64,000 nucleotides of DNA from Microbacterium testaceum (GTDB lineage Bacteria; Actinomycetota; Actinomycetes; Actinomycetales; Microbacteriaceae), in NCBI RefSeq assembly GCF_029761935.1, contig NZ_CP121699.1, forward strand, positions 1,674,001 through 1,738,000, in the 5' to 3' direction. Both the position numbers and the translations under genes were made by a program. Under the pieces are notes generated by a model. It was not told where the DNA came from, made no database searches, and saw nothing but the letters and a program-made list of their open reading frames with translations. Shown here in pieces: positions 1-64,000 of the stretch. The number at the start of each line of letters is the position of its first letter. The first letter of the stretch is position 1.

Positions 1-397
1 CGGTCTGGTGGTTCATGAACTCGGCCTCGACGTACAGGGGGGCGGCGTAGGTCTTGCCGCGCTCCTTGCACTCCTCGATCGAGTACTTCTCCGGCTCGAG
101 GTAGGGGTTCGTGAACGAGAGCTGCATGGTCTCGCTCAGGTCCTCGATCGGCGAGATCTCCTCGAAGATCTCCTCGAGTCCGCTGATCTCGGGGACGTCG
201 GTGCGACCGGCGGCCTGAGCCTCGGCGACGCGCGCCTTCCATGCTTCGTTACCGACGAGCCAGTCGAACGACTCGGTCTGCAGCGCGAGCAGATCGGGAA
301 CGGTCAGCTTGTCGGAGATCTTCGCGAACGAGAGGCGAGATGCGCCGCGTCCGCTCTTCGGGGTGGTGGTGGTGGATGCGTTGCTCGCAGCAGCCAA
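1..397 (-). CDS. rpoB: RNA polymerase beta subunit, N-terminal part (partial)
   Basis: This is the first ~132 codons of the beta subunit of DNA-dependent RNA polymerase; the rest lies beyond the left edge. The translation contains the conserved beta N-terminus: [44 protein letters not shown] and [12 protein letters not shown]. The start is read as TTG at 397. It is preceded at 6-8 bases by the strong Shine-Dalgarno GGAGG, and the resulting [18 protein letters not shown] matches the usual actinobacterial N-terminus. No ATG or GTG fits as well. Protein identity is very secure; the TTG start is likely. Confidence 0.97.
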
Positions 398-565
398 GGG
401 AATAACCTCCAGAAGCCCGGGCGAGGGGCTCGTGATTCCTTGTCGTCAGGTGGAGTGCGTTCCTGCCCCGATAACCTGCACGTCGCACACCGCGGTGAAG
501 CGGGGACGGGCAGGCTCAGCCGACCACCATATGAGGGCAGGGGGAATCGAGGAGCGCAAAGTCCA

Positions 566-594
566 AGCATACGCGGGAGGACTCGCCGTGTCCA
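566..594 (-). promoter_or_regulatory. Probable primary promoter of rpoB
   Basis: Read on the minus strand, a -35 hexamer TGGACA (594-589) and a -10 hexamer TATGCT (571-566) are separated by exactly 17 bp. They lie about 170 bases upstream of the rpoB start, which leaves a long 5' leader. The rest of 398-669 holds no gene. The spacing and hexamers fit a housekeeping sigma factor; no experimental start is known here. Confidence 0.6.
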
Positions 595-669
595 GTCCAA
601 TTCTTGACGCGTTCTCGGACCTGCGGTATAACCGCGTGCGCTCGCCCGGCATTCCTCGCTCCCGCCCCG

Positions 670-2274
670 TCAGGCCCGGCGAAACCGCACCCGGTCACCC
701 GGCCGCACCTGTGCGAGAGCGTCGAGGGCGGCATCCGGGATCACCCCGATCACGGGATAGCCCCCGGTCACGGGACCGTCGGCGAGCAGGATCACCGGGC
801 GCCCGTGCGGTGGAACCTGGAGCGCTCCCGGGCACATGCCTTCGCTGGGGAGTTCGTCGTGACGGGTGCGCTCGAGGACCGGACCGTCGAGACGGATGCC
901 GATCCTGTCGATGTCGGCCGACACGGTCCAGGACGCATCGGTCAGCGCATCGACCGAGGCGGGGGTGAACCAGTCCGCCCGCGGCCCCGGCCGCAGCCCC
1001 ACCTCGAGCACGGCCGGAGGGATGGACCAGGGGAACCCGTCCACCGCGGGCACCTCCCCGGTCTCGAATCCCGCGTGCACGAGGTCGCCGGCACGGAGGG
1101 GTCGAGGGCCGAGCCGCGCGAGAACGTCGGTGGAGCGCGAGCCGAGCACGGACTCGGCGACGACTCCCCCGCGGACGGCGAGGATCAGTCGCAGGCCCGC
1201 GCGGGCGGGGTCGATCGTCAGCTCCGCGCCCCTCACGAGTCGCACCGGCTCGTAGACGGGGACGCCGCGCCCGTCGACGCGCACGTCGGCGAGAGCACCG
1301 GTCACCGCGACCCAGCAGTCGTGTTCGGCTCGCGCCGAGAACCCGCCGAGCGTGATCTCGAGAGCCGCCGCGCTCTCGTCGTTTCCGACCAGACGGTTCG
1401 CGATGCGCAGGGCGCCGCGATCCAGGGCGCCCGAGCGGGCCACCCCCAGCGCCGCTCGACCGGGTCGGCCGAGGTCCTGCACCGTGACCAGCGGACCGGA
1501 GGCGAGGATGCGGAGCGCCGGGCCGGGCGCCGCCCCGGCGGTCGAGGAACGCGCCCCACCGAGCGAGGATCCGGCGGGAAACGGCGGGGCCGCGGCATCC
1601 GGTCGTCCGCTCGTCGGCGGCGTCCTGTCGGACTCCCGCGGCCCGACGACGTGCGCGCGCTCGCGGATCGGGACGAAACGCACGCGGGTGCGGGGCGGGA
1701 GGAGCACCGGGTCGACGGCCTCGGGATCGAAGAGGACCGCATCCGTCGACCCGATGAGCCGCCAGCCGCCCGGGGTGTCACGGGGGTAGGCCCCGCTGAA
1801 CGCCCCCGCGAGACCCACGGCTCCGGCGGGGACGCGAAGGCGGGGTCGGTCGAGTCGAGGGACGTCGAACGGCCAGTCCGCACTCACGAGATAGGCGAAC
1901 CCCGGCGCGAAGCCGGTGAAGGCCACCGTCCACTCCGCGGCACGGTGGCGCGCGACGAGGTCGTCCGCTCGGATGCCGAGCAGCTCGGCCGCGTCGTCCA
2001 GGTCGGCGCCGTCGTACCGCGTCGCGATCTCGACGAGGGGGCCGGGTGAGGCGGCATCCGGATCCCCGGTCGCGGCCGCCCGGACCCACGCGGTGACCGC
2101 GGACGCCGAGGTGCGGACCGGATCGAAGGCGATGAGCACGGTGCGCGCCGCGGGTACGAGATCGTCGACGCCGCCGAGCGGATCCGCGGCGAGCGCGGCG
2201 TGCAACCGCACGACCGCGGGCAGATCGGCGACCTCGGCCAGCACGGCCCTCTCGCCCATCGCCCGCAGCGTCAC
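670..2274 (-). CDS. pxpBC: 5-oxoprolinase, fused subunits B and C (PxpB-PxpC / KipI-KipA)
   Basis: This is the ATP-dependent 5-oxoprolinase component that, with PxpA, hydrolyses 5-oxo-L-proline (pyroglutamate) to glutamate. The roughly first 200 residues are the KipI/PxpB domain (AEWTVAFTGFAPGFAYLV, PRDTPGGWRLIG). Residues from about 230 are the KipA/PxpC biotin-dependent carboxyltransferase-like domain (LVTVQDLGRPGRAALGVARS, LGSRSTDVLARLG). In many bacteria these are separate genes; here a low-complexity Pro/Ser/Gly linker joins them. The chosen GTG start overlaps the pxpA stop as GTGA, implying translational coupling. An ATG 18 bases downstream is the alternative. Length is 534 aa. Confidence 0.93.
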   Translation of the reverse strand: MTLRAMGERAVLAEVADLPAVVRLHAALAADPLGGVDDLVPAARTVLIAFDPVRTSASAVTAWVRAAATGDPDAASPGPLVEIATRYDGADLDDAAELLGIRADDLVARHRAAEWTVAFTGFAPGFAYLVSADWPFDVPRLDRPRLRVPAGAVGLAGAFSGAYPRDTPGGWRLIGSTDAVLFDPEAVDPVLLPPRTRVRFVPIRERAHVVGPRESDRTPPTSGRPDAAAPPFPAGSSLGGARSSTAGAAPGPALRILASGPLVTVQDLGRPGRAALGVARSGALDRGALRIANRLVGNDESAAALEITLGGFSARAEHDCWVAVTGALADVRVDGRGVPVYEPVRLVRGAELTIDPARAGLRLILAVRGGVVAESVLGSRSTDVLARLGPRPLRAGDLVHAGFETGEVPAVDGFPWSIPPAVLEVGLRPGPRADWFTPASVDALTDASWTVSADIDRIGIRLDGPVLERTRHDELPSEGMCPGALQVPPHGRPVILLADGPVTGGYPVIGVIPDAALDALAQVRPGDRVRFRRA

Positions 2275-3023
2275 CACGGAGCGAGCACCTCGACACCCGC
2301 GTCGTCCAGGGCCGCGCGCACGGCCCGCGCCATCGCCACTGCGGCGGGAGTGTCCCCGTGCAGGCACAGCGAGGCGGCCTCGACGGCGAGCCGCGTCCCG
2401 TCGACGGCCTCGACCTCGCGGTCGCGCACGAGGAGCACCGCCCGCTCGGCCACGAGGGCCGGGTCGTCGACGAGGGCTCGGGGAGCCCCCCGGGGCACGA
2501 GCGTCGCCGTCGCCGTGTACCCGCGGTCGAGGAAGGCCTCGGGCACGAACGGAAGACCCGCGGATGCCGCGGCCTCGGCGATCGCGCCGGGAAGGCCGAG
2601 GATCGGGAGCGCGCGTCCGAGCCGCGCGGAGTGGTCGGCCACCGCCGCGACGACCGCGTCGGCCTGCCGTCGGTCGACGGTGACCGCGTGATAGAGCGCC
2701 CCGTGCGGCTTGACGTACCGCAGGTCGGCACCGGCCGCGGCGAGCGCGGCGATCTGCCCGATCACACTGGCGCGGAGATCGGCGGAGCCGGGCGAGCGGG
2801 CCACGCGACCGAAGTTCTCGCGGTCCTCGTACGAGGGATGTGCGCCGACGGCGACCCCGAAACGCTGCGCCCTCTCGACGGAGGCGCGCATCGCGCCGGC
2901 GTCCCCCGCGTGCCCGCCGCAGGCGATGCTGGCGCTGGAGATCACCGCGAACATGGCGTCGTCGTCGGCCGTCGGCACTCCGTCGACGGTCTCGCCCAGG
3001 TCGGCGTTGAGATCCACCCGCAT
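2271..3023 (-). CDS. pxpA: 5-oxoprolinase subunit A (LamB/YcsF family)
   Basis: This 250-aa PxpA subunit works with PxpBC in 5-oxoproline cleavage. Family landmarks are VDLNADLGE at the N-terminus, SSASIACGGHAGD around residues 27-40, AHPSYEDRENFGR and VKPHGALYH. It is the first gene of a two-gene operon, coupled to pxpBC by a 4-base overlap. The ATG lies 6 bases after TACCGT (3035-3030 on the minus strand), so the transcript looks leaderless. Its promoter sits back-to-back with that of the methyltransferase-like gene in only 41 bp. Confidence 0.95.
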   Translation of the reverse strand: MRVDLNADLGETVDGVPTADDDAMFAVISSASIACGGHAGDAGAMRASVERAQRFGVAVGAHPSYEDRENFGRVARSPGSADLRASVIGQIAALAAAGADLRYVKPHGALYHAVTVDRRQADAVVAAVADHSARLGRALPILGLPGAIAEAAASAGLPFVPEAFLDRGYTATATLVPRGAPRALVDDPALVAERAVLLVRDREVEAVDGTRLAVEAASLCLHGDTPAAVAMARAVRAALDDAGVEVLAPW

Positions 3024-3064
3024 GCGGCCACGGTACCGCCGCCCCGAGGGCCTAGCGTGGGTTC

Positions 3065-3931
3065 ATGGCCCGCATGCGCATCGAACCCGACGACGCCCCG
3101 ACCGCGCGGCTGTCCGACGGCGCCCTCGCCCGCGTCTCGCCCTCGGGGTTCGTGTCGGGATGGGAGCTCGTCGTCGACGGGACACCCCAGTCGCACGTCG
3201 ACCTCGACGACCCCACGCACCTGCACTTCGAGTACGTGGCGCGCATGGGCGCCGTGATCGATCGACTCCGGATGCCGGGACAGCCCCTCACCGCGGTCCA
3301 CCTCGGCGCGGGCGCCCTCACGCTGCCGCGCTACGTGGAGGCGACCCGACCGAACTCGCGCCAGCAGGTCATCGAGCTCGAGCCGGCGCTGTGGGACCTC
3401 GTGCGCGAGAACCTCCCCCTCCCCCGCGGCGCGTCGATACGCGTGCGCATCGGCGACGCGCGTGCCGGGCTGTCGAGACTGCCGGCGGGACTCTCGGGTG
3501 CCGTCGACCTCCTCATCAGCGACGTGTACTCCGGCGCCCAGACCCCCGCCCACCTCACCACCGTGGAGTTCTACCGCGAGGCGGCGGCCCTGCTCGCCCC
3601 CGAGGGGGTGCTCCTGGTGAATGTGTCCGACGGACCCGGACTGGCCTTCGCCCGCCGCCAGGTCGCCACGATCCGCGAGGTCCTGCCCGAGGTCATCGTC
3701 CTCGCCGAGGTGCAGGTGCTCAAGGGACGCCGATTCGGCAACCTCGTCGTCGCCGCCTCCGCAGCGCCCCTGCCGGTCGAGTGGCTCCCGCGACTGATGG
3801 CGGCCGGCCCCCACCCCGCCAAGGTCGCTCAGGGCGCGGAGATCGAGGAGTTCATACGCGGGTCGCGACCGGCCACGGACGCCGATGCGACCGCGTCTCC
3901 GAAGCCCTCGGCATCCCTGTTCGAGAGATGA
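3065..3931 (+). CDS. Spermidine synthase-like class I methyltransferase-fold protein
   Basis: A 288-aa protein with the Rossmann-like core of the spermidine synthase family. The glycine-rich loop is AVHLGAGALTLPRYV (~80-94), followed by VIELEPALWDLV, RIGDARAGLSRLP and DLLISDVYSGAQTP. Proteins of this type are common in actinobacteria. Many lack a demonstrated aminopropyltransferase activity, so polyamine synthesis should not be assumed. The ATG lies 6 bases after TAGCGT (3053-3058), indicating leaderless transcription divergent from pxpA. Confidence 0.85.
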   Translation: MARMRIEPDDAPTARLSDGALARVSPSGFVSGWELVVDGTPQSHVDLDDPTHLHFEYVARMGAVIDRLRMPGQPLTAVHLGAGALTLPRYVEATRPNSRQQVIELEPALWDLVRENLPLPRGASIRVRIGDARAGLSRLPAGLSGAVDLLISDVYSGAQTPAHLTTVEFYREAAALLAPEGVLLVNVSDGPGLAFARRQVATIREVLPEVIVLAEVQVLKGRRFGNLVVAASAAPLPVEWLPRLMAAGPHPAKVAQGAEIEEFIRGSRPATDADATASPKPSASLFER

Positions 3932-4022
3932 TCCCGGCGTCTTCGCCGCCCGACCGCGTGGCGAGGCACCCCTCGACGCCCGTGCGGCGCACACTGGAAG
4001 TCCTGCCGGAACGAGAGGAGCG

Positions 4023-4553
4023 ATGGTGAGCTACATCCACGGGTACGACCCCGACACTTTGCGCGAGGTCACCGACTCCCGTGAGTGCGCGGAACGTCTC
4101 GAGGAGATCGGTTCCCAGCGCAGCCTCCACGCCCTCCTCGAGCGGGTGTGGCTGCTCAAGGTGCTCGACCGATTCGACGAGGCGCTCGCGATCTCGGAGC
4201 AGTCGGTGCGGGTCGCCCGCATGGCCGGCACCCGTCGCGACCTGCTGCGCGCGCGCATCCTCCACGCGACGATCATGCAGTGCCGCGGGGCCTACGCCGC
4301 CGCCGAGCAGGAACTCACCATGTGCGCCGAAGAGGCCGAAGGGCAGGGTTGGGCGAGCATCGCCGCCTTCGCCCTCCAGCACCGCGGCAAGGTGCACTAC
4401 GACGAGGGCGATTTCGACGCCGCCCGCCGCGACTTCAAGCAGGCGCTGTTCCTGCGGCAGAACGCCGGTGCCACCGACGCGCAGCTCGAATCGACCCTGC
4501 TCGCGATCGACGCCGCGGAGCGTCGCCGCACGCGCGAGGTCGTCGCGAGCTGA
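4023..4553 (+). CDS. Tetratricopeptide repeat protein
   Basis: A 176-aa helical protein made of TPR-like repeats, for example LERVWLLKVLDRFDEALAIS, TIMQCRGAYAAAEQELTMC and KVHYDEGDFDAARRDFKQAL. Such repeats act as protein-protein interaction scaffolds; no catalytic motif is visible. The start is the ATG preceded by GAGAGGAG about 4 bases upstream. Longer in-frame extensions would overlap the preceding gene and read as random Arg/Pro-rich sequence. The partner is unknown. Confidence 0.75.
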   Translation: MVSYIHGYDPDTLREVTDSRECAERLEEIGSQRSLHALLERVWLLKVLDRFDEALAISEQSVRVARMAGTRRDLLRARILHATIMQCRGAYAAAEQELTMCAEEAEGQGWASIAAFALQHRGKVHYDEGDFDAARRDFKQALFLRQNAGATDAQLESTLLAIDAAERRRTREVVAS

Positions 4554-4554
4554 G

Positions 4555-4576
4555 TGTCGTAGGTCCCTTCTAGGCT
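4555..4576 (+). promoter_or_regulatory. PafBC-type DNA-damage promoter of the SprT-like gene
   Basis: TGTCGTAG (4555-4562), exactly 8 bases, then TAGGCT (4571-4576), then 7 bases to the ATG at 4584. This matches the published RecA-independent damage promoter consensus tTGTCRGtg-N8-TAnnnT, with one deviation (T for G in the sixth position of TGTCGG). It starts one base after the stop codon of the TPR gene, so the SprT-like gene has its own promoter. Confidence 0.55.
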
Positions 4577-4583
4577 TCCGCTC

Positions 4584-5072
4584 ATGTCCGATCTGCAGCG
4601 CGTCCGCATCTGGGCCGAGGCGTTGATCGCCCTCCACCTCGATCCGTCGTGGACCTTCGCCTTCGACAACGCCAAGCGGCGCGCGGGCCTGTGCGACTAC
4701 GGCCGTCAGCGCATCAGCGTCTCGCGCTACCTCTCCGCGCGCTACGACGACGACACGAATCACCAGACGCTGCTGCACGAGATCGCGCACGCCGTCGCGG
4801 GCCCGGCCGCGGGGCACGGACCGGTGTGGAAGCGGACGGCACGCGAGCTGGGTTACGTGGGCGGGACGACCCACGCCGGCGAGACCGCCAACGAACTCGC
4901 CCCGTGGGTCGGCACGTGCCCGGCGGGCCACGTCGCCTATCGGCACCGGCGTGCGACCCGGCCCACCTCGTGCGCGAAGTGCGCCCCGTCGTTCGACCCG
5001 CGTTTCGCTCTGTCGTGGGTGCACCGCGACATCAGCCGCGCGACGCGGCTCGCGGCCTCGACACCCCGCTAG
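4584..5072 (+). CDS. SprT-like zinc metalloprotein
   Basis: A 162-aa SprT-like domain protein. The zinc-protease motif HEIAH lies at residues 65-69, with a further candidate His in GHGPVW at ~78. The C-terminus has a possible zinc ribbon (CPAGH...CAKC). SprT/Spartan-type proteins are linked to repair of DNA-protein crosslinks; the bacterial function is less defined. Transcription looks leaderless from a promoter resembling the PafBC damage-response class, which agrees with a DNA-repair role. That link is inference. Confidence 0.88.
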   Translation: MSDLQRVRIWAEALIALHLDPSWTFAFDNAKRRAGLCDYGRQRISVSRYLSARYDDDTNHQTLLHEIAHAVAGPAAGHGPVWKRTARELGYVGGTTHAGETANELAPWVGTCPAGHVAYRHRRATRPTSCAKCAPSFDPRFALSWVHRDISRATRLAASTPR

Positions 5073-5081
5073 GGCGAGAGC

Positions 5082-5696
5082 TCAGGCCGAGACGATCACC
5101 CCGTCGCGCAGGGTCGGGACGACGGATGTCGCGTCGCGCGCGGCCGAGGCGAGCACCGCCTCGCGTCGTCCGTCGGCGGCGAGCGCGCGGCCGGTGCCGC
5201 TGGCCGTCAGCAGGTGCCGGACCGCTCCGCCGAGGGCGCGGAATCCCTCTCCCGCGACGGCGGCGTCGGGAGAGGCGTGGTCGATGCCGAGATCTCCGAG
5301 AGCGGCGATGACGGCGCCCGCGCCGAGCAGGTCGTCGACGGCGAAGCGGAGGCCGTCGTCGTCGGGGTAACCGGCGGCGATCACCGAGATGCGGGTGCGC
5401 TCACCTCGCGACCGCTGCACCTCGAGCACGTGGGCGGCGACGGCGGCCGCGTTGCGCAGCCCGCCGACGACGACATGGGCGCCGTCGCTCCCGGCGGCGA
5501 GGGCGAGCCCCGCGGCCTCATCGCCTTCGAGGGGGAACGTCTCGCCTCCTTCGATCGCGTCCAGCGCGCGCATCGACAGCCCCAGCGTCTGCACGACGAT
5601 GACGACGTGAGCGGGGGCGAGACGCTCCAGCCCCGAGCGGCCCCAGTCCAGACGCACCTGGTAGTCGGACTGGGCGAGGGCGGGAGAAGACGGCAT
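5082..5696 (-). CDS. ComB-like (2-phosphosulfolactate phosphatase family) protein
   Basis: A 204-aa protein resembling the ComB family. Features are a start QSDYQVRLDWGRSGLERL, then AHVVIVVQTLGLSMRALDA, VVVGGLRNAAAVAAHV, and a conserved block RISVIAAGYPDDDGLRFAVDDLLGAG. ComB hydrolyses 2-phosphosulfolactate in coenzyme M synthesis in archaea. Actinobacterial members have unknown substrates, and no coenzyme M genes are nearby. The ATG follows TACGAT by 6 bases, so it is probably leaderless. It converges with the SprT-like gene. Confidence 0.75.
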   Translation of the reverse strand: MPSSPALAQSDYQVRLDWGRSGLERLAPAHVVIVVQTLGLSMRALDAIEGGETFPLEGDEAAGLALAAGSDGAHVVVGGLRNAAAVAAHVLEVQRSRGERTRISVIAAGYPDDDGLRFAVDDLLGAGAVIAALGDLGIDHASPDAAVAGEGFRALGGAVRHLLTASGTGRALAADGRREAVLASAARDATSVVPTLRDGVIVSA

Positions 5697-5778
5697 CCCT
5701 CGATCGTAAAACGCCCGGAGTGCACCCCTCGCGTCAAGCCGTGCCCGCCGACGGCCGGGATCGGGCACGATCGAGGTC

Positions 5779-6279
5779 ATGCGCATCCTGCTGAAGTTCG
5801 TCATCGACTGCGACCCGGACGCCGCGTGGCGAGCACTGCACTCCCCCCGCGCCGTCGCAGAGCTGTACGGTCCGCTCCTCGACGTGGAGGCACTGGGCGA
5901 CATGCCGACCTCGTTCTCATCGGGCGACGACGTTCCCGTGCAGATGAGCGTCGCGGGGCTCATTCCGGTCGGTCGCCAGCTCATCTCGGTCGCCGACCGC
6001 GAGACGAGCGACGGACACGGGCGCGTCCGCGTCTTCCGCGACTGGGGCGTCCCCCTGACCGGACCGCTGTCGGTGCTCGACGTGTGGGATCACCAGATGG
6101 CCGTGTCAGCCGCCCCCGGAGAGCCCGGGCGCACCCTCTGGCGAGAGAGGCTGACCATCGGCGGCGCCGCGGCCCCGGCCCTGTGGCCGGCGCTCTGGGC
6201 GACGTGGCAGTGGCGCGCGACGCGCATCAAGGCCCTCGCCCCCACGTGGGCGCACGACCCGGAGAACGACGACGCCTGA
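5779..6279 (+). CDS. Hypothetical protein, possibly SRPBCC/START-like fold
   Basis: A 166-aa protein with no motif I recognise firmly. The opening MRILLKFVIDCDPDAAWRAL followed by SPRAVAELYGPLL resembles the first strand and helix of polyketide-cyclase/SRPBCC proteins, and a Trp-rich C-terminal helix (WPALWATWQWRATRIKAL) would fit the long closing helix. Function is unassigned. It ends inside a hairpin shared with the convergent response regulator. Confidence 0.6.
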   Translation: MRILLKFVIDCDPDAAWRALHSPRAVAELYGPLLDVEALGDMPTSFSSGDDVPVQMSVAGLIPVGRQLISVADRETSDGHGRVRVFRDWGVPLTGPLSVLDVWDHQMAVSAAPGEPGRTLWRERLTIGGAAAPALWPALWATWQWRATRIKALAPTWAHDPENDDA

Positions 6280-6298
6280 GGCGCCCGCCGCTCAGGCG
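6273..6298. terminator. Stop-codon-containing hairpin between convergent genes
   Basis: CGCCTGA (6273-6279) pairs perfectly with TCAGGCG (6292-6298). The arms contain the stop codons of the plus-strand hypothetical gene and the minus-strand response regulator. There is no U-tract, so it could act on both strands as a weak bidirectional terminator. Confidence 0.45.
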
Positions 6299-6942
6299 AG
6301 GCCGTGGCGATAGGCGAAGACCACGAGCTGCACGCGATCGCGCAGGGCGAGCTTGGTGAGGATGCGGCTGATGTGCGTCTTCACCGTCGCCTCGGAGAGG
6401 AACTCGCGCTCCGCGATCTCGGCGTTGCTGAGCCCCGCCGCGGCGAGGGCGAAGATCTCGCGCTCGCGATCGGTCAGCGCGCCGTAGGCCGCCGGAACCG
6501 GCTCGCCTCCCCCGCCGTCGGCGATGTGGGCGAAGAGCTCGCGCGTCGCTTCGGCGGCGATCACCGCCGAGCCGGCGTGCACGGTGCGCACCGCCGACAG
6601 CAGGAACTCCGGCTCGGAATCCTTCAACAGGAACCCGCTGGCCCCGCCCTGGATGGCGCGGGCGGCCGCCTCGTCGAGGTCGAACGTCGTCAGCACCACG
6701 ACGCGCGGCGCTTCGGGCTCGCGCAGGATCTCGGCCGTCGCCGCCAGACCGTCCATGACCGGCATCCGCACGTCCATGAGCACGAGGTCGGGACGCGTGG
6801 AACGGACGACCTCGACGCCCTCGCGGCCATCCGACGCCTCCCCCACCACCTCGAGGTCGGGCTGCGAGTCGATCACCATGCGGATTCCGGCGCGGAACAG
6901 GGCTTGATCGTCGACGAGGACGATGCGGACGGGGGCGGTCAT
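6292..6942 (-). CDS. NarL/FixJ-type response regulator
   Basis: A 216-aa two-component regulator. The receiver domain has the acidic pair DD at 11-12, the phospho-acceptor D57 in LVLMDVRMPVMDG, and the conserved Thr/Lys region (VLTTFD, GFLLKD). The C-terminal LuxR-type helix-turn-helix begins LTDREREIFALAAAGLSNAE and runs to the end. The cognate sensor kinase gene lies 64 bp upstream on the same strand. The ATG at 6942 gives the canonical receiver N-terminus. The signal and target genes are not evident. Confidence 0.93.
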   Translation of the reverse strand: MTAPVRIVLVDDQALFRAGIRMVIDSQPDLEVVGEASDGREGVEVVRSTRPDLVLMDVRMPVMDGLAATAEILREPEAPRVVVLTTFDLDEAAARAIQGGASGFLLKDSEPEFLLSAVRTVHAGSAVIAAEATRELFAHIADGGGGEPVPAAYGALTDREREIFALAAAGLSNAEIAEREFLSEATVKTHISRILTKLALRDRVQLVVFAYRHGLA

Positions 6943-7006
6943 GACGACGGCTCCTCTCGCGGGTCGGGGGTGGCTCGGCATCCGCTCTGCCCTCTCGATC
7001 GGGCGT

Positions 7007-8176
7007 TCACAGCGGGGAGCCGATCGGGAGGGTGGCACGCACGACGAACTCGCCGTACTCGGGCCCCGCGGTCAGGTGACCGCCGACGAGCTGCGCACGC
7101 TCGCGCATGCCGATCAGCCCGTGTCCACCCGATGGAGGGGAAGCCGGAGCGGGGACGGATGCCGTGGCCCGGGCATTGCGCACCGAGGCGACGACCCGGT
7201 CGGGCCACCATCCCAGGTGCACGCGCACGCGCGGGTCGACTCCGTGCCGCAGGGCGTTGGTGAGCGCCTCCTGCATGATGCGGTAGACCGCGAGCTGGAT
7301 GGCCGCGGGGGGCTCGCCCGGGGGCAACGGGTCGACCTCGACCTCGAGGGCCACGCCCGCCGCCCGCATCCGCTCGAAGAGGGTCTCGAGGTCGGCGAGA
7401 GTCGGCTGGGGCCCCTCGGCCTGCGAGTGCCGCAACTGGGTGAGGAGCAACCTCACGTCGGCGAGCGCGGCGCGCGCGGTCGACGAGATCGTCGTCAGCG
7501 CCTCGGCGCTCGCCCGCGGATCGGATGCCGCGGCGTACCGGGCACCGTCGGCCTGGGCGATGACCACCGCCAGGGAGTGCGCGACGACGTCGTGCATGTC
7601 GCGGGCGATGCGGACACGCTCCTGCTCGGCGATCGTCTCGGCCTCGGCCGCCCGCTGAGCACGGCTGTTCGCCGCGGCCCTCATGGCCGTGCGCACCAGT
7701 GCACCCGAGACCCAGGCGAGCATGAGCGCGAAACCGGCCGCGAGGAAGAGCGCGATGACGGCGAACCAGTCGTTCCCGTTCGGCGGGGCCTGCAGCCCGC
7801 GACCCACGAGGTACAGCGGAACCACGGCCGCTCCGACGATCGCCGAGACGAACCCGAACCAGAACACGGGACGACTGCCGTACGCCGACGTCGTGTAGAG
7901 GACGGCGAAGATCGCGAGGTCGGACGGCGACGGCTGCCGGCCGAACCCCATCTGCGCGAGGGCGGCCGCCCACGCCACGCAGAGGGCGAGGCCCGGATGA
8001 AGCCGTCGCAGAGCCACCGCCCCCGCGAAGGCGAGCGCGATGAAGAATCCCGCGACGTTGTCGATCGGGGTGGCGCTTGCGACGAGCTCGATCGCTATGG
8101 CCACCAGGAAGAACACCACGGCGATACCGAGGTCGGTGACCAGCTGATAGCGGGTGAGCGAGCGCAGAGCGAACAT
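7007..8176 (-). CDS. Sensor histidine kinase (HisKA_3 / NarX-DesK type)
   Basis: A 389-aa kinase with several hydrophobic N-terminal segments, probably TM helices, over residues ~15-150. A HisKA_3 dimerisation domain follows, with the phospho-accepting His in IARDMHDVVAHSLAVV (~194). The C-terminus is an HATPase_c domain (MQEALTNALRHG, SGGHGLIGMRERAQLVGG). ATG 8176 is preferred because it lies 7 bases after TAGCGT (minus strand 8189-8184). The upstream GTG at 8185 would lie inside that -10 box. It pairs with the response regulator just downstream. Confidence 0.92.
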   Translation of the reverse strand: MFALRSLTRYQLVTDLGIAVVFFLVAIAIELVASATPIDNVAGFFIALAFAGAVALRRLHPGLALCVAWAAALAQMGFGRQPSPSDLAIFAVLYTTSAYGSRPVFWFGFVSAIVGAAVVPLYLVGRGLQAPPNGNDWFAVIALFLAAGFALMLAWVSGALVRTAMRAAANSRAQRAAEAETIAEQERVRIARDMHDVVAHSLAVVIAQADGARYAAASDPRASAEALTTISSTARAALADVRLLLTQLRHSQAEGPQPTLADLETLFERMRAAGVALEVEVDPLPPGEPPAAIQLAVYRIMQEALTNALRHGVDPRVRVHLGWWPDRVVASVRNARATASVPAPASPPSGGHGLIGMRERAQLVGGHLTAGPEYGEFVVRATLPIGSPL

Positions 8177-8194
8177 CATGGCCACGCTACGCGG

Positions 8195-8241
8195 GCCGAC
8201 GGGGGCGGGGCATCCGTCGCGGGATGTATCCCACCGTCGGC
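8195..8241 (-). terminator. Hairpin between the Lrp-type regulator and the sensor kinase
   Basis: GCCGACGG (8195-8202) pairs with CCGTCGGC (8234-8241). It lies downstream of the Lrp-type gene and just upstream of the kinase promoter, where it could stop read-through. There is no U-tract, so this is a candidate only. Confidence 0.35.
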
Positions 8242-8284
8242 CGTCGTGCGGATGGCCTCGGGACCGGGCCCCGTGGCCGGGGGG

Positions 8285-8773
8285 TCACGCCGGATAGTCG
8301 GCGGGCTCGATCGGTCGCGCCTCGAAGAACGTCTGCAGCACCACGGTCGTGCGCGTGTTCACCTGGGCCGCGGCGCGGATGTCGCGGATCAGCTCTTCGA
8401 GATCTCGGGGCGTCGGCACGCGGACGAACAGCATGTATGCGGCCTCGCCCGCGATGGAGTGGCACGCCTCGATCGGGGTCAGGTGGGCCAGGAGCTCGGG
8501 GGCGTTGTCGGGCTGGGCGGGGTCGAGGGGGGTGATCTCGACGAACGCGGCGAGGGGTCGCCCGAGGGCCTCGGCATCGAGGATCGGACGGTAGCCCTTC
8601 ACAATGCCGCGTGCCTCGAGCCGGCGCAGACGGGATTGCACCGCCGACACCGAGAGCCCCACGCGTTCCGACAGGTGCGAGAGCGTCGCCCGCGCGTCGA
8701 GGGAGATCTCTCGCACGATGGCCGCATCGACGGAGTCCTCGAGGCGAGGGGCGCGGGAAGAGGCCTCGGTCAT
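8285..8773 (-). CDS. Lrp/AsnC family transcriptional regulator
   Basis: A 162-aa feast/famine regulator. The N-terminal helix-turn-helix is LSHLSERVGLSVSAVQSRLRRLEARGIVKGY; the C-terminal ligand-binding (RAM) domain follows (AFVEITPLD, IAGEAAYMLFVRVPT). It is divergent from the DUF6421-SDR genes and only 108 bp away, so it probably controls them and itself. The ATG follows TACTGT by 7 bases, so it is probably leaderless. The effector is unknown; amino acids are usual for the family. Confidence 0.92.
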   Translation of the reverse strand: MTEASSRAPRLEDSVDAAIVREISLDARATLSHLSERVGLSVSAVQSRLRRLEARGIVKGYRPILDAEALGRPLAAFVEITPLDPAQPDNAPELLAHLTPIEACHSIAGEAAYMLFVRVPTPRDLEELIRDIRAAAQVNTRTTVVLQTFFEARPIEPADYPA

Positions 8774-8832
8774 GCGGTCGACAGTACCAGCGGCGCCACG
8801 GACCACTCTGGCGAGGTCCGTAAGTTTTCCGT

Positions 8833-8863
8833 TAGTATCCACGTTCAGCAGGAATTTTTACAG
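8833..8863 (+). promoter_or_regulatory. Promoter of the DUF6421 gene with candidate Lrp-type operator
   Basis: A -10 box TAGTAT (8833-8838) is followed by an AT-rich partial palindrome CAGGAATTTTTACAG (8849-8863). This fits about 12 of 15 positions of the classical Lrp consensus YAGHAWATTWTDCTR. It stands out in a GC-rich intergenic region between the Lrp-type gene and its divergent neighbour. Placement just downstream of the transcription start suggests repression. Confidence 0.45.
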
Positions 8864-8881
8864 CACCGAATGGAGGATGCC

Positions 8882-10279
8882 ATGACCATCGCCACGCCCA
8901 CCCGTGCCGCCGACGATCTGATCGCCGACCACGGCGTCGACACGGTCGAGCAGACCCCCGCCTGGACCCAGCTGAAGAGCGCGGCCACCGCCCTGCAGGC
9001 GCTGCAGGCCAAAGACGGCTCCATCGAGGACACCGCCGCGGCCGCACCCCTGCTCGACGACCTCATCATCGCCATCGAGGCACTCGCCCCCCTCTTCCCC
9101 CACGACCGGTCCTACCTCGCGGCCTCCGTCGCCGACTTCCGCCGGTGGCGCGACGACGGCCTCGACGTGCCCGACTTCCTCGATTCCCTGGTCGCCTTCC
9201 AGCCCCAGGAGCACCGAGTCGACGGCATCCGCCACCTCGTCGTGTTCCCGATGTACACGCAGAACGGCTCCAACGAACGGCACGTCGAGGCGGTGCTCGT
9301 CGAGGCGATCTGGCCCGAGTTCATTGCGCGACTCGAGCACGAGTACACCAACCGCCTGTTCGTCTCGCTGCGTCTGATCGACTTCACCTCGGGCTACGAC
9401 ACGAACTCGGCCGTGCTCTTCCCCGAGACCGTCGCCATGCGCGAGATCCCGACCTTCACCTGGGGCGCGATCTTCCAGGACCGCGAAGCGGCGCGGTACC
9501 GCCGCGTGACCCGCGCCGCTGCCGAGATCACCAAGCTCGACCTCCCCGAGGCCGCCGCCCGCATGCTCGACGACCAGTCGCTCACCGAGCAGACGTTCGT
9601 GATGTGGGACCTCATCCACGACCGCACGCACATGCGCGGCGACCTTCCGTTCGACCCGTTCATGATCAAGCAGCGGATGCCGTTCTTCCTCTACTCGCTC
9701 GAAGAGCTGCGCTGCGACCTCACCGCCTTCCGCGAGTGCGTCTCGCTGCAGGCGCGGCTGTCGGCGCGCGACGACCTCGATGCGACCGAGAAGGCGATGC
9801 TCGAGCACGCCGAGCTCGTCCAGTACGCGGTGATCTTCGACCGCATCTTCCGCTTCGCCATCACCGGGTCCCGGGTACGCAACTACGACGGCCTCGGCGG
9901 ACAGCTGCTGTTCGCCTGGCTGCACCAGCACCGCGTGCTGCACTGGACCGACACCTCCCTCGCGTTCGACTGGGACGAGGTGCCCGCCGCGGTCATCGCC
10001 CTCGCCGACGCGATCGACGAGCTGTATTGGCGCTCGATCGACCGCCCCAAGGTCGCGCACTGGCTCGCCGCCTACGATCTCGTTCGCGGAGTCGTCACAC
10101 CCCACCCCGCTTCGGTGTGGGCGCGCGGACTGTCCGACGAGGTGCTCGCGGGACTGCCGAAGGGCTACACCGACGCGGTGCTCGACGATGAGTTCCCCCT
10201 GTCGATGTTCTTCGAAGCGCTCGAGAAGAAGATGCGCCCGGTCATCGCGTCGACCGCGGGCATCCGCGGCACGGACTGA
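8882..10279 (+). CDS. DUF6421 family protein
   Basis: A 465-aa actinobacterial protein that I place in DUF6421; no enzymatic motif is recognised. Conserved-looking blocks are LVVFPMYTQNGSNERHVEA, FWEFIARLEHEYTNRLFVSL-like sequence near residue 150, WDLIHDRTHMRGDLPFDPFM (a His-rich HDRTHMRG patch that could bind metal) and KQRMPFFLYSLEELRCDL. The start is the ATG preceded at 5 bases by GGAGG. Seven bases downstream begins an SDR gene, and an Lrp-type gene is divergent. This grouping suggests amino-acid-related metabolism, which is inference only. Confidence 0.75.
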   Translation: MTIATPTRAADDLIADHGVDTVEQTPAWTQLKSAATALQALQAKDGSIEDTAAAAPLLDDLIIAIEALAPLFPHDRSYLAASVADFRRWRDDGLDVPDFLDSLVAFQPQEHRVDGIRHLVVFPMYTQNGSNERHVEAVLVEAIWPEFIARLEHEYTNRLFVSLRLIDFTSGYDTNSAVLFPETVAMREIPTFTWGAIFQDREAARYRRVTRAAAEITKLDLPEAAARMLDDQSLTEQTFVMWDLIHDRTHMRGDLPFDPFMIKQRMPFFLYSLEELRCDLTAFRECVSLQARLSARDDLDATEKAMLEHAELVQYAVIFDRIFRFAITGSRVRNYDGLGGQLLFAWLHQHRVLHWTDTSLAFDWDEVPAAVIALADAIDELYWRSIDRPKVAHWLAAYDLVRGVVTPHPASVWARGLSDEVLAGLPKGYTDAVLDDEFPLSMFFEALEKKMRPVIASTAGIRGTD

Positions 10280-10286
10280 CCGTCGC

Positions 10287-11000
10287 ATGAGCTCCCTCGC
10301 GACCGTCCCCGCACCCGCCCCGCACGAGCGGGTGCGGGGGCGTCTCGTGCTGCTGGCCGGCGGAACGAGCGCGGCCGGCCGGGCCTGTGCGCTCGCCCTC
10401 GTCGCGGCGGGGGCGCGCGTCGTGATCGTCGGGTCGAACGCCGATCGGCTGGCCGATTCCGCCGCGTCCGCTCCGGGGGCGGCGACCGAGCAGTGCGATC
10501 TGACCGATCCGGATGCCGTGGCGGCCCTGCGCACGCGCGTGAGCGACGCGCACGGCCCGGTCGACGGTGTCGTGCACCTCGTGGGCGGGTGGCGCGGCGG
10601 AGGCGGGCTGGCCGGGCAGAGCGACGAGGATCTCGCCGTGCTGCTGCGATCGTTCACCGCACTGCGCAACGTGAGCCGCACCTTCGACGACGATCTGCGC
10701 TCCTCGGATGCCGGGCGCCTGGCGATCGTCTCGTCCACGGCCGTGGCGCGCCCCCTCGCCGGGGGCGCCAACTACGCGGCGATGAAGGCCGCGAGCGAGG
10801 CCTGGACGCGAGCCGCCGCGCAGGGCTACGCGAAGCACGCGCGAGACGGGGGACGCGAGCTCTCGGCCGCCGGCGTCATCTTCCGGGTGCGGAGCCTGGA
10901 CGGTCTCGAGCACGCCCTGGCCTCGGCCGTCGTGGCCCTGTGGGACGACGACGCCGCGGCGTGGAACGACGTCGTCGTCGAGATCGAGGCCGGCGGTTAG
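10287..11000 (+). CDS. Short-chain dehydrogenase/reductase (SDR) family protein
   Basis: A 237-aa Rossmann-fold protein. The cofactor loop is AGGTSAAGRACALAL (SDR TGxxxGxG variant), then CDLTDPDAVAALR and VVHLVGGWRGGG. The active-site region is IVSSTAVARPLAGGANYAAMKAA, which supplies Ser, Tyr and Lys (YxxxK). It is co-transcribed with the DUF6421 gene (7-bp gap). Its TAG stop overlaps the TAA stop of the convergent MFS gene. Substrate unknown. Confidence 0.87.
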   Translation: MSSLATVPAPAPHERVRGRLVLLAGGTSAAGRACALALVAAGARVVIVGSNADRLADSAASAPGAATEQCDLTDPDAVAALRTRVSDAHGPVDGVVHLVGGWRGGGGLAGQSDEDLAVLLRSFTALRNVSRTFDDDLRSSDAGRLAIVSSTAVARPLAGGANYAAMKAASEAWTRAAAQGYAKHARDGGRELSAAGVIFRVRSLDGLEHALASAVVALWDDDAAAWNDVVVEIEAGG

Positions 11001-11005
11001 ACCGC
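10993..11005. terminator. Mini-hairpin over overlapping convergent stop codons
   Basis: GCGGT (10993-10997) pairs with ACCGC (11001-11005) around a TAG loop. The loop holds the SDR stop, and the opposite strand's TAA overlaps it. The stem is short, so a terminator role is tentative. Confidence 0.25.
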
Positions 11006-12370
11006 ACCCCCCTCGGCGTCGACCTCGGCCGTCCGATACTGCCGGGAGAGCGTCCGATACGAACGCGTGGAGAAAGCCAGCGCACCCGCGACCACCATCA
11101 CGACGCCCGAGACGGCGAACACCAGCGCGATGCCGCGGGACTCCCCCTCACCGAGCAGCCAGCCCCACGTCGCGCGGCCGTCGTCTGCGTCCATGTACGG
11201 GATGATCAGGAATTGCGCGATCGGCGCGATGAGGAACGACGTCACGGGCGCCGCAGCCGACTCGAACGCCGCGGCGAAACCGAAGACGCGCCCCTGGGTC
11301 TCGAAGGGGACGACCTTCTGGATGACCGTCTGCTCCGCCGCCTCGACCGGCGGGATGAGGGCCATGTAGACCCAAATACCTATCGCGTACAGCCACCACC
11401 ATTCGCGCAGGGTGAAGAGCGCCCCGAGGGCCCCCATCGCGATGACGATCCAGAGCATCGTGCGGATGGGGTTCTTTCCGAGGCCGAACTTCGCGACAAG
11501 ACCACCGCCGACGATGAATCCGGTCGCGGTCACCCCGAGGACGATGCCCCAGATCTGCACGTCGAACATCTCGAGGCCGTACGGATCCATGAGCGCCATG
11601 TAGACGCCGCCGATGAGGTTGTTGAACGTCGAGAAGACGATGAGGGCGAACAGGCCCGGGGCGCGGCGCACGGCCCGGACCGCCCCGCGGAGATCGACGA
11701 CGGGACCGGGAGCCGTGCCGGCGGCGGGGCGCTCCTCGGGGATGCGGATCGTCAACAGGTGGGCGAGCGCGAGGACGGTCAGCGCCAGCGCGATGGCGAG
11801 CGTCCATCCCATGCCGAGGAACCCGACCGACAGCCCGCTGAACACGCTCGTCACGACGAACGCGAGCCCCTGCACGGTGCCGACCAGGCCGTTCGCGTTG
11901 GCGTGACGCTCGACGGGGACGAGGAGCGTCACGGTCGTCGACAGAGCGATGTTGCGAAGGTTCTCGATCACGGCCCCGGCGAGGATGATGCCCGAGAAGA
12001 GCCAGAACCACGGTCCGCCCAGGTCGAGGAGCGCGGCCTCGGGAAACGCCAGCCAGAGCGCCCCCGCTAGAAGGAACGCCACGAGCGTCACGAACCCCGA
12101 GACCACCATGACCCGGTGCTTGCGATGGCGATCGACGAGCGATCCGAACACCATCGCGAACACCGCGAGGAGCAACATGTACGCACCGCCGACGATGCCA
12201 GTGGCGAGGACGGAGCGGGTCTCGAGATAGACCCAGAACGTGAGGGCGAACCAGAGGAAGCTCGTGGTCACGTTGGCGGCGGCGGTGTTGACGAGCACCG
12301 CGAGAAAGGTGCGGCGCCCGGACGACGCGACCGCGTCGACCGGGGCGACGGGGGCCGGACTCTCGGACAT
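10997..12370 (-). CDS. MFS transporter
   Basis: A 457-aa major facilitator protein of about twelve hydrophobic segments. It carries the family loop between helices 2 and 3 (FGSLVDRHRKHRVMVVSG) and a charged central loop near residue 210 (PEERPAAGTAPGPVVDLRG). It resembles the drug/metabolite efflux branch; the substrate cannot be told from sequence. The ATG lies 6 bases after TACCGT in a PafBC-like promoter, so damage-induced expression is possible. Confidence 0.9.
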   Translation of the reverse strand: MSESPAPVAPVDAVASSGRRTFLAVLVNTAAANVTTSFLWFALTFWVYLETRSVLATGIVGGAYMLLLAVFAMVFGSLVDRHRKHRVMVVSGFVTLVAFLLAGALWLAFPEAALLDLGGPWFWLFSGIILAGAVIENLRNIALSTTVTLLVPVERHANANGLVGTVQGLAFVVTSVFSGLSVGFLGMGWTLAIALALTVLALAHLLTIRIPEERPAAGTAPGPVVDLRGAVRAVRRAPGLFALIVFSTFNNLIGGVYMALMDPYGLEMFDVQIWGIVLGVTATGFIVGGGLVAKFGLGKNPIRTMLWIVIAMGALGALFTLREWWWLYAIGIWVYMALIPPVEAAEQTVIQKVVPFETQGRVFGFAAAFESAAAPVTSFLIAPIAQFLIIPYMDADDGRATWGWLLGEGESRGIALVFAVSGVVMVVAGALAFSTRSYRTLSRQYRTAEVDAEGGAV

Positions 12371-12376
12371 AGCGCC

Positions 12377-12398
12377 ACGGTAGACCGGGGGTCCGACA
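12377..12398 (-). promoter_or_regulatory. PafBC-type promoter of the MFS gene
   Basis: On the minus strand, TGTCGGAC (12398-12391), exactly 8 bases, TACCGT (12382-12377), then 6 bases to the ATG at 12370. Fits tTGTCRGtg-N8-TAnnnT. Confidence 0.5.
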
Positions 12399-12434
12399 TT
12401 GACCAGGGCCCGGTCGAACGACGGATCCGCGGGG

Positions 12435-15400
12435 TCAGTCGATGAGGCTGCGGATGTCCGCCGCCGTCAGGCGGGTGCCGCCACCGAACGTCTCGCCCTC
12501 ACCGCCGTCGAGCACGCGGGAGAAGAGCTCGGCCTTCGTCTCGCGCAGGGTCACCACCTTCTGCTCGATGGTGTCGGCGGCCACGAGCCGGTACACGATC
12601 ACGGGGCGGGTCTGCCCGATACGATGCGCGCGGTCGATGGCCTGGTCTTCGACCGCGGGGTTCCACCACGGGTCGAGGAGTACCACGTAGTCCGCCTCCA
12701 CGAGATTGAGGCCCACTCCGCCGGCTTTGAGAGAGATGAAGAACGCCGGGTCGTCGCCCTCGCGGAAGCGGTCGATCTCGACCTGTCGGTGCGTGGTGGC
12801 ACCGTCGAGGTAGCCGGACGGAAGACCCGCCTCGGTGCATCTGTCTCGAGCCGCGCGAAGGAAGCGCGTGAACTGGCTGAGGACGAGGACACGGTGTCCC
12901 TCGGCAGCGGCCTCGGTCACGAGTTCGACCAGGGCGTCGAGTTTGGCGGACGGGGCCTCTCCCTCGTCGACCAACGCCGGATCGAGAGCGAGCTGGCGCA
13001 GCATCGTCAGCGAGCGGAAGATCGCGAAGCGATTGCCCTCGGCATCGTCGAGCAGGCCCAGGAGGCGTTGACGCTCGCGATGGAAGCGCCGGTCGTACAG
13101 CTTGCGATGCGTCGGGTGCAGGGTCACCTCGACCACGGTCTCCTGCTTCGAGGGGAGCTCGGACGCGACGAGTTCTTTCGTCCGTCGCAACAGGAACGGG
13201 CGGATCCGTCGACGGAGCAGGTCGAGGCGCGCGGAATCGGAGTGCTTCTCGATGGGCGTGCGGTACATCGCGGTGAAGGACTCGCGAGTGCCCAGAAGCC
13301 CCGGCGCCACGAGAGACATGAGGGCCCAGAGTTCGAGGAGGTTGTTCTCCATCGGCGTGCCCGTGATGACGAGCGTGAAAGGCACCGAGAGAGAGCGCGC
13401 CGCGCGGTAGCCCCGCGAGGAGGGGTTCTTGATCTGCTGTGCCTCGTCGAGCACGAGTCCCGACCACTCGACCTCGGCGTACTGCTCCTGCTCGAGACGG
13501 AAGAGCGCATAACTCGTGACCACCACGTGCGCACCGGCGGCGACCTCGGAGATGGGGGTGGAGCGTCGCGCCTGCGTCGAGGCGATGGTCGCCACTCGCA
13601 GTCCCGGAGCGAATGCGGCGCACTCGCGAGCCCAGTTGCCCACGACACTCGTCGGCGCCACGATCAGGAACGGGGCCATCTCGGAGTCGGACTCGCGGGC
13701 GACCTCCATCATCGCGATCGCCTGCACGGTCTTGCCGAGGCCCATGTCGTCGGCGAGGACGCCCCCGAGCCCCTGCGTGCGGAGGAAGTGCAGCCAGTCC
13801 AGGCCCGAGCGCTGGTAGTCGCGCAGCGTGGCGCGCAGACCCGCGGGGGATGCGACAGGGGCGAGGGCGGCTTCGTCGGTGAGACCACGCACGCGCAGCC
13901 ACCACTCCGCCTCTTGCGCCGCGAGGAGGCCCAGCTCGGACAGGTCGTCCCAGAGACCGACGTTGTAGCGGTTGAGCTTCAACCCGCCCTCCGGGCGATC
14001 GGCGAGTGTCCGCGCCTCGTCGATGACCGCGCGGAGGCGGTCGAAGGCGGGGGTGTCCAGTCGCACGTAGGACCCGTCGTCCAGGAAGAGAGCCCGGTCG
14101 CCCACGACCAGTGCGGTGTAGAGCGCGGAGAAGTCGACCTCGGTCTCGCCCACCGTGACGCGCGCGTGCAGGTCGAACCAGTCGCTGCCGTCGTCGTCAC
14201 CGGTACGAAGCTCCACGGCAGCCGGCTCGGCCGCCGCGCGATAGGGCGCGGCGCCGTCGGCGACGTTCACTCGGACGTGAGCCAGAGCCTGCATTCGCGG
14301 CACGCCCTCGGCGACGAAGATCGCCGCGTCGGCGGGAGTCCACGCCCGAGGCGGGGTGGCACCCGAGGGGAAAGGTTGCGGAACACCGACGCCGAGCTCG
14401 GTCGCGATGGCCGCCACGGCGTCCCACACCGCGGACTCGTGCGCCTCGTCGCGACGGCCGTTGGTGGACGACCGGTCCCACCGGACGGTGATGGACGCAC
14501 GACCGCCGCGATGGTCGAGGTCGACCTCGAGGACCGGACGTGGCGGAGGCGGCAGGTCGACCGTGCCCCTCGGGGACACCACGGGGGCCTCGAGCTGCAA
14601 GCGCGGAAGATAGTCGCGCAGGAAGACCTCGGAACCCCCGTCGACGGCGAGGGCGCCCGGTCGCGCCAGCAGCCCGCGGACGGCACCGGTCACCGGCGTC
14701 GCCAGGCGCGCGAGGGTGAACCTCTCGTCGTCGCCGTCGCGATCCGCCACGAAAGCGACGGCGACGGCAGGGTCGCCCACCACCCACGACGGCAGCGACG
14801 CGACGTCGTCGTCGACGCCCTCGAGGATCCCCCTCACGTGCAGGGCCGAGCCGCGTCGGTCGACGGCGACCGCAGCCGTCACCTCGGGCTCGAGAATCCG
14901 CACCGGGTGATTCGCACCCGAGGCCGCCACGAGTGGCACCCCGGCCGCGACGACGGCTTCGAGCTGCATCCAGAGGGAATGCGGGGGGACGGCGGAGAGC
15001 GGCATCCATTCGTCGGAGAGGAACGCGCCGTTCCCGGAGCGGCCGAGGCGGCCCAGGCTGTCGAGGGCGGCGCGCGCCCGCGGGTCGGCGGAGAGGAGCG
15101 GCAGCCCCGACCATCCGGCGCGCCCCTTGATCCAGGTACCGCGCGTCCCCCGCATGCCGGGGCGGGCGGTGAGCGTCAGCGCGGTGCTGCGTCCGTGGCC
15201 TCCACCGCGCCGGATGGCGAGGAAGAGGCACAGGTCGACGGCCTGCTCGTCGTCGACCCGGGCGCCGACCGTGAGCAATTCGTCGAGGGTGCGCTGCCAC
15301 TCGGGGCGCGGCGGCCGGCCGGCCGAGATCATCCGGTCGAAGAGCACCACCGCTGCGGCGCACGAATGCTCGCACTCGGGACCGCGGCCGCACGAGCACC

Positions 15401-15611
15401 AGCCGGACACGCGCGTGAATTCCGTGGGCACGCGCAGTTCGAGGTGTTCGTACCCGGCTGCCCCGAAGGACTGCGCGGAGACGACGAGAACACCGTCGAA
15501 CGCCTTCACGTCGCCGACTTCGACCGAGCCGTAGATGAGGAGCCGGTCGGCGCGCGACATCGCCGCCGGGGAGAAGATCTCGCCGGCGATGCTGAGCGCC
15601 TCGGGGTCCAT
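12435..15611 (-). CDS. SNF2-family DEAD/DEAH helicase with SWIM zinc finger
   Basis: A 1058-aa Swi2/Snf2 ATPase. A SWIM zinc finger lies at residues 72-82 (CSC...CEH), followed by a long central region. The C-terminal half carries the translocase motifs: Walker A in VLADDMGLGKTVQ, Walker B DEAQ in LVLDEAQQIKNPSSR, ITGTPMENNLLELW, and the helicase C-terminal motifs KAGGVGLNLVEADYVVLLDP and AIDRAHRIGQTRPV. Such enzymes remodel protein-DNA complexes, often in repair. ATG 15611 is preferred; a GTG two codons upstream is possible. Confidence 0.93.
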   Translation of the reverse strand: MDPEALSIAGEIFSPAAMSRADRLLIYGSVEVGDVKAFDGVLVVSAQSFGAAGYEHLELRVPTEFTRVSGWCSCGRGPECEHSCAAAVVLFDRMISAGRPPRPEWQRTLDELLTVGARVDDEQAVDLCLFLAIRRGGGHGRSTALTLTARPGMRGTRGTWIKGRAGWSGLPLLSADPRARAALDSLGRLGRSGNGAFLSDEWMPLSAVPPHSLWMQLEAVVAAGVPLVAASGANHPVRILEPEVTAAVAVDRRGSALHVRGILEGVDDDVASLPSWVVGDPAVAVAFVADRDGDDERFTLARLATPVTGAVRGLLARPGALAVDGGSEVFLRDYLPRLQLEAPVVSPRGTVDLPPPPRPVLEVDLDHRGGRASITVRWDRSSTNGRRDEAHESAVWDAVAAIATELGVGVPQPFPSGATPPRAWTPADAAIFVAEGVPRMQALAHVRVNVADGAAPYRAAAEPAAVELRTGDDDGSDWFDLHARVTVGETEVDFSALYTALVVGDRALFLDDGSYVRLDTPAFDRLRAVIDEARTLADRPEGGLKLNRYNVGLWDDLSELGLLAAQEAEWWLRVRGLTDEAALAPVASPAGLRATLRDYQRSGLDWLHFLRTQGLGGVLADDMGLGKTVQAIAMMEVARESDSEMAPFLIVAPTSVVGNWARECAAFAPGLRVATIASTQARRSTPISEVAAGAHVVVTSYALFRLEQEQYAEVEWSGLVLDEAQQIKNPSSRGYRAARSLSVPFTLVITGTPMENNLLELWALMSLVAPGLLGTRESFTAMYRTPIEKHSDSARLDLLRRRIRPFLLRRTKELVASELPSKQETVVEVTLHPTHRKLYDRRFHRERQRLLGLLDDAEGNRFAIFRSLTMLRQLALDPALVDEGEAPSAKLDALVELVTEAAAEGHRVLVLSQFTRFLRAARDRCTEAGLPSGYLDGATTHRQVEIDRFREGDDPAFFISLKAGGVGLNLVEADYVVLLDPWWNPAVEDQAIDRAHRIGQTRPVIVYRLVAADTIEQKVVTLRETKAELFSRVLDGGEGETFGGGTRLTAADIRSLID

Positions 15612-15737
15612 GTGCACTCCGCCATTCTTCCGGGCCCCACCGACATCCCGGCGCCGCCGGGGACGCGAAAGGGGAGAACGCTCCGAGACGCATCCCTGGG
15701 GAGGAGGGTCATGTCCCCCGGTCGTTACGCTGGAGGA

Positions 15738-16805
15738 GTGACCACCCTCCACGATTCCTCGGTGCGCGGTTTCGCCTCCGACAACTACTCCGGCATCCAC
15801 CCCGATGTCCTCGCCGCGATCTCCGCCGCCAACGAAGGCCACCAGGTCGCCTACGGCGAAGACGTCTACACCTCCCGCCTCCAGGAGCTGTTCGTCTCGC
15901 TGCTCGGCGACGGCGTCGAGGCCTACCCGGTCTTCAACGGCACCGGCGCCAACGTGGTCGGCCTGCAGTCGATGCTCCCCCGCTGGGGCGCCGTGATCTC
16001 GGCATCCACCGCGCACATCAACGTGGACGAGGGCGGCGCTCCCGAGCGAGTCGGCGGCATCAAGCTGCTGACCGTCCCGACCGACGACGGCAAGCTGACC
16101 CCCGAGCTCGTCGACCGCGAGGCCTGGGGATGGGGAGACGAGCACCGCGCGCAGCCGCTGGTCGTCTCGATCACGCAGTCGACCGAACTCGGCACCCTCT
16201 ACACGGTCGACGAGATCCGCGAGCTCGCCGCCCACGCCCACGGCCACGGCATGCGCCTGCACATGGACGGCGCGCGCATCTCGAACGCCGCCGCGGCCCT
16301 CGACGTTCCCCTGCGGTCCTTCACGCGCGACGCCGGCGTCGACGTGCTGAGCTTCGGGGGGACGAAGAACGGCGCGATGATCGGCGAGGCCATCGTCGTG
16401 CTCGACCCCGAGGCCTCGACCGGGCTCACGTACCTGCGCAAGCTCGACATGCAGCTGTCGAGCAAGATGCGGTTCGTCTCGGCGCAGCTGGTCGCTCTGC
16501 TCGAGAACGACCTGTGGCTGAAGAACGCGCGTCACTCCAACGCGATGGCGCAGCGCCTGCGCAAGGGCATCGAGGCGGGTCTCTCCGACGGCTCGATCCA
16601 GGGCGTCGAGTTCACCCAGCCGACGCAGGCCAACGGCGTGTTCGCGATCCTGCCGGCCGGCGTCGCCGACCGCCTGCGTCAGAGCTTCCGCTTCTACGAC
16701 TGGGACGAACTGCGCCGCGAGGTGCGGTGGATGTGCTCGTTCGACACGACCGAGGCCGACATCGACGCCTTCATCGCGGCGATCGCGCGCGAAACGACGG
16801 CCTGA
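15738..16805 (+). CDS. Threonine aldolase / beta-eliminating lyase family PLP enzyme
   Basis: A 355-aa fold-type I PLP enzyme of the low-specificity threonine aldolase family. It shows SDNYSGIHPDVLAAI near the N-terminus, NGTGANVVGLQ, the aspartate of LHMDGARISNAAAAL, and the PLP-binding Lys210 in LSFGGTKNGAMIGEA. The usual reaction is cleavage of threonine or allo-threonine to glycine and acetaldehyde. The GTG start lies 7 bases after TACGCT, suggesting a leaderless message. An ATG at 15711 with its own weak ribosome site is the alternative. It is divergent from the SNF2 gene. Confidence 0.9.
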   Translation: MTTLHDSSVRGFASDNYSGIHPDVLAAISAANEGHQVAYGEDVYTSRLQELFVSLLGDGVEAYPVFNGTGANVVGLQSMLPRWGAVISASTAHINVDEGGAPERVGGIKLLTVPTDDGKLTPELVDREAWGWGDEHRAQPLVVSITQSTELGTLYTVDEIRELAAHAHGHGMRLHMDGARISNAAAALDVPLRSFTRDAGVDVLSFGGTKNGAMIGEAIVVLDPEASTGLTYLRKLDMQLSSKMRFVSAQLVALLENDLWLKNARHSNAMAQRLRKGIEAGLSDGSIQGVEFTQPTQANGVFAILPAGVADRLRQSFRFYDWDELRREVRWMCSFDTTEADIDAFIAAIARETTA

Positions 16806-16836
16806 GCTCGCGCCCGCACGCACTCACGTCGCACCC

Positions 16837-16872
16837 AGGGCCGCGGCATCCGGAAAGGGATGCCGCGGCCCT
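16837..16872. terminator. Strong hairpin terminator
   Basis: A perfect 15-bp stem: 16837-16851 pairs with 16858-16872, with a 6-base loop. It lies between the lyase gene and the convergent M3 peptidase gene. There is no U-tract, so it probably serves both strands. The stem embeds the over-represented GGCATCC/GGATGCC word. Confidence 0.75.
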
Positions 16873-16878
16873 CGACGT

Positions 16879-18801
16879 TCACGCGCCGGCGAGCCAGTCC
16901 CGGTAGGCGTCGAAGGTCGACTCACGACCGAGGAACGCCTTCACGAGGTCGCGGGCGTCACGGGTGCCGCCCGGCTCGAGGATCTCGCGCCGATAGCGCG
17001 TGGCGGTGTCGACGTCGAACAGGTCGTCGCCGAAGGCCGACAACAGGTCGCGGGCGATCACGAGGCTCCACTGGTACGTGTAGTAGCAGGCGCCGTAGCC
17101 GGTCAGGTGTCCGAACCCGGCGTAGGAGTGCGAGCCGTCGAGCGGCGTGACGGGGCTCGCGGCGCGGTAGTAGCCGTCGACGGCTTCGGCGAGGTCGGCG
17201 GGCCGGTCGACGTGCAGGCGGTACGAGGTCGTGGCGTGGCCGAGCTGACGTGTGACCTCCAGGGCCCGACCGAAGGCGTCGGCCGTGCGCATGCGCGCGA
17301 CGAGGTCGGCCGGGATCGGCTCGCCCTCGTCGTTCACGGCGAAGGCGGCGAGCGCTTCGGCATCCCACGCCCACTCCTCGAGCAACTGGCTGGGCGCCTC
17401 GACGAAGTCCCACTCCGTCGCCACGCCCGTCCACCGCGCCCACTTCTGGTGGCCGCCGAGGATGTCGTGCACGAGGTGACCGAACTCGTGGAAGAACGTC
17501 ACCACCTCGTCGTGCTCGAGCAGGCCGCGCGAGAAGTTGCACAGCAGCACCGACTCGGGCAGCGACCGACCGGTGATGCCCGGGGCCAGACCGAAGCACG
17601 CGGCGTGGTTGTACTTGCCGTCGCGCGGGTGCAGGTCGAGGTGGATGCGCCCGAGGCGCTCCTCGCCGCGCACGACGTCGTAGCTGCGCACGTCGTCGTG
17701 CCAGGACGGCGTGTCGACGGGGACGTACTCCACATCGAGCAGGCGCGCGGTGGTCGCGAGGACCCCCTCGAGCACGCGGTCGAAGCGGAAGTACGAGCGC
17801 ACGAGCTGCGAGTCGACGTCGTACTCCTCGCGCTTGAGGGCACTGAGGACGTACCAGAAGTCGGCGATCGTGACGGCGTCGGCGGTGGGCTCGTCTCGGC
17901 GGAGACGCTCGAGCACGCGGTCGTATTCGACGGCGGCGGCGGGAGCCACGGCATCCGCCACCTTCTCGAGGAAGGTCTTCACCGCGGCCGACGAACCGAT
18001 CATGCGGGTCTCGGTCTCGTAGTCGGCCCAGTCGCCGTACCCGAGCAGCGCCGCGCGCTCGGCACGGACGGCGAGCATCTCGGCGAGCACGGGCTCGTTC
18101 ACGGGCCACGCGAGGTCGTTGTACGCGCCCATGAGCTCGTGGCGCACCGCGCGGTCTCGCGCGTACTCGCGCACCGGCATGAGGTCGGTGTATTCGGTGG
18201 TGAGCGTCACCATCCCGTCGGCATCGGCCGGGTGTTCTGCGAGGAAGTCGTCGGGGAGACCGTCGAGCGACGACGCGGGCACTCGGATCTCGCGGCGGCC
18301 CTCACGGATGTTGCGCGAGAAGGTCAGCGAGAGCTCGGTGTCGCGGTCGGTCAGCTCGCGCACGCGCTCGCGGTCGGCCTCGTCGAGGTCGACGCCGCCG
18401 CGACGGAAGTCGCGCTGGATCTGGGCGAGCAGGCGCTGCTCGTCGGCGTCGAGTCCGTCGGCGGTGGCGTCGGCGAAGACGGCCCACAGCGCGCGGTCCA
18501 GCAGCCGGCGCGACTGCACGGCGTCGACCGCCTGCGCCTGCTTCTCTGCGGCGTCCCGCACCTCGCCATCGGGATGCGATTCGCTCACCAGGTGGGAGGG
18601 CGCGGCGGCCTCGCTCAGGGCGATCTCGGCTTCGTTCCACAGCGCGAGACGCTCCTGCAGCGGGAGATCGGACTCGGCGGTGAGCCGGGCGTCGATCTCG
18701 GCCACGCGCGCGAGGCGCTCGGTCGGACGGTCTTCGGCGAATGCTCGCCACCCGTCGAGGTCGCGCGGAAGGGTCAGAGGTTCCAGGGGAGGATGCAGCA
18801 T
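16879..18801 (-). CDS. M3 family zinc metallopeptidase (oligopeptidase A / dipeptidyl carboxypeptidase type)
   Basis: A 640-aa thimet-oligopeptidase-like enzyme. The M3 zinc motif is FFHEFGHLVHDIL at ~436-440, with the downstream third ligand region EAPSQLLEEWAWD, about 28 residues later. No signal peptide is visible, so it is likely cytosolic, degrading short peptides. The ATG lies 6 bases after TAGGGT within a sequence that matches the PafBC damage promoter almost exactly. That is unexpected for a peptidase. Confidence 0.94.
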   Translation of the reverse strand: MLHPPLEPLTLPRDLDGWRAFAEDRPTERLARVAEIDARLTAESDLPLQERLALWNEAEIALSEAAAPSHLVSESHPDGEVRDAAEKQAQAVDAVQSRRLLDRALWAVFADATADGLDADEQRLLAQIQRDFRRGGVDLDEADRERVRELTDRDTELSLTFSRNIREGRREIRVPASSLDGLPDDFLAEHPADADGMVTLTTEYTDLMPVREYARDRAVRHELMGAYNDLAWPVNEPVLAEMLAVRAERAALLGYGDWADYETETRMIGSSAAVKTFLEKVADAVAPAAAVEYDRVLERLRRDEPTADAVTIADFWYVLSALKREEYDVDSQLVRSYFRFDRVLEGVLATTARLLDVEYVPVDTPSWHDDVRSYDVVRGEERLGRIHLDLHPRDGKYNHAACFGLAPGITGRSLPESVLLCNFSRGLLEHDEVVTFFHEFGHLVHDILGGHQKWARWTGVATEWDFVEAPSQLLEEWAWDAEALAAFAVNDEGEPIPADLVARMRTADAFGRALEVTRQLGHATTSYRLHVDRPADLAEAVDGYYRAASPVTPLDGSHSYAGFGHLTGYGACYYTYQWSLVIARDLLSAFGDDLFDVDTATRYRREILEPGGTRDARDLVKAFLGRESTFDAYRDWLAGA

Positions 18802-18807
18802 GCTTCG

Positions 18808-18829
18808 ACCCTAGGCAGGGCCTCCGACA
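18808..18829 (-). promoter_or_regulatory. PafBC-type promoter of the M3 peptidase gene
   Basis: On the minus strand, TGTCGGAG (18829-18822), exactly 8 bases, TAGGGT (18813-18808), then 6 bases to the ATG. This is the best match to tTGTCRGtg-N8-TAnnnT in the window. Confidence 0.6.
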
Positions 18830-18867
18830 CAGGCAATCATCCGAGCGCCGGAACCCGTCCTCCCGGG

Positions 18868-19482
18868 TCAGCGCAGGGCGCCGACCGATGCGAGCGCCTG
18901 ACGGATGAGGGTGCCGCGGCCGCCCTCCATCTCATCGGACAGGGCGTCGGATGCCGCCTCTTCGGGCGACAGCCACGTGACCTCGAGCGCGTCCTGGCGC
19001 GGTTCGCACGTACCCGTGACGGGGACGACGAAGGCGAGGGCCACAGCGTGCTGGCGGTCGTCGTGGAACGCGCTGACCCCGGGCAGGGGAAAGTACTCGG
19101 CGACCGTGAACGGCGTGGGCGAGGGCGGAAGCAGCGGGAAGGCCATCGGTCCGAGGTCGTTCTCGAGGTGCCGGAAGAGCGCGTCGCGCACCGTCTCGCC
19201 GTAGCGGACGCGGCCCGAGACGAGGGTGCGGGTCATCTCGCCGAGCGGGGTGGCACGCAGCAGGATGCCGACCTGGGTGACGACGCCCATGCCATCGGTG
19301 CGCACCGGCAGGGCCTCGACGTAGAGCATCGGCAGGCGTCGCCGCGCCTCAGCGAGTTCGACCTCGCTCAGCCAGCCCGGGTTGGGGTTGGGACCCCCCT
19401 GAGCTCCTGAGAAGGGCGCCGAGAGCGGCTCGCGCTCATCGCCGTTGTCGCCGGGTTCGGGATCGGGAGTGCGCACGGGCAT
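18868..19482 (-). CDS. Nudix-like DUF4916 family protein
   Basis: A 204-aa protein with a disordered acidic/Pro-rich N-terminus (~40 aa). The body (GWLSEVELAEARRRLPMLYV, GILLRATPLGEMTRTLVSGRV, GETVRDALFRHLENDLGP, EVTWLSPEEA) fits a Nudix-like DUF4916 fold. The classical Nudix box is degenerate, so hydrolase activity is unproven. The ATG follows TATACA by 6 bases. It is divergent from the esterase gene with under 90 bp between them. Confidence 0.75.
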   Translation of the reverse strand: MPVRTPDPEPGDNGDEREPLSAPFSGAQGGPNPNPGWLSEVELAEARRRLPMLYVEALPVRTDGMGVVTQVGILLRATPLGEMTRTLVSGRVRYGETVRDALFRHLENDLGPMAFPLLPPSPTPFTVAEYFPLPGVSAFHDDRQHAVALAFVVPVTGTCEPRQDALEVTWLSPEEAASDALSDEMEGGRGTLIRQALASVGALR

Positions 19483-19539
19483 GCTCCCTGTATATCAACG
19501 CTCCGCTCCGGATGCCGCGTGTCCGACCCCGCGGGGCGA

Positions 19540-19561
19540 TGTCGGAGGCCTTTGCGACAAT
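19540..19561 (+). promoter_or_regulatory. PafBC-type promoter of the esterase gene
   Basis: TGTCGGAG (19540-19547), exactly 8 bases, GACAAT (19556-19561), 6 bases, ATG at 19568. The -10 departs from TAnnnT at its first base. A TCCGAC upstream (from 19522) makes an inverted repeat with the GTCGGA of the motif. Confidence 0.45.
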
Positions 19562-19567
19562 GGCCGC

Positions 19568-20236
19568 ATGAGCACCACGCCCTCCCTCGATCCGTCCGTC
19601 GTGCGGTGGTCGGCGCCGCCCGCGGAACGCGGCGACCGACCGGTTCTCGTCCTGCTGCACGGCTACGGTTCCGACGAGAACGACCTGTTCGGTCTCGTGC
19701 CGTATCTCCCCGACGCCTTCGTCGTCGCGAGCGTGCGCGCTCCGCTGTCCCCGCCGTGGCCCATGCCCGGGGCCTCGTGGTACCCGATCGAGGGCCTCGA
19801 CGGCCGCGATCCGGCCGCCGTCACCCGCGCGGCCGACGCGGTGCTGGCCTGGATCCGCTCCACCGTGGGCGAGAGCCCCGTGGGACTGCTCGGGTTCTCA
19901 CAGGGTGGGGCGGTCGCTCTGCAGACCCTCCGCGTGAACCCGGATGCCGTGTCCTTCGCCGTCGTCCTGGCCGGGTACGCCGCGAGTGGCGAGTTGCCCG
20001 GCGACGCCGTTCTCGCGGAGCGGCGCCCTCCGGTGTTCTGGGGGCGTGGCGCGGCGGACGACGTGATCCCCCCGCTGCTGATCGACGCGACTTCGCAATG
20101 GCTGCCCCGCCACAGCGAGCTCCGAGGCCGGGTATACCCGGGCCTCACCCACTCCATCTCTCCGGACGAGCTCGATGACGTGCGGGCATTCCTCGACGAG
20201 CGTCTCGCCGACCGGGCCGGCACCGGATCGCGGTGA
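19568..20236 (+). CDS. Alpha/beta hydrolase, carboxylesterase/phospholipase type
   Basis: A 222-aa serine hydrolase of the small carboxylesterase family (YpfH/Est-like). It has the oxyanion HGYGSDENDL, nucleophile Ser111 in LLGFSQGGAVAL, the Asp region GAADDVIP, and the catalytic His in PGLTHSISPDEL. The substrate is probably a short ester or lysophospholipid. No signal peptide is seen. The start is set by ATG 6 bases after the -10 box. Confidence 0.9.
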   Translation: MSTTPSLDPSVVRWSAPPAERGDRPVLVLLHGYGSDENDLFGLVPYLPDAFVVASVRAPLSPPWPMPGASWYPIEGLDGRDPAAVTRAADAVLAWIRSTVGESPVGLLGFSQGGAVALQTLRVNPDAVSFAVVLAGYAASGELPGDAVLAERRPPVFWGRGAADDVIPPLLIDATSQWLPRHSELRGRVYPGLTHSISPDELDDVRAFLDERLADRAGTGSR

Positions 20237-20366
20237 CCACCGGGGGCCTTGTCGGCAGCTAGCTCTCAGCGGTCGGATTCGCCACCGCTGAGGCTCGCGA
20301 AGAAACACCCATGGCACCACCGTCGACAGGCCCTTCCGCGGCGGGCGAACGTCAACCCCGACCCGA

Positions 20367-20388
20367 TGTCGGAGGTCCGGGAGAGGAT
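20367..20388 (+). promoter_or_regulatory. PafBC-type promoter of lhr-nei2
   Basis: TGTCGGAG (20367-20374), exactly 8 bases, GAGGAT (20383-20388), 6 bases, ATG at 20395. The -10 departs from TAnnnT at the first base only. The operon downstream is DNA repair, which supports the assignment. Confidence 0.55.
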
Positions 20389-20394
20389 GTCGGC

Positions 20395-23300
20395 ATGGCC
20401 GACGTGTTGGAGAGATTCGGTCCTGCGACGCAGGACTGGTTCCGTGGAGCGTTCTCGGCGCCGACCAACGCCCAGAAGGGCGCGTGGGAATCCGTGTCGT
20501 CGGGCCGCAACGCGCTCGTGGTCGCGCCCACCGGTTCGGGAAAAACGCTGTCGGCCTTCCTCTTCGCGATCGACCGGGTGTTCCGCGAGAAGGGCCCCGA
20601 GGTCCCGGATGCCGCTCCCGCACGCCGAGGCAAGAAGACCGCCCCGAAGGCACCCCCGACCACGACGCGCATCCTCTACATCTCGCCGCTGAAGGCCCTC
20701 GGCGTCGACGTCGAGCGCAACCTCCGCTCGCCGCTCGTCGGGATCGGGCAGTCCGCGCGCCGCCTCGGGATCGAGGTGCCCTCGGTGACCGTGGGCGTCC
20801 GCTCGGGCGACACGAGTTCGAGCGACCGCCGCAAGCTGGTGACCGCACCTCCCGACATCCTCATCACCACGCCCGAGTCGCTGTACCTCATGCTCACGAG
20901 CCAGGCGGCCGAGACGCTGCGCGGCGTGCACACGGTGATCATCGACGAGGTGCACGCGGTCGCGGCCACCAAGCGCGGCGCACACCTGGCCGTGAGCCTC
21001 GAGCGGCTCGACGCCCTGCTCGACGCGCCGGCTCAGCGCATCGGACTCTCGGCGACCGTGCGTCCGATCGACGAGGTGGCCCGCTTCCTCGGCGGAGCGC
21101 AGCCCGTCGACATCGTCGCCCCCAAGGCGACCAAAGCCTTCGACCTCTCGGTCGTGGTGCCGATCGACGACATGCTCAACCCGCCGCCGCCCCCGGGGTC
21201 GCCGGCTCCCGACGAAGCCGGTGACGGCGAGTGGTTCTCCGAGCGCCCCGAGAGCACCGAGGTGGCCGGCTCGGTCTGGCCGCACGTCGAAGAGGCCATC
21301 GTCGACCGCATCCTCCAGCGCCGCTCGACGATCGTGTTCGCGAACTCGCGGCGTCTGGCCGAACGACTGACCGGTCGACTCAACGAGATCTACGCCGAGC
21401 GGCAGGGCATCGACGTGCCCGAGCCGACGGTTCCCGCGGCCACGATGGCTCAGGCGGGCTCGTCCGCCGGGGTCGCCGCGATTCTCGCCAAGGCTCACCA
21501 CGGATCGGTGTCGAAAGAACAGCGTGCCCAGGTCGAGGACGAGCTCAAGTCGGGAGCGCTGCGCTGCGTCGTCGCGACCAGCAGCCTCGAGCTCGGTATC
21601 GACATGGGCTCGGTCGACCTCGTCATCCAGGTCGAGTCGCCGCCCAGCGCGGCATCCGGCCTCCAGCGCGTGGGACGCGCCGGCCACCAGGTCGGCGAGG
21701 TCAGCCGGGCGGCCCTCTTCCCCAAGCACCGCAGCGACGTCCTGCACACCGCCGTCGTCACCGAGCGCATGCTCGCCGGGCGCATCGAGGCCATCTCGGT
21801 CCCGCAGAACCCGCTCGACATCCTCGCGCAGCAGACGGTCGCCGCCTCGGCGCTGGGCGCGATCGACGTCGAGGAGTGGTTCGAGACGGTCAAGCGCAGC
21901 GCGCCGTTCCGCTCGCTCCCCCGGTCGGCGTACGAGGCCACCCTCGACCTGCTGGCCGGTCGCTATCCCTCTGACGAGTTCGCCGAGCTGCGCCCCCGCC
22001 TGGTCTGGGATCGCGACGCCGGCACCCTCACCGGCCGGCCCGGAGCGCAGCGCGTCGCGGTCACCAGCGGCGGAACGATCCCCGACCGGGGCCTCTTCGG
22101 CGTGTTCGTCGCGGGCGAGTCGCAGAACGCCCGCGTCGGAGAGCTCGACGAAGAGATGGTCTACGAGTCGCGCGTCAACGACGTCTTCACCCTCGGCACC
22201 ACGAGCTGGCGCATCGTCGAGATCACCCACGACCGCGTCAACGTGCTGCCCGCCTTCGGCCAGCCCGGCAAGCTCCCGTTCTGGCACGGGGACGGCATCG
22301 GTCGCCCGGCCGAACTCGGCGAAGCTCTCGGCAAGTTCTCGCGCGACATCGCCGGCGTCGACCGGGCTAAGGCCGAGGAGCGCCTGCGCGAATCGGGCCT
22401 CGACGACAACGCCATCACCAACCTGCTGGCGTACTTGGCCGAGCAGCGCGAGGCCACCGGCAGCCTCCCCACCGACAGGACGCTGACCGTCGAACGCAGC
22501 CGCGACGAGGTCGGGGACTGGCGCATCATCCTGCATTCCCCGTACGGCATGCAGGTCCATTCCCCCTGGGCCCTCGCGGTGAACGCCCGCATCCGAGAGC
22601 GCCTCGGCGTCGAGGGCGCGGCCGTGGCGAGCGACGATGGCATCATCGCCCGAGTTCCGGATGCCGCGGCCGAGCCGCCCGGGGCCGACCTGTTCGTCTT
22701 CGAGGCCGACGAACTCGAGCAGATCGTCACCGATGAGGTGGGCGGATCCGCGCTGTTCGCCTCGCGCTTCCGGGAGTGCGCGGCCCGTGCGCTGCTCCTG
22801 CCGCGATTGAACCCGAACCGCCGGTCGCCGCTGTGGCAGCAGCGGCAACGCTCCGCTCAGCTGCTCGAGGTGGCCAAGCGGCATCCGGCATTCCCGATCA
22901 TCCTCGAGACCCTCCGCGAGGTCTTGCAGGACGTCTACGACCTGCCCGCCCTTCTGCGCGTGACCCGACAGATCGGCGAGCGCAAGATCCGCCTCGTCGA
23001 GATCACCACCTCGCAGCCGTCTCCCTACGCCCGAGATCTGCTCTTCGGCTACGTGGGCGCCTTCATGTACGAGGGCGACTCCCCGCTGGCCGAGCGTCGT
23101 GCCGCGGCCCTGTCGGTCGACCCGGCACTGCTGAGCGAGCTGCTCGGCAAGGTCGAGATGCGCGAGCTGCTCGACCCCGACGTCATCGCGCAGTTCGAGC
23201 GCGAGGCCCAGCGCCTCGATCCCGACCGTCGTGCCCGCGGCGTCGAAGGCGTGGCCGATCTGCTGCGCATCCTCGGTCCGCTCGACGCCACCGAGGTGGC

Positions 23301-25068
23301 CGCGAGACTCGACACCGAGGGCGACGCGCTCGCCGAGGCCGAGCAGCACCTCGCCAGCCTGGTCGACGACCGGCGCGCCATCCGCGTGACGATCGCGGGC
23401 GTCTCCCGCACGGCCGGGATCGAAGACGCCGGGCGACTCCGCGACGCTCTCGGCGCGGCGCTTCCGGTCGGCATCCCGAACGCGTTCCTCGAACCGTTCC
23501 CCGATCCGCTCGGCGACCTCGTCGCGCGTTTCGCCCGCACGCACGCGCCGTTCACGACCGATGCCGTCGCCGAACGCCTCGGCGTCGGCGTGGCGGTCGC
23601 GCGGCGGACATTGCAGCGCCTCGAGTCGCAGGGGCGCCTGTCCAGCGGCTTCTTCCTGCCCGAAGCCTCGGGCGGAAACCGGGGCGACGAGACCGAGTGG
23701 TGCGACGTCGAGGTCCTCCGGCGACTGCGAATGCGCTCCCTCGCGGCCATCCGCGGCAGCGTCGAGCCCGTTCCTCCGGCCGCGTACGCGCGCTTCCTCC
23801 CCGTCTGGCAGCACCTCGGGCGCCCCCTCGAGGGCATCGACGGGGTGCTGGCGGTGATCGAGCAGCTCGCGGGTGTCCCGATCCCGGCCAGCGCCTGGGA
23901 ATCGCTCGTCCTGCCCTCACGCGTCACCGACTACTCCCCCGCCCTGCTCGACGAGCTCACCGCCACCGGCGAAGTGGTCTGGTCGGGGCACGGCACCCTT
24001 CCCGGTCGCGACGGGTGGATCGCCTTGCACCCGGCGGAGGCAGCGCCGTTCACCCTGCAGGATCCCGAGGACGCCGACGACCCCGCACCCGACTCGCTCG
24101 AGGCGCGCATCCTCGCCGCGCTCGAGGGCGGGGGCGCCTACTTCGCCACCCAGCTCACGCAACTCGCCGGAGCTCAGAACGAGCAGTCCGTCAACGACGC
24201 CCTGTGGGCCCTCACCTGGGCCGGACGTGTGACGAACGACACCTTCGCCCCGGTTCGCACCCTGCTGAGCGGCGGTGGTCAGTCGCACCGCGTGGCACGG
24301 CGTGCCCCCCGCGCGCGCATGTACCGGGGAGCCACCATGCCGCGCGCGACCTCCGCGCCGCGACCCCCGTCCCTCGGCGGTCGATGGTCGCTGCTGCCCG
24401 AACGCGAAGCCGACCCGGCGGCCCGAGCCACAGCGACCGCGAGCCTCCTCCTCGATCGCTACGGGGTGGTGACGCGCGGGGCCGTGCAGTCCGAGGGGGT
24501 TCCCGGCGGCTTCGCGCAGGTGTACCGCATCCTCGCCGGCTTCGAAGAGGCGGGCCACTGCCGACGCGGATACGTGATCGAGAAGCTCGGCGCCGCGCAG
24601 TTCGCCGCGTCTGCCACCGTCGATCGCCTGCGCGAGTTCGCAGCGGTCGCGGACCCGCCACCGCTGCGGACCGTGACGCTCGCCGCCACCGACCCCGCCA
24701 ACCCGTACGGCGCCGCCCTCGGATGGCCCGCGATCGAAGGGGTCACCCACCGACCGGGCCGCAAGGCCGGAGGTCTCGTCGTGCTCGTCGACGGCGAGCT
24801 GACCCTCTACCTCGAGCGTGGGGGGCGCAGCGCCCTCGCCTTCACCGACGCGGAGCCCGCGCTGCAGGCGGCAGCACGTCACCTCGCCGAGACGGCGAAG
24901 AAGAGACGGCTCGAGACGCTCACCGTCGAGCAGGTGAACGGCGAGTTCGTCTACGGCACCGCGGTCGGCCGAGCGCTGCGCGAGGCGGGATTCGTCGAGT
25001 CCCCGAAGGGGCTGACCCTGCGGAAGCTCACCGCGGGCGACACCCTGCGCGAGGCGGCTCGTGCCTGA
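20395..25068 (+). CDS. lhr: Lhr-type (long) ATP-dependent DNA helicase
   Basis: A 1557-aa superfamily 2 helicase of the long Lhr class. Motif I is APTGSGKTLSAFLFA (~45), motif II is DEVH in VIIDEVHAVAATKRG, motif III is LSATVRPIDE. RecA-like domain 2 has ATSSLELGIDMGSVDLVIQ and SGLQRVGRAGHQVGE. A long C-terminal extension (residues ~850-1557) includes winged-helix-like and Lhr C-terminal domains. Lhr unwinds DNA and RNA:DNA in the damage response of mycobacteria. The 3' end overlaps nei2 by 8 bases. An in-frame ATG at 20311 is possible but lies upstream of the promoter motif. Confidence 0.96.
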   Translation: MADVLERFGPATQDWFRGAFSAPTNAQKGAWESVSSGRNALVVAPTGSGKTLSAFLFAIDRVFREKGPEVPDAAPARRGKKTAPKAPPTTTRILYISPLKALGVDVERNLRSPLVGIGQSARRLGIEVPSVTVGVRSGDTSSSDRRKLVTAPPDILITTPESLYLMLTSQAAETLRGVHTVIIDEVHAVAATKRGAHLAVSLERLDALLDAPAQRIGLSATVRPIDEVARFLGGAQPVDIVAPKATKAFDLSVVVPIDDMLNPPPPPGSPAPDEAGDGEWFSERPESTEVAGSVWPHVEEAIVDRILQRRSTIVFANSRRLAERLTGRLNEIYAERQGIDVPEPTVPAATMAQAGSSAGVAAILAKAHHGSVSKEQRAQVEDELKSGALRCVVATSSLELGIDMGSVDLVIQVESPPSAASGLQRVGRAGHQVGEVSRAALFPKHRSDVLHTAVVTERMLAGRIEAISVPQNPLDILAQQTVAASALGAIDVEEWFETVKRSAPFRSLPRSAYEATLDLLAGRYPSDEFAELRPRLVWDRDAGTLTGRPGAQRVAVTSGGTIPDRGLFGVFVAGESQNARVGELDEEMVYESRVNDVFTLGTTSWRIVEITHDRVNVLPAFGQPGKLPFWHGDGIGRPAELGEALGKFSRDIAGVDRAKAEERLRESGLDDNAITNLLAYLAEQREATGSLPTDRTLTVERSRDEVGDWRIILHSPYGMQVHSPWALAVNARIRERLGVEGAAVASDDGIIARVPDAAAEPPGADLFVFEADELEQIVTDEVGGSALFASRFRECAARALLLPRLNPNRRSPLWQQRQRSAQLLEVAKRHPAFPIILETLREVLQDVYDLPALLRVTRQIGERKIRLVEITTSQPSPYARDLLFGYVGAFMYEGDSPLAERRAAALSVDPALLSELLGKVEMRELLDPDVIAQFEREAQRLDPDRRARGVEGVADLLRILGPLDATEVAARLDTEGDALAEAEQHLASLVDDRRAIRVTIAGVSRTAGIEDAGRLRDALGAALPVGIPNAFLEPFPDPLGDLVARFARTHAPFTTDAVAERLGVGVAVARRTLQRLESQGRLSSGFFLPEASGGNRGDETEWCDVEVLRRLRMRSLAAIRGSVEPVPPAAYARFLPVWQHLGRPLEGIDGVLAVIEQLAGVPIPASAWESLVLPSRVTDYSPALLDELTATGEVVWSGHGTLPGRDGWIALHPAEAAPFTLQDPEDADDPAPDSLEARILAALEGGGAYFATQLTQLAGAQNEQSVNDALWALTWAGRVTNDTFAPVRTLLSGGGQSHRVARRAPRARMYRGATMPRATSAPRPPSLGGRWSLLPEREADPAARATATASLLLDRYGVVTRGAVQSEGVPGGFAQVYRILAGFEEAGHCRRGYVIEKLGAAQFAASATVDRLREFAAVADPPPLRTVTLAATDPANPYGAALGWPAIEGVTHRPGRKAGGLVVLVDGELTLYLERGGRSALAFTDAEPALQAAARHLAETAKKRRLETLTVEQVNGEFVYGTAVGRALREAGFVESPKGLTLRKLTAGDTLREAARA

Positions 25069-25837
25069 GGGCGACACCGTGTACCGCGCCGCGGCGAAGC
25101 TCTCCGCGGCGCTCACGGGCAAGGTGGTCACGCGGTTCGACATCCGCGTGCCCGGGAGCGCCACCGCGGATCTCCGCGGCGAGACGGTGCACGAGGTGGC
25201 GGCGCGGGGCAAGCATCTGCTCCACCGCATCGGCGGGTACACGCTGCACTCGCATCTCAAGATGGAGGGCCGGTGGGACGTCTATCGGCCGGGAGAGCGC
25301 TGGCGACGCCCCGCTTTCAAGGCTCGGGCGATCGTCGGTGTGACGGGCGCCGATGCCGTCGGCTTCGACCTGGCCATGGTCGAGGTTCTGCGCACGGCCG
25401 ACGAGCACACCGTGATCGGGCACCTCGGTCCCGATCTGCTCGCCGACGACTGGGACGAAGCCGAGGCCGTGCGACGCGTGTCCGCCGACGAGAGGGCCGC
25501 CCACGTCGCTCTCCTCGACCAACGGAACGTGGCGGGGTTCGGCAACGTCTATGCGAACGAGCTGCTGTTCGTCCGCGGTATCGCGCCGACCACCCCGGCC
25601 ACCGAGATCGATGCCCAGGCGACCATCGCCCTCGGCGAGCGCATGATCCGCGCCAATCTTCCCCGTCCCGAGCGCACCTTCACCGGCGACAGCCGTCCCG
25701 GGCGCCGCTTCTGGGTGTACGGGCGCGAGGGGGCACCGTGCCGCCGCTGCGGCACTCCCATTCGGGCCACCTCACTCGGCGCCACCGCGACGAGCGAACG
25801 GAACGTGTACTGGTGCCCGACCTGCCAGCCAGGCTGA
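25061..25837 (+). CDS. nei2: Fpg/Nei family DNA glycosylase/AP lyase
   Basis: A 258-aa base-excision repair enzyme. The catalytic N-terminus MPEGDTVYRAA puts Pro at position 2 (after Met removal) and Glu next. VAARGKHLLHRIGG carries the conserved Lys. The helix-two-turn-helix is NVAGFGNVYANELLFVRGI, and the C-terminal zinc finger is CRRCGTPI...CPTC. The GDTV signature suits Nei-type enzymes that remove oxidised pyrimidines. The GTG start overlaps the end of lhr by 8 bases, so the two are translationally coupled and presumably damage-induced together. Confidence 0.94.
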   Translation: MPEGDTVYRAAAKLSAALTGKVVTRFDIRVPGSATADLRGETVHEVAARGKHLLHRIGGYTLHSHLKMEGRWDVYRPGERWRRPAFKARAIVGVTGADAVGFDLAMVEVLRTADEHTVIGHLGPDLLADDWDEAEAVRRVSADERAAHVALLDQRNVAGFGNVYANELLFVRGIAPTTPATEIDAQATIALGERMIRANLPRPERTFTGDSRPGRRFWVYGREGAPCRRCGTPIRATSLGATATSERNVYWCPTCQPG

Positions 25838-26041
25838 ACGGGCGAGGGCGGGCGTGAGCAACTGATTCGACGGCGCATGTCAACCCGCCCGGCTCGCCTC
25901 GTCGAGCATGCGAAAACAGGGGGACAACTCCACGCCGCACCCCGACGTTTCCCTTTCCTCGACATCGAGGAAACCGATCACGGTACCGGCGACGAAGAAG
26001 CATTCGAGGGAATGAACGCCATTCCCGACCCGTTGTGATAC
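25838..26041. other. Intergenic region with a short perfect hairpin
   Basis: About 200 bases without a gene. It holds a perfect 8-bp inverted repeat TTTCCTCG-acat-CGAGGAAA (25954-25973), which may terminate the lhr-nei2 transcript. The base composition is lower in GC than in the neighbouring genes. I see no promoter I would defend for the next gene apart from a weak TGATAC just before its ATG. Confidence 0.4.
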
Positions 26042-26485
26042 ATGTCGGCTCAACCCGATGGCCGACCGGAGGGGATCGTGGGAAAGAACTACATCGACAT
26101 CGAAAACGACCACGGCGAGACGCTGCGTTACCGCAAGCACGTCAATGGTCGCGGACTCGTCGCGCACGGCGCGAAGGTCCACCCGTCGGCGCTGGTCGAG
26201 AACGGCGCGTACGTCGAACCCGGCGTGCAGATCGCCGCGGGTGTTCGTGTCGGCCGCGGTGCCTGGATCGAGTCAGACGCCGTGATCGGCCCGGAGGCCC
26301 ACATCGAGCCGCACGCGCACATCTGCGCCGGAGCGGTGATCGGCGCGGGCGCCCACATCGGCGTCCGCACACAGGTCGGCCACAACGCTCGGATCGCGGT
26401 GGGCTCGCTCATCGGCGACGACGAGATCATCAACGATGGTGAGGCGGTCGCCACCGACCGGCGGGGCCTGCGCCTGGCCGCCTGA
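26042..26485 (+). CDS. Left-handed beta-helix (hexapeptide repeat) protein
   Basis: A 147-aa protein whose residues ~35-120 are tandem hexapeptide repeats ([LIV]-G-x4 type): VHPSALVENGAYVEPGVQ, VRVGRGAWIESDAVIG, AHIEPHAHICAGAVIG, AHIGVRTQVGHNARI. This forms a left-handed beta-helix as in LpxA/DapD-type acyltransferases. No full acyltransferase domain follows, so it may be a small trimeric transferase or carbonic-anhydrase-like protein. Function unassigned. A canonical terminator follows directly. Confidence 0.8.
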   Translation: MSAQPDGRPEGIVGKNYIDIENDHGETLRYRKHVNGRGLVAHGAKVHPSALVENGAYVEPGVQIAAGVRVGRGAWIESDAVIGPEAHIEPHAHICAGAVIGAGAHIGVRTQVGHNARIAVGSLIGDDEIINDGEAVATDRRGLRLAA

Positions 26486-26507
26486 CCATCGCCCGAAGGG
26501 CGCAACG

Positions 26508-26540
26508 ACCCGCACGACTCCTCGGAGCGTGCGGGTTTTC
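26508..26540 (+). terminator. Rho-independent terminator
   Basis: ACCCGCACG (26508-26516) pairs with CGTGCGGGT (26528-26536), followed by TTTTCGTTT. It is the only hairpin in the window with a clear U-tract. It ends the hexapeptide-repeat gene. Confidence 0.85.
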
Positions 26541-26564
26541 GTTTGCGCCGGCGGTTCGTCCGCC

Positions 26565-26954
26565 TCAGGCCAAGATCGCCAGGATCAGACCGATGAGCGG
26601 CAGCGTCCCCTGGATGCTCGCGGGGCGGAGGTACTTCCTGCCCGAGGTGACGAGGACGAGCGCTGCGGCGAGCATCGACCCGAGCGAGAAGATGAGCAGC
26701 GTCCGTCCGGCGACGTCGCCGATGCCGTTGACCACCCAGAACACGATGCCGATCGCCGCGCCGACCGCGAGGAAGAGGTTGTAGAAACCCTGGTTGTACG
26801 CCATGGGCTTGGTCACGTCGGCGGCCTGCTGGTCGGCGATGCCGAAGACCTTCCACGTCTTCGGCTGCGTCCACCGGACGCTCTCGAGCACGAAGATGTA
26901 GACGTGGAGCAGGGCTGCGAGTCCCGCGAAGACGAGCGCCAGGATGCCGATCAT
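26565..26954 (-). CDS. DUF1304 family small membrane protein
   Basis: A 129-aa integral membrane protein of four hydrophobic helices. It carries the DUF1304 signature ESVRWTQPKTWKVFGI and AYNQGFYNLFLAVGA. Function unknown. The ATG lies 7 bases after TAACGT on the minus strand. The promoter is back-to-back with that of the LysR-domain gene (35 bp between starts). Confidence 0.87.
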   Translation of the reverse strand: MIGILALVFAGLAALLHVYIFVLESVRWTQPKTWKVFGIADQQAADVTKPMAYNQGFYNLFLAVGAAIGIVFWVVNGIGDVAGRTLLIFSLGSMLAAALVLVTSGRKYLRPASIQGTLPLIGLILAILA

Positions 26955-26989
26955 GCGTTCAACGTTAGTCCCGCGGCTAGCCTGGAGCC

Positions 26990-27718
26990 ATGGCGAAAGG
27001 CAGCGGTTCCCGCGGACGAGGTGGCGCGCCTCGACGCACCGTCGGCGCGAAGTCTTCGGCGGCGGGACGGTCGCGCTCACCGAAACCGAAGCAGAAGGCC
27101 GAACGCCCCGCTGCGCCGCCCCGCGAGGAGCCACGTGAATTCGTGCTGGGCGCGATCCCCGGCGCGACGCCCGGCAAGTGGATCGGGCTGTGGCGGGAGC
27201 GCATGCCGCACGTCTCCCTCGAACTCCGTGAGATCGCCGTCTCCGCCCAACTCGAGGCGCTCGCCGAGGTCGATGCGGCGCTCGTCCGCCTCCCCGTCGA
27301 GGAGTCCGACGATCTCCACGTCATCCCCCTCTACGAAGAGGAGCCCGTCGTCGTCATGTCGACCGACTCCGATCTGACCGCCGCCGACGAGCTCGACATC
27401 GCCGACCTGCGTGGTGAGGTCGTCATCGCGGCAGCGGACGACGTCTTGCACCTGTCGGTTCCGGATGCCGTCGCCCCGGCGTTCGCGCCCCCGAGCGACA
27501 CCGCTGAGGCGATCGCGACCGTCGCCGCGGGGGTGGGGGTGGTGGTCGTGCCGATGTCGCTCGCTCGTGCGCATCAGCGACGGGACGTCGAATACCGCGT
27601 ACTGCGCGATGGCCCGCGCTCCACCGTCGCTCTTGCGTGGCTTCGCGACCGCACGACCCCGGATGTGGAGACGTTCGTGGGCGTCGTGCGCGGTCGCACG
27701 GCGCGATCGTCCCGCTGA
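26990..27718 (+). CDS. LysR-type substrate-binding domain protein lacking the HTH
   Basis: A 242-aa protein. Residues ~50-235 resemble the periplasmic-binding-like effector domain of LysR regulators (FVLGAIPGATPGKWIGLW, DAALVRLPVEESDDLHVI, PLYEEEPVVVMSTDSDL, AAGVGVVVVPMSLARAH). In place of the winged helix-turn-helix there is a disordered basic tail of ~45 residues (RGRGG, SKPKQK-like, Arg/Lys/Pro-rich). It may bind nucleic acid non-specifically or act as a pure sensor. The ATG lies 6 bases after TAGCCT. Confidence 0.8.
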   Translation: MAKGSGSRGRGGAPRRTVGAKSSAAGRSRSPKPKQKAERPAAPPREEPREFVLGAIPGATPGKWIGLWRERMPHVSLELREIAVSAQLEALAEVDAALVRLPVEESDDLHVIPLYEEEPVVVMSTDSDLTAADELDIADLRGEVVIAAADDVLHLSVPDAVAPAFAPPSDTAEAIATVAAGVGVVVVPMSLARAHQRRDVEYRVLRDGPRSTVALAWLRDRTTPDVETFVGVVRGRTARSSR

Positions 27719-27804
27719 CCCTGCGTCCGTGGGGGCCGCGCACCCACGTTTCGCCGCGTGTCACCCCCCGATCCGACGCGAGAGCGCGCGCGTAGAATTC
27801 CGGG

Positions 27805-28533
27805 ATGACCGGTTCTCTTCTCTACGTCTGCGTCCGCCCGCAGCGTGAGGCGGCCGTGGCCGAGTGGGCGTCTTTCCGCGACGGTCTCGGCGTGCGCGAT
27901 GAGGACCTCGTGCACCACGATCTCGTCCGCGCTCCGCTCCCTGAGGACCTGGACCGATACGCTGCAGTGGTCGTCGGGGGCAGCCCTTTCAACGTCACCG
28001 ACCCCGACAAGACCGACGACCAGCGTCGTCTCGAGCGTGATCTGGAACGCCTCGCCGCGGTGGCGATCGAGGGCCGCACGAACGCACTGTTCACCTGCTT
28101 CGGCATCGGCGTCGTGACGCGCCTCCTCGGCGGTCGTGTGAGTCTCCTGCACCCCGAGGGAACGGGTCCCACCGACATCGCGCTCACCGCGGCCGGCCGA
28201 GACGACGAGCTGTTCGGCATCCTGGAACCTCGCTTCGAGGCGCTGACCGCGCACAAAGAGGGCACGGCGACCGTGCCGCCGAGCGCCGTCCTGCTCGCCG
28301 AGAACGACGCTTGCCCGGTGCAGGCGTATCGCGCGGGGGCCGGGCTGTGGGCCACGCAGTTCCATCCCGAGCCGACCACCGACGCCTTCGTGGAGCGGAT
28401 GGTCGTCTATCGCGATGCGGGCTACTTCGATGCCGACGCGTTCGACGAGGTGTCCGCTCACGTGCGTACCGCCTCGGTCGAGCAGCCCACGCGCCTGCTG
28501 CGCTCGTTCGCCGCGCGTTCCGTCGCGGCCTGA
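27805..28533 (+). CDS. Class I glutamine amidotransferase-like protein
   Basis: A 242-aa GMP-synthase-type glutaminase domain. It has a nucleophile Cys98 in NALFTCFGIGVV, the oxyanion region VVVGGSPFNVTDP, and catalytic His in WATQFHPEPT. It is a stand-alone domain, so it may hydrolyse glutamine or a gamma-glutamyl compound, as PuuD-like and other solo members do. The ATG lies 6 bases after TAGAAT, so it is leaderless. Confidence 0.88.
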   Translation: MTGSLLYVCVRPQREAAVAEWASFRDGLGVRDEDLVHHDLVRAPLPEDLDRYAAVVVGGSPFNVTDPDKTDDQRRLERDLERLAAVAIEGRTNALFTCFGIGVVTRLLGGRVSLLHPEGTGPTDIALTAAGRDDELFGILEPRFEALTAHKEGTATVPPSAVLLAENDACPVQAYRAGAGLWATQFHPEPTTDAFVERMVVYRDAGYFDADAFDEVSAHVRTASVEQPTRLLRSFAARSVAA

Positions 28534-28649
28534 TGCGGCGCAGCCCCCGGTGGGGGCTCGAAACGAGGGGGATCGAGGGGCGGCGGCGCCGTCCGGGCCG
28601 ATGTCAACCCCGAGAGCCACATTTACCTAGCTTTTCTAGTGTTCTACGT

Positions 28650-29465
28650 ATGAACGCAGCAGCACAGTGGCGGGGCTCGGACCTCGCTCGTCAGATCGTC
28701 GTCCTCTCCGCGGTGTCGTTCATGCTGATCGCGGCCGTCATCGGCGCGGGCGCCTTCGGCAACACCGCCGTGCAGGACCAGCAGGGCGGCGCCCTCAACA
28801 CCGACGGTTCGTACCTCGCGCCCGCCGGCCCCGCGTTCTCGATCTGGTCGGTCATCTACCTCGGCCTGATCGTCTACTCCATCTGGCAGGCATTTCCCCG
28901 CCAGCGCACGAACCCGCGGCAGCGCGCCCTCGGTTGGCTGATCGCCCTGACGATGACGCTGAACGGACTGTGGCTCGTGGCGGCGCGCTTCGGCACGCTC
29001 GTCGTCACCGTCGTCGTGATCGTGCTCCTGCTCGCCGCTCTCGGCTGGGCCTTCCGAGTCGCCGTCGCCACCCGCGAGCCGCGCGGCGGTGTCGTCGACT
29101 CCGTGCTCATCGACGGCGTCACGGGCTTGCACCTCGGCTGGGTCACCCTGGCGACCGTCGCCAACACTGCCGCGTGGCTGACGACCATCGTGCCCGCCGA
29201 GTGGGAGAGCGCAGCGGATGCCATCGGCATCGCGGTCCTGATCGTGGTGGCCCTCATCGGCCTGGCGATCGCGTGGCGCAGTTCGTGGCGCGTGACACCC
29301 GCGATCGCCCTCGCGTGGGGTCTGAGCTGGCTCGCCGTGGAGCGCTTCACCGGGGAGCCGCAGAGCGGCCCGATCGGTGCGACCGCGATCGTCGTGGCCG
29401 CGGTCGTACTGCTGCCGCCGGCGATCGTTAGCGTGCTGCGTCTGATCCGGCCGAACGTCGACTGA
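28650..29465 (+). CDS. Tryptophan-rich sensory protein (TspO/MBR-like) membrane protein
   Basis: A 271-aa membrane protein with about seven hydrophobic segments. The repeated Trp/Pro features SYLAPAGPAFSIWSVIYLGL and LHLGWVTLATVANTAAWLTT resemble TspO/MBR-family proteins, but it is longer than classical TspO (~160 aa). It may sense or transport porphyrin-like ligands. The ATG lies 7 bases after TAGTGT (28637-28642). A second -10-like TAGCTT lies 9 bases upstream of that. Confidence 0.75.
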   Translation: MNAAAQWRGSDLARQIVVLSAVSFMLIAAVIGAGAFGNTAVQDQQGGALNTDGSYLAPAGPAFSIWSVIYLGLIVYSIWQAFPRQRTNPRQRALGWLIALTMTLNGLWLVAARFGTLVVTVVVIVLLLAALGWAFRVAVATREPRGGVVDSVLIDGVTGLHLGWVTLATVANTAAWLTTIVPAEWESAADAIGIAVLIVVALIGLAIAWRSSWRVTPAIALAWGLSWLAVERFTGEPQSGPIGATAIVVAAVVLLPPAIVSVLRLIRPNVD

Positions 29466-29519
29466 CCCGGATCCGCCCGGCGGCCTCGTCGTCGACGGTT
29501 CTGCGCGCGGTCGCAGCCC

Positions 29520-29707
29520 TCAGATGCCTCGACCGAGGTCGATCTGACGCTGGATCTCCTCACGGGCTCGGCCGAGCTCGCTGTCGGGACGATGGCGTGA
29601 CGCGCCTCGCGCTCCCCCGGTCGGTTGACCGCGGCGAGGATCACCACGGTCACGGCGATCACCACGAGACCACTTGTCGACAGGGCTGCGACGAGTCCGG
29701 CATCCAT
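29520..29707 (-). pseudogene. Small single-TM protein gene with an apparent frameshift
   Basis: The ATG at 29707 has a strong Shine-Dalgarno (AAGGAG, 6 bases upstream) and opens a good TM segment (MDAGLVAALSTSGLVVIAVT, then VVILAAVNRPGE). In that frame the sequence then degenerates. The other frame carries a charged amphipathic end, DSELGRAREEIQRQIDLGRG, and stops at 29520. One extra base in the run of five G at about 29614-29618 would join them into a 62-aa protein. It is a broken gene, a slippage site or a sequence error. Confidence 0.55.
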
Positions 29708-29841
29708 GTTCCGCTCCTTCGTGAGGTGACGGCCCACGCTTCCACCCCCCGCCGGGGAGGTCAACCCCGCTGGGGATACGCCTCCGACGCCTCGTGCGCA
29801 AGCGGATCGGATGCCAGGGGCGCGGGGAGTGTAATCGGGCG

Positions 29842-30888
29842 GTGGACTCGTTGCCGTTCTTCCTGCTCGTCGTGATCTTCGTCGCCGCGGCGGCGGTGGT
29901 GTGGGTCGCCGGAATCCAGCTGTCGAAGGCGACCGACGTGCTCGATGCCCGGTTGCACCTGGGCAGCGCGCTCGGAGGCCTGATCGTTCTCGCCGTGGCG
30001 ACCAACCTGCCCGAGATCGCGATCACGGTGTCGGCGGCCGTGTCGGGCAACCTCGAGGTCGCGGTGGGCAACATCCTGGGCGGGATCGCCCTGCAGACGG
30101 TCGTGCTCGTCATCCTCGACGCGTTCGGAAAGCGCGGCCGCGGCGTGAAGCCGCTGACCTACCGCGCGGCATCCCTCACCGTCGTTCTGGAGGGCCTCGT
30201 CGTCGTCGCCGTCCTCGCCGTCGTCATCGCGGGAAGCCAGCTTCCGAGCGGGCTCGAGGCGCTGCGGCTCACCCCCGACGTCGTGCTGATCGCCGCCCTG
30301 TGGATCGTGGGGTTGGTCCTCGTTCAGCGGGCCGGGAAGCACCTGCCCTGGCACGAGGACGGGCGAGCACCGGATGCCGCACCGAAGTCGCAGAAGAAGG
30401 ATCCGGCGAAGGCGATGAGCACGAAGAGGGCGGCCCTCGTCTTCTCGATTTCTGCCCTCGCCACCCTCGTCGCGGGCGTGGTGCTCGAGCGCGCGGGAGA
30501 TGCGGCGTCGTCGCAGATCGGGCTCTCGGGGGTGCTCTTCGGTGCGACCGTGCTCGCTCTCGCGACCTCTCTTCCCGAGATCTCCACGGGCCTGCAGGCT
30601 ATCCGTCAGGGCGACGACAACCTCGCGATCAGCGACATCTTCGGCGGCAATGCCTTCTTGCCGGTGCTCTTCCTGCTCGCGACCGTCATCTCGGGCGCGG
30701 CGGTGCTCCCCCAGGCCAACGGAGCCGACATCTACCTGACGGCTCTCGCGGCTCTCCTGACCCTCGTGTACGTGGTCGGCTTGATCTTCCGCCCGCAGCG
30801 ACGCCTGCTCGGGATGGGCGTCGACTCGTTCGTCGTCCTCGTGCTCTATGCCGTGGGCATCGGCGGCTTGTTCGCCATCTCCGCCTGA
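29842..30888 (+). CDS. Cation antiporter, CaCA (sodium/calcium exchanger) family
   Basis: A 348-aa membrane antiporter with two inverted alpha repeats. The first is ATNLPEIAITVSAAVSGN with VGNILGG; the second is LATSLPEISTGLQAIRQG with ISDIFGGNAF. The acidic residues in these motifs bind the cation. A hydrophilic, Lys-rich loop lies near residue 170-190. The GTG start is chosen because it lies 6 bases after TGTAAT and begins the first TM helix (DSLPFFLLVVIFVA). Confidence 0.88.
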   Translation: MDSLPFFLLVVIFVAAAAVVWVAGIQLSKATDVLDARLHLGSALGGLIVLAVATNLPEIAITVSAAVSGNLEVAVGNILGGIALQTVVLVILDAFGKRGRGVKPLTYRAASLTVVLEGLVVVAVLAVVIAGSQLPSGLEALRLTPDVVLIAALWIVGLVLVQRAGKHLPWHEDGRAPDAAPKSQKKDPAKAMSTKRAALVFSISALATLVAGVVLERAGDAASSQIGLSGVLFGATVLALATSLPEISTGLQAIRQGDDNLAISDIFGGNAFLPVLFLLATVISGAAVLPQANGADIYLTALAALLTLVYVVGLIFRPQRRLLGMGVDSFVVLVLYAVGIGGLFAISA

Positions 30889-30909
30889 CGGGGCTCAGCC
30901 GGCCGTCAG
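30885..30909. terminator. Hairpin containing both stop codons of convergent genes
   Basis: CTGACGG (30885-30891) pairs with CCGTCAG (30903-30909). The arms include the antiporter TGA, and the alpha-galactosidase stop lies between them. There is no U-tract. Confidence 0.4.
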
Positions 30910-33042
30910 CTCCACCACCACCGCCTGCTGGGGGTTCTGCACGGGCGGGCGGATTCCGGATGCCGCGAGCTGGCGCCCGGTGAGCACGGTGTCGTGGTGC
31001 GCCCACGGCAGGGGCGACTGAGCGGGCTCCTGCACCAGACCGCCCGGCGTCACGAGCCGCACCCGGTACGCGCGGTCGGGGTCGAGACCCGGCAGGCGCA
31101 CGCGCCCCGCGGGCGAGGCGATGAGGGTCTGCGTCTGCGCGATCGTGAAGAAGGCGTGATCGCGATCGGCCGCGACCACGCCGCGCACGTCGAGGCCGGG
31201 GTCGACGACGTCGACGTTCACGAGACGCCCCGTCGCCACCAGCGGGCGCACGCGCCGCGCGAGAGCCACCCACTCCCCCACGACGGCGCGGTCGCGCTCG
31301 TCGAGCGTGGTGAGGTCCCACTCGATGCCGAAGTGCCCGAACAGCGCGACGGCGCCGCTGAACGCGAGCGAGACCGTGCGTCCGGTCGAGTGCACGTGCG
31401 GGGTGGTCAGGTGCATGCCCATCATCTCGGGCGGCACCACCAGCGCCGTGTAGCGCTGCGTCTCGAGCCGCTCGACCGGGTCGAGGCAGTCACTCGTCCA
31501 GATCCGGTCGGTACGGTCCATGATGCCGAGGTCGACTCGCGCCCCACCCGAGGCGCAACTCTCGATCTCGAGACCCGGGAAGGTCGCCTTGAGCTCGTCG
31601 ATGAGCCGGTACACGGCCAGGGTATGGGCGTGCACGGCCGAGCCTCCGCCGGGGCCGGTCGCGGCATCCACGAGATCCCGATTGTGGTCCCACTTCACGT
31701 AGGCGATCGGGTAGGCCCGCAGCACCTCGGTCATCCGCTCGAGGATGTACGCGTAGGCGCCGGGGTGGGCGAGGTTCAGCACCTGCTGCTGGCGCGCCGA
31801 CGGCGGAAGCTCGTCGCGTCCGCGCAGGATCCACTCGGGGTGCGCGCGGGCGACGTCACTGTCGGGGTTGAGCATCTCGGGCTCGAACCACAGCCCGAAC
31901 TCCATGCCCAGGCCCGTGACGTGGTCGGCGAGCGGGCTCAGCCCCTCGGGCCACACGCCCTCGTCGACGAACCAGTCGCCGAGACCCGCGGTGTCGTCGC
32001 GACGGCCGCGGAACCAGCCGTCGTCGAGCACGAACCGCTCCACGCCGATCTCGGCGGCGACGTCGGCGAGCTGCCGCAGTTTCGGCAGGCGGTGGTCGAA
32101 GTACACCGCCTCCCACGTGTTGAGCGTGATCGGGCGCGGACGCTCGGGGTGCTGCGGCCGGGCGCGCCAGGTGTCATGGAAGCGCGCGGCGAGCTGGTCG
32201 AGACCGTCGCCCCACGACCCGTAGACGAGCGGCGACGAGACCTCGGCGCCCGGTGCGAGCACGATCTCGCCCCACGCGGCCATCTCGCCGCCGGCGAGCA
32301 GCGCCTCGCCCAGCGGCAGCCGCTCGGCGAACACGCGCTGGTTGCCGCTCCAGGCGACGTGGATGCCGTGGACCAGACCCGCCTCGAACCCGAAGCCGGG
32401 GCGCCCCGCGGCCAGCAGCAGGGTCGCGTCGGCACCGGGGCGACCGCGACGGCTCTCGCGCAGGTGCGTGCCGAAGGTGAAGGCGTGGCGCTGCGACGAG
32501 CGCTCGCGCAGGTGGCGGCCGGTGGCGTCGAGGATCTCGGTGGCCTCCCAGGGCAGCGGGAAGCTCGGCTGCAGCGTCGAGACGACGAGATCGTCGGCTC
32601 CGTCGTTGACCACGGTGAGCTTCTGCGAGAACAGGCCCGCGGCATTCACTCGCAGCTCCGCGCGCAGACGCAGAGCGCGCTGCTCGTCGACGAGGTGCAG
32701 CGTCAGGGCATCGACGGCGGAGTGGATGGATGCCAGCGAGAACACCGTTCCCTGCACGACGCCGCCGCGCCCTCCCTCGTATCCGGGAGCGCCGGGCCAG
32801 CCAGCCGCGGCCGTCGGCACGATCGTGAGGCGGGGCGTCTGGTCGATGCCCCCCGACACGCGTTGCGGACGCGCCGCAACGGCCATCGACGAAAGCCTCT
32901 CGTCATCGAGGGCGCCGAGGTCGGGCCCCCAATGGATGATGGCGGGCGCGGGCTGCGCGGTGAGGTCGACGACGACGCTGGTGCCTCCGGCGCGGAGGTG
33001 CGCCGCCGAAGCGGTCTCGAGGGCGACGACGGTGTGCGACAT
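30895..33042 (-). CDS. Alpha-galactosidase, glycoside hydrolase family 36
   Basis: A 715-aa GH36 enzyme that releases terminal alpha-galactose from raffinose-type sugars or galactolipids. An N-terminal beta-sandwich (~1-320) precedes the catalytic barrel. The nucleophile Asp lies in YVKWDHNRDL, and the acid/base Asp in WTSDCLDPVERL. Substrate-binding blocks FVLDDGWFRGRRDD and FGLWFEPEMLNPDSDV are intact. No signal peptide is visible, so it is intracellular. The ATG abuts a palindromic operator, and a divergent ROK regulator lies 59 bp away; local repression is likely. Confidence 0.95.
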   Translation of the reverse strand: MSHTVVALETASAAHLRAGGTSVVVDLTAQPAPAIIHWGPDLGALDDERLSSMAVAARPQRVSGGIDQTPRLTIVPTAAAGWPGAPGYEGGRGGVVQGTVFSLASIHSAVDALTLHLVDEQRALRLRAELRVNAAGLFSQKLTVVNDGADDLVVSTLQPSFPLPWEATEILDATGRHLRERSSQRHAFTFGTHLRESRRGRPGADATLLLAAGRPGFGFEAGLVHGIHVAWSGNQRVFAERLPLGEALLAGGEMAAWGEIVLAPGAEVSSPLVYGSWGDGLDQLAARFHDTWRARPQHPERPRPITLNTWEAVYFDHRLPKLRQLADVAAEIGVERFVLDDGWFRGRRDDTAGLGDWFVDEGVWPEGLSPLADHVTGLGMEFGLWFEPEMLNPDSDVARAHPEWILRGRDELPPSARQQQVLNLAHPGAYAYILERMTEVLRAYPIAYVKWDHNRDLVDAATGPGGGSAVHAHTLAVYRLIDELKATFPGLEIESCASGGARVDLGIMDRTDRIWTSDCLDPVERLETQRYTALVVPPEMMGMHLTTPHVHSTGRTVSLAFSGAVALFGHFGIEWDLTTLDERDRAVVGEWVALARRVRPLVATGRLVNVDVVDPGLDVRGVVAADRDHAFFTIAQTQTLIASPAGRVRLPGLDPDRAYRVRLVTPGGLVQEPAQSPLPWAHHDTVLTGRQLAASGIRPPVQNPQQAVVVELTAG

Positions 33043-33071
33043 GGCATTATTTCTACCACGGAACAAATGCC
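33043..33071. promoter_or_regulatory. Palindromic operator between alpha-galactosidase and ROK regulator
   Basis: GGCATT (33043-33048) and AATGCC (33066-33071) are perfect arms of a 29-bp imperfect palindrome. The inner sequence (TTATTTC...GAACAAA) resembles Mlc/NagC-type ROK operators. It touches the alpha-galactosidase start codon and covers its likely -10 region, so bound repressor would block transcription. Confidence 0.65.
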
Positions 33072-33101
33072 CGCCTGCCGCGGGAGAGCGGGAGGGGCGA
33101 G

Positions 33102-34220
33102 ATGCTCACCGAGAGCGAGGCCGCCGTCGCCCGCGCCGTACTGATCCACGGCCCCGTCTCGCGCCGCGCCCTCGCCGCGCGCCTGCACCTGTCGCCGCCG
33201 AGCCTCACCCGCTTGACCCGCCCCCTGGTGGACGCCGGCATCCTGATCGAACTCGACGACGAGGTGGACGGCTCGGTCGGTCGCCCCTCGCGACCCCTCG
33301 ACATCTCGCCCACCGCGGGCACGTTCGTCGGCGTCAAACTCACGGGCGACCACCTCTACCTCGCCGCCACCGACATCCGTGCCGAGGTGTGCGAGCGCGC
33401 GGACCGTCGCCTGACGGGCTCGACGCCCGAGCACGTGATCGACGAGATCGTCGCCGTGGTCGGCGCCCTGGGGCTACGCGATGTCCGCGGGGTCGGCGTG
33501 AGCCTGGGCGGTGCCGTGCGCGACGGGATCGCCGTCAACGCCCCCTTCCTCGGCTGGCGCGACGTCGCCTTCGCCGACGCGCTCGCGGCGCGCCTCGACG
33601 TGCCGGTCGCCCTCGAGAACGACGTGGTCGCCCTCGCCGAGGCCGAGCGCTGGTTCGGGGTGGGCCGCGCCCTGCCGGGCTTCGCGATCGTGACCGTCGG
33701 CGCGGGGGTGGGCTTCGGCCTCGTCATCGACGGGCGCACCGTGCGCACGCCCGATGCCGGGGTCGGCACCGTCGGCCACCTCCCGCTCGTCGCGGACGGA
33801 CCCCCCTGCCCCGAGGGGCACCGTGGCTGCGCCGCCGCCCTGCTGACGACCACCGCGATCAGTTCGCAGGTGTCCCAGGCACTCCGCCGTTCCGTCTCGT
33901 ACGACGACTCCCTCTCGCTCGCCCGCGCCGACGACCCCGCCGCACGCACCGTCATGGATGCCGCGGGCGACGCCCTCGGAACCCTGTGCGCCCTCGCCGC
34001 CAACCTGTCGCTGCAGTCCGACATCGTCCTCGCGGGCGAGGGCGTCGAGGCGTTCGATCTGGTGCGCGACCGGGTCGAGGCGTCTCTCGCGCGCGGCCGC
34101 GAGGGCTCGGCATCCGCCGTCTCGATCCACGTGGACCGCTCGGGATTCTCCGCCTGGGCGCGAGGAGCCGCGGCGGTGGCGATCCAGGCCGCGATGGGCC
34201 GCATCTCGCTCAGCGACTGA
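33102..34220 (+). CDS. ROK family transcriptional regulator
   Basis: A 372-aa repressor. The N-terminal winged helix is VSRRALAARLHLSPPSLTRLTR; the ROK sugar-kinase-like domain follows (GVKLTGDHLYLAATDI, VALENDVVALAEAE, TVGAGVGFGLVIDG). The usual ROK zinc-binding cysteines are only partly visible (CPEGHRGCAA). It is divergent from the GH36 gene and presumably represses it in response to a sugar. The ATG has GGGAGGGGCGAG upstream as a ribosome site. Confidence 0.92.
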   Translation: MLTESEAAVARAVLIHGPVSRRALAARLHLSPPSLTRLTRPLVDAGILIELDDEVDGSVGRPSRPLDISPTAGTFVGVKLTGDHLYLAATDIRAEVCERADRRLTGSTPEHVIDEIVAVVGALGLRDVRGVGVSLGGAVRDGIAVNAPFLGWRDVAFADALAARLDVPVALENDVVALAEAERWFGVGRALPGFAIVTVGAGVGFGLVIDGRTVRTPDAGVGTVGHLPLVADGPPCPEGHRGCAAALLTTTAISSQVSQALRRSVSYDDSLSLARADDPAARTVMDAAGDALGTLCALAANLSLQSDIVLAGEGVEAFDLVRDRVEASLARGREGSASAVSIHVDRSGFSAWARGAAAVAIQAAMGRISLSD

Positions 34221-34232
34221 CCCGCGCACGCC

Positions 34233-34265
34233 GACGGCCCCGCCCCTCGAGGGGACAGGGCCGTC
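34233..34265. terminator. Bidirectional hairpin terminator
   Basis: GACGGCCC (34233-34240) pairs with GGGCCGTC (34258-34265). A nested palindrome CCCCTCGAGGGG (34243-34254) forms the inner part. It lies between the convergent ROK and treZ genes. Confidence 0.65.
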
Positions 34266-34274
34266 GACCGGGGG

Positions 34275-36026
34275 TCAGAGAGCCGGCGCCACGATCGCAC
34301 TCGCGCCGGCGGGCACGGTCAGCGTGGTCCCGTCGAGCACGACCCCCTCGGCGGTGGCCAAAAGCACACGGGCCCCGGATGCCGCGGAGGCCGAGGCCTC
34401 GGCATCCGACAGGTTCACCACGACAAGGAGGTCTCCGCGACGTAGCTCGTACACGCGCCCACCGTCGGCCTCACGGGCTGCCGCCGACAGATCCTCGCGC
34501 GAGGGGTCGGTGAGCTCGGGGCGCTCGCGGCGGATCTTCGCGAGCTCGCGGTACAGGCCGAGCAGCTGCGCGTGGTCGCCCTCTCCGACCTCGTCCCAGT
34601 CGAGCTTCGAGTTCTCGAAGGTCGAGGGGTCCTGCGGGTCGGGCACGGTCGACTCGTCCCAGCCCATCTTCTCGAACTCGGCGATGCGCCCCTCGGCGGT
34701 GGCCTTGCCGAGCTCGGGCTCGGGGTGCGAGGTGAAGAACTGCCACGGCGTGGTGGCGCCCCACTCCTCGCCCATGAACAGCATCGGCGTGCCGGGGGCC
34801 GTCAGCGTGAGCACGGCGGCCGCGGCGAGACGGTCGTAACCGAGCGTCTGCGAGAGGCGGTCGCCGGCGGCGCGGTTGCCGATCTGGTCGTGGTCCTGTG
34901 CGAAGGTCACCAGACGCCAGTTCGGCACGTCCTCCGGGATCGGTTTGCCGTGCTTCTCCTCGCGGAAGCTCGAGTAGGTGCCGTCGTGGAAGAAGCCGCC
35001 CTCGCTGACCTTGCGGAACGCGTCGAGGTCGGCGAAGTCCTCGTAGTACCCGATCGCCTCTCCGGTCAGGGCGACGTGGGCGGTGTGGTGCCAGTCATCC
35101 GACCACTGCGCGGTGAGTCCGTAGCCGCCGGCCTCACGCGGGAGGATCAGCTTCGGGTCGTTCATGTCGCTCTCGGCGATGGTCGTGAGCGGCACGCCGC
35201 GGTGCGCCGACAGGGCGTCGGTGCGCTCGGCGATCTCCTGCAGCACGTGCGGGTCGCGGTGGTCGAGCAGCGCGTGCACCGCATCGAGGCGCAGACCGTC
35301 GACGTGGTAGTCGCTCATCCACATCAGCGCGTTCTCGACGATGTAGGCGCGCACCGCGTCTTCGTCAAGGTTGACCGAGTCGCCCCAGGTGTTGCGGCTG
35401 CCCTCGCGGAGGTACTCGCCGAAGAGGGGCAGGTAGTTGCCCGAGGGGCCGAGGTGGTTGTAGACGACGTCCTGGATCACGGCCAGACCCGCGGCGTGCG
35501 CCGCGTCGACGAAGCGCTGGTAGGCCTCGGGCCCGCCGTAGGCCTCGTGCACGGTGTACCAGAGCACCCCGTCGTAGCCCCAGTTCCAGGTGCCGTTGAA
35601 GCCGTTCACCGGGAGCAGCTCGACGTGGGTCACGCCCAGGTCGACGAGGTGGTCGAGGCGGCCGATCGCGGCATCCAGGGTCCCTTCGGGGGTGAAGGTG
35701 CCGAGGTGCAGCTCGTAGATCAGTCCGCCCGCGAGCTGCTTGCCCGTCCAGGCGGCGTCGTTCCACGCGTAGACCGAGGGGTCGAACCACGCCGACGCCT
35801 CGTGCACGCCGCCGGGCTGGCGCCGCGAGCGCGGGTCAGGACGAAGGTCGTCTCCGTCGCCGAGCACGAAGCCGTAGCGCTCCCCGTCGGAGAGATCGAC
35901 CGGAGCGGTCCACCACCCGCCGGCATTCGCCGACATCTCCACGTCTTCGACGACGGTGTCGCCGCTGTCGTCGAGTCGGCGCAGTCGCACTCGGTCGGCC
36001 TTGGGTGCCCAGACGTCGATGCTCAT
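34275..36026 (-). CDS. treZ: Malto-oligosyltrehalose trehalohydrolase
   Basis: A 583-aa GH13 enzyme that releases trehalose from maltooligosyl-trehalose, the last step of the TreXYZ route from glycogen. It has an N-terminal CBM48-like domain ([18 protein letters not shown]). The barrel motifs are [30 protein letters not shown] (nucleophile Asp) and [11 protein letters not shown] (acid Glu). [17 protein letters not shown] is a TreZ signature. Third gene of the treX-treY-treZ operon, 89 bp after treY. Confidence 0.96.
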
Positions 36027-36040
36027 GTGGGTTCTTCCTT

Positions 36041-36106
36041 CGCGTGAGGTGCCAAGAATTGTCGCTTCGGAGGCGCGTGAGGCGACAAATCCTGGCGACT
36101 CACGCG
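36041..36106. repeat. Nested inverted repeat between treY and treZ
   Basis: Outer arms CGCGTGAG (36041-36048) and CTCACGCG (36099-36106) are perfect. Inner arms GCCAAGAATTGTCGC (36051-36065) and GCGACAAATCCTGGC (36082-36096) pair with two mismatches. The whole 66-base element nearly fills the gap and would form a long RNA stem-loop. It may stabilise upstream mRNA, attenuate treZ, or be a dispersed intergenic repeat. Confidence 0.65.
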
Positions 36107-36115
36107 AGGGACGGG

Positions 36116-38508
36116 TCAGGAGATCAACAGAGCGACCGGGTAGGTCGCGAGCAGGTCGGCCAGGCGGGTCGGACCGCCCTGGTACTGCTTGCCCGTGAGC
36201 GCGTCGATGACCAGCGTGTCGGGCAGCAGCAGCACCGTGTCGCGCCAGCCGCCCGCGGTGCGCAATCCGTGGGGCAGACGCGTCGCGACCGCGAACACCC
36301 CGCCGCGATCGAACGCGACGACGTGATCGGATGCCACGCCGGCGGCCTCGAGCGGACGGTAGACGTCGAGCGGCACATCGTTCCGCACCCGGAGCGCGCG
36401 AGAGGTCACGAGCAGCTTCGCGGCCCCGGTCCCGTCGATGGGCGGGCGCACGGCATCCGTCCCGTCGATCGAGGCGAGCAGACGTCGACGCTCGGCGAAG
36501 TCGACCGGGCGACGGTTGTCGGGGTCGACCAGCGACTGCTCCCACAGCTCCGAGCCCTGGTAGACGTCGGGGACGCCCGGGCCCATGATCTGCAGCAGCT
36601 TGGCCGAGAGGCCGTTCGACCAGCCGTCGGCCGAGATCTCGTCGACGAACGCGCGCACGCGCTCGGCGGCGGGACCGGTGGCCGCATCGACCAGCGCGTG
36701 CATGCGCTCTTCGAAGGCCTCGTCCTGCTCCCACCAGCCGGTGACCTCCGACGCCTCGCGCGCGGCCTTCTCGGCGTAGGCGTGCAGGCGTTCGCGGTAG
36801 TCCTTGAGACCTTCGGGGGTGGAGGCCGATGCCGGCCACGCCCCGACGATGGCCTGCCACAGCAGGGCGTCGAAGGGACCGTGCCCGGTCGAGGCGATGC
36901 CGCGGAACTCCTCGAGCCGCGCGGCCCACTTCTCGGGGATCTCGGCGAGCACGGCGATGCGCGCACGCGTGTCCTCGCCACGCTTGGTGTCGTGCGTCGA
37001 GAGGGTCGTCATCGCGGTCGGCCACGACGCGTGGCGCAGCGCCTGCGCGGTGTGGAAGCCGTGCACGTCGAGCGCGAACTGACCCGGATCGCCGCCCACC
37101 TCGGTGAGCGAACCGAGGCGCGTGTAGCGGTAGAACGCCGTGTCTTCGACGCCCTTCGCCATCACGGGCCCGGTCGTCTGCTGGAATCGCCACGCGATCT
37201 CGAGGTCGGTGTCGGAGAGCGCCGGCACGAGCTTCTCGATCACGTCGTCGAGCTCGGGGCGGCGGATCTCCGCCTCGCCCGCGGCGGCGTCGAGGTGCGC
37301 GCGGCCCGCGGGGAGGTAGGACCGGTAGACGGGGAAGCACGCGAGGATCTCGGCGAGGGCGTCCTGCAGCACCTCGGCCTCGAACTCCGTCCGCAGCGCC
37401 TCGGGAAGGCCGCGCACGATGCGGCGGATCTCTGACACCTGGATGGAGTCGGCGATCTTGCGCTTGGTGTCGTGGATGAGGTCGTGCCAGCCGGTCAGGG
37501 CGGGCAGGTCGCTCTCGGTGCGCAGTCGCGCATCGAGGGCGTCGAGCGGCACCTCGCCCGCGGGATCGGTGAGCACGCGGTCGATCTCGGCGAGCGCGTC
37601 GTATCCGGTCGTGCCGGCGGTCTTCCACCACGAGGGCAGGGCTTCGCCGTGCTCGAGGATCTTCTCGCCGAGCACGTAGCCGACCTCGTCGTCACTCGCG
37701 TCCCTCAGGGCTGCCGAGAGGCGGTCGAGGTACCCGCCGGGGTCGACGAGCCCGTCCGGGTGATCCACGCGCAGGCCGTCGGCCAGACCCTCGCGCACCC
37801 AGCGCAGGATCTCGGCGTGGGTCGCCTCGAACACCTCGGGCCGCTCGACGCGCACGCCCGCGAGCGTCGTCACGGCGAAGAAGCGGCGGTAGTTGAGGTC
37901 GGCCGCTTCGTCCTGCCAGAAGCGCAGCTCGAAGTTCTGCGCATCGAGCAGAGCCCGGATGCTGATGTCCGACGACCCCGTTCCCGGGGCGACCGGAAAC
38001 TCGTGGTCGTAGTAGCGGATCAGCCCGTCGGGGGCGTCGTCGGCCGGCGTCGGGTCGTACGAGATCTCATCGATCACCGCGTCGAGGTGATCGCCGAGCA
38101 CGGGGACGCGCACCTTGCCGCCGCCGAACTCCCAGTCGATGTCGAACGCGTCGGCGTGCGCCGAGGCGCGCCCCTGGCGCAGAACGTCCCACCACCACGC
38201 GTTCGCGCGCGGCTCGGAGACGCCCATGTGGTTGGGCACGATGTCGATCAGGATGCCGAGATCCTTCGCGCGCGCCGCCTCGACGAAGCGCGAGAGACCC
38301 TCGGCACCGCCGCGGGCGGGGTCGACGCGGGTGACGTCGACGACGTCGTAGCCGTGGTCGGAGCCCGGGGTGGCCTCGAGGATCGGCGAGAGGTACGCCC
38401 ACGAGACCCCGAGGTCACGGAGATAGTCCGTGACCTCGGCGGCATCGTCGAGGGTGAACGATTCGCGGATCTGCAGGCGGTAGGACGAAAGCGGATGCCG
38501 CATCTCGG

Positions 38509-38512
<4 letters not shown>
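36116..38512 (-). CDS. treY: Malto-oligosyltrehalose synthase
   Basis: A 798-aa GH13 isomerase that converts the reducing-end alpha-1,4 bond of maltodextrin to alpha,alpha-1,1. It shows [23 protein letters not shown] at its start, [32 protein letters not shown] (nucleophile), [11 protein letters not shown] (acid Glu) and a late [14 protein letters not shown]. The GTG start overlaps the treX stop as GTGA; ATG 38503 is the alternative start three codons in. Residue length fits the family (~770-800). Confidence 0.96.
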
Positions 38513-40722
<2,210 letters not shown>

Positions 40723-40812
40723 GTCGCTCACGATAGACCAGCGTCGTTTCCGCGAACCTCCGTGGTCACGGCAGTTGACACCCACCCCGCCCCCGACTAT
40801 GCGCGCGGGTCT

Positions 40813-41301
40813 CTATGCGCGTTCGGGCGGATGCCGCAGCAGCTCGACGCGTTCCGCGAGATACCGGTCAAGGGGCATGAGCCCTCCGGCGGCGCTCCAC
40901 CGCACGAGGGGCTCGCCTCCGCGGATCGCCACGGGGGTGGACGACTCCCCCACCGCGTCCGGATCGATGGTGCGCCACTCGATGTGGACCGTCTCGCCCT
41001 CGGGGACTCCTCCCCGTGCGGCAGCGGCGGCGAGTTCGGCGCGACGGCGTTGCGATTCGGCGGCGAACCCGCGACGCACTTCCGCACGCGAGCGCACGAT
41101 GTCGCCGGTCGCCAGCAGAGCGTCATCGGTCAGCAGCAGGACTCCGAGATGCCAGGCCGTGCCGCGCGGCGCGATACGGGCCGAACGAGGGATGCCGAGC
41201 AGCCGGCGCCCCTCCTGCAGTTCGCCGAGACGCTCTCGCGGCGCCCCGGACAAACGCGCGCGCGCCTCGTCGAGTACTGCGGAGAGGGGTGAGTCGCTCA
41301 T
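40813..41301 (-). CDS. Conserved hypothetical actinobacterial protein
   Basis: A 162-aa protein of unknown function. It has an N-terminal helix (SPLSAVLDEARARLSGAPRERL), then a patch LLGIPRSARIAPRGTAWHLGVLLLT and a late RWSAAGGLMPLDRYLAERVELL. No catalytic motif is recognised. Its ATG overlaps the stop of the preceding coiled-coil gene as ATGA, so the two are probably made together. Confidence 0.7.
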   Translation of the reverse strand: MSDSPLSAVLDEARARLSGAPRERLGELQEGRRLLGIPRSARIAPRGTAWHLGVLLLTDDALLATGDIVRSRAEVRRGFAAESQRRRAELAAAAARGGVPEGETVHIEWRTIDPDAVGESSTPVAIRGGEPLVRWSAAGGLMPLDRYLAERVELLRHPPERA

Positions 41302-42149
41302 CGATCCGTTCCTTCGTCACGAGCGGCTTCGGCGCGCTCGACGGCTTCCGACGCCGCACGCACGGACTCGCGAGCACGAGTTAGCTCATCCTGGCGCTGC
41401 GTCAGCACCTCGTCGGCCGCGGCCGCCTCTTTCTCGGCGCGCGCGAGATCGGCTCGCAGGCCGTCCACGCGCTCTCGAGCCCGGGCGGCCCGTTCCGCCG
41501 CTGTATCCACACGCCGCCCGGCGGCGGTGCTCTCGCGCTCGGCGTCGGCTCTGGCCCGCTCCGCCTCACGGACGGCCCGTTCCGCGGCCTTCCGCGCGCG
41601 ACGCGCGGCGAGGTCGTCGCGCGCGGCGGCAGCCTGTGGGACGGCCGCGGGAACGGAGCCGGCCACCGCCTCCGCGAGCGTTCCGTCGCCCGTCTCGGCG
41701 AGGTCGATCGCCGAGGTCAAACGCCCCGTCAGCACGGCCGCCGCGACCGTTTCGTCGACCACCGCGGCGTTCACGGTCTTCTCGACGGCATCCGACATCG
41801 CCGCACTCAGGGGGGTCCCGGCCTCGGCGGCGAGCTCACCCGCGCGGCGGGCGAGGGCGGCGACCAGCTGTCGACGCTGCCGCCCCAGTCGCCCGAGCTC
41901 CGCGGCATCCAGGTCGTCCTGAGCTTCGTGCAGAGCGCGGGACAGCTCCACGGCCTCGCCGAGCTGACCGTCGCGTACGAGCAGGTTGACCGCCCACGCG
42001 GCGACCGTGGGCTTGCGCAGCTTGGCGATCCTCCGCCCCAGCACCCCGCCCTCGGCGGCGCGGTCATTGCGGGCGGCAGTGAACCTCGCGGGCGGAAGAG
42101 CGAGAAGTTCGGCGGCGACCTCGTCCAGGCGGGCGTCGTCGTCGCTCAT
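41298..42149 (-). CDS. Coiled-coil hypothetical protein
   Basis: A 283-aa Ala/Arg/Glu-rich protein. Residues ~1-100 are helical with a conserved-looking RIAKLRKPTVAAWAVNLLVRDG. Residues ~175-283 are a long coiled coil (AERAVREAERARADAERE, ARERVDGLRADLARAEKEA). No known domain is recognised. It is coupled to the next gene by a 4-base overlap. The ATG follows CACAAT by 6 bases. Confidence 0.7.
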   Translation of the reverse strand: MSDDDARLDEVAAELLALPPARFTAARNDRAAEGGVLGRRIAKLRKPTVAAWAVNLLVRDGQLGEAVELSRALHEAQDDLDAAELGRLGRQRRQLVAALARRAGELAAEAGTPLSAAMSDAVEKTVNAAVVDETVAAAVLTGRLTSAIDLAETGDGTLAEAVAGSVPAAVPQAAAARDDLAARRARKAAERAVREAERARADAERESTAAGRRVDTAAERAARARERVDGLRADLARAEKEAAAADEVLTQRQDELTRARESVRAASEAVERAEAARDEGTDR

Positions 42150-42170
42150 CGGTCCATTGTGTCGCCCTCG

Positions 42171-42848
42171 TCAGAGCGAGACCACCCCGGGGTGCGCGCC
42201 GCGGATCTCGCGGTGCAGGCGCTCCATCCTCGTGTCGAGCTCGGCCGCGGTATCGGCGGCGTTCTTCAGCTCGGCGAGAAGGTCGTCGGGAACCAGCCGG
42301 TCGTACTTGTAATAGATCTTGTGCTCGAGACTCGCCCAGAAGTCCATGGCGATCGTCCGGAACTGCACCTCGACGGGAACGTCCACGCGGCCGGTCGAGA
42401 GGAAGACGGGCACCTCCACGATCACGTGCAAACTCTTGTACCCGTTGGGCTTGGGATTCGCGATGTAGTCCTTGACGTCGCGGACGGTGATGTCGTCCTG
42501 CCGCGTGAGCAGCTTCGAGAGTCGATACGCGTCGTCGATGAAGCTGCAGGTCACGCGGATGCCGGCGATGTCGGTGATCGACGCGCGAATGGAGTCGAAG
42601 TCGGTCTCGATGCCCTTGCGCCGCACCTTGTCGACCAGACTGTCCGGCGACTTCACGCGACTCGAGACGTGCTCGATGGGGTTGTACGCGTGCATCTCCT
42701 GGAACTCTTCGCGCAGGATCGAGATCTTCGTCTCGACCTCGGCGAGCCCGAAGCGGTACTCCATCAGGAACCGCTGGAACTCGTCGCGCATCGCCCGCAG
42801 GTCCGCACTCGAGACGGTGATCTGCTGTTCGTCCAGCGGGTCCGACAT
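42171..42848 (-). CDS. Small alarmone synthetase, RelQ/RelP-like (RelA/SpoT domain)
   Basis: A 225-aa single-domain (p)ppGpp synthetase. Motifs are SSRVKSPDSLVDKVRRKG, DIAGIRVTCSFIDDAYRL, NPKPNGYKSLHVIVEVPV, PVEVQFRTIAMDFWASLEHKI. There is no HD hydrolase domain and no TGS or ACT region. It transfers pyrophosphate from ATP to GDP or GTP and would tune the stringent response under stress. The ATG lies 7 bases after TAGCGT. Confidence 0.93.
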   Translation of the reverse strand: MSDPLDEQQITVSSADLRAMRDEFQRFLMEYRFGLAEVETKISILREEFQEMHAYNPIEHVSSRVKSPDSLVDKVRRKGIETDFDSIRASITDIAGIRVTCSFIDDAYRLSKLLTRQDDITVRDVKDYIANPKPNGYKSLHVIVEVPVFLSTGRVDVPVEVQFRTIAMDFWASLEHKIYYKYDRLVPDDLLAELKNAADTAAELDTRMERLHREIRGAHPGVVSL

Positions 42849-42891
42849 GCGGTCGACGCTAGCGAACACGACTACGAGGTCGCTGGGAGCG

Positions 42892-43038
42892 TCAGCTCCG
42901 GCGGGGTTCGATGCCGCCGGCACGCGGCAGCAACTCGCCGTCGACGACGTCGATGCCGATCAAGCCGTGGAACACCTCGGGTAGATCGTCCGGGTCGTTC
43001 CCCGATTCGGGGTTCCGAGGCATAGGGGGATTTGTCAC
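42892..43038 (-). CDS. Small acidic hypothetical protein (48 aa)
   Basis: Begins at GTG 43038 with a very good Shine-Dalgarno (GAAGGAGG, 5 bases upstream). The protein (PRNPESGNDPDDLPEVFHGL, then IGIDVVDGELLPRAGG) looks like a real small protein rather than a shadow, since no longer gene occupies this stretch. Function unknown. It lies just upstream of the alarmone synthetase gene on the same strand. Confidence 0.6.
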   Translation of the reverse strand: MTNPPMPRNPESGNDPDDLPEVFHGLIGIDVVDGELLPRAGGIEPRRS

Positions 43039-43157
43039 GGCGCCCTCCTTCCGTGCAACAACCCCTACTGTGCCAGGAGCCGCCGCCACGCCCGGCCGTC
43101 TTGACACCTGGCATCCCGCCGCGTACCTGCGACGCCCCCTGGCGTATCGTGGGCCGC

Positions 43158-43484
43158 ATGGGGACCATTCACTACGGCGGCAGCGGCACGACGGTGCACA
43201 TCGAAGACCGCGCCCTGGCTCACCTGAAAGTCGTCATCTCGACCAAGCTGCGCCGCGGCGAGAGCTTCACGCTGTCGTGGCGGCACCGCGACGACGAGGA
43301 ACGCGGTCGCAGCACGCTCTGGCTGCACCCCGCCATCCCGCTGCGCTTCGTCTTCGACGACAGCGAGCCGACGACGCTGAGCCGCGAGTGGATCGAGCGG
43401 CTGGCCGATTCGGCGAACTCCTCGGGCGGCATCATGCTCGTGCCCGAGGACATCACCCCGGCGGAGCAGACGGAGAAGAGCTAG
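43158..43484 (+). CDS. DUF7882-type small protein, copy 1
   Basis: A 108-aa member of a Microbacteriaceae small-protein family that I place in DUF7882. It shares MGxxxYG, IEDRALAHLKVVIxTKLRRG, ESFTLSW, WLHPxIPLRFVFD and ANSSGG with copy 3. Function unknown; homologs are sometimes mislabelled DNA ligase. The ATG lies 7 bases after TATCGT, so it is leaderless. Three copies lie within 1.1 kb here. Confidence 0.8.
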   Translation: MGTIHYGGSGTTVHIEDRALAHLKVVISTKLRRGESFTLSWRHRDDEERGRSTLWLHPAIPLRFVFDDSEPTTLSREWIERLADSANSSGGIMLVPEDITPAEQTEKS

Positions 43485-43499
43485 CGCTCAGCCCTCTTC
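43475..43499. terminator. Hairpin over convergent stop codons of two DUF7882 genes
   Basis: GAAGAG (43475-43480) pairs with CTCTTC (43494-43499). Both stop codons lie in the loop. Short stem; weak evidence alone. Confidence 0.3.
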
Positions 43500-43805
43500 G
43501 ACGAGGGCGTCTTCGCTGGGCTCGGGCGTGATCGCCAGGCCGTTGGGGCCCGAGGCCGCGAGCATGAGGTCTTCGACCCAGACGCGGTTGATGCGGGGCT
43601 GGCGGCTGCCGTAGAAGTGGAACTGGATCGGCACCGAGGGGTGCATCCAGAAGCTGCGGCGACCGCTGCCGTCGCCGACCTCGACGTCGAACATGAACGA
43701 CTCGGAGCGCCGAAGCTTGTTCATCACGACGATGCGCAAGTGCGCAAGCGTGCGGTCATCGATGTCGACCGCATTGGCAACGGTGTCGTAGATGAATCTG
43801 CCCAT
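43488..43805 (-). CDS. DUF7882-type small protein, copy 2 (divergent)
   Basis: A 105-aa paralog. It keeps MGRFIYD, IDDRTLAHLRIVVMNKLRRSESF, FWMHPSVPIQFHFYGS and the end RVWVEDLMLAASGPNGL, but differs from copies 1 and 3 over most positions. The FYGSRQPRINR block resembles the more widespread form of the family. The ATG lies 7 bases after TAGGCT. It converges with copy 1, and its promoter faces away from copy 3. Confidence 0.8.
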   Translation of the reverse strand: MGRFIYDTVANAVDIDDRTLAHLRIVVMNKLRRSESFMFDVEVGDGSGRRSFWMHPSVPIQFHFYGSRQPRINRVWVEDLMLAASGPNGLAITPEPSEDALVEEG

Positions 43806-43917
43806 GCGACCGAGCCTATCCGAGGAACGCACCGTCAGCCGCTTTCCGGGATGCCACGTCGCGTCGCGCGAATCAACCCCGCCGGGGGGCGTCTCGGGGC
43901 CCGACTAACGTACCCGT

Positions 43918-44229
43918 GTGGGAACGCTCTACTACGGCGACGTCGCCACGCCGATCGAGATCGAGGATCGCGCTCTGGCTCACGTCAAGGTCGTCATCGC
44001 AACCAAGCTCCGCCGCGGCGAGAGCTTCACCTTGTCGTGGACGCACGGACCCGCCCAGGAGGTGGGGCGCAGCACCGTGTGGCTGCACCCCTCGATTCCG
44101 CTGCGGTTCGTCTTCGACGAGCCCGAACCCGCGCTGCTCAGTCGCGCGTGGATCGAAGCGCTGGCCACCTCGGCGAACTCGTCGGGCGGCCTGCTGTTGG
44201 TGGACGAGCCGGAGCCCCGCGGCTCCTGA
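43918..44229 (+). CDS. DUF7882-type small protein, copy 3
   Basis: A 103-aa paralog very close to copy 1 (shared KLRRGESFTLSW, WLHPSIPLRFVFDEPEP, ATSANSSGGLLLV), so copies 1 and 3 look like a recent duplication. The GTG lies 6 bases after TAACGT (43906-43911). Upstream is the word TCAACCCCGCCGGGG, which recurs near 29758. Function unknown. Confidence 0.8.
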   Translation: MGTLYYGDVATPIEIEDRALAHVKVVIATKLRRGESFTLSWTHGPAQEVGRSTVWLHPSIPLRFVFDEPEPALLSRAWIEALATSANSSGGLLLVDEPEPRGS

Positions 44230-44243
44230 ATCAGTCCCGCGGG
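44216..44243. terminator. Hairpin containing both convergent stop codons
   Basis: CCCGCGG (44216-44222) pairs with CCGCGGG (44237-44243). The TGA of DUF7882 copy 3 and the stop of the next minus-strand gene lie in the loop. Confidence 0.4.
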
Positions 44244-44485
44244 AGGCCCAGGATCTCGCGAGCCCCCTCTTCGACGGCGGTGGGCACGACCAGGGGTCGC
44301 CCCGCCGAGAAGGCCTCCCATTCGCGCAGCACGACGGCTTCGATCCGCGACGGATCCTCGAGCGGATAGTCGGTCCTCAGCCGGGCGATGACGGCGCGGA
44401 AAGAGGCGACCTCGATTCCGTCCACCTGATGGACGAGGTCGGCGCCGGTAGCGGGGGAAACCGCGTTGCTTGCGCTCTCATCCAT
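44231..44485 (-). CDS. Small helical protein, three-helix-bundle type
   Basis: An 84-aa protein. Residues ~30-84 (SFRAVIARLRTDYPLEDPSR, EAVVLREWEAFS, VPTAVEEGAREILG) resemble the small three-helix-bundle dimerisation domain seen in many actinobacterial stress proteins. ATG 44494 is an equally possible start. No strong ribosome site is seen for either. Function unknown. Confidence 0.6.
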   Translation of the reverse strand: MDESASNAVSPATGADLVHQVDGIEVASFRAVIARLRTDYPLEDPSRIEAVVLREWEAFSAGRPLVVPTAVEEGAREILGLPRD

Positions 44486-44559
44486 GGCCCCCATGCTCTC
44501 ACGCCCGACCTGCGTGCTCGGCCGTCCCGACGGAGAGCGCGGGCGAGCTCGGCGCGTGG

Positions 44560-45084
44560 TCAGTGCGCGGCTTCGGCGTCGACCGGGTGCGGGTCGACCT
44601 GGTCGACGGCATCCTGGAGCCGACCGAGGCACGCGATCACCGCAGCGCTCTCTTCGGGGGTCATATCGACGACCGCCGCCATCATGCGCGTGTGCATCGA
44701 CCCGAGAGTCGCGCGCACTTCTTCGTCGCTCGCAGCCGTGGCCACGATGTAGATGCTCCGACGATCGGTCGGGTGCGGCACGCGGGTGACGTGACCGGTC
44801 TTCTCGAGGCGGTCCACGATTGCGGTCGTGGATGCCGTGGACACCCCGAGGTAACGGGTGAGCTCGCTCGGCGAGACCTGACGCTGCTGCCCCGCCGCTT
44901 TGATGAGGTAGCGCAGCACCAGCAGCTCGTTCTCGCCCATGGACATCGACTCGCGCGTGCGACGCCGCATCGCGACCTCGGCGGCGCGGTACACGCGGAA
45001 GGCTTGAAGGACTTCGACCGCTCGACGGCGGCGATCCTCTTCGCTCGCGCCGTACCAGTAGCGCGACTCGGACCCTGTTTCCAC
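44560..45084 (-). CDS. MarR family transcriptional regulator
   Basis: A 174-aa MarR regulator. The winged helix is ENELLVLRYLIKAAGQQRQV, SPSELTRYLGVSTASTTAIV, DRLEKTGHVTRVPHPTDRRS. The GTG start lies 6 bases after TAGGAT on the minus strand, so it is leaderless. A second, divergent MarR gene lies 135 bp away, and the AT-rich region between them probably carries shared operators. Ligand and target unknown. Confidence 0.9.
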   Translation of the reverse strand: METGSESRYWYGASEEDRRRRAVEVLQAFRVYRAAEVAMRRRTRESMSMGENELLVLRYLIKAAGQQRQVSPSELTRYLGVSTASTTAIVDRLEKTGHVTRVPHPTDRRSIYIVATAASDEEVRATLGSMHTRMMAAVVDMTPEESAAVIACLGRLQDAVDQVDPHPVDAEAAH

Positions 45085-45129
45085 CAGGGCATCCTATGTC
45101 AGGCTCCGCGTCCAGCCCCCTGCCGGTGC

Positions 45130-45200
45130 ACGGGAAGGACAGGTAGCATCTAACTAGAACGGCTATCTACTTGATTGGCGTGAAAGACAGTAGCTCACCG
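45130..45200. promoter_or_regulatory. AT-rich region between two divergent MarR genes
   Basis: The sequence around 45149-45176 contains ATCTAACTAG and, about 20 bases on, ATCTACTTGA. These are related direct repeats, each with partial dyad symmetry (CTAACTAG). The AT-richness contrasts with the surroundings, and the position fits MarR operators. The second MarR gene has a good ribosome site, GAGGAGGAG, just before its ATG. Confidence 0.4.
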
Positions 45201-45219
45201 AGGAACGCGAGGAGGAGAG

Positions 45220-45708
45220 ATGAAAGACGCGGCTTCCGCCGACGACGTCGTCAAGGCTCTCAACGACCTCACCGATTCCGGTGTCGCCTCCGAGCGCGCG
45301 GCGCTGCACTCCCTGGGCATCGGCCCGAACGACGCGAAGGTGCTGCGCTTCCTCCTCCAGCGCTCCGCCGACGACGAGCCTGTCACCCCCCGCATCCTCG
45401 CCTCGATGCTGAGCATCTCGTCGGCGGCCACGACGGCGCTGATCGACCGCCTCGCCGACGCGGGGTGGGTGGAACGAGAGCCGTACCCGGGTGATCGACG
45501 CTCTATCGTCGTCCGCGAGACGATTCCCGCCGACTCGCCCGCCCGCCGCGTGCTGTCGGTGCGCAGCGCGTCGGCCGCCGCGGCCGCCGGGCGGCTCGGC
45601 CCCGCCGAACGGCGGATCGTCGCCGACTTCCTCGACGACATCGCTCGCGGTGAGAAGCAGGACATCGACAACATGTCGGCAGACGAAGAGGCGCCCCGCG
45701 CGTCCTGA
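45220..45708 (+). CDS. MarR family transcriptional regulator (second copy)
   Basis: A 162-aa MarR-type protein: GPNDAKVLRFLLQRSADDEP, VTPRILASMLSISSAATTAL, IDRLADAGWVEREPYPGDRR. The C-terminal dimerisation helices end in an acidic tail. It is not closely similar to the divergent MarR protein. The ATG has a strong Shine-Dalgarno, unlike most genes here, so its message has a leader. Confidence 0.87.
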   Translation: MKDAASADDVVKALNDLTDSGVASERAALHSLGIGPNDAKVLRFLLQRSADDEPVTPRILASMLSISSAATTALIDRLADAGWVEREPYPGDRRSIVVRETIPADSPARRVLSVRSASAAAAAGRLGPAERRIVADFLDDIARGEKQDIDNMSADEEAPRAS

Positions 45709-45730
45709 CGAGCAGGACCCGGGACGCCTC
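45688..45730. terminator. Hairpin at the end of the second MarR gene
   Basis: GAGGCG (45688-45693) pairs with CGCCTC (45725-45730), and TCCTG pairs with CAGGA inside. It overlaps the MarR stop and precedes the convergent DUF3072 stop. Confidence 0.5.
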
Positions 45731-45735
45731 GAGGG

Positions 45736-45975
45736 TCACTCGGTGGAGCGACCGGTCTCGTTCTGCAGGCGATCGATCTGCTCCGACGCCTCCGCCTTCG
45801 TCAGGTCGGCGGGGATCTCCTCGCCGGCTTCACGGGCGAGGGTGTCGAGGTAACTGCGTTGCGGGGCGGTCATGGGCTCGTCGCCGGTCACCCAGTCGGA
45901 CGGGTCCTTCTCGGCGGGGTTGTCGCCCTCGCGGACGGCACCCAGGGTCTCTTCTTCGCGGGAGGTATCGCTCAT
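45736..45975 (-). CDS. DUF3072 domain small protein
   Basis: A 79-aa protein. The acidic, disordered N-terminal half is followed by the DUF3072 block MTAPQRSYLDTLAREAGEEI and LTKAEASEQIDRLQ, a helix-rich SAP-like element. Such proteins are common and unexplained in actinobacteria. The ATG lies 6 bases after TAGCCT. Confidence 0.88.
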   Translation of the reverse strand: MSDTSREEETLGAVREGDNPAEKDPSDWVTGDEPMTAPQRSYLDTLAREAGEEIPADLTKAEASEQIDRLQNETGRSTE

Positions 45976-46053
45976 GCAGGAAGGCTAGGCGGGGCCGACG
46001 ACACCGGGGCCGGGATTGACAGGACGCTCAGCCGGGTAGGGCATTCTGGTCGG

Positions 46054-47019
46054 ATGCCCGAAGACTCGCGACCCGCCGACGTCGAGGTCGACACGCTCCG
46101 CCGGGGGCCCTCACAGACCCGGGTGACGCGTGTCTCGACGGGCTCGGGGACCGGGCGCCCGTTCGTCCTCATCGCCGGTATCGGCGTCGCGTCGACCTAC
46201 TTCGAATTCCTCGCACCGCTGCTCGCCGAGAAGGGCGAGGTCTACGCCCTCGATCTCCCGGGTTTCGGCGGGGTCCCGGCATCCGGGGAATCCCCCACCG
46301 CCGCGTATTTCGCCGACCAGGTCGAGGGAGTGCTCGACCACTACGGTCTCGAGAATCCGGTACTCATCGGACACTCGATGGGGACGCAGGTGGTCACCGA
46401 GATTCTGGCGCGGCGTCCCGAACTCTCGCACGCGGTGCTGGTGAGCCCCGTCGTCGACGAAGCGGAGTCCTCTGCGATCATCCAGGGCGTGCGATTCGTC
46501 CAGTCGACGGTGCGGGAGTCGCTGCACATCGCGCTCCTGGCGGTCTCGGCGTATCTCCTGTGCGGTTTCCTCTACTTCTTCGAAGCCCTGCCCCACATGT
46601 TGCGCTACCGCATCTCCGACCGCATCGGCGAGGGCCGGGCGACTCTGCTGCTCATCCGCGGCGAGTTCGACCGCCCGTCGCCGCGCCGCCTGCACTCCCG
46701 CCTCGTCGCCCGCGCGCATCGCGCCCGACGGTGGGAGATCGAGGGAGCCGCGCACTGCGTCGTGAACAGCCACGCCGTCGGGGTGGCGCGTCTCGCCCTC
46801 CGGCACGCCGACGACGAGCTTCCCCCGAAAGGACGGATGCCGGCGGCCGAGGCCGCCGTGCCGCCCGCCGCGCACTCCGACCTGCGAATGGTGCTCGGCG
46901 CCGTGTTCAGTCGTCTGGCGGAGTGGATCAGCGCGGCACGCCACGACGACGACGGCGTCGAGCGGGCGAAAGCGCGTCATGCCCGCGTGCTGTGGGACGC
47001 CTACCGTCCGGGCCGCTGA
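46054..47019 (+). CDS. Alpha/beta hydrolase
   Basis: A 321-aa alpha/beta-hydrolase-fold enzyme. It has LIAGIGVASTYFEFLAPLL, DLPGFGGVPASGES, nucleophile Ser108 in LIGHSMGTQVV, the acid region LLLIRGEFDRPSPRR and His in EGAAHCVVNSHAV. An insertion with hydrophobic character (HIALLAVSAYLLCGFLYFFE, ~160-180) may anchor it to the membrane or form the lid. The ATG lies 6 bases after CATTCT. Substrate unknown. Confidence 0.88.
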   Translation: MPEDSRPADVEVDTLRRGPSQTRVTRVSTGSGTGRPFVLIAGIGVASTYFEFLAPLLAEKGEVYALDLPGFGGVPASGESPTAAYFADQVEGVLDHYGLENPVLIGHSMGTQVVTEILARRPELSHAVLVSPVVDEAESSAIIQGVRFVQSTVRESLHIALLAVSAYLLCGFLYFFEALPHMLRYRISDRIGEGRATLLLIRGEFDRPSPRRLHSRLVARAHRARRWEIEGAAHCVVNSHAVGVARLALRHADDELPPKGRMPAAEAAVPPAAHSDLRMVLGAVFSRLAEWISAARHDDDGVERAKARHARVLWDAYRPGR

Positions 47020-47030
47020 GACGGCACTAA

Positions 47031-47048
47031 CCCGGGGATTCCCCCGGG
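47031..47048. terminator. Short GC-rich hairpin after the hydrolase gene
   Basis: CCCGGGG (47031-47037) pairs with CCCCGGG (47042-47048), with loop ATTC. There is no U-tract. It lies between the hydrolase and the FUSC gene on the same strand. Confidence 0.4.
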
Positions 47049-47121
47049 GCAACCCCCGCGACGGCGGCGAGGCCGACGCGGAGCATGGAGGGGTGTCGAC
47101 TCGCCCGCGCACCACCCGCTC

Positions 47122-48225
47122 ATGACCGTTCCCGCCTCCCTCGACCCGCGCCGATGGTGGTCCGACGCGGTCACCGCCGATCGCCTGCTGCTCGCCGCCA
47201 AGACGGCCGCGGCCGCCGCTCTCGCCTGGTACCTCGCCCCTCTCGTGCCCTTCGCGCAGAGCGAGTACTCGTACTACGCCCCGCTCGGGGTGCTCGTGAG
47301 CATGTATCCGACGGTCGCGCGTTCCGCGTCGAGCGGCGCGCAGGCCGTGATCGGTCTCGCACTCGGCATCGGGTTAGGACTGGGCAGCCTCGCCGTCGTG
47401 GGCACGGGTATACCCCGTATCGTCGCCGTCGCCCTCGTCATCTTGATCGGAGTCTTGCTCGCGGGCGTGCGGGCCCTCGGCGTCGGGCGGGACTGGGTGG
47501 CGATCGCCGGTCTCTTCGTCCTACTGCTCGGCGGCGCCGATCCCGACGGATACTCGGTGTCGTACCTGGTGACGATGGCTTTCGGTGTCGTGGTCGGCGT
47601 CGTGGTCAACCTCGTCGTGGTCCCGCCGCTGCGCGTCAAGAAGGCCGACGACCGGCTGAGCCGGCTTCGGGACGCGCTCGGCGACGTCCTCCGTGCCATG
47701 TCGTCGTCGCTCGCGGGACGTTCCTTCGACCCCGAGGCCGCGGACCGGGCCGCCGCCGACCTGGAGGGGACCCTCGTCGAGGTGCGGGAGGAGGTCGATC
47801 TCGCCGACGAGAGTCGCCGCTACAACCCGCGCGGGCGACGGTTGAAGACGCCGCGCGACCTGGGTCGGCGACGACTCGACGCCTTGACGGGCACGGCCGA
47901 CGCGACCCGCGAGCTCGCCGCCGCTCTGGCGCGGCTCACCGCGGGCCCCGACGTCGACACCCGCCTGCCGGGCGACGCGCGACGCCTCCTCGCCGATGCG
48001 ATCGAGAGGGTGTCCCGCCTGGCCACCACGCCGCCCGAGCCGCAGGCCACGGACGGCGAATTGCGCGCCGCGGAGACCGCCCTGACCCGCTACACCGAGA
48101 GCCTGCGCTCCCTCGACGCGCAGGACGAACCTCTCGACGCGTGGGAGGCCGCCGTGAGTCTGCGCCGCGTCATCGCGGCATGCGGACCGTTCTCGGATCC
48201 GGATGCCGACACCGCGGCGCGGTGA
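47122..48225 (+). CDS. FUSC-family (aromatic acid exporter-like) membrane protein
   Basis: A 367-aa protein. Residues ~20-175 form about six hydrophobic helices of the FUSC type (LLAAKTAAAAALAWYLAPLV, YYAPLGVLVSMYPTVARSAS). A helical cytosolic half follows (residues ~180-367). Such proteins export aromatic acids or related amphiphiles. The ATG is preceded by no clear ribosome site. Nothing in the neighbourhood fixes the substrate. Confidence 0.82.
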   Translation: MTVPASLDPRRWWSDAVTADRLLLAAKTAAAAALAWYLAPLVPFAQSEYSYYAPLGVLVSMYPTVARSASSGAQAVIGLALGIGLGLGSLAVVGTGIPRIVAVALVILIGVLLAGVRALGVGRDWVAIAGLFVLLLGGADPDGYSVSYLVTMAFGVVVGVVVNLVVVPPLRVKKADDRLSRLRDALGDVLRAMSSSLAGRSFDPEAADRAAADLEGTLVEVREEVDLADESRRYNPRGRRLKTPRDLGRRRLDALTGTADATRELAAALARLTAGPDVDTRLPGDARRLLADAIERVSRLATTPPEPQATDGELRAAETALTRYTESLRSLDAQDEPLDAWEAAVSLRRVIAACGPFSDPDADTAAR

Positions 48226-48243
48226 CGGGAATCTGCGTCTGGA

Positions 48244-49488
48244 TCAATCCACGCGCCCGGTCACCGCATCCAGCGCGCGGTCGAGGGCGACGGCTGTCGC
48301 ACGGCGCGCAGCCGCGGGCACCGCGGCGAGGAAGCCGCCGACGAAGGTGTCTCCGAGACCGATCGTGGTGGGCTGCGCGGTGTCGACGACGTAGGCCGCG
48401 ACCCCGACCGCTCCGCTGCGCTGCCGCGCGGCTTCGACGACCGCCGCACCGCCCGCGTGACGGAGCGACCGGGCGGTGACCTCGAGATCGGCGGCGGTAC
48501 AGGAGTCGCCGAGGCGGTAGCGCGTCGCGGCGGTGCGCACGGCGCTCTCGAGTCCCGCCGCGTGCCGGGCCGCCGAGGGACCGACCGCGATCGCCCAGAA
48601 GGTCGTGTGCACGACCAGCGTCCGCGCCGGGATGAGCGCGTGCACCTCGGCGAGGGCGGCGACGACGTCGTCGGGCGAGAGCAGGTCAACGGGTCGCCCC
48701 AGGTACTCCTGCAGCTCGTCCTCGTTCATGCCGTACACGTCGATGCGCTCGAGGAGCCGCGCGCGCACCCGGGCGGCGAGCTCGCGGTGGTAGAAGCCCG
48801 CGTCCTCGTAGTAGACGAGAGCCTCGGCGGGCAGGCGTCTCATCGCCGAGACGAGATCGTCGAGCCGGGCCTCGAGCAGGTCGGCATCCTGCATCGTGTT
48901 GAACCCCGAGACGAGGAACGCCGCAGCCCCCTCGAGGGCGTCGCCCAGATCGGGGGCGATAGCCATCTCGCGGTTGGGGGCGTCGTTGGCGAAGATCAGG
49001 CGGTTCGACGCCGGCGCCGTCACCGCCCCGTCGACGAGGCGCACCGTGGCGCCCGCGGGATACTGCACGATGAGGTGCGGATCGAGGGTGTCTCGCGTGG
49101 CCGACGAGACGATGCTCATCGAGGCCGGAAGCAGGCGCCTCACGTTGTCGTCGATGCTCACGAGGTGCTGCACGGTGGGCACGCCGATGCGATCGAGGGC
49201 GATGCCCGCCCGCACCCCGGTTCCGCCGAGCGTGATCGTCTTGTCGAAGTGCGCCGCGAAGGTCTCGACGATCTCCGATGACAGCACGAAGCGCTCGCCT
49301 CCCCCGCCCGTGGCGAGGAAGGCGAGCACCGTGACGACGAGCGCGCGCTCGTCGATGATCGGCGTCGTGGTGGTCAACTCGTCGAGACGGATGCCGTGCT
49401 GCGCAGCCAGGGCCGTGAGCACCTCGGCATCCCACCGGATCTCGTAGTCGACGGTGCCGCCGAGTCCGAGGACGAGGTCTTCCGCCAT
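48244..49488 (-). CDS. ADP-dependent sugar kinase family protein (ADP-PFK/GK-like)
   Basis: A 414-aa kinase of the ADP-dependent glucokinase/phosphofructokinase family. It has LVLGLGGTVDYEIRWD near the start, ITLGGTGVRAGIALDRIGV, VSGFNTMQDADLLEARL, and the C-terminal anion hole with catalytic Asp, TTIGLGDTFVGGF. This family uses ADP as phosphoryl donor; it is best known from archaea and is uncommon in bacteria. It is the last gene of a sugar-uptake and aldolase operon, so it likely phosphorylates a ketose-phosphate for the adjacent aldolase. ATG 49488 is preferred over GTG 49500. Confidence 0.85.
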   Translation of the reverse strand: MAEDLVLGLGGTVDYEIRWDAEVLTALAAQHGIRLDELTTTTPIIDERALVVTVLAFLATGGGGERFVLSSEIVETFAAHFDKTITLGGTGVRAGIALDRIGVPTVQHLVSIDDNVRRLLPASMSIVSSATRDTLDPHLIVQYPAGATVRLVDGAVTAPASNRLIFANDAPNREMAIAPDLGDALEGAAAFLVSGFNTMQDADLLEARLDDLVSAMRRLPAEALVYYEDAGFYHRELAARVRARLLERIDVYGMNEDELQEYLGRPVDLLSPDDVVAALAEVHALIPARTLVVHTTFWAIAVGPSAARHAAGLESAVRTAATRYRLGDSCTAADLEVTARSLRHAGGAAVVEAARQRSGAVGVAAYVVDTAQPTTIGLGDTFVGGFLAAVPAAARRATAVALDRALDAVTGRVD

Positions 49489-49507
49489 GACGTCGATCAC
49501 CGTCCGA

Positions 49508-50371
49508 TCAGTAGAGGTCGGCCTTGCCGGCGGCGCCGAACAGGTCGATCTTCTCAGCGGCCGTGACCTTCATCGCCGCGATGCACTCGGGCTGGATGGC
49601 GTTGGGCTCGCGCAGACGGCGATCGGTGCCGAGTACCTCGCGCATACGGTCGTGGTACGCCACCTTGATGTCGCTCGAGATGTTGATCTTGTTGATGCCG
49701 AGCGACACCGCGCGGGCGAGCTCGGCATCGGGGTTGCTCGAGCCGCCGTGCAGCACGAGCGGGATGCCGACGGCCGCCTTGATCTGCTCGAGCAGGTCGT
49801 GGCGCAGCTCGGGGTTCTTCTCGGCCGGGTAGAGCCCGTGCGAGGTGCCGATGGCGATGGCGAGGCTGTCGACCCCGGTCTGCTCGACGAAGCGCACCGC
49901 ATCGTCGACGTTGGTGTAGATGATCTCGGCCGCGCCCGACTCTCCGTAGCTGTCGTTCGCGCCGATGGTTCCGAGCTCCCCCTCGACCTGCACGCCCACG
50001 GCGTGGGCGGCCTCGACGACCTTGCGGGTGAGCGCCACGTTCTGCTCGAACGGCTCGAGCGAGGCGTCGATCATGACCGAGGTGAAGCCGGCCTTGATCG
50101 CGGTGATGATCTGCTCGTACGTTCCGCCGTGGTCCCAGTGGATGGCCACGGGCACGCTCGAGCGGTGCGCGCGGGCGTGCATCGCCGGGATCAGGTCGGT
50201 GGTGATGTGCGAGACCTCGTCGGGGTGGATGGCGATGATGACCGGAGCGTTCTTCTCCTCGCTGATGTCCATGATCCCGGTGAACATCGCCCAGTCGCTG
50301 ATGTTGAAGGCCGGGATGGCGAAGCTGTGGGCGTTGGCGACGTCGAGGATGGACTTGCCGGTGTAAAGCAC
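49508..50371 (-). CDS. Class II ketose-bisphosphate aldolase (GatY/KbaY/FbaA-like)
   Basis: A 287-aa zinc-dependent aldolase. The zinc-binding motif is VAIHWDHGGTYEQI, then VEGELGTIGANDS, IAIGTSHGLYP (His ligand) and LVLHGGSSNPDAEL (His ligand); the phosphate-binding stretch is GINKINISSDIKVAY. It cleaves a ketose-1,6-bisphosphate (fructose or tagatose type) to DHAP plus an aldehyde. The GTG start has AAGGAG 6 bases upstream. It is followed by the ADP-dependent kinase gene 19 bp away. Confidence 0.92.
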   Translation of the reverse strand: MLYTGKSILDVANAHSFAIPAFNISDWAMFTGIMDISEEKNAPVIIAIHPDEVSHITTDLIPAMHARAHRSSVPVAIHWDHGGTYEQIITAIKAGFTSVMIDASLEPFEQNVALTRKVVEAAHAVGVQVEGELGTIGANDSYGESGAAEIIYTNVDDAVRFVEQTGVDSLAIAIGTSHGLYPAEKNPELRHDLLEQIKAAVGIPLVLHGGSSNPDAELARAVSLGINKINISSDIKVAYHDRMREVLGTDRRLREPNAIQPECIAAMKVTAAEKIDLFGAAGKADLY

Positions 50372-50406
50372 GGATGACTCCTTGTTCGGGGTTGGGTAGG
50401 CGGCGG

Positions 50407-51279
50407 TCAGCTCTTCACCGAGCCGGCCGTGAGGCCGCTGATGAAGAAGCGTTGGAAGAAGAGGAAGAGCACCAGCACCGGGATCGAGCCGAGGATGCTC
50501 ATCGCCATGATCTGGTTCCACTCGTAGGAGTGCTGGCCCATGAGCAACTGGATGCCGATGGGCACCGTGCGCATGTCGATGGTGCGCGTGAGGGTCAGGG
50601 CGAAGAGGAACTCGTTCCACGCGATCATGAACGTGTAGATGCCCACCGAGACGATGCCCGGGATCGAGATCGGCACGAGCACGCGCCACAGGGCCGTGAA
50701 GGAGCCGGCGCCGTCGACGCGGACCGCCTCGTCGAGCTCCCTCGGGAGCGTGTTGAAGTACCCGGTCATCATGATGATCGCGTAGGGCAGCGTGAACACC
50801 ATGTACGTGAAGATCAGGCCCGGATAGGTGTTGTAGAGGCCGAGCCCGACCATCAGGCCGAAGTACGGGATGAGCAGCGTGATGGGCGGGACCGCTTGGA
50901 CGCTGACGATGATGACGTTGACGATCCGCTTGCCCCGGAACTCGAAGCGGCTGAACGCGTAGGCGGCCTGAATCGCGACCAGGAGCGTGAGGATCGTCAC
51001 CGCTCCCGCCACGACGTAGCTGTTGATGAAGAACCGCACCGTCTCGGGGTTGGTGAAGATCGAGATGTACGCGTCGAGCGAGAACGTGTCGGTGATCAGC
51101 CGCGGCGGCAGCTCGAAGATCTGCGTGTTCGACTTGAACGAGCTCGACAGCATCCACAGCACGGGACCTGCGGCGAACACCGCGCCGATGAGCAGGCCGA
51201 CGAGCACGCCGGCTTGGGCGAAGCGACGGCGCGTGGCCGTGCGGGTGGCGCGCGGGCGCGCGGGGGTGGTCAGGGCCAT
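50407..51279 (-). CDS. ABC sugar transporter permease (MalG type)
   Basis: A 290-aa inner-membrane permease with about six TM helices. It carries the EAA loop LDEAVRVDGAGSFTALWRVL that docks the ATPase. It starts two bases after the stop of the partner permease gene. No ATPase gene lies in the operon, so a shared MsiK/UgpC-type ATPase from elsewhere is implied, as is usual for actinobacterial CUT1 systems. Confidence 0.95.
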   Translation of the reverse strand: MALTTPARPRATRTATRRRFAQAGVLVGLLIGAVFAAGPVLWMLSSSFKSNTQIFELPPRLITDTFSLDAYISIFTNPETVRFFINSYVVAGAVTILTLLVAIQAAYAFSRFEFRGKRIVNVIIVSVQAVPPITLLIPYFGLMVGLGLYNTYPGLIFTYMVFTLPYAIIMMTGYFNTLPRELDEAVRVDGAGSFTALWRVLVPISIPGIVSVGIYTFMIAWNEFLFALTLTRTIDMRTVPIGIQLLMGQHSYEWNQIMAMSILGSIPVLVLFLFFQRFFISGLTAGSVKS

Positions 51280-51281
51280 GG

Positions 51282-52211
51282 TCAGTCCCTCGCCTTCTGG
51301 TGGCGGACGTAGAGCACCGCGACGATCATCGACATCGCCAGGACCAGCACCGCCGAGGTGGAGGCCATCGAGAAGTCGTACTTCGCGAACGCGAGCTTGT
51401 AGGTGAAGGTGCTGAGCATCTCGGTGACGTCGATCGGACCGCCGCCCGTGGTCAGCCAGATGAGCGCGAACTGCTGGGAGGTCCAGATCAGGTCGAGCAG
51501 CACGAGGCTGACGATGATCGGGCGCAGCTGCGGAACGGTGACGTTCCAGAACCGTTGGACGGGGCTGGCGCCGTCGACGGTGGCGGCCTCGTACAGATCG
51601 CTCGGAATGCCCTGGAGACCCGCGAGCAGGCTCACCATGAAGAAGGGGTAGCCGGCCCAGATGTTGATGAAGGTGACGGTGCCGAGAGCGAGCTGCGGCG
51701 AGGCGAGCCACTCGATGTTCGTGTTCAGCAGGAAGTTGACGATGCCGTTGGGGGCGAGCAGCATGCGCCACAGCACCGCGATCACGGCCACCGTGAACAG
51801 CCACGGCAAGACGTAGAGGCCGCGAAAGATCGCCCGGGGGACGGCGCCGATCAGTCGGCTGTTCAGCAGCAGGGCGAACGACAGTCCGAGCACGAGGTGC
51901 GCGGCGACGCTGGTGAGGGTGAAGAAGAGGGTGTTGCCGGTGGCCTTCCAGAAGCCCGGGTCGGTGAGGATCGCGACGTAGTTGTCGGCCCCCACCAGGT
52001 CGGGGCTCTTGTTCAGGATCACGTTGTCCTGGAAGGAGTACCCGATCACCATGACGATCGGGACGATCATCAGGACGAAGAGAAGGATGAGGGTCGGTGA
52101 GAGGAAGACGTATGCCTCGCCGGCCTTGCGGAGCTGCCGGGTGCGGCGCGAGGCGGGCCGTCCGGTGACGATCAGCTCGGTATCGGGGGGCGTGAGGGTG
52201 CGCATGGTCAT
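51282..52211 (-). CDS. ABC sugar transporter permease (MalF type)
   Basis: A 309-aa permease with about six TM helices. Its EAA loop is LYEAATVDGASPVQRFWNVT. It is co-transcribed with the second permease, aldolase and kinase. The start may be ATG 52211 or ATG 52205; neither has a strong ribosome site. A 14-bp hairpin separates it from the solute-binding protein gene. Confidence 0.93.
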   Translation of the reverse strand: MTMRTLTPPDTELIVTGRPASRRTRQLRKAGEAYVFLSPTLILLFVLMIVPIVMVIGYSFQDNVILNKSPDLVGADNYVAILTDPGFWKATGNTLFFTLTSVAAHLVLGLSFALLLNSRLIGAVPRAIFRGLYVLPWLFTVAVIAVLWRMLLAPNGIVNFLLNTNIEWLASPQLALGTVTFINIWAGYPFFMVSLLAGLQGIPSDLYEAATVDGASPVQRFWNVTVPQLRPIIVSLVLLDLIWTSQQFALIWLTTGGGPIDVTEMLSTFTYKLAFAKYDFSMASTSAVLVLAMSMIVAVLYVRHQKARD

Positions 52212-52232
52212 GAGGTGCGGCTTTCGCTGAGC

Positions 52233-52270
52233 GGGATGCCGCACCGCGAGCGGTGGCGGTGCGGCATCCC
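52233..52270 (-). terminator. Intercistronic hairpin after the solute-binding protein gene
   Basis: A perfect 14-bp stem: 52233-52246 pairs with 52257-52270, with a 10-base loop. It lies between the binding-protein gene and the first permease gene of one operon. By analogy with malE-malF, it may protect or partly terminate the upstream message, giving an excess of binding protein. Confidence 0.7.
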
Positions 52271-52284
52271 GGTTCGGGGTCGGA

Positions 52285-53577
52285 TCAGAACTCCGACGTC
52301 CATTCGTCCTGCGTCTTCTTGAGGGCGTCGCTCATCGACTCCTGGCCGTCGAGCGCCGACTGGAACTCCGTGCCGAACTGGCGCATCAGTTCCTCTGCGA
52401 CGGGCAGACCGGTGAACTCGTTCGCCGGGTAGCCCTTCTTGTAGATGTCGAAGGCGGTCTTGAACAGCGCGTCGTCTTCGACGAAGGTCGGCACGCTCTC
52501 GGTGTTGCCCGGGAAGGCCTTGGCCATGGTCGACAGCTCGCTGTTGACGTCCTTGCCCATCAGGAACTGAACCAGCTTGAAAGCGGCGTCCTTGTGCTCG
52601 GAGTTCTCGGCGACGCCGATGCCCCACGAGGCGTAGGGGATCCCGCGCTCGCCGGTGAACCCGTCCTTCGCGGGGATCGCCGAGATCGAGAATGTGAGAT
52701 CCGGGTTGGACTGACGGATGAGGTTGATGTGCGCGAGCGAGTCGATCATCATGCCGACGCGACCGTTGGTGAACTCCTCGACCTTGTCCTGCTCCTTCAT
52801 CGTGAAGGAACCCGGGGCGATGACCTTGTCATCCCACATCTGCTGGATGAAGTCGGTGGCCGATGACACGTCACTGTTGGTCAGGTCGGGCTGGCCGTCC
52901 TTGAGCATCGAGCCGCCCGAGGCCCAGACCCACGACATGACGTCGTTCTGCACGCCGTTGGGGGCTTCGAGCGACAACGGGAGCACCCAGCCCGACACGT
53001 CGCCGCCGAGGGCCGTGATCTTCTTGGCCGCGTCGGCGAACTCGGTCCGCGTCGACGGCGGGGCCGACACTCCGGCCTGGGCGAGCAGGCCGTCGTTCGT
53101 GAACATGGGGTAGACGAAATTGACCACCGGGATCATGTACGTGCTGCCGTCGACCTTGACCTGACTGGCGAGCTGGCTCTCGTCGTAGCCGGAGTCGCTC
53201 ATGAGCTTCGAGAGGTCGGCAATGACGCCCTGCTTGGCGAAGTCGCTGACCCACGCGCCGTCGAGGCCGACGACGTCGGGCATCGTGCCCGATGCCGCCC
53301 CGGCGAACAGCTGCTCCTTGGTGGAGGCGTAGGGTCCGCTCACCAAGTCGACCTTGATGCCCGGGTTCTCTTTTTCGAACTGATCCATGAGCCCGCGGAA
53401 CTGTCCGTCTCCCAGCTCGGGCTCCCACCACTGGGCGAACTCGATCGTGACGTTCCCGTCGGAGGACGTGCCCGAGCTGTTCGACGAGCACCCCGCCATC
53501 GCCAGGAGGGTCGTGGCCGCTGCTGCGACACCGACGAGCTTGATGGCGTTCCGACGCCGGCGCCCGCTGTTGTCCAT
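52285..53577 (-). CDS. ABC transporter extracellular solute-binding lipoprotein (family 1)
   Basis: A 430-aa binding lipoprotein. The N-terminus is basic (RRRRN), then hydrophobic to the lipobox LAMAGC with lipidated Cys30. The mature protein begins SSNSSGTSSDGNVTIEFAQW and shows the family-1 fold (GLDGAWVSDFAKQGVIADLS, IPVVNFVYPMFTNDGLL). It delivers a sugar to the permease pair. The ATG has GGAGA 4 bases upstream. Divergent DeoR regulator upstream. Confidence 0.94.
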   Translation of the reverse strand: MDNSGRRRRNAIKLVGVAAAATTLLAMAGCSSNSSGTSSDGNVTIEFAQWWEPELGDGQFRGLMDQFEKENPGIKVDLVSGPYASTKEQLFAGAASGTMPDVVGLDGAWVSDFAKQGVIADLSKLMSDSGYDESQLASQVKVDGSTYMIPVVNFVYPMFTNDGLLAQAGVSAPPSTRTEFADAAKKITALGGDVSGWVLPLSLEAPNGVQNDVMSWVWASGGSMLKDGQPDLTNSDVSSATDFIQQMWDDKVIAPGSFTMKEQDKVEEFTNGRVGMMIDSLAHINLIRQSNPDLTFSISAIPAKDGFTGERGIPYASWGIGVAENSEHKDAAFKLVQFLMGKDVNSELSTMAKAFPGNTESVPTFVEDDALFKTAFDIYKKGYPANEFTGLPVAEELMRQFGTEFQSALDGQESMSDALKKTQDEWTSEF

Positions 53578-53621
53578 CGTTTCTCCTCGTTGAGATCTGC
53601 CGCATTTCGCGCCGTTCTGCG

Positions 53622-53763
53622 CGTTCTTGCGTCTTTCAGCACGAGTATGCGCTTCGTTGCCGGGTCTCGCAAGAGTTCGATGCACATTCGTGATTATTCG
53701 AGCGCATAGCGGCGCTACTGGCAGCAAAAAGCGCGGAACCCGTGCCGTTCTTTGCGGTTTTTC
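53622..53763. promoter_or_regulatory. Operator-like repeats between solute-binding protein and DeoR genes
   Basis: Two related T-rich words lie in the 233-bp divergent intergenic region: CGTTCTTGCGTCTTTC (53622-53637) and CGTTCTTTGCGGTTTTTC (53746-53763). They have the (T-rich)-GCG-(T-rich) look of DeoR-family half-sites and are AT-richer than the surroundings. They are spaced about 124 bp apart, so looping is possible. Confidence 0.45.
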
Positions 53764-53810
53764 CACAAAATCTGAGGACGAGCGAACGCCGCTGTGCTAG
53801 AGATGACGGC

Positions 53811-54617
53811 ATGGACGCATCCACAGCCACGGTCAAGCGGCGCCTCCCGGCCGGGCGCAAGGCCGAGCTCGCGGCGTACGTCGCCGAATCAGGTCAGGTG
53901 ACCGTCGTCGACCTCGCCTCGCACTTCGGCGTCTCGATCGACACAGTCCGCCGCGACCTCGACCAGCTCGATCGCGAGGGGATCGTCGTCCGCACCCACG
54001 GCGGCGCCGTGAGCGCGATGTCGGTACCCGGTCGCGATCGCGGACTCGACGTGCGGCTGCAGATGCAGATCTCCGAGAAGGAGCGCATCGCCGCCCTGGC
54101 CGCCGACCTCGTCGAAGACGGATCGGTGCTGATGCTCAACGCCGGGACCACGACGCTCGCGGTCGCCCGTGCCCTGCGCAACCACCGCAACCTGACGATC
54201 GCGACGAACAACCTGCGCATCCCCGCCGAGATCTCGCCCAGCGTCTTCCGCGATCTCTACATCTTCGGCGGCGCCGTCCGCACCATCACCCAGGCGACCA
54301 CCGGGCCGGTGACCCTGGCGATGAACTCCCACACACCCGAAGTCGACATCCGCTGCGACTACGCGCTCATTGCCGTCGGCGCCGTCGACGGATCGGGTTT
54401 CTCGACGAGCAACCTCGGCGACGCCACCATGATGAGCGAGATGATCCAGCGTGCGGATCGCACCGCCATCCTCGCCGACTCCTCGAAGCTCGACCGCCGC
54501 CTCTTCGCCCAGGTCGCCCCGCTCGACAAAGCCGACTACCTCATCACCGACGCCGAGCCCTCACCCGAGCTGGCGGCCGCCCTCGCCGACGCCGGAGTCA
54601 CCGTCCTGACCCCCTGA
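53811..54617 (+). CDS. DeoR/GlpR family transcriptional regulator
   Basis: A 268-aa repressor. The N-terminal HTH is VTVVDLASHFGVSIDTVRRD, then LDQLDREGIVVRTHGGAV; the C-terminal ribose-phosphate-isomerase-like effector domain follows (LNAGTTTLAVARAL, IFGGAVRTITQATTGP, ADSSKLDRRLFAQV). DeoR-type effectors are usually sugar phosphates, which would be products of the divergent operon. The start is ATG 53811, 7 bases after TAGAGA. Confidence 0.94.
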   Translation: MDASTATVKRRLPAGRKAELAAYVAESGQVTVVDLASHFGVSIDTVRRDLDQLDREGIVVRTHGGAVSAMSVPGRDRGLDVRLQMQISEKERIAALAADLVEDGSVLMLNAGTTTLAVARALRNHRNLTIATNNLRIPAEISPSVFRDLYIFGGAVRTITQATTGPVTLAMNSHTPEVDIRCDYALIAVGAVDGSGFSTSNLGDATMMSEMIQRADRTAILADSSKLDRRLFAQVAPLDKADYLITDAEPSPELAAALADAGVTVLTP

Positions 54618-54692
54618 TCCGGACGCGACCGGGGTTACGCGAAGGAGCTCGCCGGACCCCGACGCGGTCTTCGCGGCGTTCACCTCGCAACA

Positions 54693-54724
54693 GGGGGGCG
54701 AGGCCGCACCCGGCCTCGCCCCCC
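54693..54724. terminator. Strong bidirectional hairpin terminator
   Basis: A perfect 14-bp stem, 54693-54706 pairing with 54711-54724, with loop CACC. It lies between the convergent DeoR and APC permease genes. No U-tract. Confidence 0.75.
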
Positions 54725-54729
54725 TCCCG

Positions 54730-56085
54730 TCAGGCGACCACGCGCTCCGGCGCGGGTGCCTCGTCGTCGAACTCCACCTCGGGCGGGCGGCGGCGGAACC
54801 CACGGGTCAGCACCGCGAGCCACACGATGCCCACGCCGATCCACACGAGACCGACCGTGAGCGCCAGCGCCGACAGGCTGAACCACAGCCACGCGGTGAG
54901 CGCGAAGCCGAGGGCGGGCAGCACGCCGAAGCGCAGCACGGCCGCTGCTCCCCGACGACGCTCGTCGACGAGGAAGTGCTTGATCACCGACAAGTTGACG
55001 AGCGAGAACGCGGCGAGGGCTCCGAAGCTGATGAGGGATGCCACCGTGTTCAGGTCTGCGAAGAGCGCGGCCAGCGAGACCACGCCGACGAAGATCGCCG
55101 CACCGATCGGCGTCTGATAGCGCCGGCTCAGTCGGGCGAAGAAGCGCGGCAGCACGCCGTCGCGCCCCATCGCGAAGAGGATGCGCGAGACGCTCGCCTG
55201 CGAGGCGAGGGCCGCCGCGATGCACCCGGCGATGTACGCGACGAGGAAGAAGACCTCGAGCCAGCGCCCGGCGGCGACCTCCATGATCTGGTTGGCCGCG
55301 GCATCCGGATTCTCGATGTCGGCCACGTTCGGGATCACCAGAGTGGACACGTAGGCGATCACGGTGAAGATGAGTCCGCCGATGATCGTGGTGAGGATGA
55401 TCGCGCGAGGCACGGTGCGCTCGGCGTCGCGGGCCTCTTCGGAGAGGGTCGAGATCGCGTCGAAACCGAGGAACGACAGGGCGAGCATCGCGGCTCCCGC
55501 GAGCAGGCCCGGGAAGGTGAGGCCCGCGTCGTAGAGCGGCTGCAGCAGCGAAACACCGGGGTTCTGCGCGACGTGCAGCACGGCGCACACGACGAAGACG
55601 GCCGCGAACACCAGCTGCAGGCCGACCAGGACGAGATTGGCGTTCCGCACAACCGTGATACCGACGATGTTGAGACCCGTGATGAGCAGCACGCCGGCGA
55701 GGGCGAACACCCACGGCGGGATGCCGGGGAACTGCGCGTTGAGGTAGATGCCCATCAGCACGTAGTTGATGAGCGGGAGCAGCAGGTAGTCGATCATGAG
55801 CGACCAGCCGGTGAGGAAGCCGACGGTGCCGCCGAACGCGCGCCGGGCGTAGGTGTAGGCGCTGCCCGCGCGCGGGAACGCCTTGACGAGGGCGGCGTAG
55901 CTGAACGCGGTGAACAGCATCGCCACGAGGGTGACGAGGTAGGCGGTCGGCACGTGACCGCCGGTGGTGACGGCGACGAGGCCGTAGGTGGTGAACACGG
56001 TGAGGGGCACCATGTACGCCAAGCCGAAGATGACGAGAGAGGGGACTCCCATGACTCGCCGCAGCGAGGTGTCGGATGAGGACAT
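54730..56085 (-). CDS. APC-family amino acid/amine permease
   Basis: A 451-aa permease with about twelve TM helices of the APC fold. The first helix is VPSLVIFGLAYMVPLTVFTT; conserved FPRAGSAYTYARRAFGG follows. The C-terminus is cytosolic and acidic. It probably imports the amine, amide or amino-alcohol substrate of the neighbouring catabolic genes. It is downstream of the amidohydrolase gene (31-bp gap) in one operon. Ribosome site AGGAAA precedes the ATG. Confidence 0.93.
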   Translation of the reverse strand: MSSSDTSLRRVMGVPSLVIFGLAYMVPLTVFTTYGLVAVTTGGHVPTAYLVTLVAMLFTAFSYAALVKAFPRAGSAYTYARRAFGGTVGFLTGWSLMIDYLLLPLINYVLMGIYLNAQFPGIPPWVFALAGVLLITGLNIVGITVVRNANLVLVGLQLVFAAVFVVCAVLHVAQNPGVSLLQPLYDAGLTFPGLLAGAAMLALSFLGFDAISTLSEEARDAERTVPRAIILTTIIGGLIFTVIAYVSTLVIPNVADIENPDAAANQIMEVAAGRWLEVFFLVAYIAGCIAAALASQASVSRILFAMGRDGVLPRFFARLSRRYQTPIGAAIFVGVVSLAALFADLNTVASLISFGALAAFSLVNLSVIKHFLVDERRRGAAAVLRFGVLPALGFALTAWLWFSLSALALTVGLVWIGVGIVWLAVLTRGFRRRPPEVEFDDEAPAPERVVA

Positions 56086-56116
56086 GCGGTTTCCTGTTCG
56101 GGTCGGAAAGAGCGGT

Positions 56117-57688
56117 TCAGAAGGTGCGGATGCCGCGTCGCCAGGTGCCCCGGATTCGGGCATCGGCGATGCGGTCGGCGGGGCCGCGGCGCACGTCGCG
56201 GTCGAGCCAGACGAGGTCGGCGCGCATGCCTGGACGCAGGGTCCCGCGGGTGGCGTGATCGCCGGCCTGGTGGGCCACGCCGCTCGTGGCGGCGTCGATG
56301 GCTTCGGAGACGGTGAGACGTTCGTCGGGCTGCCAGCCCCCGGCCGGCTGACCGTCGGGGTCTTGACGGGTGACGGCGGTGCGCAGGCCGAGCAGCACGT
56401 CGGGTGAGGTGACGGGCCAGTCGCTGCCGAAACTGAGGCGGGCTCCCGCGTCGTGGGCCGCGCGCATGCGGTACTGCCGCTCGCGGAGGGGGCCGAGGCG
56501 CGGCAGCGTCAACTCGGTCATGACCGCGTCGGCCATCGCCCACTGCGGTTGGAAGCAGAACGTCACGTCGAGGTCGGCGAGCCGCGGCAGGTCGACGGGG
56601 TCGATCACCTGCGCGTGCGCGATGGTGAACCGCCGACCGCGGCGCACGCTCTCGCGGATCCCCTCGGCGGCGTCGAGGGCGGCGCGGACGGCCGCGTCGC
56701 CGATCGCGTGCAGGTGCACATCGAAACCGGCGGCGTCGCACGCGGCGACCGCGTCGACGAGCTGATCGGGATCCCAGTTGGGAAGTCCCCGTGTTCGAGC
56801 GTCGTGGTAGCACTCGAGCAGGTGGGCCGTACGGTTCTCGACGATGCCGTCGACGAAGAACTTCACCGTGCGGCAGGTGAGCCCGGGCTCGCCCCGGACG
56901 ATCGCCGCGATCCGAACGAGCTCGTCGAGATGGTCGGGCCACCGTGCCGGATCGGCCCGCAGGGCCAGATCGACGTCGACCCGCAGGCGTCCGGACCGCG
57001 CCGCGGCGATCCAGGCCGGAACGTCGTGCGTCTCGGTCCACGCTTCCTGCACCCAGGCGATTCCGTGGGCCGCGAGAACTTCGGTGGCCGCGGCGAGCGC
57101 CTCGACGTCGTCGCGCATCGAGGGGCGGGGGGCGCGGTTGAGGACCAGGTCGATCGCCGGACGCTCGACGAGGGTTCCCGACGGGGATCCGTCGGCTCGG
57201 CGCACGAGTCGTCCGAGCTCGGGGTCGGGGGTGTCGGCATCCACTCCCGCTTCTCGCAGCGCCGCGGTGTTGACCCAGGCGGTGTGGTAATCCCACGCGT
57301 GCAGCACGACCGGGCGGTCGGGAACGGCCGCGTCGAGCCAGCGCGCGTCGAACATCCCGCCGGGGACGACGGTGGCGTCGTAGCTTCCGCCGATGAGCCA
57401 GGGGGCGTCGCTGCGCGCGCCCCACGCGCGGACGCGCTCGACGATCTCGTCGACGCTGCCGGCGTCGCGCAGGGCAGGGCCGGTGCGCTCTCGACCGGCG
57501 AGCAGCGGGTGCGCGTGACCATCGCCGAAAGCGGGCAGCAGCAGCCCGCCCTCGAGGTCGATGTGCTCGGCGTCGTCGGGCAGCGGATGCCGAGCCTCGG
57601 CCACCGCACCGTCGACGACGACGAGTCGATCGACGTCGGCTTCGTGCCCGTCGATCCGAATCGTTCCGCCCGTGAAGACGATCGCCAT
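56117..57688 (-). CDS. Amidohydrolase family protein (YtcJ-like, Amidohydro_3)
   Basis: A 523-aa metal-dependent hydrolase. The metal-binding HxH lies in PAFGDGHAHPLLAG. VKFFVDGIVENRTAHL carries the bridging region. His residues follow in FDVHLHAIGDAA and FTIAHAQVIDPVD, and the catalytic Asp in LSFGSDWPVTSPDV. Family members deformylate N-substituted formamides or hydrolyse other amides. It heads a two-gene operon with the APC permease. The ATG lies 30 bp downstream of a palindromic operator. Confidence 0.9.
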   Translation of the reverse strand: MAIVFTGGTIRIDGHEADVDRLVVVDGAVAEARHPLPDDAEHIDLEGGLLLPAFGDGHAHPLLAGRERTGPALRDAGSVDEIVERVRAWGARSDAPWLIGGSYDATVVPGGMFDARWLDAAVPDRPVVLHAWDYHTAWVNTAALREAGVDADTPDPELGRLVRRADGSPSGTLVERPAIDLVLNRAPRPSMRDDVEALAAATEVLAAHGIAWVQEAWTETHDVPAWIAAARSGRLRVDVDLALRADPARWPDHLDELVRIAAIVRGEPGLTCRTVKFFVDGIVENRTAHLLECYHDARTRGLPNWDPDQLVDAVAACDAAGFDVHLHAIGDAAVRAALDAAEGIRESVRRGRRFTIAHAQVIDPVDLPRLADLDVTFCFQPQWAMADAVMTELTLPRLGPLRERQYRMRAAHDAGARLSFGSDWPVTSPDVLLGLRTAVTRQDPDGQPAGGWQPDERLTVSEAIDAATSGVAHQAGDHATRGTLRPGMRADLVWLDRDVRRGPADRIADARIRGTWRRGIRTF

Positions 57689-57717
57689 GGAGACTCCCTC
57701 GTGTCCTGCGCTGCGAG

Positions 57718-57736
57718 AAACATACAGCGTAGGTTT
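57718..57736. promoter_or_regulatory. TetR-type operator, site 1 (amidohydrolase operon)
   Basis: A 19-bp palindrome with 7 of 9 base pairs symmetric (half-sites AAAC-TAC and GTA-GTTT). It sits 30 bp upstream of the amidohydrolase start and covers its likely -10 (TATGTT on the minus strand). It matches site 2 at 60101-60119 in 17 of 19 positions. The TetR gene lies about 120 bp away. Confidence 0.7.
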
Positions 57737-57859
57737 AAGGAACGCTACGGCTTCACCGTCATCGGCCGGACGAGTTTCGTCAGGTCGTCACCGAGGTCTT
57801 ACACGCCCGAAACACACACCATCGCGTAGCGTGGGCAGACCCGACCGAAAGGCTCCGCC

Positions 57860-58489
57860 GTGGCCCGGCCGTCCCAGCCCAAGCTCTCGCGCGAGGCGAT
57901 CGCCCGCGCCGCCCTCGCCCTCGTCGACCGCGACGGGACCGACGGCGCGAGCATCCGCCGGGTCGCCGACCGCCTCAAGGTGCACCCGACCTCGCTCTAC
58001 AACCACGTCCCCAACCTCGCCGCGCTCATCGAGGACGTGCGAGCGCTGGTCTCCTCGCGCATCGACTCGTCGTTCCTGCGGGAGCGCGAATGGGAGGAGG
58101 GGCTGGCGCTGTGGGCCCGGTCGTACCGCGACGCCTTCCGCCGGCATCCGAAGACGATCCCCCTGCTCATGTCGCACAGCTCGTCGACGCCGCTGCTGAT
58201 GTCGCAGTACGAGGACTTCGCCATCGCCGCAGAGCGCGCGGGGTGGACGAGCGACGACATCCTGCCCCTGCTCACGGCGTTCGAATCGTTCATCCTCGGC
58301 AGCGTGCTCGACATGAGCGGCCCGTCGGTGATGTTCGACCCCACCGGACAAGAGGCGGACGTGCCGCGCTTCGCCGCGGCCTATGCCACTCTCGAGCGCC
58401 ACGACCCGGCCGATCCGGTCGCCACGCGGGCATTCGAACTCGGCCTCTCGCTGCTGATCGCGGGAGCCCGCCCCCGCCCTGCCGCGTGA
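57860..58489 (+). CDS. TetR/AcrR family transcriptional regulator
   Basis: A 209-aa repressor. The HTH is DGASIRRVADRLKVHPTSLY, then NHVPNLAALIEDVRALVSSR; the C-terminal domain is ligand-binding (residues ~75-205). It is divergent from the amidohydrolase-permease operon. Two near-identical palindromes upstream of that operon and of the amidase operon make it the likely regulator of both. The GTG start follows GAAAGG; a -10 TAGCGT lies about 30 bases upstream, so a short leader is present. Confidence 0.92.
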   Translation: MARPSQPKLSREAIARAALALVDRDGTDGASIRRVADRLKVHPTSLYNHVPNLAALIEDVRALVSSRIDSSFLREREWEEGLALWARSYRDAFRRHPKTIPLLMSHSSSTPLLMSQYEDFAIAAERAGWTSDDILPLLTAFESFILGSVLDMSGPSVMFDPTGQEADVPRFAAAYATLERHDPADPVATRAFELGLSLLIAGARPRPAA

Positions 58490-58500
58490 GCCCGACTCAC
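58486..58500. terminator. Hairpin containing both convergent stop codons
   Basis: GTGAG (58486-58490) pairs with CTCAC (58496-58500). Its arms hold the TetR TGA and the DUF1206 stop. Short stem. Confidence 0.3.
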
Positions 58501-59312
58501 ATGCGCGCGTAGCGCGCGCGAGCGAAACAGAACAGGCCGTACACGACGAGCCCGGCGCCCACGAGCCAGAGCACGATCTGACCGAAGGGCAGCCCCGCCA
58601 GCGAGCGCAGCGCCGCGTCGAGCCCGCCGGCCGCGTTCGGGTCGTGCGCGAACGCCGCGACCAGGAAGAGGATCCCCGCGACGCCCACCGCGATGCCCTT
58701 GGCGACGTAGCCCACCATGCCGAAGGTCCGGATGCCGCGTCCCGCCGTCCCGCCGGGGCTCGAGATGTTCTTCATGAACGCCTTGGTGACGCCGCGGACG
58801 ACGAAGGCGACACCGATGACGGCCACCGCCACGCCGATGATCACGAGGAGCACGACTCCGGCGGGCGTCGCCATCAGCTGGGCGCTCAGGGTGCGCGTCT
58901 GCTCCCCCGAGTCGGAGCGGCCGCCCGAGACGACGGTGAAAGCGGTGACGGCGATCGCCCCGTAGGCGACGGCGGTCCCCACGTCCTTGGCGCGGTGCGC
59001 CCAGCGCTTCTTGCCGTCCGGGTCGCGCTCGGCGACGGCTTCGGCGACCTGCCAGACGGCGAGGGCGGCGAGGCCGATCACGATGACCCACAGCAGCAGC
59101 ATCCCCGCGGGAGCCTGCGCGACCTGCCCGAGCGCCCCGCTCTGGTCGGCGCTCTCACCGCCGCTGCCGGTGGCGATCGAGATCGCGATCACCCCGATGA
59201 GCAGGTGCAGCAGGCCCAGCACCACGTAGCCGACGCGCGCCGCCACGCGGAACGCGGTGGAGTCCTGCGCTTTGTCGGCGGCGGCGGAAGCAGAGGCGGA
59301 GGCGGAAGTCAT
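58497..59312 (-). CDS. DUF1206 domain membrane protein
   Basis: A 271-aa membrane protein of six hydrophobic helices in three pairs, the DUF1206 arrangement (AARVGYVVLGLLHLLIGVIA, VGTAVAYGAIAVTAFTVVSG, GMVGYVAKGIAVGVAGILFL). The N-terminus is Ser/Ala-rich. Function unknown. The ATG lies 6 bases after TATCGT. It interrupts the catabolic gene set, and nothing links it to that set. Confidence 0.9.
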   Translation of the reverse strand: MTSASASASAAADKAQDSTAFRVAARVGYVVLGLLHLLIGVIAISIATGSGGESADQSGALGQVAQAPAGMLLLWVIVIGLAALAVWQVAEAVAERDPDGKKRWAHRAKDVGTAVAYGAIAVTAFTVVSGGRSDSGEQTRTLSAQLMATPAGVVLLVIIGVAVAVIGVAFVVRGVTKAFMKNISSPGGTAGRGIRTFGMVGYVAKGIAVGVAGILFLVAAFAHDPNAAGGLDAALRSLAGLPFGQIVLWLVGAGLVVYGLFCFARARYARM

Positions 59313-59328
59313 CCGGGCACGATAGCGC

Positions 59329-60009
59329 TCACGCGGACGCGCCGACCACCCGTTGCGCGCGACGCACTCGCCACACTTCGACGAGAGCCCACACCAAGGT
59401 CGACACCGCCACACCCTCCAGGAACCCCGCCGTCACGTCGGAGAGCCAGTGCGCGTGGAGGTACGTGCGACTCCACATCATCAGCAGCACCCACACCGCA
59501 CCGGCCGCCCAGACCCACCCGCGGCGCAGGATGAGAGCCAGGGTGATCGCGATGGTGGTCGCCACGGCGGTGTGCCCCGAGGGGAACGAGGTCGCCTGGG
59601 TCTCGGCGAGAGAATCGGACGGTCGGGCGCGGGCGATCATGGACGCGAGCGGAGCGCCGATGAGCACGACGAGCGCGATCGCCCCCGCGACGTTGAGGGC
59701 ATCCCACGGCCGCTTCACCAGGAGGAAGACGATCGTGGTCGAGATGCCGATGACGATCATGCCGATCGTTCCGCCGACGGTGGCCGGGATCCACGCGATG
59801 ATCACCGCCACGGGATTCGCCAGCGCGGCCATCGCGTCATCCCACCACTGGTCGAAGGCCAACGGAGCGCCGCCGTCGAGGTCCACGGCCACGCGCAGCG
59901 CCACGAAAAGCACCGTCGCGACCACGCCCACGATCAGGGCGACGGGGCGACGCGCGTCGACCCTCGGTCGATCGGGCAGGATCGCTGGTTCGTCGGTGGT
60001 GGCATCCAT
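59329..60009 (-). CDS. PAP2-family phosphatase, membrane-bound
   Basis: A 226-aa integral membrane phosphatase. The three PAP2 motifs are present: ARARPSD, SFPSGHTAVATT and SRTYLHAHWLSDVTAG. It probably dephosphorylates a lipid phosphate such as undecaprenyl pyrophosphate or phosphatidate. A weak -10 (CACGAT) lies 6 bases before the ATG. Divergent from the amidase gene. Confidence 0.93.
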   Translation of the reverse strand: MDATTDEPAILPDRPRVDARRPVALIVGVVATVLFVALRVAVDLDGGAPLAFDQWWDDAMAALANPVAVIIAWIPATVGGTIGMIVIGISTTIVFLLVKRPWDALNVAGAIALVVLIGAPLASMIARARPSDSLAETQATSFPSGHTAVATTIAITLALILRRGWVWAAGAVWVLLMMWSRTYLHAHWLSDVTAGFLEGVAVSTLVWALVEVWRVRRAQRVVGASA

Positions 60010-60100
60010 TCGGGAATCGTGTCAGGAAGGACGCGACGCGGGCTAGCCATTGCCCCGCGCACGCGAAACACTTCTGGCGAAGATTCTTCTCGAAACCTCA

Positions 60101-60119
60101 AAACAAACAGTGTAGGTTT
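60101..60119. promoter_or_regulatory. TetR-type operator, site 2 (amidase operon)
   Basis: A 19-bp palindrome differing from site 1 at two positions. It covers the -10 box TAGGTT (60113-60118) of the amidase gene, which lies 7 bases before the ATG, so bound repressor would block transcription. Further AAACCT (60093-60098) upstream adds symmetry with AGGTTT. Confidence 0.7.
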
Positions 60120-60125
60120 TCCGCC

Positions 60126-62132
60126 ATGACCACCGAGGCCCTCACCGTCGTCGACGCCGACATCGACCGCCTGCGTGCAGCACTCGAGGTCGGCGAGCTC
60201 ACCAGCGTCGAGCTCGTGGCCCGCTACCTCAACCGCATCGCGGCCTACGACCGCTCCGGCATCCGGCTCAACAGCGTGCCCGTGCTCGACTCCCGCGCGT
60301 TCGCCGCGGCCCGCGCCTCCGACCTGCGCCGCGCACAGGGGCGCACGCTCGGCCCCCTCGACGGCATCCCCTTCACCGCGAAGGACAGCTACCGCGTCGA
60401 GGGCCTGCCCGTGGCATCCGGGTCCCCCGCCTTCCGCGACCTGATCGCCGGCGACGACGCCTTCGCCATCGAGCGCCTGCGCGCAGCCGGCGCCATATTC
60501 CTGGGGCTCACCAACATGCCGCCCATGGCCGCGGGCGGCATGCAGCGCGGGGTGTACGGCCGCGCCGAATCCCCCTACAACGGCGACTACCTGTCATCCG
60601 CCTTCGGCTCCGGCTCGTCCAACGGATCGGGCACCGCCACCGCGGCGAGCTTCTGCGCGTTCGGACTCGGCGAAGAGACGTGGTCGTCGGGTCGAGCCCC
60701 CGCCTCGCACAACGCCCTCGTCGCCTACACGCCCTCCCGCGGGGTGATCTCGGTGCGCGGCAACTGGCCGCTCGTCCCGACGATGGACGTCGTCGTCCCC
60801 CACACGCGCACGATCGGCGACCTGCAGCACGTGCTCGACGCGGTCGTCGCCGACGACGCCGAGACCGAGGGCGACCTCTGGCGCACGCAGTCGTTCATCG
60901 ACCTCCCGCGCCCGTCCGAGGTGCGTCCCGCCTCGTTCGCCGCACTCGAGCCGCTGCCGCTCGCGGGGCTGCGCCTCGCCGTACCGCGCATCTACGTCAA
61001 CGGCGACCCGGACAACGCCTCGCCCATCGTCACGCGCGACAGCGTGATGGCGCTCTGGAACGACCTGCGCGCCGACCTCGAGGCCGCCGGCGCCGAGGTC
61101 GTCGAGACGGACTTCCCCGCGGTCGATCGCTACGAGAAGCTGCACGCGGGCGACGAGGACTTCCTCGATCGCGGATTCGTCACGCGCGCCTTCCTCGACG
61201 ACGAGGTCGGCGACCTCGCGGTCTGGGCGATGGACACCTTCCTCCGCACCAACGGCGACGCGAACCTGCCCCGTCTCGCCGACGCCGAGGCGGCCCTGAT
61301 CTTCCCGCACCCGCCGGGGGCGCTCCCCGACCGCTACGGCATCTGGCACTACGACATCTCGTACGACATCGGCGAGTACGTCGCCCGCGCGCAGGAGTGG
61401 GAGCCCGACTGGCGCGCCGTCGCCAGCCTCGAGCACGGCCTGCGCGGTCTCGAGCACACCCGCCGCGTCGACTTCGAGGAGTGGATGGATGCCGAGGGCC
61501 TCGACGCCGTGATCTTCCCCACGCAGTCCGACGTCGGTCCCGCCGACGCCGACGTGAACCCGGCCTCGGCCGACATCGCGTGGCGCAACGGCGTGTGGGT
61601 CTCCAACGGCAACCTGGTTCCGCGTCACCTCGGCATCCCCACTGTCACGGTGCCGATGGGGACGATGGCCGACACCCGGATGCCGGTGGGTCTGACCCTC
61701 GCCGGTCCCGCCTACAGCGACACGCGCCTCGTGCAACTGGCCCAGGCGATCACCGCCCTCGGCGAGCGCCGCACGACGCCTCCGCGCACCCCCGCCCTGC
61801 CGGATGAGGCGGCCTTCGCCGAGCCCCGCCCCGCGGCCGAGGGCGAGCTGTCGGTCACCGTCGACGAGGTCTCGCGCGACGGCGGGCGCGTGACCGTCTC
61901 GGCCACCGTCAGCGGAGGCGTCGCGGTCGATCACGCCCTCTTCGTCGACGGCGTGCGCGTTCCCGCGCGACTCGAGAACGGCCGGGTCACCGCCGACGCC
62001 GCCCCAGAGCCGTCCGGCGAGCCCGTGAGCGAATGGATCGCCCCCTACGGCCCGCTGGTCGTGGTCGTCGTGCGCGATGCCGGGGGTGCCGTCGCGGGCG
62101 CCGTCGCCACGGCATCCGACTCTCCCCTGTGA
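60126..62132 (+). CDS. Amidase (amidase signature family) with C-terminal extension
   Basis: A 668-aa amidase-signature enzyme. The catalytic Lys lies in IPFTAKDSYRVEG (~90), and the cis-Ser/Ser pair in the Ser/Gly-rich stretch GSGSSNGSGTATAASFC (~158-174). The family average is about 470-500 aa; the extra ~120 residues at the end (from about 545) look like a beta-rich domain (LSVTVDEVSRDGGRVTVSAT) of unknown role. It hydrolyses a linear amide. Leaderless start from an operator-covered promoter; followed after 26 bases by the kinase/PLP gene. Confidence 0.93.
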   Translation: MTTEALTVVDADIDRLRAALEVGELTSVELVARYLNRIAAYDRSGIRLNSVPVLDSRAFAAARASDLRRAQGRTLGPLDGIPFTAKDSYRVEGLPVASGSPAFRDLIAGDDAFAIERLRAAGAIFLGLTNMPPMAAGGMQRGVYGRAESPYNGDYLSSAFGSGSSNGSGTATAASFCAFGLGEETWSSGRAPASHNALVAYTPSRGVISVRGNWPLVPTMDVVVPHTRTIGDLQHVLDAVVADDAETEGDLWRTQSFIDLPRPSEVRPASFAALEPLPLAGLRLAVPRIYVNGDPDNASPIVTRDSVMALWNDLRADLEAAGAEVVETDFPAVDRYEKLHAGDEDFLDRGFVTRAFLDDEVGDLAVWAMDTFLRTNGDANLPRLADAEAALIFPHPPGALPDRYGIWHYDISYDIGEYVARAQEWEPDWRAVASLEHGLRGLEHTRRVDFEEWMDAEGLDAVIFPTQSDVGPADADVNPASADIAWRNGVWVSNGNLVPRHLGIPTVTVPMGTMADTRMPVGLTLAGPAYSDTRLVQLAQAITALGERRTTPPRTPALPDEAAFAEPRPAAEGELSVTVDEVSRDGGRVTVSATVSGGVAVDHALFVDGVRVPARLENGRVTADAAPEPSGEPVSEWIAPYGPLVVVVVRDAGGAVAGAVATASDSPL

Positions 62133-62158
62133 CACCCGAATCACCCGAGGAACACACC

Positions 62159-64000
62159 GTGACCGAGACCGCCCCGACCCCCGTCTTCGACTACTTCAGC
62201 CAGGTCGACCTGCCCACCCCGACGCTCTCCGACGACGAGGTGCAGCGTCTGTTCGCCGACACGTTCGGCGTCGAGATCGACGTGCAGGCGCTCGGCAGCC
62301 AGCAGGACCAGAACTTCCGCGTCTTCGCCCGGGGCTCGACCGACCCTCTCGGCGTACTGAAGCTCAGCAACCCCGTCTTCAGCGAGGCCGAGATCGAGAT
62401 GCAGGATGCCGCGGCGGCTCTCGTCGCCGAGCGGAGCCCCCACGTGCGTATCCCGCGCATCGTCGAGGGGCCGCGCGGCGCGATGTCGACGTGGTGGGAG
62501 TCGAGCCAGGGCAGCATCCACGCACGCGTGATCGAGAACATCGCCGGGCGCACGCTCATGGGTTCGGGCTACCTCTCCCCCGCCGTCGTCGAGGGGATGG
62601 GCGCCCTGTCGGGGGCGGTGAGCCTGTCGCTCGCCGACTTCACCCACCCCGCGAGCGGCCGGGTGCTGCAGTGGGACCTCCGCCACGCCGGGCGCGTCAT
62701 CGACACCCTGCTCCCGCTCGAACCGGATGCCGAGGTGCGAGACGTCGTGCAGCGCGCCGCCGACGCCGCCCGCGCGGCCCTCGCCCCCGTGCAGGACGCC
62801 CTGCCCGTGCAGGCCGGACACTTCGACGTCACCGACGACAACGTGCTGCCCGCCCCCGGAGAGACGGTGCCCGACGCGGTCATCGACTTCGGCGACGTGT
62901 GCGCGTCGTGGCGCGTGGGCGAGATCGCCGTGACCGTGTCGTCGGTACTGCACCACGACGGCGCGACCCCCGAGAGCGCCTTCCCCGCCATCCGCGCGTT
63001 CGACCGCCTGCGCGACCTGAGCGACGACGAGCTCACGGCGCTCTGGCCGCTCGTCATCCTCCGCGGCGCGGTGCTCGTGCTCAGCGGGCGCGCGCAGGTG
63101 CGCCTCGACGACGAGAACGCCTACGCCACCGTCGCGCTCGACCGCGAGTTCCGGATCCTGGTGCAGGCGGCATCCGTTCCGATCCCCGTGATCACCGCCG
63201 CGACCCGGGCGGCGCTGGGGCGTTCCCGCGCCGAAGCGCCCGCGTGGACCGGCACTTCGGTGCTGTCGCTCGGCCACCACGTCGAGCTCGACGCCTCGAC
63301 GGAGTCACCGCTGAACGACGCGGGCGCCTGGCTCGACGCCGCCACCCTCGACGACGCGGCTCTCGCCGCCCTCGACGCGGGCGCCGACGTCGTGACCGTG
63401 CCCGCGTGGCGCGCGCGGTTGACCGGAACGACGGACCCGCTTCCCTCGACGCCCGAGACCGTGCCGACGGACGTGCTCGTGTGGCTCGCGTCACCGGTCA
63501 CCCTCGATCGGAGCGAGCGCAACGAGCACGGGTCGCAGATCGTGACGACGGATGCCGGGACCCTGGCGATCGGCGGAGTGCCCGCCGCCGCGGCATCCGG
63601 AACCCTTCCGGCGCGCACCCGTCTGTCGATGCGCCGCTCGCTCGGCGGACTCGTCCCCCCGACGCGCACCACGCCCGCCCTCGCCGCCGCCTGGCGCGAG
63701 GTGGCCGGCGACCCCGGCGCCGTGATCGGCGCGCCCGCCGCGGCCCCGGTCGACGACGACGTGCTCGAGCGACGCCACGAGGTGCTCGCCGAGGTGCAGG
63801 AGCACTACTACGCGGCCCCTCCCCGCATCGAGCGCGGGTGGCGCGAACACCTGATCGACGTGAACGGCCGGGTCTACCTCGACATGGTCAACAACGTCGC
63901 CTCGGTCGGCCACGCGCACCCCCGAGTGGTCGAAGCCGGCTCCCGCCAGATGCACCTGCTGAACACCAACTCGCGCTTCCATTACCGCGCGATCACCGAC
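62159..64000 (+). CDS. Fused APH-type kinase and class III PLP enzyme (partial)
   Basis: Open to the right edge, 614 codons visible. Residues ~20-330 are an aminoglycoside-phosphotransferase-like kinase: Brenner motif HFDVTDDN at 221-228 and DFGDV at 243-247 are intact. Residues ~330-530 are a linker domain I do not recognise. From ~555 a class III aminotransferase fold begins (WREHLIDVNGRVYLDMVNN, HAHPRVVEAGSRQM). Fusions of this kind phosphorylate an amino alcohol and then eliminate phosphate and ammonia, as in phosphoethanolamine or phosphohydroxylysine lyases. GTG start; downstream of the amidase, so same operon. Confidence 0.88.
   Translation, partial: MTETAPTPVFDYFSQVDLPTPTLSDDEVQRLFADTFGVEIDVQALGSQQDQNFRVFARGSTDPLGVLKLSNPVFSEAEIEMQDAAAALVAERSPHVRIPRIVEGPRGAMSTWWESSQGSIHARVIENIAGRTLMGSGYLSPAVVEGMGALSGAVSLSLADFTHPASGRVLQWDLRHAGRVIDTLLPLEPDAEVRDVVQRAADAARAALAPVQDALPVQAGHFDVTDDNVLPAPGETVPDAVIDFGDVCASWRVGEIAVTVSSVLHHDGATPESAFPAIRAFDRLRDLSDDELTALWPLVILRGAVLVLSGRAQVRLDDENAYATVALDREFRILVQAASVPIPVITAATRAALGRSRAEAPAWTGTSVLSLGHHVELDASTESPLNDAGAWLDAATLDDAALAALDAGADVVTVPAWRARLTGTTDPLPSTPETVPTDVLVWLASPVTLDRSERNEHGSQIVTTDAGTLAIGGVPAAAASGTLPARTRLSMRRSLGGLVPPTRTTPALAAAWREVAGDPGAVIGAPAAAPVDDDVLERRHEVLAEVQEHYYAAPPRIERGWREHLIDVNGRVYLDMVNNVASVGHAHPRVVEAGSRQMHLLNTNSRFHYRAITD

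Follow-up and report, generated by a model that had tools for sequence, protein, structure and literature searches.

A TetR-type switch before two nitrogen-compound breakdown operons of Microbacterium testaceum, with a probable takeover from a lost sister repressor

At one end of a 64,000-nucleotide stretch of the Microbacterium testaceum genome (the window), two sets of catabolic genes lie on either side of a regulator gene, and the locus raises the question of whether one repressor switches both sets, how it came to do so, and which compound is broken down.

Operons, regulator gene and operators of the locus

The first operon, on the minus strand, comprises genes for an amino-acid/amine permease (APC, 54730..56085) recognized by family-model search and an amidohydrolase family 3 enzyme (AH3, 56117..57688) recognized by its domain match to PF07969, a broad family, and by its motifs. 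The divergent TetR-A gene (57860..58489, plus strand) encodes a protein of 209 aa with a TetR_C_1 sensor domain (PF02909, 41.1 bits with a cut-off of 21) and a match to PF00440 just below the cut-off (22.7 bits versus 24); TetR structures align with it over the HTH, its recognition-helix stretch is VHPTSLYNHV, and at E<=1e-20 it is the sole match of itself in the genome among the 15 of 21 candidates that were scored. The second operon, on the plus strand, encodes a long AguY-type amidase of 668 aa (60126..62132), an APH-type kinase fused to a class III PLP phospholyase (KinLyase; 62159..64000, continuing past the window to L006:13033) and, two genes downstream of the amidase and just beyond the window, a PAD_porph deiminase of the aguA type (L006:13061-14086). 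This arrangement is that of the initial annotation, except that a DUF1206 gene (58497-59312) and a PAP2 gene (59329-60009), both on the minus strand, also lie between the TetR-A gene and the second operator; they lie between the two halves and are at most candidate members of the regulon.

Re-reading of the window sequence placed the two proposed 19-bp sites exactly where they had been reported: operator 1 (57718..57736, AAACATACAGCGTAGGTTT, which reads AAACCTACGCTGTATGTTT towards the AH3-APC operon) and operator 2 (60101..60119, AAACAAACAGTGTAGGTTT), which ends 6 bases 5' of the amidase ATG. They share 17 of 19 bases, and 7 of 9 pairs are palindromic in each, as first described. With up to one mismatch allowed, the operator pattern matches the window twice, both times exactly, whereas 100 shuffles give 0.01 matches on average, and the genome-wide search first proposed as a check returned operators 1 and 2 as the only exact matches in 3.38 Mb. 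Allowing two mismatches gives 12 sites in the genome, the two exact ones and ten with two mismatches; the ten are near chance level because the reversed control gives 6. The operators are conserved more strongly than the flanking bases, with a pairwise identity of 0.993 for operator 1 (16 aligned AH3 sites) versus 0.735, 0.445 and 0.675 at upstream positions -20..-1, -40..-21 and -60..-41, and of 0.974 for operator 2 (nine loci without the sister regulator TetR-B, discussed below) versus 0.735 and 0.386 at -20..-1 and -40..-21; the conservation alignments comprised 9, 13 (of 26) and 16 sites. Upstream of AH3, operator 1 is identical at 15 of 16 Microbacterium sites and the sixteenth differs by one base. 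The shuffles, the genome and genus controls and the conservation relative to the flanks rule out a chance pair or a repeat artefact. The further proposal that each site covers a likely -10 box is plausible at most: TAGGTT (60113-60118, plus strand), which ends 8 bases 5' of the amidase ATG at a leaderless spacing, and TATGTT (57724-57719), which faces the amidohydrolase gene, can be read in the sites as possible -10 elements, but a sigma-70 consensus scan of 57600-60200 returned no promoters.

Operator and regulator across the genus

Among 366 Microbacterium genomes, the operator pattern was found at 52 sites in 42 genomes (reversed control, 4). All 42 encode TetR-A or a paralogue with 66-74% identity to it, and every one of the 52 sites is at most 130 bases upstream of AH3 (16), an APC remnant (1), the amidase (33) or KinLyase (2). 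A TetR with at least 66% identity is encoded by 43 genomes; the site is exact in 42 of them, and in the other (G352) KinLyase is preceded by a site with one mismatch. As eight first-look candidates were scored per genome, less similar relatives may have escaped detection. The 48 TetR genes (22 TetR-A, 26 TetR-B) in 46 loci are all open to a C-terminus resembling that of the window TetR. The TGA codon flagged for G352 and for some of the TetR-B matches does not mark broken genes: it is the normal C-terminal end, the first stop being near query residue 207 or later in all 48. Of 542 named amidase loci, the best 80 were inspected; the TetR is present in 17, each of which also has an exact site, and the remaining 63 have neither within the stretch examined. 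In G192 (L039), a TetR of 55% identity has neither a site nor an operon of this kind within 20 kb, and a Herbiconiux locus (L160) has the amidase, KinLyase and deiminase genes with neither TetR nor site; greedy gene calling in several of the locus surveys misses some genes.

The regulon is supported because all 42 site-bearing genomes carry the TetR or TetRs and all 52 sites are upstream of regulon genes, and at the level of sequence the same operator precedes both operons in a genome with a single matching TetR. Thus, TetR-A very probably controls both gene sets for breakdown of nitrogen compounds, and it is predicted to act as a repressor on both 19-bp sites, switching the AH3-permease and the amidase-kinase/phospholyase-deiminase operons together. 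The initial annotation of one TetR regulon over both operons is retained for the common operator and the single regulator, but the condition of having one TetR is probably not ancestral. TetR and its relatives with near operators likewise have a TetR_C_1 sensor domain and a palindromic operator between divergent genes; TetR-A differs in that it would serve two operons after the loss of a sister regulator.

Sister regulator and operator half-site

TetR-B, the paralogue of TetR-A, is a second TetR, usually encoded beside the amidase operon and missing from this genome. The operator pair had been described as a duplication under one regulator, a history that is rejected because most related amidase loci carry a TetR of their own. 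In the 46 loci used for the half-site count (L006, L037, L038, L105-L147), the right half of the amidase operator is GTAGGTTT in all nine loci without TetR-B, the window included, and GTATGTTT in all 26 loci with TetR-B. The 26 represent 25 genomes, with two loci in G376, and exclude a one-mismatch site in L136 that is 864 bases from the amidase; absence of TetR-B means absence from the locus, and for the nine it is genome-wide (one TetR match each).

The best explanation of the locus as a whole, which we consider probable, is that TetR-A represses both operons of an agmatine-like catabolism after taking over from a lost TetR-B. Its basis is the sites, their placement, co-occurrence, the coupling of regulator and half-site, and enzyme families assigned by sequence, from which binding, repression, the inducer, the direction of change, the substrates and the order of steps are inferred. 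The amidase operon would be a sister module with its own repressor, TetR-B, which elsewhere is encoded divergently or just upstream; in the window lineage, TetR-B would have been lost and GTAGGTTT would have come to stand in place of GTATGTTT, and because GTAGGTTT is the half-site that marks TetR-A operators, TetR-A would have taken over. These data suggest takeover of a second gene set with a matching change of the DNA site upon loss of the sister TetR.

It is unlikely that no takeover occurred, with TetR-A and TetR-B always binding both operators, the GTAGG/GTATG difference being neutral and carried by linkage, and the loss of TetR-B changing nothing. Such a history agrees with the frame AAACnnACnnnGTnnGTTT common to TetR-A and TetR-B operators and with the apparent single junction type of the nine loci without TetR-B (in an alignment judged by eye), so that a single founding event together with exchange of linked DNA may underlie the coupling. 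The CCTAC half is also not exclusive to TetR-A, because two Mycolicibacterium TetR-B loci (L164, L165) carry AAACCTAC as left half; the site before KinLyase in one TetR-A genome (L120) is without it. Against this history, however, all 35 amidase sites track the state of the regulator, with three label changes on an amidase tree of 30 chosen loci, two of them forced by well-supported branches, and an H/N difference in the recognition helix is specific to each paralogue. As read from sequence, GTAGG provides no better -10 element than GTATG (TAGGTT versus TATGTT), which leaves the change unexplained by promoter strength.

Returning to takeover by TetR-A, G543, reported as the same species, retains TetR-B (encoded between PAP2 and operator 2) and the GTATG site at the amidase operon. 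To either side of the regulator gap the two genomes share 97.5-98.5% identity, and the gap itself comprises approximately 1.6 kb with TetR-B in G543, compared to 33 unaligned bases in the window genome; no TetR-B remnant was seen in the alignment between PAP2 and operator 2. Two genomes, reported as one species, that differ in whether the sister repressor is present and in the operator half-site that goes with it offer a natural test of regulon merging, in which takeover and specificity could be measured with few proteins and short DNAs.

Enzymes and candidate pathway

The amidase scores 841.9 bits on the PRK06565 model (cut-off 575), and the motifs TAKDS, GSGSSNGSG and ETWSSGR, which we take to be the Ser-Ser-Lys motifs of amidases, are intact. 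KinLyase, for which the search query started one codon later (956 aa), scores 1197.9 bits on PRK06149 (equivalog cut-off 973) and has the motifs HFDVTDDN, VIDFGD and AKSIGGG, presumably of both active sites. The closest PDB entries to its PLP domain are the ethanolamine-phosphate phospho-lyase/ammoniophospholyases 6tor (E 8.6e-103) and 5g4i (E 6.3e-73; presumably from Arthrobacter), from which it differs by fusion to an APH-type kinase; a plain aminotransferase is less likely, as the two best matches are phospholyases. The predicted phosphorylation and elimination by a kinase fused to a PLP lyase, as initially proposed, is supported by these matches and motifs. The deiminase scores 329.5 bits on the PAD_porph model, aligns with 1vkp, and has the catalytic Cys and guanidine-site motifs (WMRDMGPT, EGGGLHVDG, NGHVD, GGIHC). 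Its score on the AguA equivalog model TIGR03380 is below the cut-off (252.5 versus 381.8 bits), which fails to separate it from ordinary AguA in that three deiminases adjoining short AguY score alike (247-259 bits).

Because the third gene encodes a PAD_porph deiminase and the amidase belongs to the AguY family, the amidase operon is better explained by a guanidino/ureido route, with an agmatine-like substrate that is possibly hydroxyagmatine, than by the N-acyl or formyl amino alcohols first put forward as its substrate. AguY is an N-carbamoylputrescine amidohydrolase, an activity measured in two homologues of the window amidase (PMC12283126). The locus likely serves to take up and break down a guanidino compound resembling agmatine: the deiminase would convert the guanidine to a ureide, the AguY-type amidase would convert the ureide to an amine, and the kinase/phospholyase would phosphorylate an amino alcohol and then remove phosphate and ammonia to yield an aldehyde.

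Plain catabolism of agmatine to putrescine by the amidase and deiminase, with the kinase/phospholyase acting on another substrate, has somewhat less than an even chance. The AguA-AguY pathway, described also from the actinomycete Microterricola gilva, establishes the pairing of a PAD_porph deiminase and a PRK06565-type amidase in one locus (PMC12283126), and several genomes have both without KinLyase; the similar AguA-model scores of the window deiminase and those adjoining short AguY also favour plain agmatine catabolism. Of the 46 genomes searched, 8 lack KinLyase (E<=1e-100), all eight with a TetR-B/amidase locus, and two more have only a 45% relative located elsewhere, so the enzyme is not obligatory. 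Nevertheless, in 26 of 40 KinLyase rows the gene lies close to the amidase (pieces shorter than 700 residues, such as the gene in two pieces in L120, were dropped), and two genomes (G213, G484) hold both this locus and a separate deiminase-short AguY pair, which suggests that the substrates are not identical. The window locus differs from AguA-AguY in the fusion gene between the two genes, in the attached TetR and operator, and in approximately 110 extra C-terminal residues of the amidase. In a comparison with short AguY (40 chosen loci), separate deiminase-short AguY pairs lacking the operator occur in seven examined Microbacterium genomes.

In some genomes the KinLyase gene follows AH3-APC, and elsewhere it accompanies the amidase, an arrangement that supports a functional link of the two operons. 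Import of N-acyl or formyl amino alcohols, their cleavage by both hydrolases, and phosphorylation and elimination of the freed amino alcohol is rather improbable: KinLyase is of the phospholyase type and its gene forms one cluster with AH3 and APC in seven loci showing neither amidase nor deiminase, so that the AH3 product could feed KinLyase, but the agmatine-deiminase-type third gene and the AguY-family amidase argue against it. Equally doubtful in its full detail is an undescribed version of the guanidino/ureido route with hydroxylated agmatine as substrate, in which AguA and long AguY relatives would form hydroxyputrescine by way of the carbamoyl form, KinLyase would yield 4-aminobutanal, AH3 and the permease would supply the substrate from conjugates or from outside, and two sister TetRs would have given way to one over both operons by a half-site change; hydroxylated agmatine is reported from barley phenolamides.

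The deiminase, AguY-type amidase and kinase/phospholyase constitute a candidate actinobacterial pathway with testable substrates. The titles and abstract openings listed by searches of mostly open literature contain no description of this set, and those on kinase/phospholyase fusions and 2-hydroxyputrescine catabolism contain nothing decisive. The best PDB match of the amidase (6te4, E 3.2e-208) is Tse8, an antibacterial effector of the same family and, according to PMC12283126, an evolutionary descendant of AguY; the window amidase differs in that its gene lies in a catabolic-looking regulon, a context that does not suggest an effector.

Operator pair and predicted regulon

The initial annotation had placed a 19-bp operator before each of two operons, one encoding an amidohydrolase family 3 enzyme and a permease (AH3-APC; operator 1, 57718-57736) and one beginning with an amidase (operator 2, 60101-60119), and both sites are present there, share 17 of 19 bases and are palindromic in seven of nine pairs each, as claimed. 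They are the only matches to the operator pattern with at most one mismatch in the window, where 0.01 would be expected, and the genome search suggested at that stage returned these two as the only exact matches in the single-contig genome of 3,380,022 bases; there are ten more sites with two mismatches in that genome, versus six for the reversed control.

A search of 366 Microbacterium genomes located the exact pattern at 52 places in 42 genomes (reversed control, 4), and within 130 bases downstream lie AH3 (16 sites), an APC remnant (1), the amidase (33) or KinLyase, an APH-type kinase fused to a PLP phospholyase (2). The amidase sites of loci L037 and L038, from other genera of the family, are additional to the 33. 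The TetR-type regulator of the window has matches in 44 genomes (E<=1e-30, eight initial candidates scored per genome), with at least 66% identity in 43, and all 42 genomes with an exact site fall within these 43. In the 43rd genome (G352), KinLyase is preceded by a site with one mismatch; in G315 the sole match is 36% identical and the exact site is absent. Among the best 80 of 542 named amidase loci, 17 contain the TetR and all 17 have the exact site, and the other 63 have neither in the stretch examined, which is short in some. Eight of the 17 appear to come from genomes already in the earlier comparison set, and nine are new (Agreia, Leucobacter, Mycolicibacterium, Rhodococcus/Rhodococcoides). 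The operators are almost invariant (pairwise identity 0.974-0.993), with identities of 0.667-0.735 at 1-20 bases upstream and 0.384-0.445 at 21-40 bases upstream; the AH3 flank from -60 to -41 is also fairly conserved (0.675). The predicted operator and regulon are well supported by sequence comparison.

Three bases upstream of the AH3 operator there is a further conserved element, CGTAGCGTTC (57740-57749, minus strand), which occurs in 15 of 16 aligned AH3 loci, L107 being the deviant; it is possibly a promoter element or an additional half-site. Extra exact sites stand behind the amidase in L164 (11046 and 11164; Mycolicibacterium) and L170 (11078; Rhodococcus), and the genes downstream of them include one AH3-like and one KinLyase gene.

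Two sister regulators and the amidase half-site

The regulators fall into two groups. TetR-A, with 85-100% identity to the regulator of the window, has AH3-APC and at times KinLyase as neighbours; its sister paralogue TetR-B (66-74%) has amidase, KinLyase and deiminase, or amidase and deiminase. All 48 TetR genes in 46 loci (22 A, 26 B) are open to the C-terminus like that of the window, whose genome has TetR-A alone. The right half of the amidase operator is GTAGGTTT in nine of nine loci without TetR-B and GTATGTTT in 26 of 26 with TetR-B; AAACCTAC, the complement of GTAGGTTT, is found in 16 of 16 TetR-A operators before AH3. The stretch that aligns with the recognition helix of TetR is VHPTSLYNHV in TetR-A and VNP(A/T)SLYNHV in TetR-B. 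In TetR-B loci, the 20 bases downstream of the operator are fairly conserved (0.888).

G543 is a genome reported to belong to the same species; its identity with the window's genome is 97.5-98.5% on either side of the regulator gap and 93.6% farther out. In G543 roughly 1.6 kb with a TetR-B gene separates PAP2 (a minus-strand gene) from operator 2, and the site has the GTATG form; in the window this interval has 33 unaligned bases and the site has the GTAGG form. AH3 and most of APC are missing from G543, in a gap that ends adjacent to operator 1. A tree of the amidases from 30 loci requires three changes of the regulator/half-site state (bootstrap 3-4), two of them forced by well-supported branches. 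Because the TetR-B-less loci appear, by eye, to be of one junction type, their state is read as a single initial loss with later exchange of linked DNA, and not as many independent origins. Of the proposal of one TetR over both operons, the regulon is supported by comparison; the single regulator of the window is best seen as the apparent takeover of a sister module.

Predicted substrate of the amidase operon

The amidase belongs to PRK06565 (841.9 bits; cut-off 575), and the top match in the PDB is 6te4 (E 3.2e-208). Members of the family whose genes lie beside aguA, termed AguY, have been shown to convert N-carbamoylputrescine to putrescine, with kinetics for the Shewanella oneidensis and Microterricola gilva enzymes (PMC12283126). 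The second gene of the operon encodes KinLyase (PRK06149, 1197.9 bits; cut-off 973), with intact kinase and PLP-lysine motifs and a PLP domain closest to ethanolamine-phosphate phospho-lyase (6tor) and phospholyase 5g4i; the third, past the window end, encodes a PAD_porph deiminase closest to agmatine deiminases. Given the AguY-type amidase and the deiminase, the predicted substrate should move from the N-acyl amino alcohols first suggested to agmatine-like guanidino compounds.

Plain agmatine catabolism, with KinLyase in another step, is the likelier form of this reading; KinLyase is absent at the threshold used from eight of 46 genomes searched, all eight with a TetR-B/amidase locus, and two more have only a 45% relative. 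Every enzyme would be engaged, through deimination, ureide hydrolysis, phosphorylation and phospholysis, if the substrate were a guanidino amino alcohol, for example hydroxyagmatine, which is reported in barley phenolamides (PMC12412163); such a route, the boldest reading, is judged unlikely.

The window amidase is the longer form, with matches ending at about residue 650-668, versus 549-571 in short forms. Long AguY-type amidases have about 110 C-terminal residues beyond the Pfam Amidase match (61800-62132 in the window). Seven Microbacterium genomes examined (L236-L242) have a separate deiminase-short AguY pair without the operator; G213 and G484 have such a pair together with a TetR-B locus, as does G312, where that locus is missing its own deiminase. 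In a FastTree phylogeny, deiminases of 16 window-type Microbacteriaceae loci form one clade (support 100) separate from those beside short AguY. This clade does not include all deiminases that accompany long amidases, and the long/short label requires five changes on the tree, one of them forced by well-supported branches. The substrate of the window-type locus may be related to, and perhaps not identical with, that of the deiminase-short AguY pair.

The two operons are linked by KinLyase: the 40 occurrences compared lie after AH3-APC (7), directly behind a TetR-A operator (2), with the amidase (26) or elsewhere (5), and the nine of the first two kinds form a single clade (support 100/100). 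In G485 (L120, 4898-7709) KinLyase is read as two overlapping pieces behind its own operator, a possible frameshift.

Loci departing from the simple picture

Several observations stand against a simple picture. The TetR of G192 (55% identity) has no site and no operon within 20 kb; the CCTAC half is found in two Mycolicibacterium TetR-B loci; Herbiconiux L160 has the operon and lacks both TetR and site in that locus; and in L120, from a TetR-A genome, the KinLyase site lacks the GTAGG half. The named TetR-B loci L162, L166 and L167 have amidase and site, and the stretch examined contains neither KinLyase nor deiminase. In L162 and L167 (Mycolicibacterium, about 11264-13538) the place of KinLyase/deiminase behind the TetR-B amidase is taken by a 447-aa protein, for which no NCBIfam match was found in L162, and in L162 also by a methyltransferase-like gene. 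For TetRs of lower identity (35-41%) with APC and AH3 as neighbours, a related one-mismatch site is present at some loci and missing from others. In L044 and L148-L152 a TetR of about 37-40% identity neighbours APC and AH3-like genes, and the one-mismatch sites have GAAC/GTTC inner halves; these loci are perhaps part of a wider family of such switches.
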